A stretch of DNA of 64,000 nucleotides, taken from IMG/VR virus record IMGVR_UViG_3300025168_000067, positions 1-64,000 of that record; one strand, given 5' to 3'. Position 1 is the first letter of the stretch. The number at the start of each line of letters is the position of its first letter. Origin of the DNA: a virus. A model generated the notes under the pieces. It did no database searches, was not told where the DNA came from, and worked only from the letters and a program-made list of their open reading frames with translations. Positions 1 to 64,000 of this stretch are shown piece by piece. The position numbers and the translations under genes are program-made.

Positions 1-225
1 GCGGTTCTGGCACTTACACTACCACATCCGCTAGCGGCTCTTACACTTCTGGTTCTGCTGGTTCAACGTCTGGTTCTGCTGGCGCCACAACTCATAGCGG
101 TTCTGGCACTTACACTACCACATCCGCTAGCGGCTCTTACACTTCTGGTTCTGCTGGTTCAACGTCTGGTTCTGCTGGCGCCACAACTCATAGCGGTTCT
201 GGCACTTACACTACCACATCCGCCA
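1..225 (+). repeat. 96-bp in-frame tandem repeat
   Basis: Two perfect 96-bp copies (1-96 and 97-192) are followed by a third copy that matches for about 30 bases and then diverges. The unit begins GCGGTTCTGGCACTTACACT and encodes 32 residues rich in Ser, Gly and Thr. Copies are identical at the DNA level including synonymous positions, which points to recent expansion or recombination. More copies may lie to the left of the window. Confidence 0.95.
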
Positions 226-758
226 GCGGCTCAGCGACTTCTGGCTCCGGAGGTTCGACGGAAACCGGACCCGGCTATACCACACATAGCGGCTCGTCGT
301 ATCACACAGTATCTACTTCTGGATCAATGTCATCCGGATCGTGTGGTTCAATATCTAGTTCGCATTGTGCAACCACATGGTTCGCGCCAGAGCCAGGAAG
401 AACGACGACGGCGACTGGCTATCATGTATCCTCTTCAGGTCCAGTTTCAGGATCTGAGTTATTCGGCTTGGCAACGGGAATAAGGTTTCCGATAGTCACA
501 GCAACCTCTACGTACACAGCGTCAATTGGAGACTATACGATATTAGCCAACACTAACGCTGCAAATATCACCGTTAGAATACCATCTGCGTCTATAGCAA
601 TGGAGAAGATATACAACGTTAAGAAAATTCATGCTTCTAACACCATGATAATCATATCCGATAATGGAACAATAGATGGAGATGCTACAAAGAGCGTCAC
701 ATCATTGTACGAATCATTAACAGTACATTCGGACGGTATAAACTGGCATCTAATTTAG
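3..758 (+). CDS. Fibre-like virion protein, C-terminal part (5' end outside window)
   Basis: The reading frame is open from the left edge with no start, so this is the last 251 residues of a longer protein. The first ~75 residues are a Ser/Gly/Thr/Ala low-complexity repeat (32-aa unit, encoded by a 96-bp DNA repeat). From about residue 160 comes a compact beta-rich domain containing TYTASIGDYTILANTNAA and ending in a YESLTVHSDGINWHLI segment. That closing pattern (test of thermally typical 'YES-x-SDG-x-NW') is one I recognise from many phage tail and fibre proteins. The protein at 4219 ends in a related TCDGTNWYVSG segment. A flexible stalk plus C-terminal globular domain suggests a fibre or virion surface role; the receptor or partner is unknown. 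Confidence 0.6.
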   Translation, partial: GSGTYTTTSASGSYTSGSAGSTSGSAGATTHSGSGTYTTTSASGSYTSGSAGSTSGSAGATTHSGSGTYTTTSASGSATSGSGGSTETGPGYTTHSGSSYHTVSTSGSMSSGSCGSISSSHCATTWFAPEPGRTTTATGYHVSSSGPVSGSELFGLATGIRFPIVTATSTYTASIGDYTILANTNAANITVRIPSASIAMEKIYNVKKIHASNTMIIISDNGTIDGDATKSVTSLYESLTVHSDGINWHLI

Positions 759-1138
759 TATAAAAAGGAAAAGATTAAATTTAAATGGTTTAATAGCATC
801 ATCGGACACCATGACTGTGTGAGGGGGTGATAGTATCACAGTTGATGCGTCCGGTGTTGCTGCAATCATTGCGAATAATGGAGACACCCCCTTTATGAGA
901 ATCGGTAACTTATCCATTCAACGCTATCTGAATAGATTATACTTTAAAGAAATTATATATGCAGAATAACCAGATACACCATGATAACACCGACCCCAGT
1001 GACAGATCGGGCTTAAATTTTGGTAAAAAGAACCCAACTAAATACACATACAACACAATCTGCAGAATATAAATGGATTTTCTATCACAATAATACTATT
1101 TATTTTGCAACACTATTATTTTAGGAGTTATTTTATTT
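759..1138 (+). other. 380-bp intergenic region with hairpin and broken small ORF
   Basis: No intact gene is evident. An ATG at 811 reads ATG ACT GTG then TGA, after which the same frame stays open to a stop at 967-969 and would encode about 48 residues (GGDSITVDASGVAAIIANNG at its start). The TGA lies in a hairpin: ACTGTG at 814-819 pairs with CACAGT at 837-842, and a perfect GTGATA-G-TATCAC palindrome at 827-839 offers an alternative fold. It could be a decayed gene end or a leader. The right end carries the late-type promoter motif and a ribosome site (TTAGGAGT) for the gene at 1139. Confidence 0.5.
1094..1103 (+). promoter_or_regulatory. Putative late promoter motif TACTATTTAT
   Basis: This matches the shared motif WACTAYTTAY found upstream of virion genes in this window. 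It ends 35 bp before the scaffold gene at 1139. Confidence 0.6.
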
Positions 1139-2239
1139 ATGTCCAGTTTGCTTAAAGAGGCGATTGTAGATGCCCGGGCCTTGAGAGAGGCGGCTCTAAA
1201 AAACGCAGAATCATCGATTATAGAAAAGTATTCTAACGAAGTACGCGAAACATTAGATAAATTAATTGAACTTGAGGAGCCAATGCTGGACTTAGAAGAG
1301 CCAGTGGCCGACATCGGCATGCCATCTGATGATCTGGGCGCCCCTGAAGTCACATCTGAAGATATCACCGAGAATGACGTCGAACTATCAGCAACCGATG
1401 GTTTATCTGCCCACACTGGAGAGCATTTGGACAAATTCTCTAATGTCGGCGATAGCAACGAAGTAGAAATTAATCTGGGTGCCCTACAAGAAGCACTCAA
1501 AGAACTGGATGCCGCGGTCAATGAAGAAGAGATCGAGCTTACCGAAGAAGATATTCAAAACATTATGTCTGAAGACGATGAAGTTGTCGAAGAATCTACC
1601 GAAGAAGTACAAGAAGAAGAAATATCCGAGGAGACCGTGACTGAAGAAGACGATACACAAACAGAAGCTCTTAGTATCGACGATTTGACAAATGCAATCG
1701 TAGAGAAGCTCACAGTTGATATGGGTGCAGACCTATCTGGCTGGGCCGGCCGCCCAGCAGAAAGTGTCAAGTGGGAAATGGAGAAGGAGCTAGCACACCG
1801 CCGTTCCACCGATCTCACACAAGATTTAAAAGATTTGAAGAAAGCTCAAGAAGAGTTGGTTTTTGAAAATAACCAAGTCAAAGAGCAAAACACAAAGTAT
1901 AAGCAAGCAGTACAAGAGTTACAGGAAGGATTACAAGATGTAAATCTTTCTAATGCTCGCTTGCTTTACACGAACCGTATTTTACGAAATACCTCCCTAA
2001 ATGAGCGACAAAAAGATAAAATTGTCGAAGCGATTTCTAGCGTCGGTTCTGTAGCAGAAGCAAGGACAGTATTTGAAACACTTCAAAGCACAGTGGAGTC
2101 ATCTCCTACAGAGAAGCGACCACAATCACTGAGCGAAGCAATATCAAAACGTTCTACTATGTTACGTGCGACTCGTCAAGAGAGCACACCCTCTGATCCT
2201 CTCCAAGAGAGGATGAAGAGACTAGCTGGAATAAAATAA
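1139..2239 (+). CDS. Prohead core/scaffold protein (T4 gp22-like)
   Basis: This 366-aa protein lies directly upstream of the major capsid gene, the position of the gp22 scaffold in T4-like phages. Residues ~45-180 are extremely acidic with runs of Glu and Asp. Residues ~225-290 look like a coiled coil (KDLKKAQEELVFENNQVKEQ). The C-terminus is basic and ends QERMKRLAGIK. An acidic, helical, coiled-coil protein with a basic tail is typical of phage scaffolds, which fill the prohead and are degraded during maturation. The N-terminus (MSSLLKEAIVDARALREA) contains L-x-E sites of the kind cut by T4-type prohead proteases. The start follows a TAGGAG site. Function is by context and composition. Confidence 0.72.
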   Translation: MSSLLKEAIVDARALREAALKNAESSIIEKYSNEVRETLDKLIELEEPMLDLEEPVADIGMPSDDLGAPEVTSEDITENDVELSATDGLSAHTGEHLDKFSNVGDSNEVEINLGALQEALKELDAAVNEEEIELTEEDIQNIMSEDDEVVEESTEEVQEEEISEETVTEEDDTQTEALSIDDLTNAIVEKLTVDMGADLSGWAGRPAESVKWEMEKELAHRRSTDLTQDLKDLKKAQEELVFENNQVKEQNTKYKQAVQELQEGLQDVNLSNARLLYTNRILRNTSLNERQKDKIVEAISSVGSVAEARTVFETLQSTVESSPTEKRPQSLSEAISKRSTMLRATRQESTPSDPLQERMKRLAGIK

Positions 2240-2248
2240 CTATAAATA
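2237..2248 (+). promoter_or_regulatory. Possible variant late promoter AACTATAAATA
   Basis: AACTATAAATA contains the T4 late promoter core TATAAATA and is close to the local WACTAYTTAY motif, with two mismatches. It lies just upstream of the AGGAGG of the capsid gene, so transcripts from it would start very near or inside the ribosome site. That weakens the case. Confidence 0.25.
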
Positions 2249-2265
2249 TAAGGAGGTAATTTTAA

Positions 2266-4059
2266 ATGTCTAGTATTATTGAAAGGCTGACTGAAGGTGT
2301 CATCAATCGTGATGTCCGTGCCGAAGGTCATGCTTTATTACAAAAATGGGAAAAGACCGGTCTACTCGAAGGAATAGATAAGGATCGCTCCCGTCAAACT
2401 ATGGCTCGTTTGCTTGAGAACCAAGCTAAAGAGCTTCTACGTGAAAGTTCATCGATGGCAGGTGGAGATGTTGAGGGCTTTGCGGCCGTTGCATTCCCGA
2501 TTGTTCGTCGTGTTTTCGCAGGGCTTATCGCTAACGATCTCGTTAGTGTTCAGCCGATGAGTCTGCCATCCGGCCTCATCTTCTTCCTCGACTTCACAGT
2601 CAGCCAGGAATCAGGTGACTATCCCACGGTAAAATCTCGTCTAGGATACGATCTGTCAAGTTCGTTGTATGGTGGAAACCAAGTTGGTAAGGGAATCGTC
2701 GATGGTATCGATCTATCCCAACAGCTGGGTGACGCCGGTGGCGGATATAACCTTAATAACGGTTATTCCTCTCCGACTGGTTCAGCTCTTGCCAGCGCTA
2801 TAACTTTAACACCATTAGCTGTCCAAAACGGCGTCTTTGGGTGGAACACAGCGGCCACCAAGGCAACACGTTATGACGCAGACTTTGTCTCTGGCTCAAC
2901 GGTGGCTACAGTAGTGTCGGTGTTGCTAACTGGTCTAGACCAGGTTAATACACAGGGGCCACAGTCATTCAATGTATCCAGTAGCGAAGGCAATGGTATT
3001 TTGGAAGACAAAGGCGGTGCAGCCTTTGCTCGCTTGGTACGCCGCCAAACTCGCAAAAATACTGCCGGCACACGTCTAGATTTGACTTTTGTTGGTGTTG
3101 GTGTTGATGGAGCAGTCGGCGGCAATGCAGTGAGTGCAGCGGGACAGGGCGTTCTTGTTCTGTCTCAGCTTACCTCAGCCCTAAACACGGTTTCCTGGGC
3201 CCAAACAGATGATCTAACTAACGCTAGCGCTCTAGGTGGTGTTGTTGGTCAAGCTGAGTGGGGTCTCGAAGCAGAGAAGAATATCCCAGAGATCGACATC
3301 AAGGTCGATAGTATTGCGATTACAGCGCAAACCAAGAAGCTCAAGGCTAAGTGGACACCGGAGTTAGGTCAAGACCTTAACGCCTACCACAACCTTGATG
3401 CCGAGGTTGAGCTTACAAGCATTCTCTCTGAGCAAATCGCTCTTGAGATTGATCGCGAGATCCTATCTGACCTAGTAAATGGTGCAACAGCTGCAACATA
3501 CTACTGGGCTCGTTCTCCAGGTCTGTTTGTTAATCGCACAACAGGTGCAGAAATCGGTGCGTCCTCAGCGGCTCCCGACTTCACTGGTACTGTGAGTGAA
3601 TGGTATGAGACTCTCGTTGAGACAATCAACGATGTTTCTGCTCAGATTCACCGCAAGACCCTTCGCGGCGGAGCTAACTTCATTGTATGCTCTCCCGAAG
3701 TTGCTAACATCCTAGAATTCACAGCCGGCTTCAGAGCTTCCGTCACACATGATGATGAGAAGGGTTCTGTTGGTGCAGTGAAGACTGGTTCGCTTAGCAA
3801 GAAGTTCGATGTCATTGTTGATCCGTACTTCCTTCGCAACGTGATCCTTGTTGGTCGTAGAGGTTCAAGTTTCCTTGAATCTGGTTATGTATATGCACCC
3901 TATGTGCCGCTACAAACTACGCCCACAATCTTCGGACCCGAAGACTTCGTGCCCCGTAAGGGAGTCATGACGCGTTATGCCAAGAAGATGGTGCGTCCTG
4001 ACCTTTACGGCCTTGTTATTGTCCGCGGACTACTTGGTGAAGCCGGTGCTACTAGCTAA
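2266..4059 (+). CDS. Major capsid protein (T4 gp23-like)
   Basis: The 597-aa product builds the icosahedral head shell. It shows the gp23 pattern: an N-terminal helical region with LLENQAKELLRESSS (T4 has a similar ENQEK segment before its cleavage site), then FPIVRRVFAGLIANDLVSVQPM, matching the gp23 'MVRRAIPNLIAFDICGVQPM' region, and later LKAKWTPELGQDLNAYHNLD and a C-terminal APYVPLQTTPT/FGPEDFVPRKGVMTRY segment. It is longer than T4 gp23 (about 520 aa); residues ~150-300 look like an inserted variable domain. N-terminal processing probably occurs at an L-x-E site such as LLRE. AGGAGG precedes the ATG. A terminator-like hairpin follows. Confidence 0.92.
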   Translation: MSSIIERLTEGVINRDVRAEGHALLQKWEKTGLLEGIDKDRSRQTMARLLENQAKELLRESSSMAGGDVEGFAAVAFPIVRRVFAGLIANDLVSVQPMSLPSGLIFFLDFTVSQESGDYPTVKSRLGYDLSSSLYGGNQVGKGIVDGIDLSQQLGDAGGGYNLNNGYSSPTGSALASAITLTPLAVQNGVFGWNTAATKATRYDADFVSGSTVATVVSVLLTGLDQVNTQGPQSFNVSSSEGNGILEDKGGAAFARLVRRQTRKNTAGTRLDLTFVGVGVDGAVGGNAVSAAGQGVLVLSQLTSALNTVSWAQTDDLTNASALGGVVGQAEWGLEAEKNIPEIDIKVDSIAITAQTKKLKAKWTPELGQDLNAYHNLDAEVELTSILSEQIALEIDREILSDLVNGATAATYYWARSPGLFVNRTTGAEIGASSAAPDFTGTVSEWYETLVETINDVSAQIHRKTLRGGANFIVCSPEVANILEFTAGFRASVTHDDEKGSVGAVKTGSLSKKFDVIVDPYFLRNVILVGRRGSSFLESGYVYAPYVPLQTTPTIFGPEDFVPRKGVMTRYAKKMVRPDLYGLVIVRGLLGEAGATS

Positions 4060-4087
4060 ACAATAGCTTAGTAACCTACTATAGTGC

Positions 4088-4120
4088 AAAGCCCCCGTTT
4101 TTTAACGGGGGCTTTCATTT
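4088..4120 (+). terminator. Rho-independent terminator after capsid gene
   Basis: AAAGCCCCCGTT pairs perfectly with AACGGGGGCTTT around a TTTT loop (stem arms 4088-4099 and 4104-4115), followed by a short T-rich run. Confidence 0.85.
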
Positions 4121-4144
4121 ATCATACGCTTTCATTTTGGGGAG

Positions 4145-4154
4145 GACTACTTAT
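4145..4154 (+). promoter_or_regulatory. Putative late promoter motif GACTACTTAT
   Basis: Nine of ten positions fit WACTAYTTAY. It ends 65 bp before the gene at 4219 and sits just after the capsid terminator, where an independent promoter is needed. Confidence 0.5.
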
Positions 4155-4218
4155 AGGCGAGGGGAGAAATCCCTTCGTTAATTGACCTAATTAATATTCA
4201 TATAAGGAGAAATATATT

Positions 4219-4665
4219 ATGGGAACCAAAAGAGTAGGTTGGGCACGAATTCGTAGCCTGATTAACGAAAATAGTAATCAACTTAAGATTAGAAATGAGC
4301 AAGTCATCTCGGTCGGCGCCGGCGAAACGAAAGTATTAACAGCCGACGATTCGGGAGCGCTAGTATACTTAGGTGGCGCCGGTGTTGCCACCGCTACCTT
4401 ACCTGCTGTTGCGGCTGGTCTGAACTTCAGATTTTACGCAACTAGCGCGCGAGTGCACATTATCAATGGTGGCGCCACTGTGATTCAAGGTTGTTATCAT
4501 CACAATACGAACGCCACGACAATCGTAAGTGTTGCGGTTGCAAATAAAACGAGCTTGACACTTCACAGTAGCAACGCAAAGATTGGCGACAAGCTGGACT
4601 TCACTTGCGATGGAACCAATTGGTATGTTTCAGGTATCGTTAATGATGTCCTCACCCAAGCATAA
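4219..4665 (+). CDS. Virion surface protein (capsid decoration or fibre-type)
   Basis: This 148-aa protein has a short basic N-terminus (residues 1-30) and then a beta-rich domain: VLTADDSGALVYLG, ATATLPAVAAGLNFRFYAT, and a closing IGDKLDFTCDGTNWYVSG. The closing pattern resembles the C-terminal domain of the fibre-like protein at 3-758. A single gene between a terminator on each side, next to the major capsid gene and with its own late motif, fits an abundant capsid-associated protein. AAGGAG precedes the ATG. Whether it decorates the head or forms head fibres cannot be told from sequence. Confidence 0.55.
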   Translation: MGTKRVGWARIRSLINENSNQLKIRNEQVISVGAGETKVLTADDSGALVYLGGAGVATATLPAVAAGLNFRFYATSARVHIINGGATVIQGCYHHNTNATTIVSVAVANKTSLTLHSSNAKIGDKLDFTCDGTNWYVSGIVNDVLTQA

Positions 4666-4698
4666 ATCTTAAAATAGACTTTTCATCTATACAACCTT

Positions 4699-4732
4699 CC
4701 CCCCTTCCCTTTTGGGTTGGGGGGATTTTTTT
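4699..4732 (+). terminator. Rho-independent terminator
   Basis: CCCCCC-TT-CCC (4699-4709), TTTT loop, GGG-TT-GGGGGG (4714-4724), then eight-base T-rich tail. The TT/TT position is an internal mismatch in an otherwise strong stem. Confidence 0.8.
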
Positions 4733-4797
4733 GAAAATGCCGATCTCCTAAATTTTTTTCGCCTCCAATTTTTGAGATTTTCGTTTTGTTATTTTAA

Positions 4798-4807
4798 AAC
4801 TACTTAT
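4798..4807 (+). promoter_or_regulatory. Putative late promoter motif AACTACTTAT
   Basis: Full match to WACTAYTTAY, 28 bp before the gene at 4835 and right after a terminator. Confidence 0.6.
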
Positions 4808-4834
4808 TAATGGACAAAACACAAGGAGTTCCAC

Positions 4835-5188
4835 ATGGGAAAGAAAAGAAGAATGCTCTCATCAAAGAAGAAATTCAGCGCTAAGTACAGTAACCACCCC
4901 CGCATGAAATACGTCATGAAAACCGAGGATGCAATAACAACCGCCGCTCCGGTCATCGAACCGACGGTAGCAACACCACCGGAGATTAAGACTGATATCC
5001 CGGTGATCAAAGCAGCGCCAACGGTTGTCACAGACACTGCCGTTGTAACTACTACACCTGCCGCGGCCAAATCAGCACCGGCGCCGGAGAAAGCAGCTAA
5101 AGCGCCAATCACTAAAAAAGCCAAGACGCCCAAGAAGAAGACACGCAGAAGCACCACAAAATCCAAAACAATTTCACGAAACGCATAA
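4835..5188 (+). CDS. Small basic Thr/Pro/Ala-rich protein, possibly DNA-binding
   Basis: 117 residues in three parts. Residues 1-30 are strongly basic (MGKKRRMLSSKKKFSAKY). The middle is Thr/Val/Ala/Pro repeats with almost no charge. Residues ~85-117 are again basic with KKAKTPKKKTRRSTTKSK, which resembles histone H1-type tails. The protein is not assignable to a named family by sight. Its own late motif and its place among capsid genes suggest a virion or DNA-condensing role, which is inference. AAGGAG lies 8 bp before the ATG. Confidence 0.55.
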   Translation: MGKKRRMLSSKKKFSAKYSNHPRMKYVMKTEDAITTAAPVIEPTVATPPEIKTDIPVIKAAPTVVTDTAVVTTTPAAAKSAPAPEKAAKAPITKKAKTPKKKTRRSTTKSKTISRNA

Positions 5189-5203
5189 AATAAACGTTTA
5201 TGC
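5183..5203 (+). other. Hairpin at end of the basic-protein gene
   Basis: GCATAAA and TTTATGC form a 7-bp perfect stem with a 7-base loop, overlapping the stop codon. There is no T run, so it is a weak terminator at best. Confidence 0.35.
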
Positions 5204-5231
5204 TGATTGATTCGAGTTTTGTAAGCGTCTT

Positions 5232-5241
5232 TACTATTTAT
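5232..5241 (+). promoter_or_regulatory. Putative late promoter motif TACTATTTAT
   Basis: Identical in all ten bases to the motif before the scaffold gene. It ends 19 bp before the GTG start at 5260. Confidence 0.65.
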
Positions 5242-5259
5242 TCCTAGGAGGGAACATGC

Positions 5260-6555
5260 GTGCCTACTAACCTCAGCCCAAAGTCTAAGAATAGTGCTAT
5301 TACACTAACTTCAACAGGAAGTGCAGCAGCAGTTTCAGGCTCATTGCCGTTTGGAATGTATACGGGATCAGTAGATTTCTTGACTGGCGCCGCCCTACAA
5401 GTTGCATATGTATATAAAAAGCTCGGTGGCGATGTTGTAGATATCGAGCTAACACCTTCTAATGTATATGCTGCATACGAAGAAGCTGTTCTAGAGTATT
5501 CATACATCGTCAATCTACACCAAAGCAAAAACATGCTTTCAGACGCCCTAGGCAACACCACAGGCACTTTTGACCACTATGGCAATATGAAGGAGAGCGA
5601 TTTCTCATCGAGCTTAGGAGACTTCAGTGTAGAGCTTAAATATCCAAGATTTAAGTTCGAATACTCCAAGAAGGTGGGGGATGGACTTATTTCATCAACC
5701 GGCCAAGGCGGTACAGTTAGACAGTATTCTGGTTCATTCGCTATAGTCCATAACCAGCAAGACTATGATCTTCAGGAAATAATTCAAGCAGCATCAAAAA
5801 CCGGCCTAGATGATGGTGGTAATAAAGTTGATTTCGAGGATAAAGTCAATGACGACCAGAGAATAGTGATTAACAAGGTGTTTTTCAAGTCACCACGTGC
5901 CATGTGGCGATTTTACGGCTATTATGGGGGAATTGGAGTTGTAGGAAACATGTCGACATACGGACAATTTGCGGATGACTCCACATTTGAACTAGTTCCC
6001 ACGTGGCAGAACAAACTTCAGGCCATTATGTATGAAGATAGCATTTATACAAGAACATCGATGTATTCTTATGAAATAGTTAATAATCGTGTTAGGTTGT
6101 ACCCAACGCCAAGTGATTGGGGGATGAATCAAGCAGATCGCATGTGGTTTAATTTCTATATTAATGGAAATGCGTGGGACTCAGACGATAATTATGACAC
6201 CGGTGTGAATGGCGTCAATAACATGAACACTTTACCAATTGGCAATTTACCATATAAGAATATTAATGCAATTGGCAAGCAATGGATTAGAAAATTTGCG
6301 CTAGCTCTGTGTAAAGAGATGCTAGGCCAAATCAGAGGTAAATTCACAACGATCCCAATTCCAGGAGAGAGCGTCACCTTGAATCACTCAGATCTCCTGG
6401 CTCAAGCAAAAGAAGAGCAAGCGAATTTGAGAGACAAACTAACAGAGATGCTTAAAGAAATGGAATATGTGGCCCTCGCGAAAACAGATTCAGAAAAGGT
6501 GACCGCAGTAGAAGAAACCTTGAGACGAGCACCACTGCCGATATTTGTGGGATAA
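5260..6555 (+). CDS. Neck/head-completion protein (T4 gp13-like)
   Basis: This 431-aa protein would sit at the head-tail junction. Residues ~55-90 contain GGDVVDIELTPSNVYAAYEE, like the 'V-D-IEL-x-x-x-x-V/I' start of gp13-type neck proteins. Residues ~345-400 contain WIRKFALALCKEMLGQIRGK and TIPIPGESVTLNHSDLLAQA, matching the gp13 C-terminal region with its Ile-Pro-Gly turn. The order scaffold, capsid, gp13, gp14, gp15, sheath is as in T4. The start is GTG 5260, seven bases after AGGAGGG; an ATG at 5256 stops after four codons. It is longer than T4 gp13 (about 309 aa). Confidence 0.6.
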   Translation: MPTNLSPKSKNSAITLTSTGSAAAVSGSLPFGMYTGSVDFLTGAALQVAYVYKKLGGDVVDIELTPSNVYAAYEEAVLEYSYIVNLHQSKNMLSDALGNTTGTFDHYGNMKESDFSSSLGDFSVELKYPRFKFEYSKKVGDGLISSTGQGGTVRQYSGSFAIVHNQQDYDLQEIIQAASKTGLDDGGNKVDFEDKVNDDQRIVINKVFFKSPRAMWRFYGYYGGIGVVGNMSTYGQFADDSTFELVPTWQNKLQAIMYEDSIYTRTSMYSYEIVNNRVRLYPTPSDWGMNQADRMWFNFYINGNAWDSDDNYDTGVNGVNNMNTLPIGNLPYKNINAIGKQWIRKFALALCKEMLGQIRGKFTTIPIPGESVTLNHSDLLAQAKEEQANLRDKLTEMLKEMEYVALAKTDSEKVTAVEETLRRAPLPIFVG

Positions 6556-6561
6556 TAAGCC

Positions 6562-7050
6562 ATGGCAAACAATTGGAAAAAACCAGAAGCACCGCCGCCC
6601 CCATTATTCCTAGGTAAGAAAGAGCGAGATCTAGTAAAACAAGTCAATGATGAACTTATTGAGAAAGTCATCGGCCAGCAATTGCTTTATTATCCGATAG
6701 ATATGGAAACAACCAATTTTCATGACCTATACGGAGAGGCAATAAATAAAACCTACCTCCCACCAGTTAGAGTATATGCAATGGTAGAATTTACTGATTA
6801 TTCCACCGAATATATGGAAAGTGCCGGTATTGACAAGACATGGGAGATAAATGTACACTTCCACAGACGCAGATTAGAAGAAGATCAAGACTTATATGTT
6901 CGCGAAGGTGACTTTGTTTTGTACGGAGAACATTATTACGAGATAGTTAAACTACAAGAGAAGAAAAAACTATTTGGTCAAGTTGAGCATGGTTTTGAAA
7001 TATCTGCAAGATGCCGCAGGGCAAGAAAGGGCTTATTTGATGCTACCTGA
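6562..7050 (+). CDS. Neck protein (T4 gp14-like)
   Basis: 162 aa. After a Pro-rich start (residues 8-16), residues ~35-60 read QLLYYPIDMETTNFHDLYGE and residues ~95-125 hold an REGDFVLYGEHYYEI strand pair. This 'YYP...LYGEA...REGDF...YEI' layout is seen in gp14-type neck proteins, although T4 gp14 itself is longer (about 256 aa). It starts six bases after the upstream neck gene, so the two are likely co-translated. Assignment rests on motif layout and gene order. Confidence 0.55.
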   Translation: MANNWKKPEAPPPPLFLGKKERDLVKQVNDELIEKVIGQQLLYYPIDMETTNFHDLYGEAINKTYLPPVRVYAMVEFTDYSTEYMESAGIDKTWEINVHFHRRRLEEDQDLYVREGDFVLYGEHYYEIVKLQEKKKLFGQVEHGFEISARCRRARKGLFDAT

Positions 7051-7912
7051 TAACTTTGACTTTGCGATGCTGCCAGAAGGTAGCTCTGAACATACTCTAA
7101 AAGAATTGGGTATGTTAGCTTCAAGCATAGAGACAATAGATTACGCGATAGTGTCGTGGCTAAAGGAAGACCTAGACCTCAGCACCACAACAAACGAAGG
7201 CTTCACAACCGTACCAGTAGTTTGGCAGGCGCCAGAGAGGGCATTTCAAATAAAGAACGAGAAAGAGCTTCGCGACAATGGCGGCGCCCTGAAATTACCT
7301 TTAATAAGTATAGAGAGAACTGGAATTACCAAAGACCCAACGAGAAAGGGTGGATTTCAAGCCCATATTTATTCGAGCGAGAAAGATGGAAGATCAGGAA
7401 GGATGGTAATTGCCAAAAAGATAAAAGAAGATAAAACAAGGAATTTTGCGGTTGCTAACACCACAAGAAACAACCTGGGAACAAAAAAGCAGCTTAATTC
7501 ACCCAGAGTTAATAAGAAGATTGTGATACAATCGTTGTCGATACCGATCCCGGTATATATCAATGTAGATTATAAGATCACGATTAAATCTGAATACCAA
7601 CAGCAGATGAACAGTTTGATGACACCGTTCATTACTCGCCCGGGCCAAATAAACTCATTTGTTATGAAAAGAGACGGTCACATGTATGAGGCCTTCATAC
7701 AAGAGAGTTTTACACATAACAACAACATTGGTAATTTAGGGGAAGATATGCGAATGTTTTCATCAGAGATCACAATAAAGGTTCTTGGCTATCTAATAGG
7801 CGACGGCGCAAACGCCGATCGACCAATTATTAGAGTCGATGAGAATGTTGTAGAGCTAACCTATCCAAGAGAAACCTCTCCAGTCCCAGGCAACGGTGGT
7901 TTTTTTGGATAG
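7040..7912 (+). CDS. Tail completion/sheath stabiliser protein (T4 gp15-like)
   Basis: About 290 aa from the ATG at 7040, which overlaps the stop of the neck gene and is preceded by AAGAAAGGG. An in-frame start at 6974 is possible but lies deep in the upstream gene. The core (residues ~85-260) has LKLPLISIERTGITKDP, then PIPVYINVDYKITIKSEYQQ, MNSLMTPFITRPGQIN and MRMFSSEITIKVLGYLIGDG. The tail-terminator gp15 family has the same run of strands around an SIPRYEDDM-like helix, and gene order fits. The protein would cap the tail tube and hold the sheath at the neck. Confidence 0.55.
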   Translation: MLPDNFDFAMLPEGSSEHTLKELGMLASSIETIDYAIVSWLKEDLDLSTTTNEGFTTVPVVWQAPERAFQIKNEKELRDNGGALKLPLISIERTGITKDPTRKGGFQAHIYSSEKDGRSGRMVIAKKIKEDKTRNFAVANTTRNNLGTKKQLNSPRVNKKIVIQSLSIPIPVYINVDYKITIKSEYQQQMNSLMTPFITRPGQINSFVMKRDGHMYEAFIQESFTHNNNIGNLGEDMRMFSSEITIKVLGYLIGDGANADRPIIRVDENVVELTYPRETSPVPGNGGFFG

Positions 7913-7916
7913 TAGT

Positions 7917-7954
7917 TCATGAAGCAAAAAACAAATTCTTAATTTGCTTCATGA
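7917..7954 (+). terminator. 12-bp perfect inverted repeat between gp15-like gene and sheath gene
   Basis: TCATGAAGCAAA (7917-7928) pairs perfectly with TTTGCTTCATGA (7943-7954). No T run follows, so it may be a bidirectional or Rho-assisted terminator, or an mRNA-end stabiliser before the separately promoted sheath gene. Confidence 0.5.
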
Positions 7955-7970
7955 CGTTTGAGCATAAAAA

Positions 7971-7980
7971 TACTACTTAT
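7971..7980 (+). promoter_or_regulatory. Putative late promoter motif TACTACTTAT
   Basis: Full match to WACTAYTTAY, 58 bp before the first tail sheath gene. Confidence 0.6.
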
Positions 7981-8037
7981 TTATGACAACACTAAAGACC
8001 ACAATAGTGCCCATCAAACGAGTGAAGGAAAAAAAAC

Positions 8038-11000
8038 ATGTCAGTAAAGAATTTTAAGTTTGTATCGCCCGGGGTTTTCATTAACGAAATTGATAACTCG
8101 TATCTCCCAAAGACAGTTGAGGCCATCGGCCCCGTCATTGTAGGCCGCTCTGCACGAGGCTTAGCTATGCAGCCAATAAAAGTAGAATCATATTCTCAGT
8201 TTGTAGATATGTTCGGCGACACGGTGGCAGGTGGTTCAAATAATGATGTATATCGTGATGGAAACTATGTTTCTCCGATGTATGGCACTTATGCTGCAAA
8301 AGCTTTTTTGAGATCAGGAGTTGGCCCAGTCACATACATTCGCCTTCTTGGGCAGCAGACATCAGCCGGCAGCACTGCAGGCCTGGACGCTGCAGCCGGC
8401 TGGAAAACCACTGAAGACCTAGACCGCGACTCCAACACAGCCGGCGGCGCATATGGCCTCTTTGTATGTACTTCAGGATCGGACACAGACTGTTCAAGTG
8501 ATGGTAAAGAACTACACTTAGCAGCCACATTCTATATGAACTCGGGCTCTCTTAGCCTTGTCGGCCCTGTGCGTGGCGCGGGGGCTGGTGGAGACACCGC
8601 CCTCGGCATGACAGCCTCACTCGGTACGTATAATGGTCGCGGCCTAGTATTGGGTATGGATAGTGACAACCTATTCACTATTGAATATAGTGGCTCTAAC
8701 ACTTCTTCCCCGAAAAGAGTCAAGTTTAACTTTAATGACAATAGCGATAAATTCATCAGAAAAAGGTTCAACACAAACCCTCAGCTATTAACCACCGCCG
8801 GCGCTTTTTATCCCGCAGCCACAGTTGATGATGTTTGGATTGGAGAAACGTTTGAACAAGAACTAAGAGACCGCGATCTGGACACTGCAGCCCTTCAAGG
8901 AGTAATTCTTGGAATTGGGCTAAGTGGCTCAGCCGCGACCGGCCCACAAAACATGAAGAAGCAAGCTTCTCGCGAGGCGGTTGCAGGTTGGTTTATTGGC
9001 CAAGACTTAAGTGGAGACCCGACATCCTACATTCCACAACTACAACAGAAGCTGTTTAAGTTGGTTGGCCGCGGCCACGGAGAGTGGTTGCACAAAAACG
9101 TGAAAGTTTCCATCGAAGACATACGACAGTCAAATACCAACGCAACCGAATACGGTTCTTTCTCGGTGGTTCTGAGATCTCTCAGTGACACAGACAACAA
9201 TGTACAAATTATGGAAAGATTTGATAACTGTACTCTCGATCCCACAAGCCCCAGCTATGTTGCTCGCAAAATTGGCGATCAATATACAAGCTGGGACTCT
9301 GTTAGCCGTAGATTGAAGACATACGGAGATTATCCAAATAACTCAAGGTTTGTCTATGTAGAGGTTAATCCTGAAGTTGATTCGGCAGCCACAGACCCAC
9401 TTTATCTTCCATTTGGATTCTTCGGACCCCCCAAATTTACAGATGTTGCGGCTGCTAGTAATGCTGCGGGCTATGACGTCGGCTCTCACAAGAGTTTCGT
9501 CATCAACGCACAGGGTTTAAGCCCTAGTTGTACGCTTCTTTCGGGTGCGTTTGCACTTGCGGAAGGCTTTAAGGCCGCCCCCACACCGACGCAAGCCAAC
9601 GCCGCCGGCGCAACCAACCAATCACCGTTTCAGATCATGGTGGCGGGTGATGTAAGAGCGATTCCCGCGATAAGCGAAGACGCAACATTTGCAACACACC
9701 TTGGAGTCCGAGCAGTCACAGCATCTCTGATCTTCCCAGTTAATAGAAGCAGACTATCAGCCAGTGATGGAGGCTTAACAAACACCAAAAACGCATATTG
9801 GGGATTTTCAACCACGAGAGTTAGCTCCTCGACCAAAAACGACAATAGTGTTGCAGCCCCCAACAGACTACTATATGCAGGATTCCCCGATGATCCAACA
9901 GCTGGCACAAACGGCGCTATCGCTGCCTTCCATGCCAATGCCGGTATAGATTCATGGTCTTACGTTTTCTCATTGGACGACTTAGTTAGTGGCGACAATG
10001 GATTTTATTATCAATCAGGCTCTCGTGCAAACCAAGGCCTGGCAACAGCCGGCATTGCAGCCGGATCTGCCACATCAGCTAGCTGGACTCCGATCCTAGA
10101 CAACGAGCATAACAGATTCACTGCACCTTTCTGGGGTGGCTTTGATGGCTGGGACATTCAGAAACCCGATCCGCTTTATAATGAAGGTATGGGTTCCTCA
10201 GTAACTGAAGACACAAGTTATGCGTATCACACCTGGCGCCGAGCATTCGACACAGCTGCAGATCCAGAATATGTTGATATGAATCTTATGGTGGCCCCTG
10301 GCCTTACCAACACCTCTTTAACTGAACACATGATAAACATGTGCGAGGATAGAGGAGACGCCATGGCGCTTGTAGATCTTCCCAGTGTATACATCCCTCC
10401 TCATGAGAAATATTATTCTGATAAATCATCTCGCCGCGGCACAACTCCACAAACAGCGGTTAATGACTTAAAAGACAGAAGAATTGACTCTTCATATGGA
10501 GCCACATTCTACCCATGGGTCCAAACAAGAGACGCCGCAACAGGGAGAATGTTGTGGATCCCACCCAGTGTCGCCATGATAGGTGTTCTGGGCAGTTCTG
10601 AGGCCAAAACAGCTGTTTGGTTTGCTCCTGCTGGCTTTAACCGCGGCGGCCTAACAGAAGGCGCTGCAGGTCTCCCAATTACAAGTGTAACCGAACGACT
10701 TACATCAAGAGATCGCGATCTATTGTACGAGGCAAAAATTAATCCAATAGCTTCATTCCCCAACACAGGGATTGTGGTATTCGGACAAAAGACTCTGCAA
10801 GACGGCGCCTCTGCGCTAGATAGAATTAACGTACGCAGACTGTCCATCTATCTTAAGAAGCAGATTTCAATCATCTCGGCCCAAATATTGTTTGAACAAA
10901 ATGTTCAAGCAACATGGGATAGGTTCAAAGGATTGGTCGAACCATTCTTGGCAAACGTCAAGACAAAGTTCGGCATCACAGATTATAAACTGATTCTTGA

Positions 11001-11136
11001 TGAATCAACTACCACCCCGGACTTAATCGACCAAAATATTTTGTATGCCAAAATAATGGTCAAACCGGCCCGGGCCATTGAATATATTGCTATTGATTTT
11101 GTTATTACATCAACTGGTGCATCATTTGATGACTAA
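8038..11136 (+). CDS. Tail sheath protein, paralog 1 (T4 gp18-like)
   Basis: 1032 aa; forms the contractile outer sheath. The N-terminus VSPGVFINEIDNS and GPVIVGRSARGLAMQP is the standard sheath start. The C-terminal third carries the conserved fold: INVRRLSIYLKKQISIISAQ, FEQNVQATWDRFKGLVEPFL and MVKPARAIEYIAIDFVI. It is much longer than T4 gp18 (659 aa); residues ~120-780 contain surface insertions. The paralog at 11785 is collinear with it. The start follows an A-rich GAAGGAAAAAAAAC leader. Confidence 0.93.
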   Translation: MSVKNFKFVSPGVFINEIDNSYLPKTVEAIGPVIVGRSARGLAMQPIKVESYSQFVDMFGDTVAGGSNNDVYRDGNYVSPMYGTYAAKAFLRSGVGPVTYIRLLGQQTSAGSTAGLDAAAGWKTTEDLDRDSNTAGGAYGLFVCTSGSDTDCSSDGKELHLAATFYMNSGSLSLVGPVRGAGAGGDTALGMTASLGTYNGRGLVLGMDSDNLFTIEYSGSNTSSPKRVKFNFNDNSDKFIRKRFNTNPQLLTTAGAFYPAATVDDVWIGETFEQELRDRDLDTAALQGVILGIGLSGSAATGPQNMKKQASREAVAGWFIGQDLSGDPTSYIPQLQQKLFKLVGRGHGEWLHKNVKVSIEDIRQSNTNATEYGSFSVVLRSLSDTDNNVQIMERFDNCTLDPTSPSYVARKIGDQYTSWDSVSRRLKTYGDYPNNSRFVYVEVNPEVDSAATDPLYLPFGFFGPPKFTDVAAASNAAGYDVGSHKSFVINAQGLSPSCTLLSGAFALAEGFKAAPTPTQANAAGATNQSPFQIMVAGDVRAIPAISEDATFATHLGVRAVTASLIFPVNRSRLSASDGGLTNTKNAYWGFSTTRVSSSTKNDNSVAAPNRLLYAGFPDDPTAGTNGAIAAFHANAGIDSWSYVFSLDDLVSGDNGFYYQSGSRANQGLATAGIAAGSATSASWTPILDNEHNRFTAPFWGGFDGWDIQKPDPLYNEGMGSSVTEDTSYAYHTWRRAFDTAADPEYVDMNLMVAPGLTNTSLTEHMINMCEDRGDAMALVDLPSVYIPPHEKYYSDKSSRRGTTPQTAVNDLKDRRIDSSYGATFYPWVQTRDAATGRMLWIPPSVAMIGVLGSSEAKTAVWFAPAGFNRGGLTEGAAGLPITSVTERLTSRDRDLLYEAKINPIASFPNTGIVVFGQKTLQDGASALDRINVRRLSIYLKKQISIISAQILFEQNVQATWDRFKGLVEPFLANVKTKFGITDYKLILDESTTTPDLIDQNILYAKIMVKPARAIEYIAIDFVITSTGASFDD

Positions 11137-11143
11137 TACTTAT
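11134..11143 (+). promoter_or_regulatory. Weak late-type motif TAATACTTAT
   Basis: It shares TACTTAT with the strong copies but mismatches the first half. It ends 40 bp before the tail tube gene and overlaps the end of the sheath gene stop region. Confidence 0.3.
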
Positions 11144-11182
11144 GAATTGACTAATTAATTTAGATTAAAGGAGAAACTAATA

Positions 11183-11761
11183 ATGCCATTCTGGTCAACA
11201 AACTTTGGAGCTGATACGACGCTAAAAGATCCAAAAAGAAAATTCAGATTTACAGTGTCTTTCACGGGATTAACCCCGTCCGTTCTTTGGTACGCAAAGA
11301 CGATTTCAAAGCCATCTTTCCAGATAGCTACCTCGGAGCACAAGTATTTAAACCATACTTTCTACTACCCGGGTTCAGTTACTTGGCAAGATGTCACATT
11401 AACGTTGGTTGATCCGGCAGAACCAGACGTGGCCGCCACACTCTCCGACATTATCACACAGTCAGGCTATTCGCCTCCTACCGATTCTACAAATGAAAGT
11501 ATGGGCACGATGTCGAAGGCAAAAGCCGCCGGCGCGCTGGGATCTGTGGTAATCGCTCAGTTAGATTCAGATGGCAAGCCACTTGAAACATGGACCCTAT
11601 GGAACGCCTTTATCACAGAAGTGAAATATGGCGATCTTGAGTACGGCGGAGATGACTTGACAGAAATGTCACTTACTCTCAAGTATGATTGGGCTCGTGT
11701 TGAAACCAAGGGCAAATCCATCACTGTAAACGGTGGTGGAGACACATTCTTCAACGCATAA
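11183..11761 (+). CDS. Tail tube protein (T4 gp19-like)
   Basis: 192 aa; polymerises into the inner tube through which DNA passes. Residues ~15-45 (FRFTVSFTGLTPSVLWYAKT) and ~55-75 (YLNHTFYYPGSVTWQDVTLT), followed by ETWTLWNAFITEVKYGDLEYGG and MSLTLKYDWARVE near the end, follow the gp19/tail-tube pattern of 'W-x-D-V-x-L' and 'L-x-Y-D-W/A'. It sits between two sheath genes. AAAGGAG precedes the ATG. Length is close to the family norm (163 aa in T4). Confidence 0.88.
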   Translation: MPFWSTNFGADTTLKDPKRKFRFTVSFTGLTPSVLWYAKTISKPSFQIATSEHKYLNHTFYYPGSVTWQDVTLTLVDPAEPDVAATLSDIITQSGYSPPTDSTNESMGTMSKAKAAGALGSVVIAQLDSDGKPLETWTLWNAFITEVKYGDLEYGGDDLTEMSLTLKYDWARVETKGKSITVNGGGDTFFNA

Positions 11762-11784
11762 AAAATAACTAAGGAAACCTTTAC

Positions 11785-14700
11785 ATGTCAGTCAAAAGCT
11801 TTAAGTTTATATCGCCGGGCGTTTTTATTCACGAAATCGATAACTCCGGAATTCCCAACATAGCGGAAGCCATCGGCCCCACAGTTATGGGCCGTTCATC
11901 GCGCGGATTGGCGATGCAACCAGTAAAGGTCAATTCATATTCAGAATTTATCGATATGTTCGGTAACGCGGTTCCCGGTGGTTCCAATGACGATGTATAT
12001 AGGAAAGGAAACTACTCATCTCCGATGTACGGGACATATGCAGCAAATGCATTCTTGAGGTCCGGAGTCGCCCCCCTTACTTATGTCCGCCTTCTAGGCC
12101 AGCAAACGACCGTCGGCTCTGCCGCCGGCGGAGACGCAGCAGCAGGCTGGAAGACGACGCAGAACGTATCAACCACTCCGACAGCGACCGGAGGAGCTTT
12201 TGGCCTCTTTGTGTGCGCTAGCGGTTCCGGCGTAGATATGACTGGAGATTCTTGGAGCACAAGCGCCCTACACTTAGCTGCAGTATTTTATATGAACAGC
12301 GGCTCAATGCACCTCTCAGGCACCGCTAGAGGCGCCGGCGGTACCGAAGCCCTCGGTACAAATGAGCCGAATCTCGGCGCTGAAGGCATAGGTATGGTAA
12401 TCGGAATGGCCGATGGACTGTTTAGTCTCGTGGTGTCAGGATCCAATAAGGGCGCAGATCCCGAACCTGCAAACAAGGCAAGAGTACTTAAGTTTAATTT
12501 TGACGACTCTAGTGACAAGTTTATCCGCAAAAGCGTTAATACGAACCCACAACTCCTCTCGACTGCAGCCGCATTTTTCCCTGCAAGCACAACAGAAGAT
12601 GTTTGGCTTGGAGAAACGTTCGAGCAAGAATTAAGAGATCTTGGCCTCGCCACAGCCACAACGCTTCAAGGAACAATTCTTCCGATCGCGAAGAGTGGCT
12701 CTGTTGGTGTTGGCCCCCAAAACATGAAAGCACAAGCCTCTAGAGAGGCAGTTGCTGGTTGGTTTATTGGCCAAGACTTGAGTGGAAATCCCACCAGTTA
12801 CGACGCTAAGAATCAGCAAAAACTGTTTAGACTCAAAGGCCGCGGCCATGGCGAGTGGCTTCACAAGAACGTGAAGGTTTCGATCGAAAAGATCCGCGCA
12901 TCCAACTCGACAGTAACCGATTACGGTACTTTCTCGGTAGTTCTCCGGAATGTCAATGATACCGACAACACCGTACAAGTTCTAGAGAGATTCGACAGCT
13001 GCAATCTCGATCCATCAAGTCCGAGCTTCATTGCGCGCAAGATCGGAGATAAATACAAATCATGGGATACTACAGCAAAGACATTGAAAGAATACGGAGA
13101 ATATCCAAATCTATCGAAATTTGTATATGTAGAGATCAACCCAGAAGTTGATTCTGCCGCAACGGATCCGACTTGCTTGCCGTTTGGCTACTTCGGACCT
13201 CCCGGTCTTGCTTCCGTGAATTCTGGTTCTTCAATTGTGCCGAATCGCGATGGAGCTACTGACGCTGCCAGCGCGGTCTATGCTTCAAACAATAACACGT
13301 TTATTCTTGGGAATAGTAATGTCAATCAGAAAATGGCCACCCTCCAGCGATTTTCCCCCGCCGGCGCCTCAGTCGAAAGCACCGAAAACCTTATTTTAGT
13401 TAGAGATAGCATACAAGCCGGCGTAACCAACAAGACACGCTTTCGGCCAGTAACTGCATCCATCCACTTCCCGAAAGACAGACTTCGCATATCTGCCAGT
13501 GCCGGAGGATTATCCGACACAAAAGATGCATATTGGGGTTGGTCCACGACACGCAAAGCAGCGAATTCCATTCCTGACGCATCCGTAATCGACTGGCACC
13601 GTCTATTGTACGCAGATTTCCCAGTAGATCCAACGGCCGGCACCGATGGTGCTGTGGGCAGCGTTGATGCTACAGCCGGCGTTAAAGCCTGGTCATATAT
13701 CTTCTCCTTAGATGACATTGTATCCGGAGCAAATGGATATATCTATCACTCTGGCTCGCGCCGAGCAGAAGCATCAGCAACCTCAGCTAGCTACACTTCA
13801 ATATTGAACAATGGAGTTGATAGATTTACAGCCCCGTTCTGGGGTGGCGCCGATGGGTTCGACATCCAGAAGCCCGATCCGCTTTATAATGAGCAGTGGA
13901 GAGGCGCATCTCCCACAGAAGACACAAGCTACGCATATCACACCTGGAAACGTGCAATCGACACGATCTCGGATCCAGAAGTTACTGACATGAATGTACT
14001 GACAGCACCCGGCCTCACACAAGCCACCTTAACAGAACATATGATTACAACTTGTGAGGCCCGCGGCGACAGCATGGCGCTGATCGACCTACCAGATATA
14101 TATTTGCCGACTCACGAAGTCTATAAGTCTTCGAAGAAAGAAAGAGTGGGAACTACACCGGCCCAATCAGTTAATAACTTTAAAGATAGAAGAATCGACT
14201 CATCATACGGCGCGACATTCTACCCGTGGGTTCAAACAAGAGATGAAAACACCGGCCGCCTCCTGTGGATTCCGCCAAGCGTAGCCGCTTTGGGAGTGCT
14301 AGGTAGCTCAGAGAGAAAAACACAAGTTTGGTTCTCAGCCGCCGGATACAACCGCGGAAGCTTATCAAATGGCGCTGCTGGAATAACTGTAACAGGTGTT
14401 TCAGAGAGATTGTCTTCTAAAGAAAGGGACGCTCTTTATAAGGGTAGAATTAATCCAATTGCCAACTTTGTTGATACAGGAATTGTAATATTCGGACAAA
14501 AGACCTTACAAGCTAGAAAATCAGCACTTGACAGAATCAATGTCCGGAGACTGGTGATTCATATGAAGAAGCAGATATCTGTAATTTCTTCACAGATACT
14601 TTTCGAACAAAATGTTCAAGCAACGTGGGATAGGTTTAAGGGCTTAGTGGAGCCATTCCTTTCAAATGTCAAAGTCGAGTATGGTATCACAGATTACAGA

Positions 14701-14847
14701 CTAATCTTGGATGAAACAACCACCACTCCTGATTTGATTGACCAAAACATCCTATACGCCAAGATTATGATTAAGCCTGCACGAGCAATCGAGTTTATAG
14801 CAATTGACTTTGTTATTGCTTCGACCGGCGCATCATTCGACGATTAA
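11785..14847 (+). CDS. Tail sheath protein, paralog 2
   Basis: 1020 aa and collinear with the sheath at 8038: same FISPGVFIHEIDNSGIPN start, same DRRIDSSYGATFYPWVQTRD segment at about residue 800, and same INVRRLVIHMKKQISVISSQ end. Differences cluster in the middle insertion region, while the C-terminal third is nearly identical, so both copies probably assemble in the same lattice or in alternative particles. Synonymous sites differ widely, so the duplication is old. AAGGAA precedes the ATG. Confidence 0.92.
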   Translation: MSVKSFKFISPGVFIHEIDNSGIPNIAEAIGPTVMGRSSRGLAMQPVKVNSYSEFIDMFGNAVPGGSNDDVYRKGNYSSPMYGTYAANAFLRSGVAPLTYVRLLGQQTTVGSAAGGDAAAGWKTTQNVSTTPTATGGAFGLFVCASGSGVDMTGDSWSTSALHLAAVFYMNSGSMHLSGTARGAGGTEALGTNEPNLGAEGIGMVIGMADGLFSLVVSGSNKGADPEPANKARVLKFNFDDSSDKFIRKSVNTNPQLLSTAAAFFPASTTEDVWLGETFEQELRDLGLATATTLQGTILPIAKSGSVGVGPQNMKAQASREAVAGWFIGQDLSGNPTSYDAKNQQKLFRLKGRGHGEWLHKNVKVSIEKIRASNSTVTDYGTFSVVLRNVNDTDNTVQVLERFDSCNLDPSSPSFIARKIGDKYKSWDTTAKTLKEYGEYPNLSKFVYVEINPEVDSAATDPTCLPFGYFGPPGLASVNSGSSIVPNRDGATDAASAVYASNNNTFILGNSNVNQKMATLQRFSPAGASVESTENLILVRDSIQAGVTNKTRFRPVTASIHFPKDRLRISASAGGLSDTKDAYWGWSTTRKAANSIPDASVIDWHRLLYADFPVDPTAGTDGAVGSVDATAGVKAWSYIFSLDDIVSGANGYIYHSGSRRAEASATSASYTSILNNGVDRFTAPFWGGADGFDIQKPDPLYNEQWRGASPTEDTSYAYHTWKRAIDTISDPEVTDMNVLTAPGLTQATLTEHMITTCEARGDSMALIDLPDIYLPTHEVYKSSKKERVGTTPAQSVNNFKDRRIDSSYGATFYPWVQTRDENTGRLLWIPPSVAALGVLGSSERKTQVWFSAAGYNRGSLSNGAAGITVTGVSERLSSKERDALYKGRINPIANFVDTGIVIFGQKTLQARKSALDRINVRRLVIHMKKQISVISSQILFEQNVQATWDRFKGLVEPFLSNVKVEYGITDYRLILDETTTTPDLIDQNILYAKIMIKPARAIEFIAIDFVIASTGASFDD

Positions 14848-14869
14848 AATTAAAAAGTTTAAATAAATT

Positions 14870-14879
14870 GACTATTCAT
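14870..14879 (+). promoter_or_regulatory. Late-type motif GACTATTCAT
   Basis: Close match to WACTAYTTAY (two deviations), ending 25 bp before the TTG start at 14905. A nearby TTGACT...TATAAT pair at 14868-14886 has only a 7-bp spacer and cannot be a sigma70 promoter. Confidence 0.45.
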
Positions 14880-14904
14880 ATATAATACTTAAGAGAGGTG
14901 AAAT

Positions 14905-15774
14905 TTGTCAAGAAATAGAGGTCGTACCGACGGCATGCAACCAGCACGCCCGGAAGACACCAATACTCCAGCCCAGCATCTGGCTAATAATGCTGAAAAT
15001 GCAACTCCGTTTTCATTTGTGGTTCCAACCGAATTTGTGGATTTGCCATCTGGTGGCAAGCACTATGCGCCAGGCCACCCCCTACATGGGGTCGATAGCA
15101 TTGAGATAAAGCAGATGACCGCAAAAGAAGAAGATATACTGACATCCAGGACGCTTCTTAAGAAGGGTGTTGCGCTAGACAGAATGATTCAAAGCGTTAT
15201 ACTTAATAAAAGTATTGATCCAAAGTCTTTGCTTGTTGGTGACAGAAATGCTATCTTGGTATCAATTCGAGTATCTGGATATGGTAATGAATACTCCACT
15301 AATATCGCGTGTCCGGATTGTGGTGTAAATCAGCAATATACATTCGATCTGAACGACACCAACACATATGTTGGAGATGATATCGAGGAATTAAAAGTAT
15401 TTCAAGTTGCTGAAGGCGTTTTTTCAACGACTCTTCCGCTAACTGGTATTGAGGTTGCATTTAAACTGTTAGACGGTTATGATGAAAAGAGGCTGGCCGA
15501 TGGTATTGAGCACGATAGGAAGAAGAGAAACGATAAAGTTATTACCAGACAACTAAGAACTATGATAATATCAGTAAAAGAAGACACTTCGAAAGAGGTT
15601 ATTAATTATTTAGTAGAGAACATTCCATCAATGGATTCTCGACACTTAAGAATGGCTTATAAAGCAGCCGCCCCTAACCTAGATTTATCACAAAATTTTG
15701 AATGTTCCGAGTGCGAATACGATCAAAAAATTGAGGTTCCGCTTAATGCGGACTTTTTTTGGCCTGACCGATGA
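14905..15774 (+). CDS. Baseplate hub subunit (T4 gp26-like, T4_baseplate family)
   Basis: 289 aa. Residues ~38-70 (PTEFVDLPSGGKHYAPGHPL then IEIKQMTAKEEDILTSRTLL) are the hallmark of the T4 baseplate protein family, including the invariant MTAKEED box. Residues ~130-140 hold CPDCG and residues ~268-273 hold CSEC, a likely zinc-binding pair of knuckles present in this branch. It would act in assembling the central hub at the tail tip. The start is TTG after GAGAGGTG. The tape measure gene follows shortly downstream. Confidence 0.82.
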   Translation: MSRNRGRTDGMQPARPEDTNTPAQHLANNAENATPFSFVVPTEFVDLPSGGKHYAPGHPLHGVDSIEIKQMTAKEEDILTSRTLLKKGVALDRMIQSVILNKSIDPKSLLVGDRNAILVSIRVSGYGNEYSTNIACPDCGVNQQYTFDLNDTNTYVGDDIEELKVFQVAEGVFSTTLPLTGIEVAFKLLDGYDEKRLADGIEHDRKKRNDKVITRQLRTMIISVKEDTSKEVINYLVENIPSMDSRHLRMAYKAAAPNLDLSQNFECSECEYDQKIEVPLNADFFWPDR

Positions 15775-15778
15775 GTAC

Positions 15779-16009
15779 ATGGAGAACGTGTATGAGCAAT
15801 TTTTCTTTTTAAAATATAGCGGAGGATGGTCATTCTCCGAGGCCTATAATCTGCCTCTGGGGCTGCGTAGGTGGTTTGTTGAGAGATTAGCCAGCCAGAT
15901 TGAGAAAGAAAACGAAGCGATTGAGAGGGCTAGTGGTGGTGGTAATAATACACAAACACTGAGCAATGCCAATCAGCCAGCACCCCCTCCACAATATAGG
16001 GAAGACTAA
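15779..16009 (+). CDS. Small baseplate-module protein following the gp26-like gene
   Basis: 76 aa from the ATG at 15779; an in-frame ATG at 15746 inside the upstream gene would add 11 residues. The core FFFLKYSGGWSFSEAYNLPL and LRRWFVERLASQIEKENEA is one I recognise as a conserved short ORF between hub and tape-measure genes in T4-like phages, possibly a tape-measure or hub chaperone. The tail is Gly/Asn/Pro-rich and probably disordered. The short gap of 4 bp after the hub gene suggests translational coupling. Confidence 0.6.
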   Translation: MENVYEQFFFLKYSGGWSFSEAYNLPLGLRRWFVERLASQIEKENEAIERASGGGNNTQTLSNANQPAPPPQYRED

Positions 16010-16036
16010 AGCAAAGCTAGCCTTTGCTTTTTTTTG
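16010..16036 (+). terminator. Rho-independent terminator before tape measure gene
   Basis: AGCAAAG (16010-16016), loop CTAGC, CTTTGCT (16022-16028), then a run of eight Ts. Confidence 0.9.
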
Positions 16037-16040
16037 TATA

Positions 16041-16050
16041 AACTATTTAC
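16041..16050 (+). promoter_or_regulatory. Putative late promoter motif AACTATTTAC
   Basis: Full match to WACTAYTTAY, right after a strong terminator and 22 bp before the tape measure start. Confidence 0.65.
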
Positions 16051-16071
16051 GTTTAGAAGGTTCCCGAATAC

Positions 16072-18702
16072 ATGGCAACGTTAGACGACATTAAAGCAGT
16101 TTTAGAGAAGATTCTGGCCAGAGATGCGTCTTCGTCCGCGGCCAAAGGCACTAGTAAGACCGGCAGCGCGCTAACCGACGAAGAGCGCCTCAAAGCGGCA
16201 GTAGAAAGACAAAACCTGGCCAGGGAAGAAGTAAAGAACTATGAGGAGCTTAACAAAAAGAAGATCTTGGGCGTCGAGAACGCCGAGAACGCCAGGATTC
16301 TAGCAGAGGCTAACTTAGAGTTAGAAAAATCCCAGCTTGCTCTTTTGAACGAAAGGATCAAGGGTCAGAGCAAGTTAAGCACCGAAGAAAAGAAACACTG
16401 GGAACTTGAAAAAAACAATTTAGAAAAAAGCATTAAACAGCGCGCCGCCAAAAAAAAGAACGATGCGCGCAAGGCCAACGAACGTAAAAAGGCGCTGAGC
16501 GATGGCAAAGTCTTTGCCTCTCAAGCCGCCAATATGGCAAAGAAAACAGCCAGTCTTGGAATGAATCAATCGGCCATCGGCCGGTCCATATCTAAGCAAG
16601 CCGGTGGAATGGTTAATATGGTTGGAAGTATGGGAAGCTTAGTTATGTCTGGGGTCTCCTTCGCCTCATCCTTGGCTGCAGCCGGCGTGGCGGCAGGGAC
16701 TATTGGTATTATTATCGGTGCAATTGTCCTTGCGCTGTTGCCCTTGGCGATCGGCGGCGCTATTCTGGGGGGCATGATTGCCATAACAAGCTATATGGTA
16801 TCCTTGGCAATAGAAGCCAGAGACGCAGCCGCCGCATTTACGATGCTGACAGGCGCAAGTATGGAGTTCGGAAAAGACGCTGTACAACTTAAAGCAGACC
16901 TGGCAGGAATAAATGCTAGTTATGATGAGACCAATAAATCCATGGCCGGCTTATACAAAGGTACCACAATATTCTCCCAAGCTAATTCCGGCACTCGCAA
17001 GGAGCTAGCTGGAATGGCCATTGTAATGGAGAGATGGGGAGTCTCCACCGCGACATACTCGAAAGGGGTGGAAGCAATGGTGACTTCTATGGGCATCGCT
17101 GATTCAGCCGCAGCAGACGAAATGTGGCGATTGAAAAAACATGCGGAGATAATAGGCCAAGCCCCCGAACAATACGTGAGCCTGTTTTCGGAAATGGGGG
17201 ATTCCTTGTCATTGTTTGACGACGCAATCGGAACATTTAAAGAGTTAGCCCGTGTCCAAAAGCTAACAGGCATGGAGATGCGCACCATCCTCGATCTTAC
17301 AAGAAAGTTTGATACGTTTGAGGGCGCCGCCACCATGGCTGGAAACTTGAACGCAGCCCTTGGTGGAAACTTTGTCAATGCGATGGATATGATGATGGAA
17401 ACCGATCCAGTCGCGAGATTTGAGATGATCAGAGATGCGATTAAAGGCACTGGCTTAGAGTTCGACACAATGGGATACCACCAGAAACAGTTTTATATGA
17501 AACAACTGGGATTCAGTAAAGTAAGCGATTTAGCTAAACTTATGAGAGGGGGAGATCTAAAGGGTCTTGCTGGTGATTATTCAAAAACTGCAGATGAATT
17601 AGAAGCTGCAGAAAAGGAAACAAAAAGATTTCAATCAACGATGAATGTGCTAAAGGGTATGTTAAATCAATTGCAGCCCGTTTTTGTTAAGCTTATTGAC
17701 CCGATTCAGAAATTTGTCGATTCCTTGACAGGTAAGGACGGCCCCTCAGATCTAATGATAGGGCTGAGAGATTCCATTGATTCGTTGGTAACCAAGTCAC
17801 TAATACCATTCATAAACGAACTGCCCAAGCTCATTGCTAGCTTCCAGACATGGACAACAGATAATAGTGAGCTTATCGATAGCTTTATAGAATTGATCCC
17901 TGTTGCCATAGAGGTTACAATGGCCATCACAAAGTTCTTCGCTCTTTTTGTTGGTGAAAAGGCCACCGCCGCCGGCGGCTGGTTTAGTCTTTTTTCCGGC
18001 GATGTCGAAGGCGCCGGCAAGAAGTTTAGGGGCGCCGCCAAGATAGCGGAAGAAGGTTCCACTATGTGGTCCAAATCCTTCGACTTTGTCACAGATCACG
18101 CGCTGTACTCAATCCCGATTTTAGGTCAAATGATCATGGTCTTCGACGGCGTAACTGGGGCAGTCAAAATGGCCGCCTCCGCATTCACCACTGAACACAG
18201 CTTGTCATTCAATCAATCATTAGAACATCAAAACAAAATGTTTGCAGCAATGCCAAACAGTATCGACGGCGCCACTAAAGCTATGGGCTCAATGACAAGT
18301 CCATTAGCAAAAAATACAAAAAGTATGAATCTCTTTGGTGATGCCACCAGCAGTGCCTTTGGTGGCGCAGTTAGTTCTATTGGAGAGCTAAAAGACGCTT
18401 TTGTTTCTGATATGGCGACAATGGAAGCTTCATCTGAAACCCCTCTAATGATGCGCGCCACAGCAGCAGTAGCCAAGCATGTAGTTGAATCCACCTCCTC
18501 GGGCGTACGCAACGCCGGCGCCGCCCTGAACCGCGCTACAGCTGGTATATCGCAAACACCAACAACTTCACCTGGCTCCGCCGCGCAACAATCACCAATG
18601 GTAAAACAGCCGATAGAGGTGGTGTTACGCACAGAAGAGGGCGTCCTGGCCAAACAGATAATAAACGTGATCGGTAGAGAGATTCAAGCAGTTGTCTCAT
18701 AA
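16072..18702 (+). CDS. Tail tape measure protein
   Basis: 876 aa. Residues ~30-150 are a highly charged coiled coil (KKHWELEKNNLEKSIKQRAA). Residues ~180-255 are strongly hydrophobic with Gly/Ala-rich membrane-type segments (AAGVAAGTIGIIIGAIVLAL, then ALPLAIGGAILGGMIAITSY). The rest is Ala/Met-rich helix, and the C-terminus contains PIEVVLRTEEGVLAKQIINV. Long helix, central membrane-spanning stretch and place between tail tube and baseplate genes are diagnostic. It sets tail length and probably helps DNA cross the inner membrane. Confidence 0.88.
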   Translation: MATLDDIKAVLEKILARDASSSAAKGTSKTGSALTDEERLKAAVERQNLAREEVKNYEELNKKKILGVENAENARILAEANLELEKSQLALLNERIKGQSKLSTEEKKHWELEKNNLEKSIKQRAAKKKNDARKANERKKALSDGKVFASQAANMAKKTASLGMNQSAIGRSISKQAGGMVNMVGSMGSLVMSGVSFASSLAAAGVAAGTIGIIIGAIVLALLPLAIGGAILGGMIAITSYMVSLAIEARDAAAAFTMLTGASMEFGKDAVQLKADLAGINASYDETNKSMAGLYKGTTIFSQANSGTRKELAGMAIVMERWGVSTATYSKGVEAMVTSMGIADSAAADEMWRLKKHAEIIGQAPEQYVSLFSEMGDSLSLFDDAIGTFKELARVQKLTGMEMRTILDLTRKFDTFEGAATMAGNLNAALGGNFVNAMDMMMETDPVARFEMIRDAIKGTGLEFDTMGYHQKQFYMKQLGFSKVSDLAKLMRGGDLKGLAGDYSKTADELEAAEKETKRFQSTMNVLKGMLNQLQPVFVKLIDPIQKFVDSLTGKDGPSDLMIGLRDSIDSLVTKSLIPFINELPKLIASFQTWTTDNSELIDSFIELIPVAIEVTMAITKFFALFVGEKATAAGGWFSLFSGDVEGAGKKFRGAAKIAEEGSTMWSKSFDFVTDHALYSIPILGQMIMVFDGVTGAVKMAASAFTTEHSLSFNQSLEHQNKMFAAMPNSIDGATKAMGSMTSPLAKNTKSMNLFGDATSSAFGGAVSSIGELKDAFVSDMATMEASSETPLMMRATAAVAKHVVESTSSGVRNAGAALNRATAGISQTPTTSPGSAAQQSPMVKQPIEVVLRTEEGVLAKQIINVIGREIQAVVS

Positions 18703-18722
18703 TTTAAAAGGAAAAACAAGAA

Positions 18723-19850
18723 ATGGCAAGTAATTTTGACTCAGAAGACTCTCCAACAAGGAGATTTAATGTTGAGAAATATAGCGAAGAAGCCGCCGGC
18801 GGCCAACTGCGCGCCCCTATCGCTCCATATATCGACGCTCCTGATTCTCTGGCTAATCAAAGACAAATGGTTGTGTCATTCAGACACGAATCATCTGGAA
18901 AAGAGGTGTATTTTAAGGCGTTTATCACCGCACTTAACGAAACATATAACTCAGAATGGACCAGAGAAAAGGTTTTCGGCCGCGTTGATCCAATACAATT
19001 GTTCAGATCAACTGAAAGACAGATAACGTTAGCTCTGAAAGTCCCAGCCGCATCGATGAGTGAGGCTTATGAGAACTTAGGGAGGATACAGCTATTAACT
19101 CAGTTCTTATATCCGACATATATGGAGGACGGATCGGCCGCACAGCTAATAGCACAAGCGCCCTTGGTGAGATTGAAGGTTATGAATTTAATAAAAACAA
19201 ACAAAGCGGACGAAACGGCATCGGGCGTTGAAGGCCGAAAGTCGTTTAAAAACTATAAATCAGATTTAACTGCCACAAATGGTCTCTTGGGATCGATTGG
19301 GAACCTTCACGTAAATCATAACTTAGAGTCCAATGAAGGAATCGTTATTGAGAAAGGTGTTAATACTATACTACCGACATTTATAGATATTAACCTTTCC
19401 TTCTCTCCAATTCACGAACACCCGATAGGGTGGAACGAGAAGGGTGAAGCACTCTCGGCAACATTTCCATACGGAGTTGATCTACATACGGAAGAACACA
19501 ATATAGATGTTGAAGATGCATATGGCCTCGCGCACTCAAAAATTGATGGAGAAGACGTTCGCGGAACAGTCGAAAGCCAAGAAGCACTTGAGGAGTTCGT
19601 CGCCATGAATGAGCTAATGAAAGAAGAGTTTGCAGATCGCGACGTTGCACAACAAGCTCTTGATAACTCAGCCGCGCGATATAGTGGATGGTTTAGTGAT
19701 TCAAGGTTCGATAAAGATTTACAAGCAGTTAAAGATGGCACTGCTAGCGACTACCAGCGTAGCTCGGTTGCAGGTGAGACAAATCGCCGGCACAGCAGAA
19801 AGGGCAAGTACAGTGAGTCGGTCAGATATATTTACGATCTAGAATACTAA
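18723..19850 (+). CDS. Baseplate/tail-tube-initiator type protein (possibly gp48/gp54-like)
   Basis: 375 aa. Residues ~45-150 read QMVVSFRHESSGKEVYFKAF, VFGRVDPIQLFRSTERQITL and LKVPAASMSEAYENLGRIQL, with a tail-tube-like beta fold. Residues ~200-240 contain NTILPTFIDINLSFSPIHEH, similar to the 'LPS-x-x-TLEI' end strand of T4 gp48. I recognise this as a conserved structural protein of marine T4-like phages. The exact T4 counterpart is uncertain; a tube-initiator at the top of the baseplate fits its position before the LysM-type wedge protein. The last 100 residues are acidic and helical. Confidence 0.5.
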   Translation: MASNFDSEDSPTRRFNVEKYSEEAAGGQLRAPIAPYIDAPDSLANQRQMVVSFRHESSGKEVYFKAFITALNETYNSEWTREKVFGRVDPIQLFRSTERQITLALKVPAASMSEAYENLGRIQLLTQFLYPTYMEDGSAAQLIAQAPLVRLKVMNLIKTNKADETASGVEGRKSFKNYKSDLTATNGLLGSIGNLHVNHNLESNEGIVIEKGVNTILPTFIDINLSFSPIHEHPIGWNEKGEALSATFPYGVDLHTEEHNIDVEDAYGLAHSKIDGEDVRGTVESQEALEEFVAMNELMKEEFADRDVAQQALDNSAARYSGWFSDSRFDKDLQAVKDGTASDYQRSSVAGETNRRHSRKGKYSESVRYIYDLEY

Positions 19851-19866
19851 AGGAACGAAATCAACA

Positions 19867-20205
19867 ATGCCGAGATATAAAAACACATCTAAATTAGCCA
19901 ACGACACAGATTATTATGACTTCTTAATGAAGAAAAGAAACATTAAGAGAGTGATCCAATATGAAACGCCGATCCTTTACAACCCAGATGTTATAGATCG
20001 CACTTTACTAAAAACTACACCACATATATGGAAATACGGCGATAGATACTATAATCTGGCATCACAGTATTATGGAAGTGTGACGTATTGGTGGGTTATA
20101 GCGTGGTATAACGGCATGCCAACCGAGGCCCATCTGCGCCCAGGCGACGTGATCGAGATTCCAATAAATATAGAGAATGCATTGAAGACGCTAGGGGTAA
20201 TTTAG
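19867..20205 (+). CDS. Baseplate wedge protein with LysM-like fold (T4 gp53-like)
   Basis: 112 aa. Residues ~55-100 (YGDRYYNLASQYYGSVTYWW then VIAWYNGMPTEAHLRPGDVI) are a LysM-type motif: Gly-Asp-x-x-Tyr-x-(I/L)-A, a W-x-I-x-x-x-N helix and a closing GDVIEIP strand. T4 gp53 carries such a domain and joins wedges in the baseplate. AAAGGAACG precedes the ATG. Confidence 0.68.
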   Translation: MPRYKNTSKLANDTDYYDFLMKKRNIKRVIQYETPILYNPDVIDRTLLKTTPHIWKYGDRYYNLASQYYGSVTYWWVIAWYNGMPTEAHLRPGDVIEIPINIENALKTLGVI

Positions 20206-20206
20206 A

Positions 20207-23200
20207 ATGGGCTCAAGAGAGGTAGACCCCTTATGGTCCGACATCGACGAAAAATTCAAACCGGGATCAAATTTTCGAAAGAGTCTTGCCGAGACATGGT
20301 GGGACGAAACACTGGCCAAGGTGGCTAGTCAAGTGTCTAATCCTGAGCCCGGCGGTGGAAAAGCCACCGCCCAGCAAATCAATGATTTGTATATCGGGAC
20401 CACCGGCGCCGGAGCACAGCGCGGCGCCTACACGCATATGTATGGCCGATATCATGCAATCTTAGGCGATGGTGCCGTCAGCAATCTGGATCCAGGTGTT
20501 ACTTATCAAGTTTGGGATACCGCGACCCTTAAAGCAAAATTCCCCCCCGGTGGTACGGGGATGGACAACTTAGTTGAGAACAGTTCCGGCAGGCTTATGG
20601 CGTTTGTCGCCCTCCAACGCCACACCGCCAGCCCCGGCGCGGCCGGAACCAGCCCCACCCGCCCCCAGGCCGAGGTGGATGCAGAGGCTGCTAGATTTAA
20701 GAAAGCCATGGACATGTTCGCGACGTCTGGGTCATCAGTCCCCATCGCCGGAGCCTCCGGTACTTCGGTCGCCGACTTCAAAGAACAGTGTTTTATGTTG
20801 GCGCATATATTTAAATTTGTAGATTATAAAATGAACAATGTTGAGCTTGTAGAGAGAAAAAGATTGCCATATAGCACCGGTGGTGGTTCTTCTTCCGATG
20901 GAAAAGTAAAAAATGCCTGCCTGATGATAGATAGTGAGCCATATGGGTTCATGAATAAATTGACACAATATAGCTCACAATCGACTCTCTTAAATTTGCA
21001 AACGAGTGAAGTTTCCTCGCTTGTTCCACAAATCAGATTGTTCAAAGTATATGAAAACGATAAAGGCGAGGAAATAAGTCAAGAATTCCACTTTGACTCT
21101 GCCCCAACTAAAAATTCAATTGAGTTTGCACTAGCAGACAGAAGGAAGCGCGGCGTAGGGGCAGGAATCAGCGATTTCACATTTTCATATGAGGGCACAA
21201 ATCCATTTGGAGTAAAGAAGAGTATTAAGGCCAGTTTAACCCTGTTCGCTGCCAGCTTTGACGAATTGTTCCGACCACGGAACAATCTTCAAGATAAACT
21301 ATATCGGTATGTTGATTTAGCATTGAAAACAGGAGGTCCAAATTTAGCTAACAAGCTTGATGCCACGAAGGGAACAGTAGAATATGAAAATCTGACAAGA
21401 TTAAACTTCAGGATAAAAGCAGTCGTGGGATGGCAAACCCCCAAGGGAAAAACTGGTGCTGCAAGTTCTGATTTAACAAAAGCAGTAAATAACTCATTTG
21501 TGACACTAAACTTAACCCCAACGATACATAAGTTTGATATTGCAGATGATGGTTCGGTTAGATTTAACGTACAATATCTGGCTTATATAGAGAGCCACTT
21601 TGACAATAAAATGTTTAGTGTGTTTGGGACTGAATCATCTTTCAAAAACTCTTTAATTAGAAAGCTTACTGAATCCTCCTTGAGTCAGAACTGCCAGCCA
21701 AAAGAAATGGCGGCAATAAAAGACAAATTTCAAAAAAAGGCTAAAGATGATATTCGCAATATCGCGTCTTCGATTATTACCTCACTAACAAAAAAGAGAT
21801 TACTCAGATATGTTAATATACCATATTCAAAACTGAGATCTCTTAATATGGAAGGTCCATACTCAGATTTTGGTAAAGATTTTAATACGAAGGCAACAGC
21901 ACCGTCTCCGGCCATTAAGAAAAAAATCGATGGACTATTGAGCACTGGTAAAGCTCTAAGTACGAGAGACCGTGCCGCGGCCCTAAATAGAGGTGCATTT
22001 TCTACCAGACCCTCCAAGGGTGGCCGCGCAGGTAAGTATTCTTGTGCATTTTTTTATGTTAGTGATCTAATAGATACAATTATAGAGGGAATAGACGATC
22101 GCCTCGAATCTGCCGACTCGATTTTGAGCGAGATTGAAAAAGATACAGGTTTGATGAAGCTTATAAATGCCGAATTACTTCATGAAGAAAAGTTAGCATA
22201 TATAAACCAAAAGAACGCATTTAAAAAAATGAGAGTCCTCTTGGGACCATTAGAGATAGTGAATCAACAAGATCCCACAGTTAGTAAATTTATAAATATG
22301 GGAGATATTCCGGTTTCAGTTAAATATTTTACGGAATGGCTAGCCAGAAACACTATGAATCGCGCGACAGTGGTGTATCCTCTACCAAGATTTTTAGATC
22401 AGTTTTTCAAAAGTTTCGTGGGCACTTTTTTAAACGACGACACTTGCTTCGAGGGGGCGGTCAAACAAAGAACGTTGCTGACACAGGCCGTTGTAACATC
22501 ATACAAGAAAAAACCATCAGATGATAGCGATGTTATAACAACAGCCATCGATAAGATGCGTACAGCACTAGAATCAACGATTTTGTCGCGTCTGCCGGTC
22601 AGCAAATGGCCGGCATATACAGGAAACCCAAGTGATCCGTGGCCGATATTAAATATATCAGGGGTTAGCAATACTCCGATTAGTGATGCCGGCGCAGAAA
22701 GTGAAATTAATTATCTTACATATTTTGCAGGCCGAGCCAACCCAGCCGAAAAACAAAATGGCGACTACGGCGAGGATAAAGAGAATGGCATCCACCACTA
22801 TGCAATTGGGAAGGATCGGGGGATAGTCAAAAAAATCAGGATGACCGCAACTAATATACCCTTCTTAAAGGAGGTAAGGTTCGCACAAGAGGGATATAAT
22901 GGTTTAGAACAACTGAGAGAAGTGTATGATGTCAATATCGATTCTTATGCAAACGTTGGTGTATTTCCGGGGACGTATATCTATGTTGATCCCCGCGGCT
23001 GGTCCCCCACCACAGAAGTTGCGAATGAAAAAGAACTGAAACAAATGCATAAGGCCGGCCAGATCACCGCCGCGACCCTAACATCAATTCTAGAAAATGA
23101 TTTAACTAGATTTGGGATAGGAGGGTATTATATGGTGAAACGCTCAGAGCATAGCTTCGGCCCCGGTAAAGCTAATACTGTGATCCAGGCTCAGTGGGTT

Positions 23201-23413
23201 ATGTCGACGAACGACAATAGCGGCGATAGTTCTAAACCTGCGTCGGTCAGCAAGCCATCAAAAAGCAAGTGCCAAGTCAAAGGATCTAGCAACAATACCG
23301 TCGCCTCAGAATCAACGCGCTCAGCCGAAATAACAAGTTATGTAGAGTCAGTTGAGTCAGTTGCAACGACCAAGTCATGGGCCGCTGCCGGCGCAATAGA
23401 CTCGCCGGCGTAG
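20207..23413 (+). CDS. Large baseplate/structural protein
   Basis: 1068 aa, starting two bases after the gp53-like gene. Residues ~270-300 (EVSSLVPQIRLFKVYENDKG) and ~315-350 (GVGAGISDFTFSYEGTNPFG) form a segment I have seen in large baseplate proteins of marine myoviruses. The region near residue 980 (FGIGGYYMVKRSEHSFGPGK) looks like a hub-type beta strand pair, as in LysM- or VgrG-related hub proteins, and the last 60 residues are Ser/Lys-rich and probably disordered. Function as a hub or wedge component is inferred from position; no enzymatic motif was seen. Confidence 0.5.
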   Translation: MGSREVDPLWSDIDEKFKPGSNFRKSLAETWWDETLAKVASQVSNPEPGGGKATAQQINDLYIGTTGAGAQRGAYTHMYGRYHAILGDGAVSNLDPGVTYQVWDTATLKAKFPPGGTGMDNLVENSSGRLMAFVALQRHTASPGAAGTSPTRPQAEVDAEAARFKKAMDMFATSGSSVPIAGASGTSVADFKEQCFMLAHIFKFVDYKMNNVELVERKRLPYSTGGGSSSDGKVKNACLMIDSEPYGFMNKLTQYSSQSTLLNLQTSEVSSLVPQIRLFKVYENDKGEEISQEFHFDSAPTKNSIEFALADRRKRGVGAGISDFTFSYEGTNPFGVKKSIKASLTLFAASFDELFRPRNNLQDKLYRYVDLALKTGGPNLANKLDATKGTVEYENLTRLNFRIKAVVGWQTPKGKTGAASSDLTKAVNNSFVTLNLTPTIHKFDIADDGSVRFNVQYLAYIESHFDNKMFSVFGTESSFKNSLIRKLTESSLSQNCQPKEMAAIKDKFQKKAKDDIRNIASSIITSLTKKRLLRYVNIPYSKLRSLNMEGPYSDFGKDFNTKATAPSPAIKKKIDGLLSTGKALSTRDRAAALNRGAFSTRPSKGGRAGKYSCAFFYVSDLIDTIIEGIDDRLESADSILSEIEKDTGLMKLINAELLHEEKLAYINQKNAFKKMRVLLGPLEIVNQQDPTVSKFINMGDIPVSVKYFTEWLARNTMNRATVVYPLPRFLDQFFKSFVGTFLNDDTCFEGAVKQRTLLTQAVVTSYKKKPSDDSDVITTAIDKMRTALESTILSRLPVSKWPAYTGNPSDPWPILNISGVSNTPISDAGAESEINYLTYFAGRANPAEKQNGDYGEDKENGIHHYAIGKDRGIVKKIRMTATNIPFLKEVRFAQEGYNGLEQLREVYDVNIDSYANVGVFPGTYIYVDPRGWSPTTEVANEKELKQMHKAGQITAATLTSILENDLTRFGIGGYYMVKRSEHSFGPGKANTVIQAQWVMSTNDNSGDSSKPASVSKPSKSKCQVKGSSNNTVASESTRSAEITSYVESVESVATTKSWAAAGAIDSPA

Positions 23414-23459
23414 AGCGATATAGATTTATAAGCGATAGCCAACGCTTAAAAGGAAAAAT

Positions 23460-24650
23460 ATGTCAATAGGTTTTATAGAAAGCAACGAAGAAACAAGCAG
23501 AAAATTGTTTTATAAAAAGATGGTATATTTATCTACCTTAGATTCTTTTAAATACACAAATTTAATGGATTTCGAATTTGCAGAAAAGAGAATGTACGGC
23601 AGAGTTAATCGACACTTTGAACCAATAATCATATCTGGAGATGTGGAACTAAGAAGTCTTGCATCAGCTGCAGATTCCCGGTCGCCTTTATCGGCACTAA
23701 ACTTTGTGGTGGATGCATTTGAAAAACTATCCCAACAATTCGATAAATGTGCCCTATCGGGCAAAATAAACACATCGGACACACACTTATCCAAACTAAA
23801 AGCCCATAAAGCATATCAGAGCCCCAGAAAACTGTATAAAGACCATATCTTGGAGATCAACAGGAGCTTGTCTGAGAATATCAAACATGCATCGCCGCCG
23901 GCTATGAATTTTGATGAATTTATTTTGAAGCTGCTACCCATGCTGGAGACTATATGTAAAGTTGAACCCTTCACTTTCCCCGGCTTTGTTAAAAGTCGTG
24001 TTTGCCCGATTAATGCATCCGGCTTGGCTATCGAGATTGCTGACTTAAAGCCAGATAACGATCTAGAAAAAATAAAACAATTTGTGGCTAGCCCAAACTG
24101 GGAGTTTTATCTAAATGCGTGTAATTCATATGGGTTCATGGTTGATATGCACATGCCATGGCGAATTGTAGCAGATCTTGCCGGCCCATCAACGTTAGAA
24201 TATTCTTCTGTGTATGGCCTGCCCACAACCGACCACATTTTAAATGTTGCATATAAGAAGGCTCATAAAAACTATCTTAGTGTGTTTAAAGATTTGATGT
24301 TTCGGGTTTATAGTGAGTCTATGGAAGATAGGGCATATATAGCCCACCACTGTAGCGAAGGGAAAGTGTCGCCAACAACAATATTTCCTGTTAAATATAC
24401 ACTGGATAAATTTCTTAGAAAATATGATGATTTATATTTTTTGGAGTTATACTGCAATATTAGATTTTATGAAGAAGAATCAAGATTTACCGATGGTGAG
24501 AAGCTCCGTCTGATCAACGAGTGTCTCGATATCGCACGGCTTGATTTGAACATGGCTTTAGACTCTTTCGAAAGAATTATCAACAAAACACTTGACTATC
24601 GAGGCGCAATCAACTATATTATTAGAAGACGAGAAATCCTGGCGGACTAA
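23460..24650 (+). CDS. Structural protein, last gene of the virion block
   Basis: 396 aa, not assigned to a T4 gene. Recognisable conserved stretches are FTFPGFVKSRVCPINASGLA, IEIADLKPDNDLEKIKQFVA and NWEFYLNACNSYGFMVDMHM, which occur in marine phage structural proteins. The C-terminal 100 residues are helical and Arg/Leu-rich. AAAAGGAAAAAT precedes the ATG. Its stop overlaps the start of the polymerase gene (TAATG), while a sigma70 promoter lies inside its 3' end, so it is at the boundary between late and early transcription units. Confidence 0.5.
   Translation: MSIGFIESNEETSRKLFYKKMVYLSTLDSFKYTNLMDFEFAEKRMYGRVNRHFEPIIISGDVELRSLASAADSRSPLSALNFVVDAFEKLSQQFDKCALSGKINTSDTHLSKLKAHKAYQSPRKLYKDHILEINRSLSENIKHASPPAMNFDEFILKLLPMLETICKVEPFTFPGFVKSRVCPINASGLAIEIADLKPDNDLEKIKQFVASPNWEFYLNACNSYGFMVDMHMPWRIVADLAGPSTLEYSSVYGLPTTDHILNVAYKKAHKNYLSVFKDLMFRVYSESMEDRAYIAHHCSEGKVSPTTIFPVKYTLDKFLRKYDDLYFLELYCNIRFYEEESRFTDGEKLRLINECLDIARLDLNMALDSFERIINKTLDYRGAINYIIRRREILAD
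24592..24620 (+). promoter_or_regulatory. Sigma70 promoter TTGACT-17-TATATT
   Basis: ACTTGACT, 17-bp spacer, TATATT. It lies in the 3' end of the preceding gene, 30 bp before the polymerase start, and is the first promoter of this class in the window. Confidence 0.7.
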
Positions 24651-25834
24651 TGTATTTTCAAACACTTGACGACAAGCAAGAATGCGTTGGCGTATATGCC
24701 GACGGAAACCTACACTTTGACGACATTCCCACCAATCTAACCCGAACGTGGCGACCCTCTGCCGACTACGGCGCCGATGTAGAATATGCGTGGATCTATG
24801 CCCAAGGCGAGACTATCGCGGAGGCATGCCCAGAATCTATAAAAGAGGAATGGTCGAAAATATCAAGGAGGCTGCAGGCGTATAAGAAGTCATTTGAGAT
24901 TGGAAAGATAGATTTACGGGAACACTGCTTTTTCGACTTGGTACCACGCGATGCTCTGTCTCGCCTATGCGACGTCAAAAACAGAATCACAGAACATATT
25001 TTTGAGAACACCGAGAAACCCAAAAACTATGATTATCTGGTTGGGGCAGAAAAGCTGCTGTACAAGATAAGGTACCAGGATCTAAAATTAGACAGTTCAG
25101 ACTGTCGCAGCCTATTCACAAGCACAAATTTACGCAATGCCTCAAAGAAGATAATGTCCGGTGCTCGCTATATTAATTATAACCTCTTTGGTACCGTTAC
25201 AGGACGCCTTACGACACAATGTGGGTCTTTCCCTATCTTAACTATGAAAAAGGAACTGAGACGCCTTATAAAGCCACATAATGACTGGTTTATATCCATG
25301 GACTATAACGGTGCGGAGGCCCGCACCGTGCTGGCGCTTTCTGAACAACATCAGCCCGAAGACGACATTCATAATTGGAATATCGTTAATGTTTTTAAAA
25401 ACCCAGACATGCACAGGGAAGAGGCAAAAACTATGTTTTTCGCGTGGCTATATAACCCAGATTCACCAGATCTAAAAACTAATCACTATGATCGCAAAAA
25501 AGTACTTGACAGATACTATGACGGTGAATATATTACTACTGTATTCGGACGCAATATCAAAGTCAGCGATTGGAAGGCGCTGAATTACCTAATTCAAAGC
25601 ACCACCGCAGACCTTGTGATCGAGAGAGCAATAGAAATCGACAAAATGTTGGAGGGCAAAAAAACGTTTATCTCACATATTGTACATGATGAGATAGTCA
25701 TTGATTTTGCTGATGAAGATAGAGATATGATTAAAGAAATTAAAGAAGCGTTCGCTATAAATCGACTCGGAAGGTTCGAGGTGAATCTAAAGGCCGGCCA
25801 GAATTATTACGATTTGGATAATTTGGTTCTATGA
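24650..25834 (+). CDS. Family A DNA polymerase, short form without proofreading or 5' nuclease domain
   Basis: 394 aa. The palm/fingers motifs are present: GTVTGRLTT (residues ~181-189, the TGRLSS motif), motif A MDYNGAEAR with Asp218, motif B HREEAK with Arg256 and Lys260, and motif C VHDEIVIDF near residue 347. Compared with Pol I (about 930 aa) it lacks both the 5' nuclease and 3'-5' exonuclease domains, and the fingers are reduced. A separate 5' nuclease is encoded at 30451. It could act in gap filling or primer removal while the DnaE-type enzyme at 38350 does bulk synthesis. The start overlaps the upstream stop as TAATG. Confidence 0.85.
   Translation: MYFQTLDDKQECVGVYADGNLHFDDIPTNLTRTWRPSADYGADVEYAWIYAQGETIAEACPESIKEEWSKISRRLQAYKKSFEIGKIDLREHCFFDLVPRDALSRLCDVKNRITEHIFENTEKPKNYDYLVGAEKLLYKIRYQDLKLDSSDCRSLFTSTNLRNASKKIMSGARYINYNLFGTVTGRLTTQCGSFPILTMKKELRRLIKPHNDWFISMDYNGAEARTVLALSEQHQPEDDIHNWNIVNVFKNPDMHREEAKTMFFAWLYNPDSPDLKTNHYDRKKVLDRYYDGEYITTVFGRNIKVSDWKALNYLIQSTTADLVIERAIEIDKMLEGKKTFISHIVHDEIVIDFADEDRDMIKEIKEAFAINRLGRFEVNLKAGQNYYDLDNLVL
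25506..25534 (+). promoter_or_regulatory. Intragenic sigma70 promoter TTGACA-17-TATATT
   Basis: Consensus -35, 17-bp spacer, TATATT, inside the polymerase gene about 300 bp before the next gene. Confidence 0.6.
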
Positions 25835-26691
25835 TCTCAATTGTAGGAATAGGTACGGGCGCCTCTGCTATTGCTCGCAAGTTTAGCGATATCACTCAAT
25901 ACGATGTATATGAGTTGAGTAACACGGTTAAGAAGAATAGTAAAAGAAAGCAGAAACTAAAGAAGTTTGAAACCCCAGAAGAATACGAAAAGAGTGTCCC
26001 AGATCTGAAGACCTTCTTTAAGGAACTCAAAGATACAGTTCAGGTGTTTATTGTTGGTACAACATATAGTTCCAACTATTCTCTTGGGATCCTAGAGCAA
26101 ATGAGTCACAAGAAGCTTGAGGTGTTTTATGTGAAGCCTGATATCGAACTTGTAAGTGGCGAAAGGAGCCTCATTGAAAATACAACATTTGGCGTTCTCC
26201 AAGAATATGCGCGTTCGGGACTTTTTGACTCCTTTACAGTGTTTTCTAATTTAGAGATCGAGAGAACCCTGGGTGATGTCCCAATCAAATCATATTATGA
26301 TACCATCAACACCGCCATTTTCTCGGCAGTTCATTATCTCAACTATTTTACTCACTCAGAGCCGGAAATCGGCCAAGTCGCCAAGCCCTCAGAAATAAAC
26401 AGAATTCGCAGCATGGCCGTGCTTAATCCAAAGAATCTTCAAGAAAACTGGCTTTTTCAGCTTGACACCGAGCGTGAATTGTGTTATTATATATGTGTAA
26501 ATGAGGAAAGGTTGGCGACAGAAGGGTCGCTACATAGGAAATTAGTGAGCATTTTAAAAGAGAAGCCAACAAACGCATTTCGTAAGATCTCATACGCGAT
26601 CTATGAAACTCCACACGATGATTTTGGGTACGTCGTGGCCCACACAAACACGATACAAAAACAACAAAAAACTCTTGACATAGTAGATTAA
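25831..26691 (+). CDS. Possible divergent tubulin/FtsZ-like protein
   Basis: 286 aa. Residues 1-18 (ISIVGIGTGASAIARKF) resemble the first glycine loop of FtsZ. Residues 72-90 (VFIVGTTYSSNYSLGILEQM) occupy the place of the tubulin GGGTGSG loop but lack the glycines. Residues ~97-104 read VFYVKPDIEL, and ~155-175 (YYDTINTAIFSAVHYLNYF) resemble the H7 helix with its Asn/Asp. I have seen related marine-phage sequences that keep more of the glycine loop. If correct, it would form filaments for phage positioning, as PhuZ does; nucleotide binding is doubtful. It could instead be an unrelated Rossmann-like protein. Confidence 0.45.
   Translation: MISIVGIGTGASAIARKFSDITQYDVYELSNTVKKNSKRKQKLKKFETPEEYEKSVPDLKTFFKELKDTVQVFIVGTTYSSNYSLGILEQMSHKKLEVFYVKPDIELVSGERSLIENTTFGVLQEYARSGLFDSFTVFSNLEIERTLGDVPIKSYYDTINTAIFSAVHYLNYFTHSEPEIGQVAKPSEINRIRSMAVLNPKNLQENWLFQLDTERELCYYICVNEERLATEGSLHRKLVSILKEKPTNAFRKISYAIYETPHDDFGYVVAHTNTIQKQQKTLDIVD
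26462..26490 (+). promoter_or_regulatory. Intragenic sigma70 promoter TTGACA-17-TATTAT
   Basis: CTTGACA, 17-bp spacer, TATTAT, within the tubulin-like gene, about 270 bp before the SSB gene. Confidence 0.65.
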
Positions 26692-26703
26692 GAGTGTTAC
26701 ATT
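26675..26703 (+). promoter_or_regulatory. Sigma70 promoter of the SSB gene, TTGACA-17-TACATT
   Basis: CTTGACA overlaps the end of the upstream gene, with 17-bp spacing to TACATT. Predicted start of transcription is near 26710, within the hairpin that follows. Confidence 0.7.
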
Positions 26704-26705
26704 AG

Positions 26706-26727
26706 GTGCTGAGGAGCCGCTCAGCAC
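26706..26727 (+). promoter_or_regulatory. 5' leader hairpin of the SSB mRNA
   Basis: GTGCTGAG (26706-26713) pairs perfectly with CTCAGCAC (26720-26727) around a GAGCCG loop, right at the predicted transcript start. The rest of the leader (ACACTATACCATAAACAACA) is A-rich and unstructured up to AAAGGAG. T4 gene 32 is autoregulated through a structured 5' leader followed by an unstructured A-rich operator, so a similar arrangement is plausible here. Confidence 0.55.
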
Positions 26728-26758
26728 ACTATACCATAAACAACAAAGGAGACAATAA

Positions 26759-27526
26759 ATGTCAATTAACATGGAACTAATGAGAAAGAAGCTTGCCACA
26801 CTACGGGGCGAGGGAACAAGGGAACAATCAGTATGGTTTAAGCCCGACGAAGGAGACCAGGATATCCGGATCGTGCCATCACCAGATGGAGATCCTCTTA
26901 AGGAGATGTATTTCCACTATAATGTGGGAAACCACCGCGGCGGCATTGTATGCCCCAAGCGCAACTTTGGCGATGACTGCCCGATTTGCGAGTTTGCCTC
27001 GGCACTATGGCGCGAGGGAACAGAGACCAACGATGAAGAGAGCAAGAAGCTTGCTAAGTCACTCTTTGTTCGCAATCGGTTCTTTTCACCAGTGGTGGTA
27101 CGAGGCCGAGAAGATGAAGGAATCAAGATCTATGGTTACGGTAAACGCGCCTATGAAAACCTTCTGGGATATATTCTAGATCCCGATTATGGTGATATCA
27201 CCGATACTCTTGAGGGAACTGACATCTCTCTCACATACACCAAGCCAACACAGGCTGGTGCATACCCCCAAACAAACCTAAAGATGCGTCGTAATACTTC
27301 CTCGCTCTTGGAGGATACGGATGCTATCGCTGCCCTCCTTGATAGTATGCCAGACATTGACTCTCTATTCGAGCGTCAAACTCCGGAGCAAATCAATGCA
27401 ATCTTAGATGAGCAATTAGCCGGCGATGGAAGCGCTGAGTCCCGTTCGACGGAAACAACACGTTACAGCAGTGGCAAGAAGAATGACGTGGACCGAGCGT
27501 TTGACGAACTAATGGCCAACAAATAA
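26759..27526 (+). CDS. Single-stranded DNA-binding protein (T4 gp32-like)
   Basis: 255 aa; coats ssDNA in replication and recombination. The N-terminus is short and basic (MELMRKKLATLRG). Residues ~50-80 hold His-x-x-x-x-x-Cys and Cys-Pro-Ile-Cys (NHRGGIVCPKRNFGDDCPIC), the zinc knuckle of gp32. The OB-fold core includes VRNRFFSPVVVRG and YGYGKRAYENLLGYI. The C-terminus has an acidic/Ser-rich linker and ends DRAFDELMANK, like the protein-interaction tail of SSBs. It is shorter than T4 gp32 (301 aa). The leader suggests autogenous control. Confidence 0.85.
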   Translation: MSINMELMRKKLATLRGEGTREQSVWFKPDEGDQDIRIVPSPDGDPLKEMYFHYNVGNHRGGIVCPKRNFGDDCPICEFASALWREGTETNDEESKKLAKSLFVRNRFFSPVVVRGREDEGIKIYGYGKRAYENLLGYILDPDYGDITDTLEGTDISLTYTKPTQAGAYPQTNLKMRRNTSSLLEDTDAIAALLDSMPDIDSLFERQTPEQINAILDEQLAGDGSAESRSTETTRYSSGKKNDVDRAFDELMANK

Positions 27527-27547
27527 CACTATAATTAGGTTCGTTTG

Positions 27548-27584
27548 ATGCCGCTGGCACCCCGGCATAAAATGGGTGCCGCAT
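27548..27584 (+). terminator. CCGCTGG-type hairpin, copy 1
   Basis: GGCACCC (27556-27562) pairs with GGGTGCC (27574-27580) around CGGCATAAAAT, with flanking ATGC/GCAT extending the stem across a CGCT bulge. It follows the SSB gene. Copies at 27858 and 49556 share the GCCGCTGG...CCGG core. Only a weak T run follows, so it may be a structured leader or processing element rather than a terminator. Confidence 0.55.
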
Positions 27585-27608
27585 TATTCTATACGAAAAG
27601 GAGATGTT

Positions 27609-27857
27609 ATGGAATTGTTAAAATCGTTATGGGCCAAATGGAAGGTCCATGTTAGTGTGGTGGGTGGTGTATTAGTCATCGCGACCGCATACGGGACTTG
27701 TTCAGTTGATCCGGAGGCCGTTTCGACAAGTACAACCGGCCCGACAGATACTGTTGAAGTTTCTGCAACGACAACCACAACACCAGTTGAGACGGTGGCC
27801 TCACCAGAGACCACAGCCACAGCCGGCGCCACGACCGCTACAACTACGACAGAGTAG
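27609..27857 (+). CDS. Small membrane-anchored Thr-rich protein
   Basis: 82 aa from the ATG at 27609, nine bases after AAAGGAG. Residues 1-13 are amphipathic and basic, residues ~14-32 (VHVSVVGGVLVIATAYGTC) form one hydrophobic segment ending in a Cys, and the rest is a Thr/Val/Ala/Pro tail without structure. The Cys after YGT could be a lipid attachment site, but the lipobox is poor. Spanin-like or envelope-modifying roles are possible; no family is recognised. Confidence 0.6.
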   Translation: MELLKSLWAKWKVHVSVVGGVLVIATAYGTCSVDPEAVSTSTTGPTDTVEVSATTTTTPVETVASPETTATAGATTATTTTE

Positions 27858-27902
27858 TGCAAAAGCCGCTGGCAGACCGGTTAAAAGTCTGCCGCATTTT
27901 TT
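27858..27902 (+). terminator. CCGCTGG-type hairpin, copy 2, with T run
   Basis: GGCAGAC (27871-27877) pairs with GTCTGCC (27887-27893) around CGGTTAAAA; TGC and GCA extend the stem across a bulge holding AAAAGCCGCT. A TTTTTTT run follows, so this copy can act as an intrinsic terminator. Confidence 0.75.
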
Positions 27903-27927
27903 AAACACAAACATGGAGAATAACAAA

Positions 27928-28116
27928 ATGGCTGATGGAATTAATATTTTAGAAGAGATGATTAACCGACTTGAGTGTATTCGTACGGATTACGCTAAGT
28001 TCTATGAGGATGGCAACAACGCTGCCGGCACACGTGTCCGTAAGGTTATGCAAGAGATCAAAGTAGATGCTCAAGATTTGCGACTTCATATCCAAGAAAC
28101 AAAGAATAGCGGCTGA
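27928..28116 (+). CDS. Small histone H1-like (Hc1-type) protein
   Basis: 62 aa from the ATG at 27928, which follows TGGAG. The sequence YAKFYEDGNNAAGTRVRKVM with QEIKVDAQDLRLHIQE is the pattern of small Hc1-like proteins found next to phage recombination genes (Gly-Asn-x-Ala-Ala-Gly-Thr-Arg-x-R, then a helical QE-x-K repeat). Such proteins may bind DNA, though this one lacks the long basic tail of true H1-like proteins. It overlaps the start of uvsX (TGATG), suggesting coupled translation. Confidence 0.65.
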   Translation: MADGINILEEMINRLECIRTDYAKFYEDGNNAAGTRVRKVMQEIKVDAQDLRLHIQETKNSG

Positions 28117-29243
28117 TGGCTAAAAAAGCAAAAGAAACCAAAGCCGGCCGCGTATCAATGCAAGACTTAATGAGTCTTGTTAATAAGAAGGCCGGCAGAC
28201 ATGTCGCACACGACTTAACCGGCGAGAACCCAACAGAGGTCAAAGAGTGGATCTCCACAGGATCTCGTTGGCTTGACAGTATCATCTGTAAAGGACAAGT
28301 AGCCGGCATTCCCGTCGGTAAAGTGTCCGAACTTGCCGGCCTCACGTCGACAGGCAAGTCATATATGGCAGCTCAGATCGCCGCAAATGCCCAGAAACAG
28401 GGCAAGATAGTTGTTTATTTTGATTCAGAGTCTGCCATCGACCCCGACTTCTTAGAGCGCGCAGGATGCGACCTAAGCCGCTTAATGTATATCCAGGCAA
28501 CCTCTGTGGAGTTTGTACTGGAGACTGTGGAAGAATTGTTGGGAGCATCGGATGATCAGCTTTTGTTTATCTGGGACTCTCTCGCATTCACACCGTCAGT
28601 ATCCGACGTTGAAGGAGACTTCAACCCTCAGTCATCGATGGCAGTGAAAGCACGTATTCTTGCGAAGGGCATGTCTAAGTTGGTGATCCCTATTGCAGAT
28701 AAACAGGCAACATTACTGGTTCTCAATCAATTGAAAACTAATATACCGTCAGGCCCGAATGCACGCATTATTGCGATGACAACACCCTATATGACCCCGG
28801 GCGGCAAAGCCCTCCACTATTCATATTCACTACGCATCTGGCTGACAGGGCGAAAAGCAAAGTCAGCGTTTGTTGAAGATGATAAGGGTTTTCGCATCGG
28901 ATCAGAGGTCAAGGCAAAGATCGAGAAGTCGCGCTTTGGCACCCAAGGACGAAACTGTGCCTTCCGTATTTTGTGGGGTACAGAGGATGTGGGCATCAAT
29001 GATGAAGAGTCGTGGCTGGATGCAGTCAAAAGTTCTGAGTTCTTAAAATGTGCCGGTTCGTGGTATACATTAGAAATGCCGGATGGCTATACAAAGAAAT
29101 TCCAGCCATCTAGATGGGCCGAGATCATCAAGGCCGATGAAGAATTCCGGAATAAGATTGTCCAATTAATGGATGAAGAAGTTGTTCAAAAATTTGACAA
29201 GCGCGAAGGCAAAGCGGAAGATTTCTATAACGATCCCGAGTAA
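28116..29243 (+). CDS. uvsX: UvsX/RecA-family recombinase
   Basis: 375 aa, close to T4 UvsX (391 aa). Catalyses strand exchange and recombination-dependent replication. Walker A is GLTSTGKS (residues 75-82), Walker B is in LLFIWDSLAF (~146-155), and the L1/L2 DNA-binding region surrounds residues 170-220. The TTPYMTPGGKALHYSYSLRI segment is typical of the phage recombinases. It lies with SSB upstream and a helicase downstream, its usual partners. Confidence 0.9.
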   Translation: MAKKAKETKAGRVSMQDLMSLVNKKAGRHVAHDLTGENPTEVKEWISTGSRWLDSIICKGQVAGIPVGKVSELAGLTSTGKSYMAAQIAANAQKQGKIVVYFDSESAIDPDFLERAGCDLSRLMYIQATSVEFVLETVEELLGASDDQLLFIWDSLAFTPSVSDVEGDFNPQSSMAVKARILAKGMSKLVIPIADKQATLLVLNQLKTNIPSGPNARIIAMTTPYMTPGGKALHYSYSLRIWLTGRKAKSAFVEDDKGFRIGSEVKAKIEKSRFGTQGRNCAFRILWGTEDVGINDEESWLDAVKSSEFLKCAGSWYTLEMPDGYTKKFQPSRWAEIIKADEEFRNKIVQLMDEEVVQKFDKREGKAEDFYNDPE

Positions 29244-29247
29244 ACAC

Positions 29248-29276
29248 TTGACAGCAAGCCATGGCTGTGATATATT
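29248..29276 (+). promoter_or_regulatory. Sigma70 promoter TTGACA-17-TATATT
   Basis: ACTTGACA, 17-bp spacer, TATATT, immediately after uvsX and 28 bp before the deaminase start. Confidence 0.8.
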
Positions 29277-29303
29277 AGATATATAAGCTTGTAGGAGGGC
29301 TTC

Positions 29304-29747
29304 GTGTCGACAGTAGCAAAAGAATATGAGTCGCCATATAGCGCTACTAAGTTTCATGCGTACAGCGGGAAAGTTAAGAGGTACATGAACCTCGCACGTC
29401 AAGCAGCAGAGCAGAGCGCCCTACCAGACTACCGCCATGGCGCGGTACTTATAAAGGGTAGCGTGCGAAATGTATCGACAAATAAGAACGGCTACTGTGC
29501 CTTTGGCTCTCGCTTTCAACACGAGCACGATGGTGTCAGCACACTCCATGCAGAACTCGGTGCAATACTGGGTGTCGATAGAAGTATCACAGAGGGAGCC
29601 ACGGTCTATATCGCAAGAATAGGCAAGGCAGGAAAATACAAAATATCAAAGCCGTGCCCAATGTGCCACGCGGCTATGAAGCACGTCGGAATAAAAAAAG
29701 TCGTCTATACTATTGACAATAAGGTCGCAGGGAGTTATAAACTATAA
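29304..29747 (+). CDS. Zinc-dependent cytidine/deoxycytidylate deaminase-like enzyme
   Basis: 147 aa from a GTG start eight bases after AGGAGGG. The deaminase signature is complete: THLAE-type TLHAELGAI (zinc His and catalytic Glu, residues ~77-80) and KPCPMCHAAMK (zinc Cys pair, ~118-124). The fold YRHGAVLIKG near residue 45 is the usual first strand. It probably makes dUMP from dCMP or uridine from cytidine, feeding thymidylate synthesis with the dUTPase. The exact substrate cannot be set from motifs. Deaminases of RNA or antibiotic type are less likely in this context. Confidence 0.82.
   Translation: MSTVAKEYESPYSATKFHAYSGKVKRYMNLARQAAEQSALPDYRHGAVLIKGSVRNVSTNKNGYCAFGSRFQHEHDGVSTLHAELGAILGVDRSITEGATVYIARIGKAGKYKISKPCPMCHAAMKHVGIKKVVYTIDNKVAGSYKL
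29713..29741 (+). promoter_or_regulatory. Sigma70 promoter TTGACA-17-TATAAA
   Basis: ATTGACA within the last codons of the deaminase gene, 17-bp spacer, TATAAA. The next gene starts at 29751, so its transcript would have a very short leader. Confidence 0.55.
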
Positions 29748-29750
29748 ACT

Positions 29751-30215
29751 ATGAATATATTTGTACTACACAAGGAACCACAAAAGGCAGCTATTATGGC
29801 ATGCGACAAGCATGTTGTAAAAATGATCTTAGAAACCGCCCAAATGATGTGCACGGTTGTTGCCTCATACGGCCACCACCCCCCATACCGACCCACTCAC
29901 GCCAAGCACCCGTGTACTGTTTGGGCCGGCCAATCTAGAGCTAACTGGGATTGGCTGATCGAATATGGAATGGAGTTGTGTGCTGAATATACCAAGAGGT
30001 ATGGCAAGATCCACAAGAGCCAGAGCGTTATCGAGCGCTGTGCGATGACTCACATCGATCTTCCAAATATTCCGCGTACGCCATTTGCACAAGCGATGCC
30101 ACCACAGTATCGAAATGAGTGTGTCGTTACCGCCTATCGTGCATATTATCATGGCGAGAAAGCAAGTTTCGCCACATGGAAAACGAAAGCCCCTACCTGG
30201 TGGAAACCCCAATGA
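29751..30215 (+). CDS. Conserved phage/algal-virus-type protein of unknown function
   Basis: 154 aa. The N-terminus NIFVLHKEPQKAAIMACDKH followed by VVKMILETAQMMCTV is a family I have seen in cyanophages, marine phages and large algal viruses, always with the Cys-Asp-Lys-His-Val-Val-Lys box. Later HPCTVWAGQSRANWDWL and a C-terminal FATWKTKAPTWW are also typical. Some databases label relatives as DNA-repair glycosylases, but this sequence does not show the T4 DenV pattern, so I leave the function open. It lies among nucleotide-metabolism genes. Confidence 0.7.
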   Translation: MNIFVLHKEPQKAAIMACDKHVVKMILETAQMMCTVVASYGHHPPYRPTHAKHPCTVWAGQSRANWDWLIEYGMELCAEYTKRYGKIHKSQSVIERCAMTHIDLPNIPRTPFAQAMPPQYRNECVVTAYRAYYHGEKASFATWKTKAPTWWKPQ

Positions 30216-30242
30216 GGAATACCAGAATAAGAGAGATAGCTT

Positions 30243-30461
30243 ATGAAAACGGGTGATCTAGTTAAAATGATTTGTGAGATAAACGATACGGATGAGGACT
30301 ACAATTCGATCCTATCAACAGAAACCCGTGTTGGCTTATACAACAAGATGATCGACATGGACAGCAGCTTTTATGGCGATAAACATCAGGTTTATGTCGA
30401 GGGCGAATTAAGAGAGTATAGCGAAAAGCTATGGAAAGTAGAGGTATTGAATGAGCGATAA
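30243..30461 (+). CDS. Small SH3-like hypothetical protein
   Basis: 72 aa. The start MKTGDLVKMI and the later QVYVEGELREYSEKLWKVEV look like the strand pattern of small SH3/KOW-type phage proteins, such as those at 54042 and 63854. It overlaps the next gene by 11 bp. No specific function is recognised. Confidence 0.55.
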   Translation: MKTGDLVKMICEINDTDEDYNSILSTETRVGLYNKMIDMDSSFYGDKHQVYVEGELREYSEKLWKVEVLNER

Positions 30462-31419
30462 AAAGAAGAGAGTCTTATTAATAGACAGTCTGAATATGTT
30501 TATTAGAGCATATATTATGGACCCGAGCCTAACAATGGGCGGCAATCCGTGTGGGGGCATTAAGGGGACACTAAAAATCCTTCAAAAGCTAGTGAGAGAG
30601 ACAAAGCCCGATGAGATTGTGTTCATCTGGGATGGTCCTGGTGGCTCAAACAAGCGCAAGGCTATTAATAAGAACTACAAAGCCGGCCGCAAGCCAATCC
30701 GCCTCAATCGGAGTGTAAAAAACCTCACAGAAGATGAGGAAATGAAAAACAAGGTATGGCAGCAAATGCGCCTGATGGAATATTTGAATGAGATGCCTAT
30801 CATTCAAATAATTCTCCCAGAGGTAGAGGCAGATGACGTGATTGCACACCTTACTCATCTATCGCATTATGACGGCTGGCAGAAGGTGATCATATCGAAC
30901 GACCAAGACTTCTATCAACTATGCGATGACGAAACTGTTGTGTTTCGTCCTGTTAAAAAGGCAGTATATAATAAGAAGAAGATCATTGAGGAACTTGGTG
31001 TTCATCCACGAAATATGGCACTTGCAAGAGCCCTGATCGGCGACTCGTCCGACAACTTGCCGGGCATTAAGGGCGTAGGTTTTAAAACAATCGAGAAGCG
31101 ACTGAGTTTCTTGGGTTCGGACAAAGACTATACGATTGATGATGTGATCGAATATTGTGAGAACACAGGCTCAAAATTAAAGTTTCATACGAACATCGTC
31201 GAGGGCAAAGAAATTATAGCTCACAATTATAAGATGATGCAACTTTATTCTCCGATGCTTTCGATTCAATCAAAAGACTTCGTTCAGAACGCAGTTGAAA
31301 ATTTTGAGTGTGTTTTCAACAAGATAGAGATAATGAAAAATATGAGAGACGATGGGTTCGGAGAATTAAACTGGAAAGACCTCGAACTTCACCTGAATAA
31401 GATCAATTCAGTCACCTAA
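30451..31419 (+). CDS. 5'-3' exonuclease / flap endonuclease (Pol I N-terminal type)
   Basis: 322 aa; removes RNA primers and 5' flaps. Metal-ligand motifs are present: LLIDSLNMFIRAY (residues ~9-20), FIWDGPGGSNKRK (~62-74), ADD in EVEADDVIAH (~126-134), ISNDQDFYQL (~147-156) and the helix-hairpin-helix GDSSDNLPGIKGVGFKTIEK (~192-211). It matches the domain missing from the short polymerase at 24650, so the Pol I activities are split over two genes. The start overlaps the upstream gene as TGAATGAG. Confidence 0.88.
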   Translation: MSDKKKRVLLIDSLNMFIRAYIMDPSLTMGGNPCGGIKGTLKILQKLVRETKPDEIVFIWDGPGGSNKRKAINKNYKAGRKPIRLNRSVKNLTEDEEMKNKVWQQMRLMEYLNEMPIIQIILPEVEADDVIAHLTHLSHYDGWQKVIISNDQDFYQLCDDETVVFRPVKKAVYNKKKIIEELGVHPRNMALARALIGDSSDNLPGIKGVGFKTIEKRLSFLGSDKDYTIDDVIEYCENTGSKLKFHTNIVEGKEIIAHNYKMMQLYSPMLSIQSKDFVQNAVENFECVFNKIEIMKNMRDDGFGELNWKDLELHLNKINSVT

Positions 31420-31424
31420 ATTAC

Positions 31425-31452
31425 TTGACTTTACAGTGAGAACTGTTATACT
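31425..31452 (+). promoter_or_regulatory. Sigma70 promoter TTGACT-16-TATACT
   Basis: ACTTGACT, 16-bp spacer, TATACT, in the gap before the helicase gene (start 31479). Confidence 0.75.
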
Positions 31453-31478
31453 TATAGATACAAAACGTGAGGTGATAC

Positions 31479-32855
31479 TTGTCTGAAAAAGCAAGCTTTT
31501 CGCGCTACGGTAAATCGTTCCAAGAGGGGCTCGTCCAACTCATTTATGAGGACCGTCCCTTTGCCGATCAAATTACTGAAGTGCTCGATATTCAATTTCT
31601 GGAACTCGAATACCTTCGTGTATTCGTCGATAAAATTATAAAATACAGAGATAGATACAGCAAGCACCCGTCTGCCGAAGCAATTATCACCACCCTTCGC
31701 ACTGATCTCGACAACGAAGACGAAGTCGTGCGGCAACAGGTGAGAGAATACTACGCGAGAATATTAAAGAAAGAACTCACAGACAGAGAATATATTAAAG
31801 AACAATCGCTCGACTTTTGCCGAAAGCAGAACCTCAAAGAAGCGATGTTAAAATCAGTTGGGTTGCTTCAAACTTGCTCATTTGATGAAATCTCAAATGT
31901 CATCAACAACTCACTTAAACTCGGCTCAGACAACAATTTTGGTTATGATTACCTAGCAGACTTCGAAGAGCGCTTCGTGCCCAAGTTCAGACACCCCGTT
32001 AGCACCGGCTGGAAGGATATGGATAGCATTTGCGGTGGAGGCCTAGGCAAGAGCGAGTTGGGAGTCGTAATTGCCCCCACGGGCGCCGGAAAGAGCATGG
32101 TTTTGGTCCATCTTGGATCAGAGGGGCTCAAAGAAAACAAGGTGGTAGTTCATTACACAATGGAACTACAATCAACAGTAATTGCTGGGCGTTATGATAG
32201 TTGTCTGACCGGCTACCCACTCAACGACCTACCAAACTTTAAGGACGAGATCTATGAGATGGTTAAAAATATTGGTGGAAAACTTATCATCAAAGAGTAC
32301 CCAACTAAATCAGCTTCTACCGCAACTATCAAAACTCATTTAACAAAGTTGTTAAAGAGAGGGATAAAACCTGATATGATAATTGTGGATTACGCAGACT
32401 TATTAAGACCGGTCGTGATTCGCAAGGAGAAGAGAACCGAGTTGGAATCTATTTATGAAGAGTTGCGTGGGATCTCAACAGAATATGGGTGCCCTGTGTG
32501 GACAGCTTCGCAAACAAACAGAAGCGGCCTTAATGCGGAAGTTATCACAATGGAGCAGATCTCGGAAGCATTCAATAAATGTTTTGTAGCCGATTTCATC
32601 TTCTCGGTGTCTCGCAGCATCGAAGATAAACAAAACAATCTAGGCAAAATATTCATAGCAAAAAATAGAAATGGGCCAGACGGCATGATATACGATATAT
32701 TCATGGACACCTCGTGCGTGAATATTAAGATAATGCCAAAACTGACACCATCCGGACCAGCCGGCTTAATCCCGCTAAACCCAGTTACCCTGACCCCCAA
32801 AGCGCAAAGGGGCTTACTACATAATAAATACGAAAAGTTTAGAAAAAGGAAATAA
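31479..32855 (+). CDS. Replicative DNA helicase, DnaB/gp41 type
   Basis: 458 aa, similar in length to T4 gp41 (475 aa) and DnaB. It unwinds DNA at the fork as a hexamer. Walker A is GAGKSM (residues 202-207) and Walker B is IIVDYADLLR near residue 303. The H4-type loop TASQTNRSGL (~345) and the arginine-finger region IFIAKNRNGPDGMI (~393) are in the usual order. The N-terminal 150 residues are helical. The start is TTG after GTGAGGTGAT; this was chosen because no ATG occurs before the conserved N-terminal helix. No primase gene was recognised in the window. Confidence 0.87.
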   Translation: MSEKASFSRYGKSFQEGLVQLIYEDRPFADQITEVLDIQFLELEYLRVFVDKIIKYRDRYSKHPSAEAIITTLRTDLDNEDEVVRQQVREYYARILKKELTDREYIKEQSLDFCRKQNLKEAMLKSVGLLQTCSFDEISNVINNSLKLGSDNNFGYDYLADFEERFVPKFRHPVSTGWKDMDSICGGGLGKSELGVVIAPTGAGKSMVLVHLGSEGLKENKVVVHYTMELQSTVIAGRYDSCLTGYPLNDLPNFKDEIYEMVKNIGGKLIIKEYPTKSASTATIKTHLTKLLKRGIKPDMIIVDYADLLRPVVIRKEKRTELESIYEELRGISTEYGCPVWTASQTNRSGLNAEVITMEQISEAFNKCFVADFIFSVSRSIEDKQNNLGKIFIAKNRNGPDGMIYDIFMDTSCVNIKIMPKLTPSGPAGLIPLNPVTLTPKAQRGLLHNKYEKFRKRK

Positions 32856-32860
32856 ACACA

Positions 32861-34828
32861 ATGAGAACTATTGAAAACATACGCAGATTCAGATTATCCG
32901 ACACATTTATCGAGCCGTACAAAAAAGCAGAGGTGCCCTGGGGGCCGATCGGTTACATCACATACAAACGCACATATTCAAGGCGCTTGAGTGAATTTGA
33001 TCCACAAGCAACTGGCACCGAAGAGTGGCACCAGACTTGCCGCCGTGTGATTGAGGGAATGTTTAATGTTCAGAAACAGCACGTTGTTATGTTGGGGCTA
33101 GGGTGGAATGATCAGAAAGCACAGGCGACTGCCAAGGATGCATATGATCGGCTATTCAACCTGAAATGGACTCCCCCTGGCCGCGGCCTATGGATGATGG
33201 GGACAAAGTTTGTAGAAGAGAAAACTGGGGCCGCATTGTTTAACTGCGCTTTTCGCTCAACCAAAGAGTTAGCCACCAAGGGCGGCTACTTATTCGCTTG
33301 GATGATGGACGCATTAATGCTCGGTGTCGGCGTTGGTTTTGACACTCTTGGGGCAAACACATTTACGATCAAAGAGCCAGAATACACAGGTGACGTACTT
33401 GTGATCGATGACAGTCGCGAAGGCTGGGTCAATTCGGTGCACACCCTTCTTGATGGCTTCTTTTTAGGCGCCAAGGTTCCAAAGTATGATTATACTGCCA
33501 TCCGGCCCCCGGGTTCCAAGATCAATGGGTTTGGGGGTACTGCATCCGGTCATGGCCCACTATTGGAATTACATGAAAACCTGATGGAGTTATTCGCCTC
33601 TAAAATTGGAGAGCCCATCTCATCAGTCGATATTGTTGATACAGAAAACCTCATCGGTCGGTGTGTGGTCGCTGGAAATGTTCGCCGCTCCGCTGCTCTT
33701 GCGATGGGGAATTACGACGACAAACGTTATCTTGAGATGAAAAACGATCAAGAGAAACTATATCATCATCGATGGGGTTCCAACAATTCCTTCAATGCTG
33801 TGGTTGGGATGGACTATACCTGGCACGCAAAACAGAGCAAAATGAATGGCGAACCCGGATATATCTGGTTGCGAAATGCACAAACCAGGGGCCGGTTCAA
33901 AGATGACGAACGATTAGACGATGTTAATGTGGCAGGGTTCAACCCCTGCTCGGAACAGCAACTTCACGATGGTGAGTGCTGCTGTTTAGTGGAGACATTT
34001 CCCGCAAAGCACGAGACATACGATGATTATCTAAAAACTCTTAAGTGCGCGTATCTATATGGTAAGACAGTTACACTGGTCAATACCCATTGGCCCGAGA
34101 CTAACGCTATGATGCTGAAGAACCGCCGCATTGGTCTCTCACAGTCTGGTATTGTACAGGCGTTTAACAAACATGGCCGACGCAATATGTTAAAGTGGTG
34201 TGATGACGCTTATGAGCATGTTCAATTGCTTGATAAAGAATACTCAGACTGGCTCTGTGTTCCCAAGTCGATCAGAACAACTTCTATTAAGCCATCGGGA
34301 ACAGTATCCTTGTTGAATGGCTCTACACCCGGAATCCATTTTCCAGAGGATGAATACTATATTAGACGTATTAGGTTCTCAAAAGATTCAAAATTACTTG
34401 ACAGTATCAGAGAAGCAGGTTATACTATGGAGGATGATGAATATTCTCCGAATACTACTTGTGTCGAATTTCCTGTTAAAGAGCCGTATTTTCACAAAGG
34501 AAAACGGGATGTATCGATGTGGGAACAACTTGAAATTGCTGCCCAGTATCAACATTATTGGGCCGATAACGCCGTGTCTGTTACTATCACGTTCAAAGAT
34601 GATGAGGCAGACCAAATTAAAAGTGCTCTTGAATTATATGAGACAAGACTAAAGGCAGTATCGTTCCTTAGATACAAAGAAACCGGATACAAACAAGCAC
34701 CATACGAACCAATAACGAAAGAAGAATACGAAGAGAGAATAAAGAAAGTAGTTCAAATCCAGCGTATTGATACTGAAGAAGCCGGCGAAGGAACTAAATT
34801 CTGTACAAACGATACTTGCACAATTTAA
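32861..34828 (+). CDS. Adenosylcobalamin-dependent ribonucleoside-triphosphate reductase (class II)
   Basis: 655 aa; reduces ribonucleotides to deoxyribonucleotides using a B12-generated thiyl radical. The set of cysteines fits the monomeric class II enzyme: FNCAF (residue ~130) and NPCSE (361-365, with Cys363 and Glu365 at the active site), and a C-terminal redox pair CTNDTC in the last eight residues. The TSIKPSGTVSLLNGSTPGIH segment is the phosphate-binding loop. It is somewhat shorter than the Lactobacillus enzyme (739 aa). It implies the infected cell has cobalamin. No class I NrdA/NrdB is seen in the window. Confidence 0.88.
   Translation: MRTIENIRRFRLSDTFIEPYKKAEVPWGPIGYITYKRTYSRRLSEFDPQATGTEEWHQTCRRVIEGMFNVQKQHVVMLGLGWNDQKAQATAKDAYDRLFNLKWTPPGRGLWMMGTKFVEEKTGAALFNCAFRSTKELATKGGYLFAWMMDALMLGVGVGFDTLGANTFTIKEPEYTGDVLVIDDSREGWVNSVHTLLDGFFLGAKVPKYDYTAIRPPGSKINGFGGTASGHGPLLELHENLMELFASKIGEPISSVDIVDTENLIGRCVVAGNVRRSAALAMGNYDDKRYLEMKNDQEKLYHHRWGSNNSFNAVVGMDYTWHAKQSKMNGEPGYIWLRNAQTRGRFKDDERLDDVNVAGFNPCSEQQLHDGECCCLVETFPAKHETYDDYLKTLKCAYLYGKTVTLVNTHWPETNAMMLKNRRIGLSQSGIVQAFNKHGRRNMLKWCDDAYEHVQLLDKEYSDWLCVPKSIRTTSIKPSGTVSLLNGSTPGIHFPEDEYYIRRIRFSKDSKLLDSIREAGYTMEDDEYSPNTTCVEFPVKEPYFHKGKRDVSMWEQLEIAAQYQHYWADNAVSVTITFKDDEADQIKSALELYETRLKAVSFLRYKETGYKQAPYEPITKEEYEERIKKVVQIQRIDTEEAGEGTKFCTNDTCTI
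34398..34426 (+). promoter_or_regulatory. Intragenic sigma70 promoter TTGACA-17-TATACT
   Basis: ACTTGACA, 17-bp spacer, TATACT inside the reductase gene, about 410 bp before the small genes that lead to groES. Confidence 0.65.
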
Positions 34829-34838
34829 TGAGATATAG

Positions 34839-35069
34839 ATGAATTTTAACCACTTAATAGAAAGAAGCGACCTAAAAAGAAAGTGCGGCACCCTCGGACA
34901 TATAGAGTGTTACTATCAACCCGTTGGTGACGGACAAACTACGGCTGGGAACAACTACCATGTTACAATGAACTGTAAGAATTGTGGCCGTAGAACCGAA
35001 GTATTCATGTCCGAGAGACAGTATAAACTACACAGCAATGTTTTAGAAAGAGAGATAAGCAGTGTTTAA
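34839..35069 (+). CDS. Small protein with Cys-rich knuckle
   Basis: 76 aa. CGTLGH near residue 16 and NCKNCGRR near residue 46 could form one zinc site. The C-terminal part is helical. It overlaps the groES-like gene by 8 bp. No family is recognised; a DNA- or RNA-binding zinc ribbon is possible. Confidence 0.5.
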   Translation: MNFNHLIERSDLKRKCGTLGHIECYYQPVGDGQTTAGNNYHVTMNCKNCGRRTEVFMSERQYKLHSNVLEREISSV

Positions 35070-35331
35070 CCCAGTTAATAGATATATTCTGATTGATATC
35101 CCGGCAAAGGAAGCAGAGACAGAATCTCTGATTGTGTTACCAGAAGATTACAAACCGGAAGAAGAAAGATATTTGAAAGTTACGGTCCTACAAGCCGCTG
35201 AAGATGTTAGGTTTAAGCTGCCTCGTCTCGCAACGCTGGTTGTCGACCGGTCAATGATCGAGGAGATAAAAGTTGGTGGATCTATTTATAGTGTCATCTT
35301 GGACAATTATGTCGTGGGAAAGATTGAGTAA
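35062..35331 (+). CDS. GroES/gp31-like co-chaperonin
   Basis: 89 aa. The sequence NRYILIDIPAKEAETESLIV, LPEDYKPEEERYLKV and the closing SVILDNYVVGKIE follow the GroES layout: first strand, mobile loop with the (E)-x-x-x-(I/L)-(I/V)-(I/L)-P box, and last strand with ILxNYVxG. T4 gp31 replaces GroES to fold the capsid protein. A phage GroEL is encoded at 52462, so the phage may carry a complete chamber. The start is GTG overlapping the upstream stop. Confidence 0.75.
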   Translation: MFNPVNRYILIDIPAKEAETESLIVLPEDYKPEEERYLKVTVLQAAEDVRFKLPRLATLVVDRSMIEEIKVGGSIYSVILDNYVVGKIE

Positions 35332-35347
35332 ATGGGGCACTTATTAA

Positions 35348-36280
35348 ATGGACAAGCACTTTTACAACGAGGCGTCGGCCAAAAAACTAGGCTGGGAACC
35401 ATCGTGGTTTGGTGAAAGATACTTTGACGACAAGTTAGTCCGCGCTATTAAAAAGTGGCAAAAAAGCCATGACATAGTAGGGGATGGCCTCTGCGGGCCC
35501 ATGACATTTAGGCGCCTGTGGTCTGAGCGCCAAGCTAATATTGATGATCACAAACCATCGGATGCACACTATTCTAACTATATTATATATAACGGGGAGT
35601 TCCACCCGATAGAATGGGATAAGTTTGTTCTATGGAGTGAAAAAGGCGGGCTAGAGACAAGAAGGGGAAACTATTACGACTACTCTGGCCGGCCCAAACG
35701 TAAGATCAGATATTTTGTCAATCACTGGGACGCATGCTTATCATCTAAATCAACTCAAAACATCTTAGATAGACGCGGCATTTCAGTTCATTTCCTTATT
35801 GATAACGATGGAACAATATACCAAACTCTTGATCTCCAGCACGCCGCGTGGCATGCTGGTTCTTCTAGAACAAACCGTCCTTCTGTTGGTGTTGAGATCA
35901 CAAACGCATACTATCCAAAATACCAAGACTGGTATATAGACCACGGCTTCGGCGAGAGGCCTATTATAGAAGGGGCTTGGGTCCATGGTAATCGGCTTGA
36001 TCCATTCCTGGGGTTTTATCCCAAACAAATAGAAGCTGCTAAGGCTCTATGGAAAGCAATCAATGGCGCAACGGGTATTCCCTATGAAACCCCAATGGGC
36101 CAGTTCGGGAAGACCTCGACAAAATACGAACAAGATGTGGCATATGGAGACTTCACCGGGTTTGTAAGCCACTACCACATTAATAAAGGCAAAATAGACT
36201 GTGCTGGTCTTGATCTTCGAACGCTTCTGGATGAAGTTAAATATGACATTGATATTTTTGATACCATAAAGAACAAATAA
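35348..36280 (+). CDS. Endolysin: N-acetylmuramoyl-L-alanine amidase with peptidoglycan-binding domain
   Basis: 310 aa; cleaves the stem peptide from glycan chains to lyse the host. Residues ~5-55 are a peptidoglycan-binding domain (LVRAIKKWQKSHDIVGDGLC then GPMTFRRLW). Residues ~115-290 are an Amidase_2 domain with zinc ligands His126 (VNHWD), His277 and Cys285, the last two spaced eight apart as in T7 lysozyme, and the AAWHAGSS loop. No signal peptide is seen, so a holin would be needed. The 96-aa membrane protein at 38063 is one candidate. Confidence 0.85.
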   Translation: MDKHFYNEASAKKLGWEPSWFGERYFDDKLVRAIKKWQKSHDIVGDGLCGPMTFRRLWSERQANIDDHKPSDAHYSNYIIYNGEFHPIEWDKFVLWSEKGGLETRRGNYYDYSGRPKRKIRYFVNHWDACLSSKSTQNILDRRGISVHFLIDNDGTIYQTLDLQHAAWHAGSSRTNRPSVGVEITNAYYPKYQDWYIDHGFGERPIIEGAWVHGNRLDPFLGFYPKQIEAAKALWKAINGATGIPYETPMGQFGKTSTKYEQDVAYGDFTGFVSHYHINKGKIDCAGLDLRTLLDEVKYDIDIFDTIKNK

Positions 36281-36289
36281 GGAAGTAGG

Positions 36290-37228
36290 TTGTTCGAGTA
36301 TGACAAGATAGTAGTTGGCAGTTCTTTGGAAGCAATGCTGTTTGCTTTTAATAACGAATACCCTATCATCTTTGCGGAAGAGAGAAGGCCGTTCAGGTTT
36401 GACCACTTTGAGCCCGAGTTAGATTTGTCGTGCTTTGGCATAAGAAGAGAAAACATCACACTCACCTCACGTGAGGGAAATAAAGTTGTCGGAACAAAGA
36501 AAGAGACATTGTGGGAACACATGATGTTTCTTATGTCTCTCAACGGCCAGGTACCTATATCAAATATGGCACACTCTATAAGACACACTGGGGATACCAT
36601 CACCTGCGCCAACGAGTATAGCAAGATCGCAGAGATAACCTTTAACGAGTGTTTTTACTTTGGGGATAATAAGAGCACAGGGTTCGTCCACCAGAAAACT
36701 ATTGACAACAAGAGATATATATGTTATGATAATATCGCGTTTCACATAGGAGGGAAGCATGAACTTGACTACATTGAGACAAAGGATAGTTTTGTTGGGG
36801 AGGTATGGTTTTATAGTTCCGATCGTATTGATGGAAATACTCCTATTAAAGATGCTGTTGCTATCTCATTATTAGATAGCAAACAGTTATTAGACTTTGA
36901 ATACTCAGAGACAATGGCCCGCTTCAAGTTAATTTACGAGATGGAACAGCGAGGTCTAAGAGGAAAGAAAGCTAGTGAACAAACAACGGCAGGAAATGAT
37001 AAATATTACAAACATAGAACATCTAGCATACACCGCCAAACGCGAGAGTGTCCGATTCGACAAGAACCACAAGCCAGCAATATCACGCTTCCGGAAATTA
37101 GCGAGGAAGATCTGCTTGAAGATCTATCATCGGGTTGTTTGGGATACAATAGATTTTTAAAATATTTGGTGGATCCAGATGCGCCCAAGAATACATGTAG
37201 CGGGGATAATTCCCGTAGCCAATCTTAA
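36290..37228 (+). CDS. Conserved marine-phage protein with Rossmann-like N-terminus
   Basis: 312 aa from a TTG start after AAGGAAGT. The N-terminus YDKIVVGSSLEAMLFAFNNE looks like a beta-alpha-beta nucleotide-binding unit, but the glycine motif is degenerate. RPFRFDHFEPELDL and WEHMMFLMSLNGQVPIS follow; I recognise this combination from marine phages. The last 80 residues are charged and low in structure. It overlaps the next gene by 50 bp, so the two probably work together. Function is unknown. Confidence 0.55.
   Translation: MFEYDKIVVGSSLEAMLFAFNNEYPIIFAEERRPFRFDHFEPELDLSCFGIRRENITLTSREGNKVVGTKKETLWEHMMFLMSLNGQVPISNMAHSIRHTGDTITCANEYSKIAEITFNECFYFGDNKSTGFVHQKTIDNKRYICYDNIAFHIGGKHELDYIETKDSFVGEVWFYSSDRIDGNTPIKDAVAISLLDSKQLLDFEYSETMARFKLIYEMEQRGLRGKKASEQTTAGNDKYYKHRTSSIHRQTRECPIRQEPQASNITLPEISEEDLLEDLSSGCLGYNRFLKYLVDPDAPKNTCSGDNSRSQS
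36702..36730 (+). promoter_or_regulatory. Intragenic sigma70 promoter TTGACA-17-TATGAT
   Basis: ATTGACA, 17-bp spacer, TATGAT, inside the Rossmann-like gene about 450 bp before the next start. Confidence 0.55.
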
Positions 37229-38066
37229 AACAGATTTTGGCCTGAATACTCCTGAGATATTGTCTCCTGTTAATAAGGGTTTTACCGCCATTCAGAAGTC
37301 TGTGTTTGAGTGTGCTATGGCTGGTTGTTCTACTATTTGGATAGTAGCAAACGATGACTTGGCGCCAATAGTACGAAAGATTATTGGAGAATGGACGTAT
37401 GACCCGGTTTATTTTCGCCGCCCAGTACGTTTTAATACGGAAAAACGAGTAGAAATACCTATTTATTACGTGCCTATTCATCCGAAGGACCGCGACCGCC
37501 GCGATTCTTATGGGTGGTCTGTTTTATACGGGGCACACACGGCATGGAAATGCGCACATAATATTTCTAAGTGGATTGTCCCTGACAAGTACTATGTATC
37601 ATTTCCAATGTCGGCTTACGACATCTACAGTGTGCGAGAACACCGAAAACTAATAAAACACAAAACCAACAACCTATTTTTATGCTATGACGGCGATACA
37701 GTCAAAAATAACATACCAATAGCATTTACTTTTACAGGAGAAGACTTTAAACAATGCAGACGTTCGGTAAACAAACAAACAACCCGGGAGTATTTACCCC
37801 CTTTACTCGGAGACCACTACCCTTCGAAGAAGCTACCACTGAAAGAGAGGTGGAGCGCGCGCCACTTCAACCTTCAGAAGATATTCGAGAAGATAAGCGA
37901 AGTAAGCGCAACATCGATCGAACTTGAATGGTATTATGATCTTTCTACATTTGATGGATACTGTTCCTATCTTGGATCAGATAATTTAATAGAAGTCCCC
38001 GAAAGCGACTTGACAGCGCCACACAAACATGCTATGATACCATATAGTGAGGGCGAAGAAGAATGA
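37179..38066 (+). CDS. Nucleotidyltransferase-like protein (sugar-nucleotide type fold)
   Basis: 295 aa. Residues 5-60 read IHVAGIIPVANLKTDFGLNT, then GFTAIQKSVFECAMAGCSTI and WIVANDDLAPIVRKIIGEW. The 'AGI-P-x-A...PVNKGFTAIQKSV-x-ECA-x-AGC' layout resembles NTP-transferases that activate sugars, including the start strand and the helix after the product-binding loop, but the usual GxGTRL loop is absent. It is conserved beside the 36290 gene in related phages as far as I recall. A glycan-modifying role is possible; enzyme activity is unproven. Confidence 0.5.
   Translation: MRPRIHVAGIIPVANLKTDFGLNTPEILSPVNKGFTAIQKSVFECAMAGCSTIWIVANDDLAPIVRKIIGEWTYDPVYFRRPVRFNTEKRVEIPIYYVPIHPKDRDRRDSYGWSVLYGAHTAWKCAHNISKWIVPDKYYVSFPMSAYDIYSVREHRKLIKHKTNNLFLCYDGDTVKNNIPIAFTFTGEDFKQCRRSVNKQTTREYLPPLLGDHYPSKKLPLKERWSARHFNLQKIFEKISEVSATSIELEWYYDLSTFDGYCSYLGSDNLIEVPESDLTAPHKHAMIPYSEGEEE
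38010..38038 (+). promoter_or_regulatory. Sigma70 promoter TTGACA-17-TATGAT
   Basis: ACTTGACA, 17-bp spacer, TATGAT, in the last codons of the upstream gene and 25 bp before the membrane-protein gene that leads into dnaE. Confidence 0.75.
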
Positions 38067-38353
38067 GAAACGCACTGCGGTGGGTATGGCACCGCGTTAA
38101 GCACAAGTTAGAGCATTTTCGGCCATCAAAACTGCTGGATACGCTCAAAGAACACGGCCTGGCACTTGTTGTCATCATCGTTGCTTGGGAAATTATAGAA
38201 GATATATTGTTCCCGTTGCTATTCATTTGGCTGGGTCACAATGTGAACCCATGGTTTATTACTGGCGCACCAATAAGTTGGTTGTTGTGCCTACACCCGA
38301 TCGCAGTGCCTATTATTTGGGGCATCTGGATCAAAGTTAGGAGAGAAGAATGA
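38063..38353 (+). CDS. Small two-helix membrane protein, holin candidate
   Basis: 96 aa. A basic N-terminus (residues 1-28) is followed by two hydrophobic segments, ~32-58 (HGLALVVIIVAWEIIEDILF then PLLFIWLG) and ~68-90 (PISWLLCLHPIAVPIIWGIW), and a short basic tail. This size and topology fit class II holins, which let the amidase reach the wall. No holin family motif is recognised. It overlaps both neighbours by 4 bp, so it is embedded in an operon ending in dnaE. Confidence 0.55.
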   Translation: MRNALRWVWHRVKHKLEHFRPSKLLDTLKEHGLALVVIIVAWEIIEDILFPLLFIWLGHNVNPWFITGAPISWLLCLHPIAVPIIWGIWIKVRREE

Positions 38354-41300
38354 TTAAATTTGTTGGACTACACGCACACAGTGTGGCAGGGTCTATTTTT
38401 GATGCCATTGGGTATCCTCAAGAACACATGGAGTTCTGTTATTCGAATGGCGGTGACGCACTGGCATTAACAGACCACGGCAACATGAATGGGCTATCGT
38501 GGCAGGTACTCCACGCGAAGAAGATGAAAGCAGAAGGCAAAGACTTCAAGCCCATCTTTGGGGTTGAAGCATATTTCACTACGTCTGTTAAGGACTGGCG
38601 TGTGGCTTATGATGAAGCAATGGCAGATAAAAAGAAGTCACGCTCAGCCAAGAAAGATAAACAATCAGGAGCAACAGCAGAAGATGAGGGGGACACAAAA
38701 GCCGCACAACCTATCCTTAAACGCCGCCGCCACCTAATCCTCCTGGCACAGAACCAGACGGGACTAAATAATCTATACAAGCTAATATCCAAGAGCTATA
38801 CAGACGAGTACTTTTATCGGTACCCGCGTATGGACTATGATCTATTGAGAGAACACTCAGAGGGGGTTATAGCAGCTTCTGCATGTCTAGGTGGGGTGTA
38901 TGCTGGAAACTACTGGGAGAACCGTGACACGGGCCAAGGAGCCGTTTTAGATGCTATGCGGGAGACAACCATAGAAATGCAATCGATCTTTGGAGATCGC
39001 TGGTATGCAGAACTCCAGTGGAATAACATTCCTGAGCAACATGAACTAAATAAGTACATTATTCAAATTGCAAAAGAGTTTGATCTTAAAATGATCTCAA
39101 CCGCAGACAGCCACTATCCTAGTCCTGAAGCTTGGAAGGATCGTGAGATGTATAAGCAACTTGGTTGGCTTGGCAAAGGAAAACCCAAGTGGAAGACCGA
39201 CGCCGAGGACGAAGAGGAGAAGAGTGTTATTCCAGAGAACACAGACGTTATTGGATATGAACTCTATCCGAAGAATGGCGACCAGATGTGGGAGAGTTAT
39301 AAGCACTACTCCGAGACACAGGGCGTTGAGTATGACGATGACCTTGTTTTGCAGAGCATCGAAGAGACATATCGTATCGCTCACGAACGCATCGAAAGTT
39401 TTATGCCGGACACAACCGTTCGTCTGCCAGACTTTGTCGTGCCAGAGGGTGCCACCGCCACGCAAGCACTCGTTCGCTACGCTATCGATGGTCTGCGAGA
39501 ACTAAAGCTTCACACGAACGACGAATATGTTCAGCGACTGAAGCATGAGCTTGACGTTATTGACAGCCGCGGCTTCAGCAAGTATTTCCTCACGATGAAA
39601 GCCATTGTAGATGAGGCTGCAGAGGTAATGCTCGTTGGCCCTGGTCGCGGTAGTGCTTGCGGATCACTGGTGGCATATGCGCTGAAGATCACACAGATAG
39701 ATCCCATCAAATATGCTTTGCCCTTCGAGCGCTTTCTACGCTCAGATGCGACAGACTATCCTGATATCGATACAGATGTGTCTGCACCAATGGAACTGAA
39801 GGAGCGCCTGATCGAGAAGTGGGGAGAAGACAGAGTAGCACCTATTTCTAACTGGAATACGCTCCAATTAAAGTCGCTTATTAAAGACATTTCAAAGTTG
39901 TATGACATTCCATTTTCGGAAGTTAATAACGTGACAAGTGCGATGATGAACGAGGCCATCGGCCCCGCTAAGCAGCGCCATGGTATTAGCGCTGGTGTAT
40001 ATGTTCCAACCTGGGAAGAGGTGTTGGAGTTTTCTACATCGCTGAGATCATTCTTGGCTCAACATCCCGAGGTTCAGGAGCGGGTTCAAGGGCTTGTAGG
40101 ACAGGTGAGAAGCTGCAGCCGTCACGCCGGCGGTCTGTTAGTATCGGAGAACCTGAACGAGAACATGCCTCTCATCAACAGTGGCGGTGTGCGCCAGTCG
40201 CCATGGGCTGAGGGCCAGAACGTACGTCACCTTGAGCCGATGGGCTTCATTAAGTTTGATCTGCTTGGGCTTTCAACATTGAAGATGATCGAAGGTTGCA
40301 TCGAACACATCCTCCGACGCCACCATGGGGTAGAAGAATGTACGTTTGAACAGGTTCGAAACTATTATAACGAGAAACTGCACCCAGATGTGTTAGACTT
40401 AAATGATCAATCGGTTTATAAGCACGTGTTTCATAGGGGCAACTTTGCCGGCACGTTCCAATTCACCAACGACGGAGCACAGGACTTCTGCAAGAACGTA
40501 AAGCCGACGAATATCGCAGAGATTTCAGCGGTGACCTCTATCTTTCGTCCTGGTCCGTTGTCAGCCAAGGTGCATGACCAATATATTGCAGCCAAGGACG
40601 GCCACACTGCCATTGAATGGTACCACCCTATCTTCAAGGAGATCACAGAGGAGAGTTACGGACATGTTATCTATCAGGAGCAGATCAGTGAGATCACACA
40701 CAGGATAGGAAAGGATATTTCCCGAGATGATGGTAACACGATCCGCAAGCTGCTCACAAAGAAGGGCACTGGAAAGGAACATCTTCTACTAAAGTTTCGA
40801 GAGCAGTTCATCGAGGGTGCTAGTGAGAAGGGCATGTCAATTCGCACAGCAGAAGAGATTTGGGACTTGATGGCAGGGTTCGCTAAGTATGGTTTTTCTA
40901 AGAACCACGCGACAGCATACAGTATCATCTCTTACCAGTGTGCTTGGTTATGGAAGAAGTATCCCAGCGAGTGGGCCGCAGCATTCCTTGATAAAGAGCC
41001 TGAGAAGAGAAAGGAAAAGGCTATCAATGCAGCTAAGAGCCATGGCTTTAGGATCGAACCACTCGATATTAATAAGTCAGGTATTGTGTGGGAGATCAGC
41101 GAAGACGGTAAGACTCTTATCCAACCGCTGACATCTATCAAGGGTCTTGGTATGTCAGCCATCGAACAGATATTAGAGAACCGTCCGTTTATGAATGCAG
41201 AGGATTTATTGTTCCGAGAAGGAGTGTCATATAGCAAGTTCAATAAGAAGGCACTGGATGCTCTGTGTAGGGGCGGCGCCCTAGATAATTTGGTGGATAA

Positions 41301-41784
41301 CCGCTTCACTGGCCGAAAGCATTTTTGGAGTGCCTGTGTTGTAGAGCGCCCAAAAAATCTCAAGAAGTTTTTGGAGAATTTGGAAATATACGAACCAGAG
41401 GGCGACTTTACAGAAGAAGAAGTTATTCAGTTCAAAACAGACTTAACCGGAATCTTTCCGATGAACCTTGTGATGAGCGCCGAAATGATCGAGAAACTAA
41501 AAGAGAAATTTATTCCACCTATTTCTGAATTTGATCCAGAATTGCAAGTATGCTGGTTTATACCTCGAAAAATTGTGCCTCGCAAGACAAAAAATGGAAA
41601 GACTTATTGGATACTTGAGGTGATAGACTCTAACAACGAACTAACTAAGATAAGGTGCTGGGGAGTAAAACCTGAAAAAGATCGTATTCATATCAACAGG
41701 CCGTATATGAGCCGGCTGGATTATAACGAACAATGGGGGTTCTCAACTAGATCTATTAAATATAACTTTCGATTAATGGGATAA
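38350..41784 (+). CDS. dnaE: DNA polymerase III alpha subunit (family C, DnaE type)
   Basis: 1144 aa, the usual DnaE length. Residues 1-75 are a PHP domain (FVGLHAHSVAGS, LTDHGNMNG, FGVEAYF). The palm has the catalytic pair YPDIDTD (residues ~470-476, normally PDFDIDF) and the GPGRGSACGSLVAYAL loop just before it. Later FSKNHATAYSIISYQCAWLW and an HhH region near ~920 (LTSIKGLGMSAIEQILENRP) are standard. Residues 1010-1144 may be an OB-like domain. It is probably the replicative polymerase. T4-like virion genes normally travel with a family B polymerase, so this is an unusual pairing. Confidence 0.92.
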   Translation: MIKFVGLHAHSVAGSIFDAIGYPQEHMEFCYSNGGDALALTDHGNMNGLSWQVLHAKKMKAEGKDFKPIFGVEAYFTTSVKDWRVAYDEAMADKKKSRSAKKDKQSGATAEDEGDTKAAQPILKRRRHLILLAQNQTGLNNLYKLISKSYTDEYFYRYPRMDYDLLREHSEGVIAASACLGGVYAGNYWENRDTGQGAVLDAMRETTIEMQSIFGDRWYAELQWNNIPEQHELNKYIIQIAKEFDLKMISTADSHYPSPEAWKDREMYKQLGWLGKGKPKWKTDAEDEEEKSVIPENTDVIGYELYPKNGDQMWESYKHYSETQGVEYDDDLVLQSIEETYRIAHERIESFMPDTTVRLPDFVVPEGATATQALVRYAIDGLRELKLHTNDEYVQRLKHELDVIDSRGFSKYFLTMKAIVDEAAEVMLVGPGRGSACGSLVAYALKITQIDPIKYALPFERFLRSDATDYPDIDTDVSAPMELKERLIEKWGEDRVAPISNWNTLQLKSLIKDISKLYDIPFSEVNNVTSAMMNEAIGPAKQRHGISAGVYVPTWEEVLEFSTSLRSFLAQHPEVQERVQGLVGQVRSCSRHAGGLLVSENLNENMPLINSGGVRQSPWAEGQNVRHLEPMGFIKFDLLGLSTLKMIEGCIEHILRRHHGVEECTFEQVRNYYNEKLHPDVLDLNDQSVYKHVFHRGNFAGTFQFTNDGAQDFCKNVKPTNIAEISAVTSIFRPGPLSAKVHDQYIAAKDGHTAIEWYHPIFKEITEESYGHVIYQEQISEITHRIGKDISRDDGNTIRKLLTKKGTGKEHLLLKFREQFIEGASEKGMSIRTAEEIWDLMAGFAKYGFSKNHATAYSIISYQCAWLWKKYPSEWAAAFLDKEPEKRKEKAINAAKSHGFRIEPLDINKSGIVWEISEDGKTLIQPLTSIKGLGMSAIEQILENRPFMNAEDLLFREGVSYSKFNKKALDALCRGGALDNLVDNRFTGRKHFWSACVVERPKNLKKFLENLEIYEPEGDFTEEEVIQFKTDLTGIFPMNLVMSAEMIEKLKEKFIPPISEFDPELQVCWFIPRKIVPRKTKNGKTYWILEVIDSNNELTKIRCWGVKPEKDRIHINRPYMSRLDYNEQWGFSTRSIKYNFRLMG

Positions 41785-41790
41785 ACAACA

Positions 41791-42396
41791 ATGAACATCA
41801 TCAAATATTTTTCACCACTCTTAAAAGAGCCAGAACTTAAAACAGACCTACCGGTTGTATTACGGGTGAGGAAGTTTGATGATGCCGCGGCAAAGGAGTT
41901 CTCAAGTCTAATATCGAGAGCCCAGAACACGGGACAACCAGTTATCCCAATAATAATAGATAGTTACGGTGGCCAGGTGTATAGTTTGATGTCTATGATC
42001 TCAGATATTAAGCATTCGAAGGTTTCTGTTGCCACTATCGTTCAGGGTAAAGCCATGTCTTGTGGGGCAATATTGGCGAGTTTTGGAGAGGAAGGCATGC
42101 GATATATGGATCCGGATGCGACTTTCATGATTCATGATGTGAGTTCGATGGCATGGGGAAAGGTAGAAGAGGTTAAAGTGAGCGCCGATGAAACTGACCG
42201 CCTTAACACAAAGATATACACGATGATGGCAGAAAACTGTGGTCATCACAAGGAGTATTTCCTTGACATAGTTCATGAGAAGGGCCACGCTGACTGGTTT
42301 CTAGAAGCTGACGAATGTAAAAAACATAACCTAGCCAACCATCTATTTATACCAGAACTAAAGATTAAGACAAAGGTTGAATTTGACTTTGGATAG
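41791..42396 (+). CDS. ClpP-like serine protease, copy 1
   Basis: 201 aa. The ClpP/crotonase fold is clear: IIIDSYGGQVYSLMSMISDI (residues ~55-73), catalytic Ser90 in GKAMSCGAIL, and catalytic His115 in FMIHDVSS. The acid is probably in the helix near 160. Handles for ClpX/ClpA binding cannot be judged. It follows dnaE by 6 bp. Phage ClpP-like proteins can serve as head-maturation proteases, but this one is in the replication block, so a regulatory or host-directed role is also possible. Confidence 0.85.
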   Translation: MNIIKYFSPLLKEPELKTDLPVVLRVRKFDDAAAKEFSSLISRAQNTGQPVIPIIIDSYGGQVYSLMSMISDIKHSKVSVATIVQGKAMSCGAILASFGEEGMRYMDPDATFMIHDVSSMAWGKVEEVKVSADETDRLNTKIYTMMAENCGHHKEYFLDIVHEKGHADWFLEADECKKHNLANHLFIPELKIKTKVEFDFG

Positions 42397-42407
42397 GGGG
42401 ACTCAGT

Positions 42408-43154
42408 GTGGCGGTTTCAGCAAAACTTAGATGGAAGCGCTATATTAACGAACTTCGGTTTATCAATGAAGAACTCGACTTCGTAAAGGAGATTAACAGA
42501 GCAGCTTCCCGAGAGTTTCAAGCCCATTATGAAGATTATTGTATTAAAAATGAGATTGATCTTGCTGAGTTAAATAAAAAGAACAGCGAGAAAATTAAAA
42601 AGTCATACCAAGGAGAGGGCACACCCCAGGACGACCAGCAGTATGCCCAACTTGACGCCGGTATAGATGGATCTCTCGTAATTCACAGTGCTCCCTCCGA
42701 GCAACAAATAAGTAGCGAGAACCAAGAGGAATACCCGCAACAACTTGGTGACTATCAAATGTCCAAGGACGAGCAAGAAATTCATGATGTATTCAATAGA
42801 GTGTTTAGAAAGATAGCACTTTTGATTCACCCAGATAAATTGGATGAAAACTTGACAGCTGAGGAAAGAGACGTTAAATTAAACATGTTCAAAGAAGCAA
42901 AGACCGCGTTGGAAGAACGCAAGTATTTTATTATTCTTGACATCGCAGAAAAGTTTAATATCACAACCCCTAAAAACTATAAACAGCAAATTCGCTGGAT
43001 GAAGAAAGAGACCAGTACATTGAACCAAGAACTTTCAAAAGAGAAGAACACATACAATTACATCTTCTCCGAATGCGACAGTGATCGTGAGAGAGACCAT
43101 GTTGTAAAAAGGTTTATGTCTCAGCTGTTTGGTCCTCAAGTTTTTGACAAATAG
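42408..43154 (+). CDS. J-domain (DnaJ-like) protein
   Basis: 248 aa from a GTG start after AGGGGG. Residues ~1-65 are helical and charged, ~70-115 are Gln/Glu-rich and disordered, and ~125-200 form a J-domain: VFRKIALLIHPDKLD with the HPD tripeptide at 141-143, followed by a helix that ends ALEERKYFIILDIAEKF. The C-terminal ~50 residues are a coiled coil. It would stimulate DnaK ATPase and could recruit host Hsp70 to phage proteins. The phage also carries GroES and GroEL genes. Confidence 0.75.
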   Translation: MAVSAKLRWKRYINELRFINEELDFVKEINRAASREFQAHYEDYCIKNEIDLAELNKKNSEKIKKSYQGEGTPQDDQQYAQLDAGIDGSLVIHSAPSEQQISSENQEEYPQQLGDYQMSKDEQEIHDVFNRVFRKIALLIHPDKLDENLTAEERDVKLNMFKEAKTALEERKYFIILDIAEKFNITTPKNYKQQIRWMKKETSTLNQELSKEKNTYNYIFSECDSDRERDHVVKRFMSQLFGPQVFDK

Positions 43155-43157
43155 TAC

Positions 43158-43186
43158 TTGACAGCACCCCCGTGTGTTGTTATAAT
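43158..43186 (+). promoter_or_regulatory. Sigma70 promoter TTGACA-17-TATAAT
   Basis: Perfect -35 and -10 with 17-bp spacing, preceded by AC. It shares TATAATATAAGAG with the promoter at 49524. It drives the small gene at 43225 and the dUTPase. Confidence 0.88.
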
Positions 43187-43224
43187 ATAAGAGTAAGAAA
43201 GACCTAAACCCGTAAGGAGGGAAA

Positions 43225-43476
43225 ATGGCATCATCACACGACGAGAAGAAGCAATACGTTAAGGAGTACATTCGTTCGCTATCAGCGATTGAAGAGTGCA
43301 TCGAGCCTTACCAAGAACAAAAGCGCGAGCTACGTTCAGAATTCCGCCAGAACGGCTGGCTAAATACAGATGAGATTCGAGCAGCAGTGAAAGCATATCG
43401 TTTGTTCCGTGGTAACTTCAACATTGACGAGGTAGTCGATAATTTTAAGACTATTTCTGGAGGAGACAGCTCTTGA
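43225..43476 (+). CDS. Small conserved helical protein
   Basis: 83 aa after AAGGAGGG. The sequence KKQYVKEYIRSLSAIEECIE, FRQNGWLNTDEIRAAVKAYR and the Asp/Glu-rich end are characteristic of a small family I have seen in marine phages; the layout (helix pair, Gly-Trp-Leu turn, helix) recalls GapR/DUF2312-type DNA-binding helices but no clear match exists. It overlaps the dUTPase start by 4 bp. Confidence 0.55.
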   Translation: MASSHDEKKQYVKEYIRSLSAIEECIEPYQEQKRELRSEFRQNGWLNTDEIRAAVKAYRLFRGNFNIDEVVDNFKTISGGDSS

Positions 43477-43931
43477 TCATCCAATACGCCAAGACACACC
43501 CATCGGCGCAGACACCTGTACGGGCAAACCCTTCTGACGCCGGCCTCGATGTATTTTACTCACCAGTAGATGAGCACTTAAAGGTACTCATCGCCCCCAG
43601 CACCAGTCGTGTCATTCCAACAGGGCTTAAGTTCGAGGTACCCCATGGTTTTATGCTTGAAGTGAAAAACCGCTCAAGTGTCGCGGCCAAGAGAAGTTTG
43701 CTGGTGGGGGCGTGTGTCGTAGATAGTGGATATAGCGGTGAAGTATTTGTAAATCTTCACAATGTTGGCGTTGAGAGTCAGTCTATCAAAGCCGGTGATA
43801 AGATAGCACAACTGGTAATGGTGCCGGTTCTGCATCCGCGACCGGTAGAAACGTATGAACGTGAGCTATATGCATCAGCTGTCACTATTAGCGATAGGGG
43901 TGACGGAGCTTTGGGAAGTACAGATGAATAA
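43473..43931 (+). CDS. dut: dUTP diphosphatase (dUTPase)
   Basis: 152 aa, standard trimeric dUTPase length. All five motifs are present: NPSDAGLDV (1), VKNRSSVAAK (2), GACVVDSGYSGEVFV (3), KAGDKIAQLVMVPV (4) and RGDGALGST (5). It hydrolyses dUTP to dUMP, keeping uracil out of DNA. The start is TTG overlapping the upstream stop. It works with the deaminase and class II reductase. Confidence 0.93.
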   Translation: MIIQYAKTHPSAQTPVRANPSDAGLDVFYSPVDEHLKVLIAPSTSRVIPTGLKFEVPHGFMLEVKNRSSVAAKRSLLVGACVVDSGYSGEVFVNLHNVGVESQSIKAGDKIAQLVMVPVLHPRPVETYERELYASAVTISDRGDGALGSTDE

Positions 43932-44577
43932 TAAGCAAAAAAGAACTTATGAAATTTTAAATGAACTAAAAGAAAGTATTATTAATAGTTCGCTGATGTT
44001 GTCTGATGCTCATCGTGATGGAAGGATCAACTCTGCCCATGATGAAGACATAATTGTTGATTGGCTGCGCAACGCTGGATTTGGGAAGAAGGTCTTTTTA
44101 ACAAGTGACGATTTGAATATATCGAACCGATGTTGGTGGGATATCTGGATAGTTGAAACAGACACACCAGTCAATATCAAGAGCGCTACCCACAAAACTG
44201 CAGACAACGCATGTAATTTCCTATCGTTATTGTGGGCTTTGACTGATGTAGAGGTCCAGCGCGCCCGATGTCCAAACGCCGGAAAAGATACAATGCAGTA
44301 TATTGATATGATGAACTCCATAGTCGATGAAAATAGCAGCCGAGATTATTGGTTTTTTTCTGTCAATAAAAATGATACATCCGATGTGATTATAACGTCG
44401 ATTAGAAATCTAAATCATGCTACAACAAACTGTAACAACCTACCATTTCAGATTAACTGGAAAAAGAATCAAGAACTAAAGTTACGTACCGTTCCTGAAG
44501 CACGCACCTTTTATAATGATATTCTCAGAGAAACTTTTGAAAAAGATTGGAGAATGAACCTTTATGAAGCCTTATAG
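43927..44577 (+). CDS. Putative type II restriction endonuclease (PD-(D/E)xK-like)
   Basis: 216 aa from the ATG at 43927, overlapping the dUTPase stop; an in-frame start at 43855 is less likely. Residues 38-90 hold a Glu41 in a helix (AHDEDIIVDWLRNAGF), Asp73 in RCWWDIWIVE and Asn84-Ile-Lys86 in TPVNIKSATHKTADNA. The 'W-D-I...P-V-N-I-K-S...(A)-D-N' layout is one I associate with type II restriction enzymes of the PD-(D/E)xK fold, with the Glu of ExK replaced. It overlaps the adenine methyltransferase gene by 14 bp, as in R-M pairs. It could also be a host-DNA-degrading nuclease. Confidence 0.5.
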   Translation, partial: NNKQKRTYEILNELKESIINSSLMLSDAHRDGRINSAHDEDIIVDWLRNAGFGKKVFLTSDDLNISNRCWWDIWIVETDTPVNIKSATHKTADNACNFLSLLWALTDVEVQRARCPNAGKDTMQYIDMMNSIVDENSSRDYWFFSVNKNDTSDVIITSIRNLNHATTNCNNLPFQINWKKNQELKLRTVPEARTFYNDILRETFEKDWRMNLYEAL

Positions 44578-45730
44578 AGTTGAGTCATTGGGACAAGTAT
44601 TCACAACTGATGAGGTTGTTGATAGAATGTTGTCTTTACGTACAAATTCTGGTTCCATTCTGGAGCCTTCTTGTGGTCAAGGTGCCTTTTGGGGGAAACT
44701 GTCAGCCAAAGAGGATTCTTATGCGATAGAGATAGACCCAACTGTGTGTCCCGCGGGAGCAATCACTGGTGACTTTTTTGAACACAAGTTTGAAAGAAAA
44801 TTTGACACTATTATAGGCAACCCCCCATACGTTAAATTTAAGAATATATTACCAACGACTTTAGAATTTTTGGATATCGATAGCTATGATAAGAGAACGA
44901 ATTTATATGTGTTCTTTATTGATAAATGTATAGATATGCTAGGAGACAATGGAGAGATCATTTTTGTGACTCCCCGAGGGTTCATAAATGCAACTTCGTG
45001 CGCACACCTTAATGAAAAGATATATAAGCATGGCACAATAACCCATTTTTATGACTATGGAGATGAGATGTTGTTTAAAGGGTTTTCCCCTAACTGTGCT
45101 ATTTGGAGGTTTCAGAAAAATTGCTTCACACATAAAACAGAAACGAATGATGGCGCCAAAAACATGAACCTGCACCACGGACAGCTAATTTTTTCAGATG
45201 AAACGTTTAAGCACAAGTTGGGCGATTTCTTTTATGTTAAAGTAGGTGCTGTAAGTGGTTTAGATTCTATTTTCTGTGATCCCAGCGGAGACTCAGACTT
45301 TGTGGGCTCTTTCACGCGCAAGACATCGAAACTAAAACGGTACCACTATGAAAAACCTAAACAAAACCTGTTATCCCAGAAAGATAAGCTTTTAAATCGA
45401 AAAATTAAAACATTCACAGAGGAAAACTGGTGGCACTGGGGTCGCGACTATCACAAATCCGAATCGGAAAGAATATATGTTAATTGTAAAACCAGACAAG
45501 AGGAGCCCTTTTTCACAAATAGTTGTAAAAAGTATGATGGTTCAGTCTTGGCAATATTTCCAAGAAATAAGGATGTTGATTTGTTGAACACAACAAGAGC
45601 ACTAAACTCAATTGACTGGAATGAGTTCGGATTTATGGTCGGCAACCGATATATGTTTTCCCAGAAATCACTAGAAAATCTCCCCATCACCGAAAGTTTT
45701 ATAAACAATATAAGGATAACAAATGAATAA
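44564..45730 (+). CDS. DNA adenine-N6 methyltransferase, TaqI/Eco57I-type
   Basis: 388 aa. SAM-binding motif I is LEPSCGQGAF (residues 33-42), motif IV is GNPPYVKF (85-92), and the start GQVFTTDEVVDRMLSL is the usual methylase motif X. FVTPRGFINATS follows at about 135. The C-terminal ~180 residues are a likely target-recognition domain. It methylates adenine in a specific short site, not predictable here. The preceding putative endonuclease and this gene overlap by 14 bp, consistent with a restriction-modification pair. Confidence 0.85.
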   Translation: MKPYRVESLGQVFTTDEVVDRMLSLRTNSGSILEPSCGQGAFWGKLSAKEDSYAIEIDPTVCPAGAITGDFFEHKFERKFDTIIGNPPYVKFKNILPTTLEFLDIDSYDKRTNLYVFFIDKCIDMLGDNGEIIFVTPRGFINATSCAHLNEKIYKHGTITHFYDYGDEMLFKGFSPNCAIWRFQKNCFTHKTETNDGAKNMNLHHGQLIFSDETFKHKLGDFFYVKVGAVSGLDSIFCDPSGDSDFVGSFTRKTSKLKRYHYEKPKQNLLSQKDKLLNRKIKTFTEENWWHWGRDYHKSESERIYVNCKTRQEEPFFTNSCKKYDGSVLAIFPRNKDVDLLNTTRALNSIDWNEFGFMVGNRYMFSQKSLENLPITESFINNIRITNE

Positions 45731-46196
45731 ATCAACACAAAAGACAATGTTTAGCTCCGCCACCGGCGACTGGGCAACCCCACAAGACTTTTATGATAAG
45801 CTTAACTGGCGGTTTGGAACATTCGATCTCGATCCCTGTGCCAGCCCATATAATACAAAGTGCCCTAACTTCTTCACAGAAGTAGAAGATGGTTTGTCAA
45901 AGGATTGGGAAGGGCACACAGTGTTTGTCAATCCCCCCTATGGAAGAGGCATTGACAGGTGGATTGAAAAGGGATATCGCGAGTCGCTGAAACCACACAC
46001 AAAGGTGGTTATGCTCATTCCGGCAAGAACAGACACCAAGTATTGGCATAAATATGTTATGCTAGCATCAGAATTGTACTTCGTCAAGGGCCGCTTAAAG
46101 TTTGGAGATAGTACAAACAGCGCCCCATTTCCATCAGCAGTGGTGGTGTTTGATGGTGAAAGCAAGCAACAAGTCTTCGGCGCAATGAACCGATAA
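45723..46196 (+). CDS. Phage DNA N6-adenine methyltransferase (Dam-like)
   Basis: 157 aa. WATPQDFYDKLNWRFGTFDL, DPCASPYNTKCPNFFTEVED, VFVNPPYGRGIDRWIEKG and VVMLIPARTDTKYWHKYV are the complete run of the phage_N6A_met family, with NPPY as the catalytic motif. It overlaps the upstream methylase by 8 bp. The family is common in phages and protects against host restriction. With the upstream methylase there are two distinct adenine methylases. Confidence 0.88.
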   Translation: MNKSTQKTMFSSATGDWATPQDFYDKLNWRFGTFDLDPCASPYNTKCPNFFTEVEDGLSKDWEGHTVFVNPPYGRGIDRWIEKGYRESLKPHTKVVMLIPARTDTKYWHKYVMLASELYFVKGRLKFGDSTNSAPFPSAVVVFDGESKQQVFGAMNR

Positions 46197-46226
46197 ATAA
46201 CCCAACAATAAAAAAGGAAAACAATA

Positions 46227-46562
46227 GTGGCTAAAGAAACATCAGATGCAGCAATTTTACAATTGCGCGCCAAAGCCCTTGAGGCATTTGGTATTATTAA
46301 GGATATTTATGCGAGACCAGCAGAAGAAGGCGATGTAGATAAGATCGCCAATCAAGCACTCAAGCTGGCACAGTATGAAGGTGCGATGCTAACACTTCAA
46401 CAGTATTTTGGCCAGGCCGAACAGCCTCCGGGCCCACCACCCGAACCTGAACAACCTCCGATGGTTGTAACAGAAGAGATGTCGTCGACCCTTCGTAGAA
46501 CAAATTCTGTAAAGAAGAAGCGGCCCCCCCGCAAGAAGAAGATAGAAGAAGGCGAAGAATGA
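46227..46562 (+). CDS. Small helical protein with basic Pro-rich tail
   Basis: 111 aa from a GTG start after AAAAAAGGAAAAC. Residues 1-60 are helical (LQLRAKALEAFGIIKDIYAR, KIANQALKLAQYEGAMLTLQ). The middle is Pro-rich, and residues ~90-111 are basic (KKKRPPRKKK) then acidic. No family is recognised. The tail could bind nucleic acid. Confidence 0.5.
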   Translation: MAKETSDAAILQLRAKALEAFGIIKDIYARPAEEGDVDKIANQALKLAQYEGAMLTLQQYFGQAEQPPGPPPEPEQPPMVVTEEMSSTLRRTNSVKKKRPPRKKKIEEGEE

Positions 46563-46840
46563 ACCGCAAGACCCGGAGAGCAATGGAAAGGGAAGTGGGA
46601 CAAGATTCCACAGAAAATCTTACCCAAAAAATTTCCCAATTTGGTAAGCTACCATCGCAATGTTCCGCATGCAAAGAACCATTTGACAAGCAAAACCGTG
46701 AAATGTTAGCATCATGGAGCGTTGTAGTGAAACAAGAAACAGTGCGATTATTCTGTCCGCACTGCATTAAGAGAACACAGGAGGCAATTGATAATGTCAG
46801 TGAAAAGATTAACAACACCGTCGCTTCAGAAACTGATTAG
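46559..46840 (+). CDS. Small zinc-ribbon protein
   Basis: 93 aa. The N-terminus MNRKTRRAMEREV is basic; residues ~33-72 hold QCSACKEPFDKQ and RLFCPHCIKR, two Cys pairs that fit a zinc ribbon. I recognise this as a recurrent marine phage hypothetical. It overlaps its upstream gene by 4 bp and the next gene by 47 bp. Confidence 0.58.
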   Translation: MNRKTRRAMEREVGQDSTENLTQKISQFGKLPSQCSACKEPFDKQNREMLASWSVVVKQETVRLFCPHCIKRTQEAIDNVSEKINNTVASETD

Positions 46841-47159
46841 TGGCAAGATAGAAGAGAGCGCCACGTGCGTCATAAAGTTTTATTCGAGTGGGTGCAATTA
46901 TTGCCACAACTTGAAAGAATATTATGAGGATATATCAAACAATGAAAATTATTCCGGCATGCACTTTTTCGCATTTAATGTGGATGACTATCCGCAAATA
47001 GAGCAGCAACTAAAGTTTACCGGTGTCCCAACCATTTCATTAATCAGGACCGGTCACAAGAATCAAAAGATTCGAATAATGCCAGAGCCAGAAAACCCAA
47101 ATGAAAAGACGTGGTATGCGTCGAATGACATTAAAAAGTTTATCGAGAGAAACGAATGA
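46794..47159 (+). CDS. Thioredoxin-like protein
   Basis: 121 aa from the ATG at 46794, nine bases after AGGAGG; an in-frame TTG at 46788 is too close to it. The fold is VIKFYSSGCNYCHNLKEYYE, then FFAFNVDDYPQIEQQLKFTG and VPTISLIRTG, with the cis-Pro. The active site is CNYC instead of CGPC, still redox-competent. It may reduce the class II reductase or act on other disulfides. It overlaps the next gene as ATGAATGA. Confidence 0.75.
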   Translation: MSVKRLTTPSLQKLISGKIEESATCVIKFYSSGCNYCHNLKEYYEDISNNENYSGMHFFAFNVDDYPQIEQQLKFTGVPTISLIRTGHKNQKIRIMPEPENPNEKTWYASNDIKKFIERNE

Positions 47160-48187
47160 ATAATTGCTTATCATATGATGACGTACTGCTTGTCCCAAAA
47201 TACTCCGACATTCGATCACGCAGCGAGATCAATATTTCGACCGATCTGGGAAAAAATCTTGTATTAGAGTTACCCATCATTGCCTCACCAATGGACACTA
47301 TCTCGGAGTCCCCAATGGCAATCGTTATGTCAAAACATGGCGGTGCAGCTGTACTCCATCGATATAACAGCATCACCGAACAAGCAAGGATGAATTCTTA
47401 TGCGCGAGACGCGTCAAAAGAAGACAATCCGATCGTCGGCGCCGCTATCGGAACTACCGGCGATTACATCGAGCGCGCTGCAGCCCTAGTTGCAACTGGT
47501 GTTACGTTCTTGTGTGTCGACGTGGCCCATGGTCACCATATTTTGATGCGGGAAGCACTCGGTGCCTTACGAGTCGCATTCGGTGATGACATCCACATCA
47601 TGGCCGGCAACGTCGCCACTCTCGAAGGGGTTAATGACCTCGCGGACTGGGGAGCAGATAGCGTACGCTGCAACATTGGTGGTGGGTCTATCTGTTCCAC
47701 TCGCATTCAAACAGGGCATGGCATGCCGGGTCTTCAGACTGTGATTGAGTGCGCTAAAACTGACCGCAACGTTAAAATTATTGCCGACGGCGGGATCCGT
47801 AACTCCGGAGACATCGTAAAGGCCTTGGCCGCTGGTGCTGACGCTGTAATGTGTGGCTCTCTGTTGGCCGGCACTAACGAGACACCTGGCAAAGTTATCG
47901 ACGATGGCTCTGGCAATAGGTGGAAGGTATACCGTGGTATGGCTTCGAAGGAAGCCCAGGTCGAGTGGCGAGGCAAATTCTCATCGTTTGAGGGTGTCTC
48001 CTCCACCGTACCATATCGAGGTGGTGTTAAACATATACTAGCAGACCTTGAGCGAGGTATCCGTTCTGGCTTATCATACAGTGGCGCTAGAACTATCTCA
48101 GAATTCCACAGCGTAGCAGAGTTCGTTCAACAAACATCTTCTGGATTATCTGAGAGCCACACTCATATTGTTGGGCGGAAGTGGTGA
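47156..48187 (+). CDS. IMP dehydrogenase / GMP reductase family enzyme
   Basis: 343 aa, a TIM-barrel without CBS domains. The start [47 protein letters not shown] and the catalytic loop [13 protein letters not shown] with Cys180 are diagnostic of the family. After the loop come [20 protein letters not shown] and [14 protein letters not shown]. The RYFQ-type flap of IMP dehydrogenase is not seen; the 'YRGMAS...[11 protein letters not shown]' ending looks closer to GMP reductase. The length also fits GMP reductase. So it either oxidises IMP to XMP or reduces GMP to IMP; I cannot decide. It would adjust purine pools in infection. Confidence 0.82.
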
Positions 48188-48540
48188 CCGTTAAAAAAAG
48201 AAATGATGATGGTTTAGAACATGGTGAGTATGGGGGTCTCTCTAAGAGAGTTGCTTTCGACATAACCGACCACAAGCAGGCAAAACTCATTATTAAACTA
48301 AAGAATGAAAGAATGACGCAAGCCGGCTTCTTTCGGCACATTGTAAATGGATATATTGGTGGCGATGAAAGGATTTTGGACTACATCGATGAAGTTAAGA
48401 AAAAGAAAAGCGTACCAAGAACAGAGAAATCAAAGAAACTAAGAGGGATGGGGAAAAAAATAATGAATGACCTGGCTTTAAACGATGGAGAAATAGAAAA
48501 TATATTTGATCTACTATCGCGCGAGCACCCTGACTTATGA
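48181..48540 (+). CDS. Small ribbon-helix-helix-like protein
   Basis: 119 aa from GTG, overlapping the upstream stop. Residues ~20-60 (LSKRVAFDITDHKQAKLIIK then LKNERMTQAGFFRHIVNGYI) have the strand-helix-helix spacing of RHH repressors. The C-terminal half is Lys-rich and helical. This is a frequent marine phage small protein. A DNA-binding regulatory role is inferred. It overlaps the sigma-like gene by 4 bp. Confidence 0.5.
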   Translation: MVTVKKRNDDGLEHGEYGGLSKRVAFDITDHKQAKLIIKLKNERMTQAGFFRHIVNGYIGGDERILDYIDEVKKKKSVPRTEKSKKLRGMGKKIMNDLALNDGEIENIFDLLSREHPDL

Positions 48541-48800
48541 GATCAAAAGATGGCTTACGGCCGTGTGCTAGGGTGTGCCGCGAGAAGAATAAGAACTGCA
48601 CAAAGACGGAATGTAGAATGTGGATAGAGCATTCCGCTGACTATAACTGCACACTTGTCGCAGTGTATGAGCATGGGAGGATGACGCTGAGAGAAGTGGC
48701 TGAACGAACTGGGGTTTCATTTGCGAGAATAAAACAAATAGAGTCCGCCGCCCTCAAGAAGCTAAAAAAACGTCTAGACATATCATCTTTGCTCTTTTGA
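48537..48800 (+). CDS. Sigma-70 region 4 protein with Cys-rich N-terminus
   Basis: 87 aa. Residues ~40-80 (VYEHGRMTLREVAERTGVSF then ARIKQIESAALKKLKKRL) match sigma-70 region 4, including the helix-turn-helix and the Gln-Ile-Glu recognition helix. Residues ~9-35 contain Cys at CARVC, NKNCTKTEC and NCTL, perhaps a zinc module in place of sigma regions 1-3. It cannot be a complete sigma factor. It could bind the RNA polymerase flap and redirect it to the late-type promoters, one copy of which lies directly downstream at 48821. Confidence 0.75.
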   Translation: MRSKDGLRPCARVCREKNKNCTKTECRMWIEHSADYNCTLVAVYEHGRMTLREVAERTGVSFARIKQIESAALKKLKKRLDISSLLF

Positions 48801-48820
48801 AGGGATTTAACAAAGTTAGA

Positions 48821-48830
48821 TACTATTTAC
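48821..48830 (+). promoter_or_regulatory. Putative late promoter motif TACTATTTAC
   Basis: Full match to WACTAYTTAY, right after the sigma-like gene and 42 bp before the acidic core-like protein gene. Confidence 0.65.
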
Positions 48831-48871
48831 AGTTGAGTTTAGATTTAAACAACGTCTTAGGAGAAAATAAA

Positions 48872-49522
48872 ATGGCTCGAAAAACACTTTTAACAGAGGG
48901 CGAAGTTCGCCAATTTATGAAACTGGCAAACCTTCCCGCTGTGGGCCAAAACAGGATCTCAGAAATGGGCCTTAACTTAGGTATTAATGAGGAGTTCCCC
49001 GGAGAGGAAGAGGAAGAGCTTGACTCGCCCCTTGGAGGACTTGAGGGTGACGAAATGGGCCCACCGACCGAGGACGAAGTACCACTCGATGACGAGCCCG
49101 AAGCCGTCGAGCTAGGAGATGCAGAGATGGATGTAGAGGGTTCTGAAGGTTCAGAGGCTGAAGAGATCGTGGCCAGAATCGCTCATGATCTTGAGATGTT
49201 AGCCGGCCTAGCCAATGTTGAAGTTGATGTACAGGATGATGCCGACTCGGATGTCGACGCGTCAGATGATATGGAAATGGATGCCGAGCCTGCCATGGAT
49301 GATATGGAGATGGGCATGGAAGACCCTGGCCCTGACCTGGCGCCCGAAGAAGAGGAAGAAGAGTTCCCCCCCGGCAGCCGCGGCATGTATGAGAACCAAG
49401 ATGCCATCGTCAATGAGGTCGCACGTAGAGTAGCAGCCCGTCTCGGAAAAACACAAAAGAAGGAGGCACTAGCTGATCAGCTAGCTGAGCGCATCCTTAA
49501 GAGACTTACCAAAACAAAATAA
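48872..49522 (+). CDS. Acidic core/scaffold-like protein with L-T-E-G N-terminus
   Basis: 216 aa from the ATG at 48872, 8 bases after TTAGGAG; an in-frame start at 48797 would overlap the promoter motif. The N-terminus MARKTLLTEGEVRQFMKLAN has the L-T-E-G sequence that T4-type prohead protease would cleave. Residues ~45-165 are over one third Glu and Asp. The C-terminal 45 residues (NEVARRVAARLGKTQKKEAL then ADQLAERILKRLTKTK) are a basic helix. I have seen this N-terminus in scaffold-like proteins of marine phages. With the late promoter, it looks like an internal head protein. Confidence 0.62.
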   Translation: MARKTLLTEGEVRQFMKLANLPAVGQNRISEMGLNLGINEEFPGEEEEELDSPLGGLEGDEMGPPTEDEVPLDDEPEAVELGDAEMDVEGSEGSEAEEIVARIAHDLEMLAGLANVEVDVQDDADSDVDASDDMEMDAEPAMDDMEMGMEDPGPDLAPEEEEEEFPPGSRGMYENQDAIVNEVARRVAARLGKTQKKEALADQLAERILKRLTKTK

Positions 49523-49523
49523 C

Positions 49524-49552
49524 TTGACACTGACACAGAGTTAGGTTATAAT
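49524..49552 (+). promoter_or_regulatory. Sigma70 promoter TTGACA-17-TATAAT
   Basis: Perfect -35 and -10 with 17-bp spacing, directly after the stop of the acidic protein. Transcription should begin in the hairpin at 49556. Confidence 0.9.
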
Positions 49553-49555
49553 ATA

Positions 49556-49588
49556 AGAGCCGCTGGACTACCGGCGGCTCTTCTTTTT
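49556..49588 (+). terminator. CCGCTGG-type hairpin, copy 3, at a transcript start
   Basis: AGAGCCGC (49556-49563) pairs perfectly with GCGGCTCT (49574-49581) around TGGACTACCG, followed by TCTTTTT. It begins 4 bp after the -10 element, so it would form the extreme 5' end of the transcript. It could terminate upstream late readthrough, or act as an attenuator or 5' stabiliser. Confidence 0.75.
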
Positions 49589-49598
49589 GGGGCTTTTT

Positions 49599-50000
49599 AT
49601 GACATATTGGTGGATGTACATACTAATGTTTGTGTTTGGGTACATGACCCACAAGACATTCTATTTTATGCGATCAACTCGACTTTCTATTATGTTAGTT
49701 AAGATGGCGCACGTGATTTATCTAACTTCGCTTATAAAATCGATAGAGCATATGACTTATGCCCGCGAATTAGTGTTGGAGAGCCTAATTAAAACTGAGA
49801 GGAATGCTACACAAATAAGCATCTTCGAGAAAAGGTATGGCGAGGACGTTAAACATTTTAAAACAAAGGCGATCAAAACTCTCATCCATGCTCACCCACC
49901 ATTCTACCTCAACATGCTTGAGTTTGATGACTGGGCCAGCGCGATGACATACCTGCAGAATAATAAAAAAACAGCACTAGCATTTTGGGAGAGAATTTAA
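49599..50000 (+). CDS. Conserved membrane-anchored protein
   Basis: 133 aa from the ATG at 49599. Residues 1-20 (MTYWWMYILMFVFGYMTHKT) form one hydrophobic segment, followed by a long helical charged cytoplasmic part. The sequence FDDWASAMTYLQNN near the end is recurrent in marine phages as far as I recall. No catalytic motif is seen. GGGG lies upstream of the start. Confidence 0.6.
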   Translation: MTYWWMYILMFVFGYMTHKTFYFMRSTRLSIMLVKMAHVIYLTSLIKSIEHMTYARELVLESLIKTERNATQISIFEKRYGEDVKHFKTKAIKTLIHAHPPFYLNMLEFDDWASAMTYLQNNKKTALAFWERI

Positions 50001-50002
50001 TA

Positions 50003-50695
50003 GTGATAAATAAAATCAAAAAGATTATCAAAACAATTTTAGCAGAAGAAGAACAACAGAAGCCGCCGGCCCAACCTCCCTCACCAGACGAAGAGGCCGC
50101 AGCTGTAGAAGAGCTATTAGGGCAGATGCTTGTAGTAGGAGGTGGCGCCCCAGCAAAGGCCGAGCCGGACCTACGGCTCATTGGGTTGTTCTGTGAAGTA
50201 ACTGATGAGAAGATTGCAGAGCTGGTTCATGCTTTGCTATATCTAAACGAGCAAAACAAATTATTGGAAGAGAAAGAAAGAAAGCCGGTTGAGTTTTATA
50301 TCTCAACATATGGCGGCAGTGCGGACGATATGTTCGCCCTATATGATGTGATGAAGATGGTAGAACAGGAGATGGAAATCCACACCATTGGCATGGGTAA
50401 AGTAATGTCAGCAGGTGTGCCACTTTTAGCGGCGGGAACTAAGGGCAAGCGTAAGATAGGAAAGAACTGCCGAGTGATGATCCACTCTGTTATCGCAGGC
50501 CAACATGGCGCGCTTCATAACTTGCTGAATGAGATGGAAGCAATCGAGCAAATACAAAAAATGTACATCAACTGCCTGGTCGAAAACACCAGCATGACTA
50601 AAAAGGACGTTAAAAATATGCTAGAACGCAATGTTAATGTCTATTTATCAGCAGAAGAAGCTGTAGAATTAGGTATAGCTGACATAATTATCTGA
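50003..50695 (+). CDS. ClpP-like serine protease, copy 2, with extended N-terminus
   Basis: 230 aa from GTG 50003, two bases after the upstream stop. Residues 1-55 are an extra N-terminal part: a helix KIKKIIKTILAEEEQQ and a Pro/Glu/Gly linker. The protease core has FYISTYGGSADDMFALYDVM (~98-117), Ser136 in GKVMSAGVPLLAAG, His161 in RVMIHSVIAG, and ELGIADIII at the end. The L-A-E site in its N-terminus and its place between core-like proteins suggest that it acts in the head, perhaps as the maturation protease, but the usual herpes-type protease is not visible in the window. Confidence 0.82.
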   Translation: MINKIKKIIKTILAEEEQQKPPAQPPSPDEEAAAVEELLGQMLVVGGGAPAKAEPDLRLIGLFCEVTDEKIAELVHALLYLNEQNKLLEEKERKPVEFYISTYGGSADDMFALYDVMKMVEQEMEIHTIGMGKVMSAGVPLLAAGTKGKRKIGKNCRVMIHSVIAGQHGALHNLLNEMEAIEQIQKMYINCLVENTSMTKKDVKNMLERNVNVYLSAEEAVELGIADIII

Positions 50696-50705
50696 GGTTT
50701 TTAAC

Positions 50706-52406
50706 ATGGACGATTTGAGAAATATATTAAAAGAAGAGTACAACAAGAAGGCAAATATTGTCGATGTTAAAACATTGATGGAGATGGTGGAAGAGGTGAT
50801 GGCGCTTCCATTCGCAGTCGCAGGGATGCAGATCCACGAAGAACAGGGATCCGCAAAGCCAAAAGTACGCACCTATCATATCTCAGAAATCCCCATGATT
50901 CCGATTTCAGAACTGGGGTGGGCAAATGCGGATGACGACGCAGAATCTGACGATCCCAACGCTCCACCATCCCAGCGCCAAGGTTTGGAACAATATCTCG
51001 CTAAGATTCCTGGTACCGGATTCGAAGACAAACTTAATGCTGTCTCAGGCATCATGGAAAAAGGTATCAATTCCATCCCGAGAGACAACCCCAAAGAGTT
51101 TATTCAGCAAGCCATGGCATACTTGGTATTTTATAAGACACTAACGATGGCAATTACAAACTTTAACGCATCTGCTGCCGGCTTCAACTTTGAAGCATTT
51201 CTTGCGGCATTGATGCAAGGAAGGCAAATCCCCGCCGGCGGCGCCAAGACTATCGCTGATATCACTGCCAACGTAGATGGGGAAAGAATCCCAGTCAGTC
51301 TTAAGTTATATACTGACAAGGGGCTTGAAGTCGGAGGCAGCTTCTTTGACTTGTGTAACGATATGCTCGAACCTAACGCTGAGTGGGCTGCATGGACAGG
51401 TACAAACCCCGAATTTGAAGGCGGGGCCATGAGGTACATAGCATGCACCAAGACTTTAAATGGCGACGGTGTTGAACAAGAGGGCCATATCGATTTTTAT
51501 CAGTTCGACATCACACGCAAAAATCTATTTGAATTGTTGTCCGTAACAGACGCCGGCCGTAAAGCAATATTGTCGAATACGAATTTTATGGCAGCTTTGA
51601 CTGAATACATGAAAACTGGAGAACAAACCGACTCACTTAATTGGGCAGACAATATGCCTGCTCGTAGTGACACCAGTGATTCCGCAGAGATTTCTAGTTT
51701 GTGGTCTGATTATCTTTCTAAGACCGATTTGTCCTCTATGCGAAAAGCAGGAGTCAGCGAGGAGCAAGAGAAAACGATCCTTAACACACTGGTTAAGATG
51801 TATATGGACAACATAGAAGCGACCCAAAGCGCCAATACACTTGCTGCGGACGGCGCCCTCGCCGCGCAGATTGCGTTAGCTCTCAATAGCGATCCTTCTC
51901 AGGAGGATAAAATCATGGCTAGAGACATTAGAAATAAAATTGTTAAACCTCTTTTCGCACAATTTAAGAAAGATGTTATAAGAAGTCGCGATGCTCGCGG
52001 TCAGTTTCTCGACAAGTCGGGAGAGTGGGTCACGGGCACTCCAGTGGTGGAGTGGTACAATTCTTTAACGCCCGAACTTAAGGCTATGGCAATTAAAAAT
52101 ACCAAAGGATATTTAACTCACTCTCACTGGGTTTTATCAAGAGGCGCAACAATCAGGCTTGGAGGAGGCTCACCTTTCGCTAAATTAGATATTGGGGCCG
52201 CGGCCGTTATGAGGGTGCTAGAATCAGCCCGCGGCGAACTTATGGATGAAGTATTTGGCATTTTTGATCAGGTATCAGCTATGTCTGATAGTCTTAATGC
52301 GTTTTTCGCCAATGGGCTACAGGAACCGCAACAAGCTAGCCAAGCTGCTCATTCTGCCGATGCGGTTGGCACCGACACTAGAAAAATTGCCGGCATTGAT
52401 AAATAA
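50706..52406 (+). CDS. Conserved 566-aa phage protein with restriction-nuclease-like core
   Basis: Residues 1-60 include an N-terminal helix DDLRNILKEEYNKKANIVDV with an L-K-E site. Residues ~150-215 contain NFNASAAGFNFEAFLAALMQ, TIADITANVDGERIPVSLKL and a VGGSFFDLCND helix. Glu163, Asp185 and Ser198-Leu-Lys200 are spaced like the core of a PD-(D/E)xK nuclease with Ser in the E position. Residues ~480-500 (SHWVLSRGATIRLGGGSPFA) are well conserved in relatives I recall. Function is unknown. The gene sits with ClpP-like and core-like genes, so a virion role is likely. Confidence 0.5.
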   Translation: MDDLRNILKEEYNKKANIVDVKTLMEMVEEVMALPFAVAGMQIHEEQGSAKPKVRTYHISEIPMIPISELGWANADDDAESDDPNAPPSQRQGLEQYLAKIPGTGFEDKLNAVSGIMEKGINSIPRDNPKEFIQQAMAYLVFYKTLTMAITNFNASAAGFNFEAFLAALMQGRQIPAGGAKTIADITANVDGERIPVSLKLYTDKGLEVGGSFFDLCNDMLEPNAEWAAWTGTNPEFEGGAMRYIACTKTLNGDGVEQEGHIDFYQFDITRKNLFELLSVTDAGRKAILSNTNFMAALTEYMKTGEQTDSLNWADNMPARSDTSDSAEISSLWSDYLSKTDLSSMRKAGVSEEQEKTILNTLVKMYMDNIEATQSANTLAADGALAAQIALALNSDPSQEDKIMARDIRNKIVKPLFAQFKKDVIRSRDARGQFLDKSGEWVTGTPVVEWYNSLTPELKAMAIKNTKGYLTHSHWVLSRGATIRLGGGSPFAKLDIGAAAVMRVLESARGELMDEVFGIFDQVSAMSDSLNAFFANGLQEPQQASQAAHSADAVGTDTRKIAGIDK

Positions 52407-52409
52407 CAT

Positions 52410-52438
52410 TTGACATTCTCCATACAATCGATTATAAT
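52410..52438 (+). promoter_or_regulatory. Sigma70 promoter of groEL, TTGACA-17-TATAAT
   Basis: Perfect -35 and -10 with 17-bp spacing between the 566-aa gene and groEL (start 52462). Last promoter of this class in the window. Confidence 0.9.
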
Positions 52439-52461
52439 ACTAACATAACTTAGAGGCATTA

Positions 52462-54045
52462 ATGAGTCGAGCATACGACGACAATCAAACATTGCAACAG
52501 AAAATTATTACTGGTGCCAACAAACTAGCAGACAATGTAGCATCAACGCTGGGGCCGCGCGGAAGAAACGTTCTTTTGCAAGAGAAGGGACAGCAACCTT
52601 TTATTACAAAGGACGGCGTTACCGTTGCGGCTTTCGTCGCTTGCGAGGATCCTTTCGAGAATGCTGCCGTCCAGATAATCAAACAAGCAGCAGTCGAGAC
52701 AAATAACAGCGCTGGTGATGGAACTACGACCGCGACTGTGTTAGCCCGGGCAATCTTGCGAGAGTCTCAAAGATTTATCGCATCAGGGGTCTCACCGACT
52801 GAACTACAGCGTGGTATTAATTTGGCCGCGAAAGAGGTGTCACACAACTTGAGAGACGTTGCTACCCCAATCACAAGCCTGGATGACATTGAACACGTGG
52901 CAACCATCTCTGCCAACAATGATCGTTCTATTGGCAAACTAATATCGATAGCGGTAGATCGCGTTGGGCAGGACGGCTCTATTACCATCGAGGAGTCGCG
53001 ATCCCTTGAAACATCACTTGATGTAACAGAAGGGTTTAAGTTAAGGGCCGGCTACTGTGCTAACGCATTCATCACAGATGAGCGCCGGTCAATTATGCAT
53101 CATGATGAACCGTTGATATTAGTGACCGACTACAAGATCTCAGCAGTTGAGCAGGTTCTTCCAGTGTTGGAAATGTGTGCTCGCGAAGGTCGCCCATTGG
53201 TCATCGTGGCGGAGGATATCGAGGGACAAGCGTTAGCAGCACTCATCATGAACGCAATGCGCGGCACTCTAAAGATCGCTGGTATTAAAGCGCCCCACTA
53301 CGGTGAGGAACGAAGGGACACCCTCGATGATTTGTCAGCCTCGACAGGGGCCACATTCATTACACGAGAATCAGGTATTAAGCTTTCCGATGTGGAAATG
53401 AAACACCTGGGTTCCGCGAAGTTCATCGAAAGCGCCAAGCACCAGACAACTATTGTTGGTGGAAATAGTGATGTTGAAGCAGTCGATATGCGTATTGAAA
53501 CATTGAAAGCCGCGATAGAACAAACTGAGTCTTTACAAGAAGCCGACCACATCCAAAACCGCATTGTTCGGTTGGCATCTGGTGTTGCGGTCATTCGCGT
53601 CGGAGGTTCGACAGAAGTTGAAATGACCGAGCGCAAACATCGGGTTGAGGATGCTCTTGAAGCAGTCAAATCAGCCCAAGAAGAAGGTATTGTACCTGGC
53701 GGTGGCACTGCTTTGCTGCGAGCGTCAAGAAGCATTGCAATCGTTACTGGCGATGGCACAAGCGATCAGGGTTTGGGCGCCATAGTGGTGCAGAAAGCAT
53801 GTGAGGAGCCCATTAGACAAATGGCTCTCAATGCCGGTGAGTCTCCGGATCTTATAGTGTCCGAGGTCATGGCCAGCGATCAAGGTTTTGGCTGGAACTT
53901 CCGAACAAACGAACTTGTGTGTTTAACGACTGCCGGCATTATCGACCCAGTGAAAGTTACACGAGTTGCTTTACAAAACGCCGCCAGTTGTGCCGGCACC
54001 CTTATCACAACTAATTTTGGTATTATCCAAACGGAAGATAAATGA
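52462..54045 (+). CDS. groL: GroEL-type chaperonin
   Basis: 527 aa, close to the bacterial length (548). Folds proteins in a barrel with GroES. Highly conserved GroEL stretches are all present: LADNVASTLGPRGRNVLLQE (residues ~22-41), VETNNSAGDGTTTATVLARA (~78-97), EEGIVPGGGTALLRA (~400) and the NAGESPDLIVSEV end segment. The catalytic Asp and the ATP loop are intact. The C-terminal GGM repeat of bacterial GroEL is missing. It has diverged strongly, so it is a phage-adapted copy. Its likely client is the capsid protein. Confidence 0.92.
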   Translation: MSRAYDDNQTLQQKIITGANKLADNVASTLGPRGRNVLLQEKGQQPFITKDGVTVAAFVACEDPFENAAVQIIKQAAVETNNSAGDGTTTATVLARAILRESQRFIASGVSPTELQRGINLAAKEVSHNLRDVATPITSLDDIEHVATISANNDRSIGKLISIAVDRVGQDGSITIEESRSLETSLDVTEGFKLRAGYCANAFITDERRSIMHHDEPLILVTDYKISAVEQVLPVLEMCAREGRPLVIVAEDIEGQALAALIMNAMRGTLKIAGIKAPHYGEERRDTLDDLSASTGATFITRESGIKLSDVEMKHLGSAKFIESAKHQTTIVGGNSDVEAVDMRIETLKAAIEQTESLQEADHIQNRIVRLASGVAVIRVGGSTEVEMTERKHRVEDALEAVKSAQEEGIVPGGGTALLRASRSIAIVTGDGTSDQGLGAIVVQKACEEPIRQMALNAGESPDLIVSEVMASDQGFGWNFRTNELVCLTTAGIIDPVKVTRVALQNAASCAGTLITTNFGIIQTEDK

Positions 54046-54269
54046 TGCGAGGAGATTTAGTACACATCCCACAAGGGACTCAGCTCTTTGGTTTTGATAG
54101 TAAGCTGTTGGATAAAACAGAAAAGCCAATAGTAGGTGTGTTCATTGAGGATAACACTATCACTGCCGGCTGGCACGGAGGAACGTATACAATTTATGCC
54201 CGCGGGCAAGAAACCCTCGTGAAAAAAAGAGATGTATATCCAATGGGAGATAATAATGGGGTTAGTTAG
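54042..54269 (+). CDS. Small SH3-like protein
   Basis: 75 aa, overlapping the groEL stop (ATGA). MMRGDLVHIPQGTQLFGFDS, KPIVGVFIEDNTI and YTIYARGQETLVKKRDVYPM are the strands of a small SH3-like fold recurrent in marine phages. Function is unknown. Confidence 0.55.
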   Translation: MMRGDLVHIPQGTQLFGFDSKLLDKTEKPIVGVFIEDNTITAGWHGGTYTIYARGQETLVKKRDVYPMGDNNGVS

Positions 54270-54552
54270 ACTAACAGAAGTATGCTCTAACGGGGCATGT
54301 ACAACACAACAAGACTATACACTGAAGGAGGTCTTTATTAATCCTGATCATGTGATTATGATTAGAGAAGAGGCCCGCCTGAAACAATTAAACGAGCAGG
54401 GGTTAATTAATACGGCACTAAGTGAGGGTCACGAGTTTTCGAAACTTACAATCAATAGGGGCAACACCGGCACAGAAATTGTGGTTGTGGGCGCGCCAAA
54501 CATAATAGAAACTATGCTAAATAAAAACAACAAGCAAATACTAAGGGGATAA
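54256..54552 (+). CDS. FlbD-like small protein
   Basis: 98 aa from the ATG at 54256, after GGGAGAT, overlapping the upstream gene. Residues ~25-75 (LKEVFINPDHVIMIREEARL, FSKLTINRGNTGTEIVVVGA) share the 'INPD-x-I-x-x-I...V-x-x-x-x-x-I' strand layout of FlbD-like small proteins found in phages. Function in phages is unknown. Confidence 0.5.
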   Translation: MGLVRLTEVCSNGACTTQQDYTLKEVFINPDHVIMIREEARLKQLNEQGLINTALSEGHEFSKLTINRGNTGTEIVVVGAPNIIETMLNKNNKQILRG

Positions 54553-54553
54553 A

Positions 54554-54985
54554 TTGTTAAAAGAAAGAGTTAATATTCAATATTCAATTGATATGGAAGA
54601 GTTACCACATGAAGTTTCTCGACTTCTGAGCAAGAGCAAGGAGGCAATCAAAAGCGTAATAAACGAACACATGGAAAAATTGTCATTCGCAGATGATTCT
54701 GAATTATTATCTATAAAGACTATAGAAATGATAGAGGACGCGAGAAGAGCCCTCTCTGCAGCCGACTATATTTTAAATGACACAACAAATATAATCGATG
54801 GGTTTGTGAGATACAAGATGGGCGACAAAAAAGAGCAGCCAACAGTAGAAGAAAAGCTCCCTGATATGCCGCCAGAGTTTCGAAATCCAGAGCTGTTATC
54901 AGATGACGTCACGATGGCTGAACTGCGTTCAAAAATTGAGAACTACAAGGCAACGACGTCGGGCCAGCCACCACCTACCCCATGA
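54554..54985 (+). CDS. Helical conserved hypothetical protein
   Basis: 143 aa from TTG after AAGGGG. The start LLKERVNIQYSIDMEELPHE and the later ARRALSAADYILNDTTNIID are typical of a small family in marine phages. Residues ~30-90 are helical; the end is Pro-rich. It overlaps the next gene by 4 bp. Confidence 0.55.
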   Translation: MLKERVNIQYSIDMEELPHEVSRLLSKSKEAIKSVINEHMEKLSFADDSELLSIKTIEMIEDARRALSAADYILNDTTNIIDGFVRYKMGDKKEQPTVEEKLPDMPPEFRNPELLSDDVTMAELRSKIENYKATTSGQPPPTP

Positions 54986-55752
54986 GGTCTCCACTAAGAG
55001 ACCCTAATAAATTTAAATCTGCGCATGTGGTTAGGGAGATGACCCCATCCAGTGCAGTGATCTGTAGTTATTTATTTTTTGATGGAGCGATAGAGCTAAG
55101 TCTTATAGACAGTGAGAGGTTTGTAGTAGCACACACGAATAATTATACAGTAAGTGAATTTTGGGCATGTGCCAGATTTGATCCACACAGACTATCTCAA
55201 TTAATAAAACACATCAACAGCAATACAGAAGAAAAATTAATATATGCAATGCAAGAAAACTGGGCCAAATATAAGGATCCCTTTGTAAGATCTGCAATAT
55301 TCTATTTATTAAATAGATATTCTGGAACCTCTCAAATATCAGCCGGCCCTATTGAGTTTGAAAAAGTGAATCCAGTCTCTCTTAATCACATTAAGTCACT
55401 TAAAAAAATAAAGAATTTTCATCTAAACAGAACAAAAAGTGAAGATTTTTTGTTGGACATCGAACAAAGCTCGTCTGAAATTAATAACGATATGATTCTT
55501 ATTCCAGTTGGTAATTTTAATTATAACTTGTTTGATAAGGGAAAATCGACATCGCATGAGGCCACGGCGATTAATCATGGGGATTTGGCGGATGTTTTTC
55601 GTTCATTAAAGAAAAAGTCCGTAATGATATATAAAAATCATAGGGAATTATACGATCTTTACAAAACCAATAATCTTACCATGGTCGACACACGTGGTAA
55701 CAAAACCACCGATCATGAACGGTGCGAGGACTTAATAATTGCCAACTTCTAA
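54982..55752 (+). CDS. D12-class adenine methyltransferase homolog with lost catalytic motifs
   Basis: 256 aa. The order of segments matches D12 (Dam-type) methylases: YLFFDGAIELSLIDSERFVV at the first SAM-binding position (normally F-x-G-G-G), SEFWACARFDPHRLSQLI, VRSAIFYLLNRYSGTSQISA, and a closing CEDLIIANF. At the catalytic position, where DPPY is expected, it reads MILIPVGNFNYNLF. Both SAM-binding glycines and DPPY are lost, so it is probably not a methylase. It may be a decoy, structural subunit or regulator. No frameshift is seen, so it is a maintained gene. Confidence 0.6.
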   Translation: MRSPLRDPNKFKSAHVVREMTPSSAVICSYLFFDGAIELSLIDSERFVVAHTNNYTVSEFWACARFDPHRLSQLIKHINSNTEEKLIYAMQENWAKYKDPFVRSAIFYLLNRYSGTSQISAGPIEFEKVNPVSLNHIKSLKKIKNFHLNRTKSEDFLLDIEQSSSEINNDMILIPVGNFNYNLFDKGKSTSHEATAINHGDLADVFRSLKKKSVMIYKNHRELYDLYKTNNLTMVDTRGNKTTDHERCEDLIIANF

Positions 55753-56089
55753 CCTGCTCTTTGCGTGCTCCCTGTTTGCTTTGGGGCAAACAATGGCGTG
55801 GTTTCAAATCAACTCACAGTTTGTGTGGGATTGGTGGCGTGACAAGCCTGTGTTGGCCGTCGCATTGTTTGGTTTTCCGGTTGGGCTATGTTTCTTATAT
55901 GGTGTAAGAATAGCTTATGAGGAAATGGGACAGATTTGGGGGCCACGATTTCTCATATTTAGCATGTCCTACCTCACCTTTCCGTTGCTCACTTGGTATT
56001 TTATGGATGAATCAATGTTCACAGCCAAAACAATGACTTGTGTATTCTTATCATTTATGATTGTGGCAGTTCAATTGTTATGGAAGTGA
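55739..56089 (+). CDS. Four-helix membrane protein
   Basis: 116 aa from a TTG start overlapping the upstream stop. Four hydrophobic segments are visible: NLLFACSLFALGQTMAWF, PVLAVALFGFPVGLCFLYGV, FLIFSMSYLTFPLLTWYFM and MTCVFLSFMIVAVQLLWK. I recall close relatives in marine phages. The function is unknown; it resembles a small transporter-like or immunity-type membrane protein only in topology. Confidence 0.62.
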   Translation: MPTSNLLFACSLFALGQTMAWFQINSQFVWDWWRDKPVLAVALFGFPVGLCFLYGVRIAYEEMGQIWGPRFLIFSMSYLTFPLLTWYFMDESMFTAKTMTCVFLSFMIVAVQLLWK

Positions 56090-56847
56090 CAACCATATAT
56101 TTATTTGACGTTGATGGCACGCTAACACCCGCCAAAACCCGCATCGACTTCAATTTCGCCAATGACTTTCGCGACTGGATCGAAGGTAAAGAAGTTTATA
56201 TTGTGTCTGGGGGCTCATACGAGCGCATCATTGACCAGCTTGGCGTTTCTATAGTCGATAAGATGGCAGGGGTGTTCGCTTGTATGGGTAATACGTTCTA
56301 CCAAAAATATAACAGTGGCAACACTGGCCAATATAGTGAATGGAAACTAATATATGAGAATAAATTTAAGGCGCCCCGGGGCTTTTATAAACAATTAGAC
56401 AGTATTGTGAAAGAATCTCCCTACGAAAGCAAGACTCGTCGCCATTACGAAGAGCGCATTGGTATGGTAAATTTCTCTATTGTCGGCAGAGACGCTAGCC
56501 CCCCGCAACGGAGAGCATATTCTGACTATGATGCGATGGAAAAGGAGCGAGAGCAGATAGTTAAAGCTCTCTCCAAGAAATACAAGAGCTTAGACTTTGT
56601 GATCGGAGGGGCTGTAAGCATAGATATCTTTAATAAGGGCAATGATAAATCACAGGTTATTGAGAAGTTTTTTAAAGACTCCTTAAAAACCCACAAGATA
56701 GCGTTTGTGGGCGATAAGATACCGCGCCCGGGCAACGACCATGCGATAGCAGAGAAACTCCGCAAGCACCCAAATGGGGGGGCTTATGAGGTAGGTTCCT
56801 GGCAAGACACTGCCAAACTACTTAAGACTCCACCATTTACTAGTTGA
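56080..56847 (+). CDS. HAD-superfamily phosphatase, phosphomannomutase-like
   Basis: 255 aa from the ATG at 56080; an in-frame start at 56038 is inside the upstream gene. Motif 1 is LFDVDGTLTPAKTRID (residues ~7-21), with the nucleophile Asp and the T-P-A-K ending typical of eukaryotic-type phosphomannomutases. YIVSGGSYERI is motif 2, and VGDKIPRPGNDHAIA with its downstream Asp is motif 4. Residues ~90-190 are a cap domain (ERIGMVNFSIVGRDASP). It could interconvert mannose phosphates for glycan or DNA-base modification, or just act as a phosphatase. Confidence 0.78.
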   Translation: MEVTTIYLFDVDGTLTPAKTRIDFNFANDFRDWIEGKEVYIVSGGSYERIIDQLGVSIVDKMAGVFACMGNTFYQKYNSGNTGQYSEWKLIYENKFKAPRGFYKQLDSIVKESPYESKTRRHYEERIGMVNFSIVGRDASPPQRRAYSDYDAMEKEREQIVKALSKKYKSLDFVIGGAVSIDIFNKGNDKSQVIEKFFKDSLKTHKIAFVGDKIPRPGNDHAIAEKLRKHPNGGAYEVGSWQDTAKLLKTPPFTS

Positions 56848-56860
56848 TAGTAGAAATAAC

Positions 56861-56870
56861 AACTATTTAT
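56861..56870 (+). promoter_or_regulatory. Putative late promoter motif AACTATTTAT
   Basis: Full match to WACTAYTTAY, 30 bp before the 1169-aa protein gene. Confidence 0.65.
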
Positions 56871-56899
56871 AGTGTATTGATACACTAAGAGGAAAAATA

Positions 56900-59800
56900 A
56901 TGGACTTTTCTACAGGCAATTGGTTCGGCTATCTTCGAGAAGAAGTTTTAACAGAGGGGTTGAGAGACATCGGCTTGTCCGAGGTCATCGTTGATTTCAT
57001 CGAGGACGGCATGCCAAATGCTCCCGAGAAGTCAAAGATGTACGCAGGCAATAACTGGAAAGAACACAAGTTGGGCAACCCCGGCTACATCGACAGCACT
57101 CAACAGAACTGGCTGAGTTTTATGGAGCGTAACTTTGAAGATCAGATACAGCTTCCACGCGCAACCCACAATCCAGTCCAAGCACGCACGATTACTCCCT
57201 TCTCCATAAGCGATGCCGGCTCGGACGGCAACGTCCGCGTCCGCGATTTCAGCCGGAAGCGCGTAGCATACGACGACGAAACCATCGAGCAAAACAAGAA
57301 GATCGCATTCGTCGCAGACAATATAAAGCAAGCGTGGGCAAAGCCCGCCGGCACTTGGCGCAAGACATTTATGAAAGCAGTGAAGGCACTGAGCAAAGCA
57401 GGTGTGCCTTCCGAGAAAGTTGAGGTTGTGAAAGAATATATCAATGAGCAGATGCTGTCTCAGTGGAAAACATACTGGGGCAGATATAACGAGTTATTCT
57501 CTTGGCTCAACGACGAACCAACGAACTACGAAATGATCAAGGGTGATGATATTGACAACGCCTACCAAACTGCAGTGGATGACTTGGAGAACCGAGAAGA
57601 TCCAGACAACATACTCCACACATTTGAGGACGGCTCGTACTGGTATAACTTGAATGTGTCTAACTGCGCCGTAGAGGGCGAGCGTATGGGACACTGTGGC
57701 GGTGACACTCGCGGTGTTCTAGTCTCACTCCGCAAACGCCAAAGCAAGCGCAAAGCATCCTCATCTTATATTACGATGACCTGGGGTGACGAGACCCTTT
57801 ATCAGATCAAGGGACGCTCCAACGACGCACCCCCCGAAGAAATGTGGGATCACATCGACTGGTTTATTAAGAACGTGGGTATTACCTCAGTTCAAGAAAG
57901 CGGCGAGCACTCCAGCGATTATGATGGCTTCCGAGAGATGAATGATTATCTATCCACCCGAAACCGTCACGTCTTCTTTGCCGGTCAGATTGATGAAGCT
58001 GCCATCCAAGAAGCAGTAGAAGAGGCTGTCAATGACTACGAGGCCGAAAACTCATCGATCTCCGGTGAAGTCCAAGGGCCAGACGAACACGGCGGCGAGG
58101 GAGTATATGTCTATATGACGGCCGATTGTGAGATACAGATCGACCTAGGCTGGAAAGGGTTTGAACTCAGGAACAACGAATTCACCCCTACGATTGCTCC
58201 CAACGACACCACACGAGACACGCGCTTTGAAACGATCCCGGATAACAATTGGGGAACCTCAGCGAGAAACTTTACCAGCGAAATAGACTTAGAGGAGCTT
58301 GGCTACGATTTACCCGGCGAAGGCGAGGTTGAATGGAATATCAGAATGCTGACTGGCGCCCAACCAGAGGGCGAAGACATAGATCCAGACTATCCAGCGA
58401 CCGCGCACCTTGAAATTTCGATACGTACCATGGAGCAGGAGTCCGCCGACGATGAAGACGATGCTGCCCGAAACATGCGATACTTTGGCGAGTCGGTTAT
58501 AGAAAACTTCGAGGATAACTACGAAGAGCTTCGCGAGAAGGTGCGATCCCAACTAGCAGAAGGCGGCTATGCAGTCAAAACTCCATATGATCGCGAACGA
58601 ACGGGTATGACCGAGCTGGATCTTGACAACTGGAAGATCTGGTCAGATGGTCCGAGACTAGAGTTTTGGTTCAGGCGTGGTCAGAGAGATGACAATGCTG
58701 TGTTAAACTCTGGCGGAGATATCGGCAGTGTCTCAAACATGATCAAGATGTGGGGTTTTGATGAAAACAGGGAAGGACACATGGATGGAATATACCGCAA
58801 GATGTTTGGGTCACCTTCTGTTGGCCGGCCCTTGCGTGTAGAGAACGATGATCTGAGCCGCAACATGGCAAGAAACTTAGAGAAACTTTACGCCGCAGCA
58901 GAAGGGGAGGCCACAGGACAGCAGCCGCTAGCCCTCGGCGCCAAATATGAAGCTCCTGCCGCTAGTATTGTATTGGCGAAAGACTCACGCTTTATCATCA
59001 TGCCAGAGACAACATTAAAGAGGGATCAGTACCCCTCCATGTTGCTCAATTGGAAGTATGAGATTGGGGTGGGCAGCAAGTCGTCGCCCGAAGAAGTTGA
59101 AGTTGTTAAAGACATTGTGCATTATTTTAACGCACGTCCCGACATGGTGGAGGAAGCTGCAAAGGAAACAATCCGCACATCCATACAGGGATTAGAAGCG
59201 CTTGCAGATGCCACCAAGAACGATGTAATGTCGGGCAAGTGGCCCCAGAGCGCCATCCAACATATTGACAGCCGGTACGGAGCCGCGGCCATGTCAGGCT
59301 CCGACACCAATGCTGAGCGTATTATAATGATCACTACGTGGATCAAGGAAAACTTTGATCAGATGGGTGAAGTTGAGAGGTGGGTTGCTTGGTTCAGGTT
59401 TTTGAAGCCACTGAAAGAGGGATATTTTAACATAGCTCGCGGCGGAGATATCGAGATGGACGACGATGCCAACATTGGCCGGCCCGAGAATTGGAGCAGA
59501 AAAGTCAAAGAACAGATGACGCGTTTAGGAACCTACGGCGGCACCGTGAGGAACTATGCCGGCGTTTCGATCCAAGAGAATATAGAAGATCAGATTGAGA
59601 GAATTGAAAGACTTTTGCAGGAGAAGGATACAAATTATGATCTCCGCATTTATAGTATAGTGATGGATGTTTCAGTATCAAAAGATGTTGGTGGAGAGGT
59701 CCAGGAGACACAGACAGAGATCCGTGGTATCAATGGTGTGACTACCGTACGAACGTTGGGTAACTTAACACCAACAGGGGTGACGCACACAGGTAAGTTC

Positions 59801-60409
59801 GAGATCAAGTTTGAGATCTTGGGAGGTATGAGTCGCGTGAAATATAGGGATCGAGTTCTTATCCCCGGAATGGCACGAATCAATGGCTTAAAGATTTTGA
59901 GAGTCTCGCCAATACACAGAACTAACAAGCGTGGCACCATCAGAACAGTGCGCGAGGCGATGGAAAATGCCATTAACGAGGCAGGGTTTGGAGGTATGGC
60001 TGGTGCGATGAGTTCGGTGCGCACACAGAATACGCGCACGATGCCCACACCCCGCGGGACATTGGATGATATAATGGCTGACTGGCGGGATGGCGGCGTG
60101 ATGACATATGACGCACCGATGGACACAACAGACATGCGGTATCATGTGATGATGCCAGTGGAGGAGATGTGGGAAATCATATGCCGGTCACAAACAAAAG
60201 GCTCTGGCCCAATGTTTAGAGCGCCCAAAGATGGTTTCGATGGAATGTATCAGAACTTTATTAGAAATGGCGCCACCGCTCCTGTGTATATAGCAATCGG
60301 CAAGAACGGCAAAATAAAAGTAACAGGCAACGAAGACTTGATTTGGTATGCCAAAGAAAGCGGCTTAGAAGAATTACCAGTGTTTCTCTCGTATCAAAGT
60401 CAAGTATAA
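56900..60409 (+). CDS. Giant conserved virion-associated protein (1169 aa)
   Basis: The N-terminus NWFGYLREEVLTEGLRDIGL carries an L-T-E-G site after a helix, like a capsid-targeting sequence. Residues ~247-275 (WYNLNVSNCAVEGERMGHCG) contain Cys256, His265 and Cys266 in a PcfJ-like C...EG-x-x-MGHC motif. Residues ~1125-1169 (VYIAIGKNGKIKVTGNEDLI and SGLEELPVFLSYQ) resemble a ParB/sulfiredoxin-type domain with the 'ELPVF' strand. The middle is acidic. I recall relatives in many marine phages; no function is known. A late motif precedes it, and it would be the largest packaged protein. Confidence 0.6.
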   Translation: MDFSTGNWFGYLREEVLTEGLRDIGLSEVIVDFIEDGMPNAPEKSKMYAGNNWKEHKLGNPGYIDSTQQNWLSFMERNFEDQIQLPRATHNPVQARTITPFSISDAGSDGNVRVRDFSRKRVAYDDETIEQNKKIAFVADNIKQAWAKPAGTWRKTFMKAVKALSKAGVPSEKVEVVKEYINEQMLSQWKTYWGRYNELFSWLNDEPTNYEMIKGDDIDNAYQTAVDDLENREDPDNILHTFEDGSYWYNLNVSNCAVEGERMGHCGGDTRGVLVSLRKRQSKRKASSSYITMTWGDETLYQIKGRSNDAPPEEMWDHIDWFIKNVGITSVQESGEHSSDYDGFREMNDYLSTRNRHVFFAGQIDEAAIQEAVEEAVNDYEAENSSISGEVQGPDEHGGEGVYVYMTADCEIQIDLGWKGFELRNNEFTPTIAPNDTTRDTRFETIPDNNWGTSARNFTSEIDLEELGYDLPGEGEVEWNIRMLTGAQPEGEDIDPDYPATAHLEISIRTMEQESADDEDDAARNMRYFGESVIENFEDNYEELREKVRSQLAEGGYAVKTPYDRERTGMTELDLDNWKIWSDGPRLEFWFRRGQRDDNAVLNSGGDIGSVSNMIKMWGFDENREGHMDGIYRKMFGSPSVGRPLRVENDDLSRNMARNLEKLYAAAEGEATGQQPLALGAKYEAPAASIVLAKDSRFIIMPETTLKRDQYPSMLLNWKYEIGVGSKSSPEEVEVVKDIVHYFNARPDMVEEAAKETIRTSIQGLEALADATKNDVMSGKWPQSAIQHIDSRYGAAAMSGSDTNAERIIMITTWIKENFDQMGEVERWVAWFRFLKPLKEGYFNIARGGDIEMDDDANIGRPENWSRKVKEQMTRLGTYGGTVRNYAGVSIQENIEDQIERIERLLQEKDTNYDLRIYSIVMDVSVSKDVGGEVQETQTEIRGINGVTTVRTLGNLTPTGVTHTGKFEIKFEILGGMSRVKYRDRVLIPGMARINGLKILRVSPIHRTNKRGTIRTVREAMENAINEAGFGGMAGAMSSVRTQNTRTMPTPRGTLDDIMADWRDGGVMTYDAPMDTTDMRYHVMMPVEEMWEIICRSQTKGSGPMFRAPKDGFDGMYQNFIRNGATAPVYIAIGKNGKIKVTGNEDLIWYAKESGLEELPVFLSYQSQV

Positions 60410-60421
60410 CACAGTATCGTC

Positions 60422-60430
60422 ATACTTATT
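60422..60430 (+). promoter_or_regulatory. Weak late-type motif ATACTTATT
   Basis: Matches the second half of the late motif only (TACTTAT). It is 5 bp before the protease start, with no ribosome site, so its role is doubtful. Confidence 0.25.
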
Positions 60431-60435
60431 ATAGT

Positions 60436-61206
60436 ATGAATAGGTTTTTAAAATGGGTAAAAGTGCTATTTTGGGCCGGCTTAGGTGCCATGGCGACCCT
60501 CTCAATAATAACAGCCATCGCCTACGAACAATATCATTTTCCAACACAAACAGAAATACAAGATCCAACAAATATAAGCACAGAATATTCAGGAGATTAC
60601 CAGAGAACCATACTCAAGTCAAGGATGAGTTCGGTTTTAATAGTATCGGGAGATTTCTTATCAGGAATGACTGCGACTCAGTCCGCTACTTATTTTGTCG
60701 CTAACGACACTCCATATATAATAACGACAGCCCATGGCATTCTTGGCCCGTGCTTTCTAGTAGCTGTATCCCACGAAGAAGAGACAATAGGATGCACCGA
60801 CTATATGATAATTGATAGAGAAGCAGATTACGCGATTATAAAGATAGAAGATAAATTTTTTAATAGGACACCAATAAGAATACCGGAAGACTTACCTTTA
60901 GGAAAAGAATGGAAGAAATCGTACTCGATTTTAAGCAAAATAATATATACAGGATATCCAAATATGGTTGGCCCTTTAACTTTAAAGGGAGATGTGGTAG
61001 GATATACTGGTGGAGAATTGGTTTATATCTTCTCACATGCATACAGTGGCTCATCGGGGTCCGGCGTATTTTCAACAGATGGAAAGTATATAGGAATGAT
61101 AATGGCGATAGATGTGGGCCAAAATGAGCTTGGTGTCGATGTTTTAGAGAATATTGTTATTGTAACTCCTTCCTTTAAAATAGACTGGGCCGTAGTTTTA
61201 GACTAA
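60436..61206 (+). CDS. Membrane-anchored trypsin-like serine protease
   Basis: 256 aa from the ATG at 60436; an upstream start at 60343 would overlap the giant gene. Residues 7-30 (WVKVLFWAGLGAMATLSIIT) are one membrane segment. The catalytic triad is His100 (ITTAHGI), Asp131 (READYAIIKI) and Ser207 in GSSGSG, with the VFSTDGKYIGMIM strand after it. The order His-Asp-Ser and the loop sizes are those of trypsin/DegP-like proteases without PDZ. The protease domain would face the periplasm or be in the virion. Function in lysis, superinfection exclusion or host cleavage is open. Confidence 0.82.
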   Translation: MNRFLKWVKVLFWAGLGAMATLSIITAIAYEQYHFPTQTEIQDPTNISTEYSGDYQRTILKSRMSSVLIVSGDFLSGMTATQSATYFVANDTPYIITTAHGILGPCFLVAVSHEEETIGCTDYMIIDREADYAIIKIEDKFFNRTPIRIPEDLPLGKEWKKSYSILSKIIYTGYPNMVGPLTLKGDVVGYTGGELVYIFSHAYSGSSGSGVFSTDGKYIGMIMAIDVGQNELGVDVLENIVIVTPSFKIDWAVVLD

Positions 61207-61228
61207 TTACAGGAACGAGGAACAATCA

Positions 61229-61432
61229 ATGGAAGAAAAGAAAAGCAAGCAGTGTCTCACTGCGATGCTAAAAAAGTTTAGCTCACTCGACAATCAGATT
61301 TCACGTATTAAAGATCAGTTAGACGAACTTAGAAAACTTATGATCGATGGAGAACCCATCGGTGAAACCAAAGAGGATATATGTTTAGTAACAGAAGCAA
61401 CATTATTAACACCAACCAAGGAAGACACGTAA
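61229..61432 (+). CDS. Small coiled-coil protein
   Basis: 67 aa. Residues ~10-45 form a helix with heptad-like hydrophobics (LKKFSSLDNQISRIKDQLDE then LRKLM). The C-terminal part is acidic. It overlaps the next gene by one base as TAATG. No family is recognised. Confidence 0.48.
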   Translation: MEEKKSKQCLTAMLKKFSSLDNQISRIKDQLDELRKLMIDGEPIGETKEDICLVTEATLLTPTKEDT

Positions 61433-61791
61433 TGTCAGATGATAATGTAATAGGGTTAGAGATTTCTCCCATAGAGGGGCCAATGTCGATCGAGCCAGAA
61501 GACCTGAAGCCTAAGAAGCCCAGCAACAGAGCACCAGAGGGCATTAGAACTTTCACTGTATGTCGTCAAAGTGACGAGACTGGCATCTCAGGCGAGGGCG
61601 TAGTCATTGAGGGTGCTACCTTCGCAACAGGACACACAGTAATACACTGGCTTACACCAGCCCCCCGCGGCAGTATTGCGTTCTTTGATGCGTTTGACGA
61701 CTTCTTAAAAATTCATATTAAGCCTCATCCAACAAATAGAACTATTATTACATTTGAAGATGGCGAACAAGCCACTTACGACGGAGGATAA
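61432..61791 (+). CDS. Conserved small beta-rich protein
   Basis: 119 aa from the ATG at 61432, which overlaps the previous stop; an in-frame start at 61381 is inside the previous gene. Residues ~38-85 (GIRTFTVCRQSDETGISGEG, VVIEGATFATGHTVIHWL, SIAFFDAFDDFLKIHI) match a pattern seen in bacterial and phage small proteins with 'SG-x-SG-x-G...F-x-x-G-x-x-V-x-x-W' strands. Function is unknown. Confidence 0.6.
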   Translation: MSDDNVIGLEISPIEGPMSIEPEDLKPKKPSNRAPEGIRTFTVCRQSDETGISGEGVVIEGATFATGHTVIHWLTPAPRGSIAFFDAFDDFLKIHIKPHPTNRTIITFEDGEQATYDGG

Positions 61792-61835
61792 TGGCAGAGT
61801 ATATTGCACCTCCGTGATTCGTATAAAGATTTAGG

Positions 61836-61845
61836 AACTATTTAC
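61836..61845 (+). promoter_or_regulatory. Putative late promoter motif AACTATTTAC next to the start codon
   Basis: Full match to WACTAYTTAY ending 5 bp before ATG 61850, or 14 bp before ATG 61859. A transcript from it would be leaderless or nearly so. Confidence 0.6.
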
Positions 61846-61849
61846 TATT

Positions 61850-62767
61850 ATGAATGGAATGAGTTGGAAAGATTTTGTTGATAGCCTTCACGAAGTTGAA
61901 GCATATCAACAGAAGGTGAAGAGGGCACCCCGTGATAAGCTCACCAAACGAGGCCCACAACGCAAAGGGGGCGCCCCGTTTGATGAGGAGCCCAATCCTA
62001 TCAATAAGTCGGCAGCGCCGGCCCAGGGTAACGTGGGCCTTGAAGAAGAAGTTGAACCGGAGTCATTCGATTCACACGACACTCTTGCAACAGGTATTTG
62101 GATAGATGGCGACCGAGTTGCACCCAAGGTGGTGGCCCGCCTAAATAAAATAGCACAAGATTTCATAGACAGTCTTCCGGTTGAAATAGATATAGAAGAC
62201 ATTAGACTGACGGGCTCTCTCGCAAACTATAATTGGTCGAACTACTCCGATGTAGATCTTCACATCATTGTCGATTTTCTTGGTATTGACGAGAACAAAG
62301 TACTTGTTAAAGCGTTCTTTGATAATGCGAGAATGCGATGGAACAACAGACACCAGATCAGAATGAAGGGCTATGATGTTGAAATATATGTGGAAGATTC
62401 AAGAGAACAACACGTATCGTCAGGTGTGTATTCTTTGATGAACGGTGAGTGGGTAACAAAACCACGCAAATATCGCAAGAGCATTGATTTTCCTGCCGCG
62501 CGCCGCAAAGCAGCCGACTTGGAATTCCAAATAAACATTATCGACAACCTCATCACTGCAAAAAAATTAAAGAGCGCCCTGAAGAATGTTGAACGAGTTA
62601 AAAGAAAGATAAAGAACATGCGTCATGCTGGCTTGGAGAGTACACACAAAGAGTTTTCAATTGAAAATATTGCCTTTAAAATCTTGCGAAGAAATGGTAT
62701 GTTAGGTGTGCTCGATGAATTTAAACATAAAATATATGATGACATGATGACGGTCAAAGAGGAATAG
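61850..62767 (+). CDS. Pol-beta-type nucleotidyltransferase with capsid-targeting-like N-terminus
   Basis: 305 aa, or 302 from ATG 61859. Residues 4-15 (MSWKDFVDSLHE) resemble T4 capsid-targeting sequences such as MKTYQEFIAE. Residues ~20-90 are a basic then acidic linker. The enzyme core has Gly-Ser at 122-123 and Asp134-Val-Asp136 in TGSLANYNWSNYSDVDLHII, the GS-x(10)-DxD signature, with a third acid at 176 or 178 in GYDVEIYVED. It transfers nucleotides to an unknown acceptor; RNA, protein or a small molecule are all possible. The late motif and N-terminus suggest it is packaged. Confidence 0.72.
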   Translation: MNGMSWKDFVDSLHEVEAYQQKVKRAPRDKLTKRGPQRKGGAPFDEEPNPINKSAAPAQGNVGLEEEVEPESFDSHDTLATGIWIDGDRVAPKVVARLNKIAQDFIDSLPVEIDIEDIRLTGSLANYNWSNYSDVDLHIIVDFLGIDENKVLVKAFFDNARMRWNNRHQIRMKGYDVEIYVEDSREQHVSSGVYSLMNGEWVTKPRKYRKSIDFPAARRKAADLEFQINIIDNLITAKKLKSALKNVERVKRKIKNMRHAGLESTHKEFSIENIAFKILRRNGMLGVLDEFKHKIYDDMMTVKEE

Positions 62768-63013
62768 ATGAAGTTCTGTGACATTGATAAAGATGCAAAG
62801 GTATTCCCTGGTGAATATATCTTATATGAACCGAAGAACCAGATTGTTTTATGCGGCGCATTTAATAGAAAAGAAAACTTTATTCGTGTTCTCCACAATG
62901 GGCGCCTTTTGCAAGATAAAATAGAAAACTTTAAAAAAATAGAGCTTTCCAAGAAGGAGAGAAAACAAAAAACGGGCGGCTGTAAGAAGTGTGGCAAAAG
63001 CAATGTCCTATAA
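62768..63013 (+). CDS. Small conserved protein with C-terminal Cys pair
   Basis: 81 aa, starting right after the nucleotidyltransferase stop. FCDIDKDAKVFPGEYILYEP and CGAFNRKENFIRVLHNGRLL are typical of a small family in marine phages. The end GGCKKCGKSNVL has a Cys pair. It probably works with the upstream gene, but no function is known. Confidence 0.58.
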   Translation: MKFCDIDKDAKVFPGEYILYEPKNQIVLCGAFNRKENFIRVLHNGRLLQDKIENFKKIELSKKERKQKTGGCKKCGKSNVL

Positions 63014-63281
63014 ATCGAAGTTGAATAGTGGATATGTTAGCGTCGGGCCGTTTTTAGAAGCTGAAAAAGCAGTATCGGAGTTTATAGAAAACATGTACTT
63101 TACAGTTCTTATGAATGAATCAATGAAAGAGCGAAAACAGATTCAGAAAATCTATGATGCGGCCATCAGAGAAAATGATCACGAAGCAGAGAGTGTCGCC
63201 AAAAAACAATTACAGGCCGCCGATAATATGCTGGCCTTGGCCTTGACCAGCATAGAGTACGATGAAGCTTCAGAAGTATGA
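63003..63281 (+). CDS. Small helical hypothetical protein
   Basis: 92 aa from the ATG at 63003; a GTG at 62991 is an alternative. It overlaps the upstream gene by 11 bp. Helical throughout, with SVGPFLEAEKAVSEFIEN and a long charged helix. It ends overlapping the next gene as ATGA. No family is recognised. Confidence 0.48.
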   Translation: MSYKSKLNSGYVSVGPFLEAEKAVSEFIENMYFTVLMNESMKERKQIQKIYDAAIRENDHEAESVAKKQLQAADNMLALALTSIEYDEASEV

Positions 63282-63541
63282 CAAACATTTATGCGTACTG
63301 TCTGTTCGGTCAAAACGAGATGTTTTGTGGTGTCTATTCATCACTTAGGGCCGCACATCGTGATGCTTTGAAGCTGTGCAATAAAGGAAGCTCGGAGGTT
63401 TTTCTAAAATCGGATGAAGAGTATCTAAAGCCTTCATTGAAAACAATTAAAAAAATGTTTAAAGGTGAATTCGATACAAAAGTACAATACATTTCGTCAT
63501 CGACCTCAGCCACCATTATAAAGACTAGGTTAAAAGAATGA
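63278..63541 (+). CDS. Small hypothetical protein
   Basis: 87 aa. YAYCLFGQNEMFCGVYSSLR suggests a short beta-alpha fold like that of small phage 'WYL-type' or GIY-type proteins, but no catalytic pattern is present. It overlaps the glutaredoxin gene by 4 bp. Confidence 0.48.
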   Translation: MTNIYAYCLFGQNEMFCGVYSSLRAAHRDALKLCNKGSSEVFLKSDEEYLKPSLKTIKKMFKGEFDTKVQYISSSTSATIIKTRLKE

Positions 63542-63798
63542 AAGAAGTTTATATTGTATATGGCATCACAGATTGTCCTGCATGCCTCCGTGCATGCGCA
63601 CTGCTTATGGAAAACGATCACGAGTACACGTTTGTGAATACCGATTTCTCTACTTCTTACCGCGCTCACGTAAAAAAGACGTTCCGTTGGAAAACGATGC
63701 CGGTGATTGTTGTATGGAGCGGCATAGATCAACAACTGGTTGGGGGTTATGATGACCTTGTGTATGCCTTGGAAAAAGAGCCCAAGGCCGGCTCCTGA
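63538..63798 (+). CDS. Glutaredoxin
   Basis: 86 aa. YIVYGITDCPACLRACALLM holds the CPAC redox pair after the first strand, and MPVIVVWSGIDQQLVGGYDD has the cis-Pro and the GG-Y/F-D-D end of glutaredoxins. It can serve as a reductant for the class II ribonucleotide reductase together with the thioredoxin-like protein at 46794. Confidence 0.85.
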   Translation: MKEVYIVYGITDCPACLRACALLMENDHEYTFVNTDFSTSYRAHVKKTFRWKTMPVIVVWSGIDQQLVGGYDDLVYALEKEPKAGS

Positions 63799-63853
63799 GC
63801 GCCGTAAAAGACACAGTTTGTGTTAAATAAAAACCACAACAATAGTTAGTTAT

Positions 63854-64000
63854 GTGGAACTTAAACGCGGCGATTTGATACGGTGGGTGGTGGATCATGA
63901 GATCTATGAGGCATCGGGCGACGTTTTGGTTGGTATTTGTCCTAATTATAGACATGGAATCATCATGGAGGTTTCACATAAAGATCCAAATGCAATAATG
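63854..64000 (+). CDS. SH3-like small protein, 5' part
   Basis: The frame is open to the right edge from a GTG at 63854. VELKRGDLIRWVVDHEIYEA then GICPNYRHGIIMEVSHKDPN looks like the small SH3-type proteins at 30243 and 54042 (start 'GDLIRW', then HGIIMEVS). No standard ribosome site is seen, so the true start may differ. Confidence 0.5.
   Translation, partial: MELKRGDLIRWVVDHEIYEASGDVLVGICPNYRHGIIMEVSHKDPNAIM

Follow-up and report, generated by a model that had tools for sequence, protein, structure and literature searches.

The 1169-aa protein encoded at 56900-60409 of the window (the stretch of 64,000 nucleotides analysed here, bases 1-64000 of a 72,632-base IMG/VR virus record) is probably a late protein that would be packaged into the phage head, processed by the prohead protease and ejected, i.e., a cargo resembling the internal proteins of T4 and an ejection protein of the polyvalent type. 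Packaging and cleavage taken by themselves appear likely to us, and delivery into the host is favoured by a small degree; we call the combined statement probable because its core is packaging and cleavage. The first-pass annotation had proposed an injected effector. This idea receives strong indirect support from a conserved leader of the prohead-protease type, the occurrence of gp21-family proteases among the relatives, an upstream motif of the late class and the swapping of modules behind a constant leader.

The phage and the gene

The phage is an uncultured marine relative of T4 within the wider "far-T4" myoviruses, a placement which follows from a capsid protein of the gp23 superfamily, sheath-like ORFs and the genes for a DnaE-type polymerase, GroEL and ClpP that it carries. 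The capsid protein is nearest to those of Flavobacterium immuto phages, a Microcystis phage and Rhodothermus phage RM378. The scaffold assignment given below was made because the gene precedes the capsid gene and encodes an acidic coiled sequence. Two tail-sheath-like ORFs (8038-11136, 1032 aa, and 11785-14847, 1020 aa) have near-identical starts with the tube gene lying between them, an apparent sheath duplication.

1139..2239, + strand, probable scaffold or prohead core protein, CTATTTA 43 bp upstream
2266..4059, + strand, major capsid protein, gp23 superfamily, LTEG at residues 8-11
56900..60409, + strand, gene of the 1169-aa protein, ATG start, no internal stop
56957..57079, + strand, conserved helical segment GLRDIGLxExIxDFIExxMxxAxEKSK (residues 20-60)

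The open reading frame is intact from its ATG to its end, as annotated, and codes for a protein of 132.7 kDa with a pI of 4.8. We regard it as real because there are full-length relatives with about 46-70% protein identity in a conserved gene order. Identity among the relatives is highest in residues 1-60, 121-360 and 1111-1169. The locus lies outside the structural cluster and adjoins the ClpP, GroEL and phosphomannomutase-like genes, and the order of the surrounding genes is kept in the relatives. Directly 5′ of the gene a phosphomannomutase/HAD-type protein is encoded (56038-56847, PF03332, E 4e-24); this neighbour is missing beside the gene in some relatives (L004, L008, L031 and L039), in which a similar upstream motif is retained.

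The protein had been described as widely seen, which holds for marine metagenomic contigs and not for isolates. In IMG/VR we found close relatives in 38 contigs, the C-terminal module in at least 86 contigs and the PcfJ-like part at 64 loci. None of 50,697 phage records gave a match when the cut-off was relaxed to E 0.1, and tblastn with the whole protein and with its front parts retrieved nothing from phage isolates. Two matches to metagenome-assembled genomes fall on short contigs, possibly phage sequence that was binned with them. Nine contigs (L031-L039) stop at codons 52-72 of the gene, as if the assemblies broke where the conserved start meets variable sequence. Sequence searches of Pfam, PHROGs and the PDB with the protein returned only noise and no recognised enzyme domain; matches to spectrin and eL28 were weak and isolated and were dismissed.

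A conserved leader with a predicted prohead-protease site

56900..56956, + strand, leader MDFSTGNWFGYLREEVLTE, candidate capsid-targeting propeptide (residues 1-19)
56948..56959, + strand, predicted prohead-protease cleavage site L17-T18-E19/G20, from leader conservation
48797..49522, + strand, acidic protein with the start MARKTLLTEGE (start at about 48872), leader LTE(G/A/N/S/T) conserved

The prohead protease of T4, gp21, cuts after L/I-X-E, and the propeptides of the T4 internal proteins are capsid-targeting sequences (PMC9026906). The first-pass annotation had noted an L-T-E-G start; the motif is present, at residues 17-20 and not at the very N-terminus. In 13% of ORFs a string of the type (L/I)-x-E-(G/A/S/N) is found within 25 residues of the N-terminus; it is thus not rare, and our argument is built on the conservation of the leader and not on its presence. 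The pattern ATxxWFxxL...(L/I)xE is conserved in 61 distinct N-termini, including those of proteins with a different front module. In the alignment P3 is L or I and P1 is E throughout (61/61 each), P1′ is G in 54/61, and P2 varies freely between T, D, I, N, E, V and K; in two or three of these sequences (e.g., L086 and L080) the first string matched is probably the wrong site. One further N-terminus of the 62 distinct ones, that of L106, lies outside the pattern and carries L-D-E followed by I. The capsid protein and the acidic protein encoded at 48797 likewise have LTE close to their N-termini, both in the window and in G009, a 194-kb contig of the relative L016 (its pieces are numbered L140-L149).

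Peptidase_S77, the gp21 family, was detected in 5 of the 17 relative contigs tested (E 1e-28 to 1e-37) and was not found on the window's own contig. The protease gene probably lies beyond the end of this contig: the contig starts just 5′ of the scaffold gene, and the protease of G009 is encoded about 9 kb 5′ of the scaffold. A gp21-family protease, known from the relatives, and a gp23-type capsid are therefore both encoded in this phage group.

An upstream motif shared with the virion genes

56862..56871, + strand, ACTATTTATA motif, probable late promoter, starting 38 bp 5′ of the start codon

In 66 of 67 distinct relatives the motif ACTATTTA is located about 25-40 bp 5′ of the gene; across these 67 distinct gene versions the chance of a motif of this type is 3.2% per 75-mer. 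We screened G009, with genes called by a simple ORF finder, for 8-mers enriched 12-70 bp 5′ of ORFs. The T4-type late promoter TATAAATA, which was tested first, was not enriched; instead ACTATTTA was the most enriched 8-mer, preceding 15 ORFs against 0.57 expected, with 27 copies in the contig when both strands are counted. The genes preceded by it are homologues of the baseplate wedge, tail tube, tail sheath, head-tail adaptor, tail fibre and scaffold, along with the homologue of the 1169-aa protein. TTGACA, in turn, is found in G009 5′ of the DNA polymerase, ssb, exonuclease, HNH, endonuclease and GroEL genes, and the two gene lists have no gene in common. The shorter motif CTATTTA is present in the window ahead of the genes at 1139, 5260, 16072, 35348 (endolysin), 42408, 50706, 56900 and 61850. 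We consider ACTATTTA a candidate late promoter of marine far-T4 phages, a statistical assignment drawn from one genome and the gene-specific comparison. Late expression together with the virion genes, which is characteristic of the T4 internal proteins, is thus indicated by motif statistics. The transcription programme of the same phage group has been reported to lack the T4 regulators (PMC4360716).

A domain remotely related to PcfJ

57620..57892, + strand, PcfJ-like domain (residues 241-331), hhalign 92-95% to PcfJ
57665..57697, + strand, CAVEGERMGHC motif (residues 256-266; C256, E259, H265 and C266)

C256, H265 and C266 are placed as annotated and are invariant or nearly invariant among the relatives. 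By profile comparison the Cys-His region is a remote homologue of PcfJ, as had been suggested from its motif. Residues 230-360 matched an alignment of pCF10 PcfJ and 12 relatives with an hhalign probability of 92% (P 6e-7), which became 92-95% when more diverse relatives were added. All controls stayed below 2% (other segments of the protein at most 0.8%, shuffled columns below 0.5%). Over about 80 residues the alignment keeps E-G, H-C, R, T and Q-x-x-G-x-x-N, the pattern of PcfJ proteins (PF14284) of pCF10 and of phages of Gram-positive bacteria and Bacteroidetes. Unlike in these, the domain of the window protein is embedded in a 1169-aa late protein and has an extra cysteine, C256. The Pfam HMMs themselves were silent: PF14284 remained below its curated cut-off on the protein and on the relative contigs, and bridging to it with hmmscan through the divergent PcfJ-like proteins that had raised the hhalign score failed. 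The partner PcfK (PF14058) was likewise not found in the contigs examined (0/6, several of which are fragments), while it was detected in both positive controls.

The domain also occurs in other settings. In more distant phage proteins (L205-L214) it follows another leader, MKIIITESQFGILTEN, and in a phage protein of 1032 aa (L215:1994-5089) it is fused to a peptidoglycan-binding domain and an M23 peptidase. On several plasmids and phages (L045, L046, L055, L048, L049 and L051) PcfJ adjoins genes of PcfK-like or AcrIIA9-family proteins, the latter a family of Cas9 inhibitors, an association which hints that PcfJ may function in counter-defence or in the early phase of establishment. We found no published biochemical activity of PcfJ in the literature, so that the word effector is a guess where this domain is concerned.

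Exchange of the front module

Five sister proteins of 1293-1348 aa (L100, L103, L105, L106 and L109) have the ATxxWFxxL leader and an (R)LDE site, and share homology with the window protein from roughly residue 390 through the C terminus (hhalign 100%, E 4e-115; BLAST 27-67%). They keep the rear of about 800 residues and carry a front module with an SCHSEG motif in place of the PcfJ-like module. Profile comparison of the two front modules, which would have identified the SCHSEG module as a diverged PcfJ, gave only 0.2-0.4%, and we therefore treat it as unrelated. Two other proteins (L078 and L080) consist of the ferredoxin-like and the ParB-like part only, the W-F start being retained in L080. 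The leader, the upstream motif and this module swap together support late expression and head packaging, as far as such features can be read from sequence.

The rear part

57932..59599, + strand, shared body of two alpha/beta domains and a helical bundle (residues 345-900), predicted model
59639..59929, + strand, ferredoxin-like domain of the DUF211/MTH889 type with IRGxxGVTTV (residues 914-1010), fold match
60137..60406, + strand, ParB/sulfiredoxin-like fold with TGNED replacing G-x-x-R (residues 1080-1169)

The AlphaFold2 model of the whole protein was of moderate quality (pLDDT 71.5, pTM 0.39), and residues 345-900 were modelled better with 50 sequences (pLDDT 83.5, pTM 0.67). A fold search with this body gave a best Z of 6.3 (YbjN family and CapZ), which is below the level that we trust; for residues 364-545 the model tentatively suggests a YbjN/T110839-like arrangement. 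The ferredoxin-like domain matches 3bpd, 2x3d and 2raq with Z 10.0-10.3.

For the C terminus a resemblance to ParB/sulfiredoxin had been annotated. The predicted fold of residues 1080-1169 agrees with this (Z 7.2-7.4 to 6ky4, 7ol9 and 7bnr, i.e., sulfiredoxin, Noc and ParB), and so does a weak profile match to 27 ParB domains (hhalign 26-32%) with a co-linear alignment that preserves the order of strands and helices; other segments of the protein gave 0.1-1.8% and shuffles at most 1.4%. The DNA-binding or nuclease role which the resemblance implied is not supported in the sense of an enzyme: the pocket arginine of the superfamily is absent, T-G-(N/G/S)-E-D standing at its position in 65 of 66 sequences, so that the window protein has G-N/G-E-D where ParB N-terminal domains (PF02195) have G-E-R-R. 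The PF02195 HMM had no match in the contigs and no helix-turn-helix was recognised with the ParB-like end. Both domains named in the first-pass annotation have thus gained support, and the lack of support for either of them, which it had named as speaking against its reading, is not what we found.

Proposed mechanism and comparison with known systems

Residues 1-19 would bind to the prohead core, and a gp21-type protease would cut after E19. The mature protein of 1150 aa and 130 kDa would remain in the head with the DNA and be ejected into the host together with the genome. There the PcfJ-like module would act early, and most likely either against host defences or in the takeover of the host. 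A part in packaging, in ejection or in association with DNA, and not in catalysis, is what we propose for the constant rear, as its ParB-like pocket is without the arginine.

With IPI-IPIII and Alt of T4 the protein shares a short N-terminal leader ending in L/I-x-E, a gp21-family protease and a gp23-type capsid in the phage group, membership in the late class by its motif, and the reuse of one leader on otherwise different proteins. In contrast to these it is much larger, its leader has the ATxxWFxxL signature, its cargo domains are unrelated to those of the internal proteins or Alt, and its packaging is deduced. It also resembles the polyvalent proteins such as P1 DdrB (Iyer et al. 2017, PMC5512222) in being a large multidomain late phage protein in which exchangeable modules are combined with a domain known from mobile elements and with a predicted ParB/Srx-like domain; it differs from them by the missing arginine of the ParB-like pocket and in that no metallopeptidase, ART or kinase domain was found in it. 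The main text of that study does not mention PcfJ.

Three other explanations have to be weighed. The protein could be a prohead core or minor head assembly protein, which is packaged and cleaved, works in head assembly and stays out of the host. A late-class motif, a gp21-type leader, the failure to recognise an enzyme domain and the vertical synteny in all relatives that is expected of a core gene would agree with such a part; yet it would be unusual for such a part to have its entire front module replaced while leader and rear stay constant, and the PcfJ-like module is met in other phages in a different context, following another leader, and also as a fusion with a cell-wall peptidase. We therefore hold an assembly function to be unlikely. 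That the protein is instead a late intracellular enzyme outside the virion, with the LTEG-like leader used otherwise, e.g., for chaperone binding, is suggested by its neighbours, ClpP, GroEL and the phosphomannomutase-like gene, at a distance from the structural cluster, and by a T4 gp23 study, as cited in PMC10052503, according to which propeptides can also steer proteins to GroEL. The strict L/I and E around a free middle position, however, are more readily explained by a protease site than by a binding helix, and the swapped versions keep the site while the flanking residues change completely, which leaves this explanation quite improbable. A very improbable reading is an injected DNase or NTPase that acts through the ParB-like end in the manner of DdrB-type polyvalent proteins: the ParB/Srx-like fold predicted for residues 1080-1169 and a head-cargo setting resembling that of P1 DdrB (PMC5512222) speak for it, and the missing pocket arginine and the weakness of the ParB profile match against it.

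Other candidate cargo proteins

61850..62767, + strand, 305-aa protein, candidate second head cargo, whose relatives have a W-F-x-x-L leader and the late motif
L140:110-792, L140:4102-4998, L144:13356-13628 and L149 (G009 188240-193183), among the proteins with an N-terminus of the MKITKSQLKQIIKEEL type

The relatives of the 305-aa protein, encoded a few genes 3′ of the gene at 56900, start with MDKWFRxLxE, which resembles the leader of the 1169-aa protein; it belongs to phrog_36119 and has a weak nucleotidyltransferase match. Seven otherwise different proteins of G009 have a common N-terminus of the MKITKSQLKQIIKEEL type, which may be a second sorting leader. A similar start, LRNILKEEY, is found in the 566-aa protein encoded at 50706-52406 of the window, which has the late motif upstream and is 23-83% identical between otherwise syntenic relatives. 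It has no family match, and by eye only its FE..LA / SLK pattern looks nuclease-like.

Implications

We suggest tentatively, and with somewhat less than even confidence, that widespread uncultured marine T4-like phages possess a modular head-delivery platform in which a constant packaging leader with its prohead-protease site and a constant rear chassis, ferredoxin-like and ParB-like, carry exchanged front modules, PcfJ-like or SCHSEG. With the same reserve such a platform may be seen as the virion counterpart of polymorphic toxins; PcfJ, besides being a plasmid protein, would then serve in phages as a module delivered for the early phase of infection. For a phage group reported without the T4 regulators the analysis supplies a candidate late promoter. 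If the reading of the 1169-aa protein as packaged, processed and ejected cargo is true, head-ejected proteins would be readable from sequence by their leader and late promoter, a concrete set of them would be predicted for uncultured T4-like marine phages, and PcfJ, a common plasmid and phage protein, would join the proteins delivered at the start of infection.
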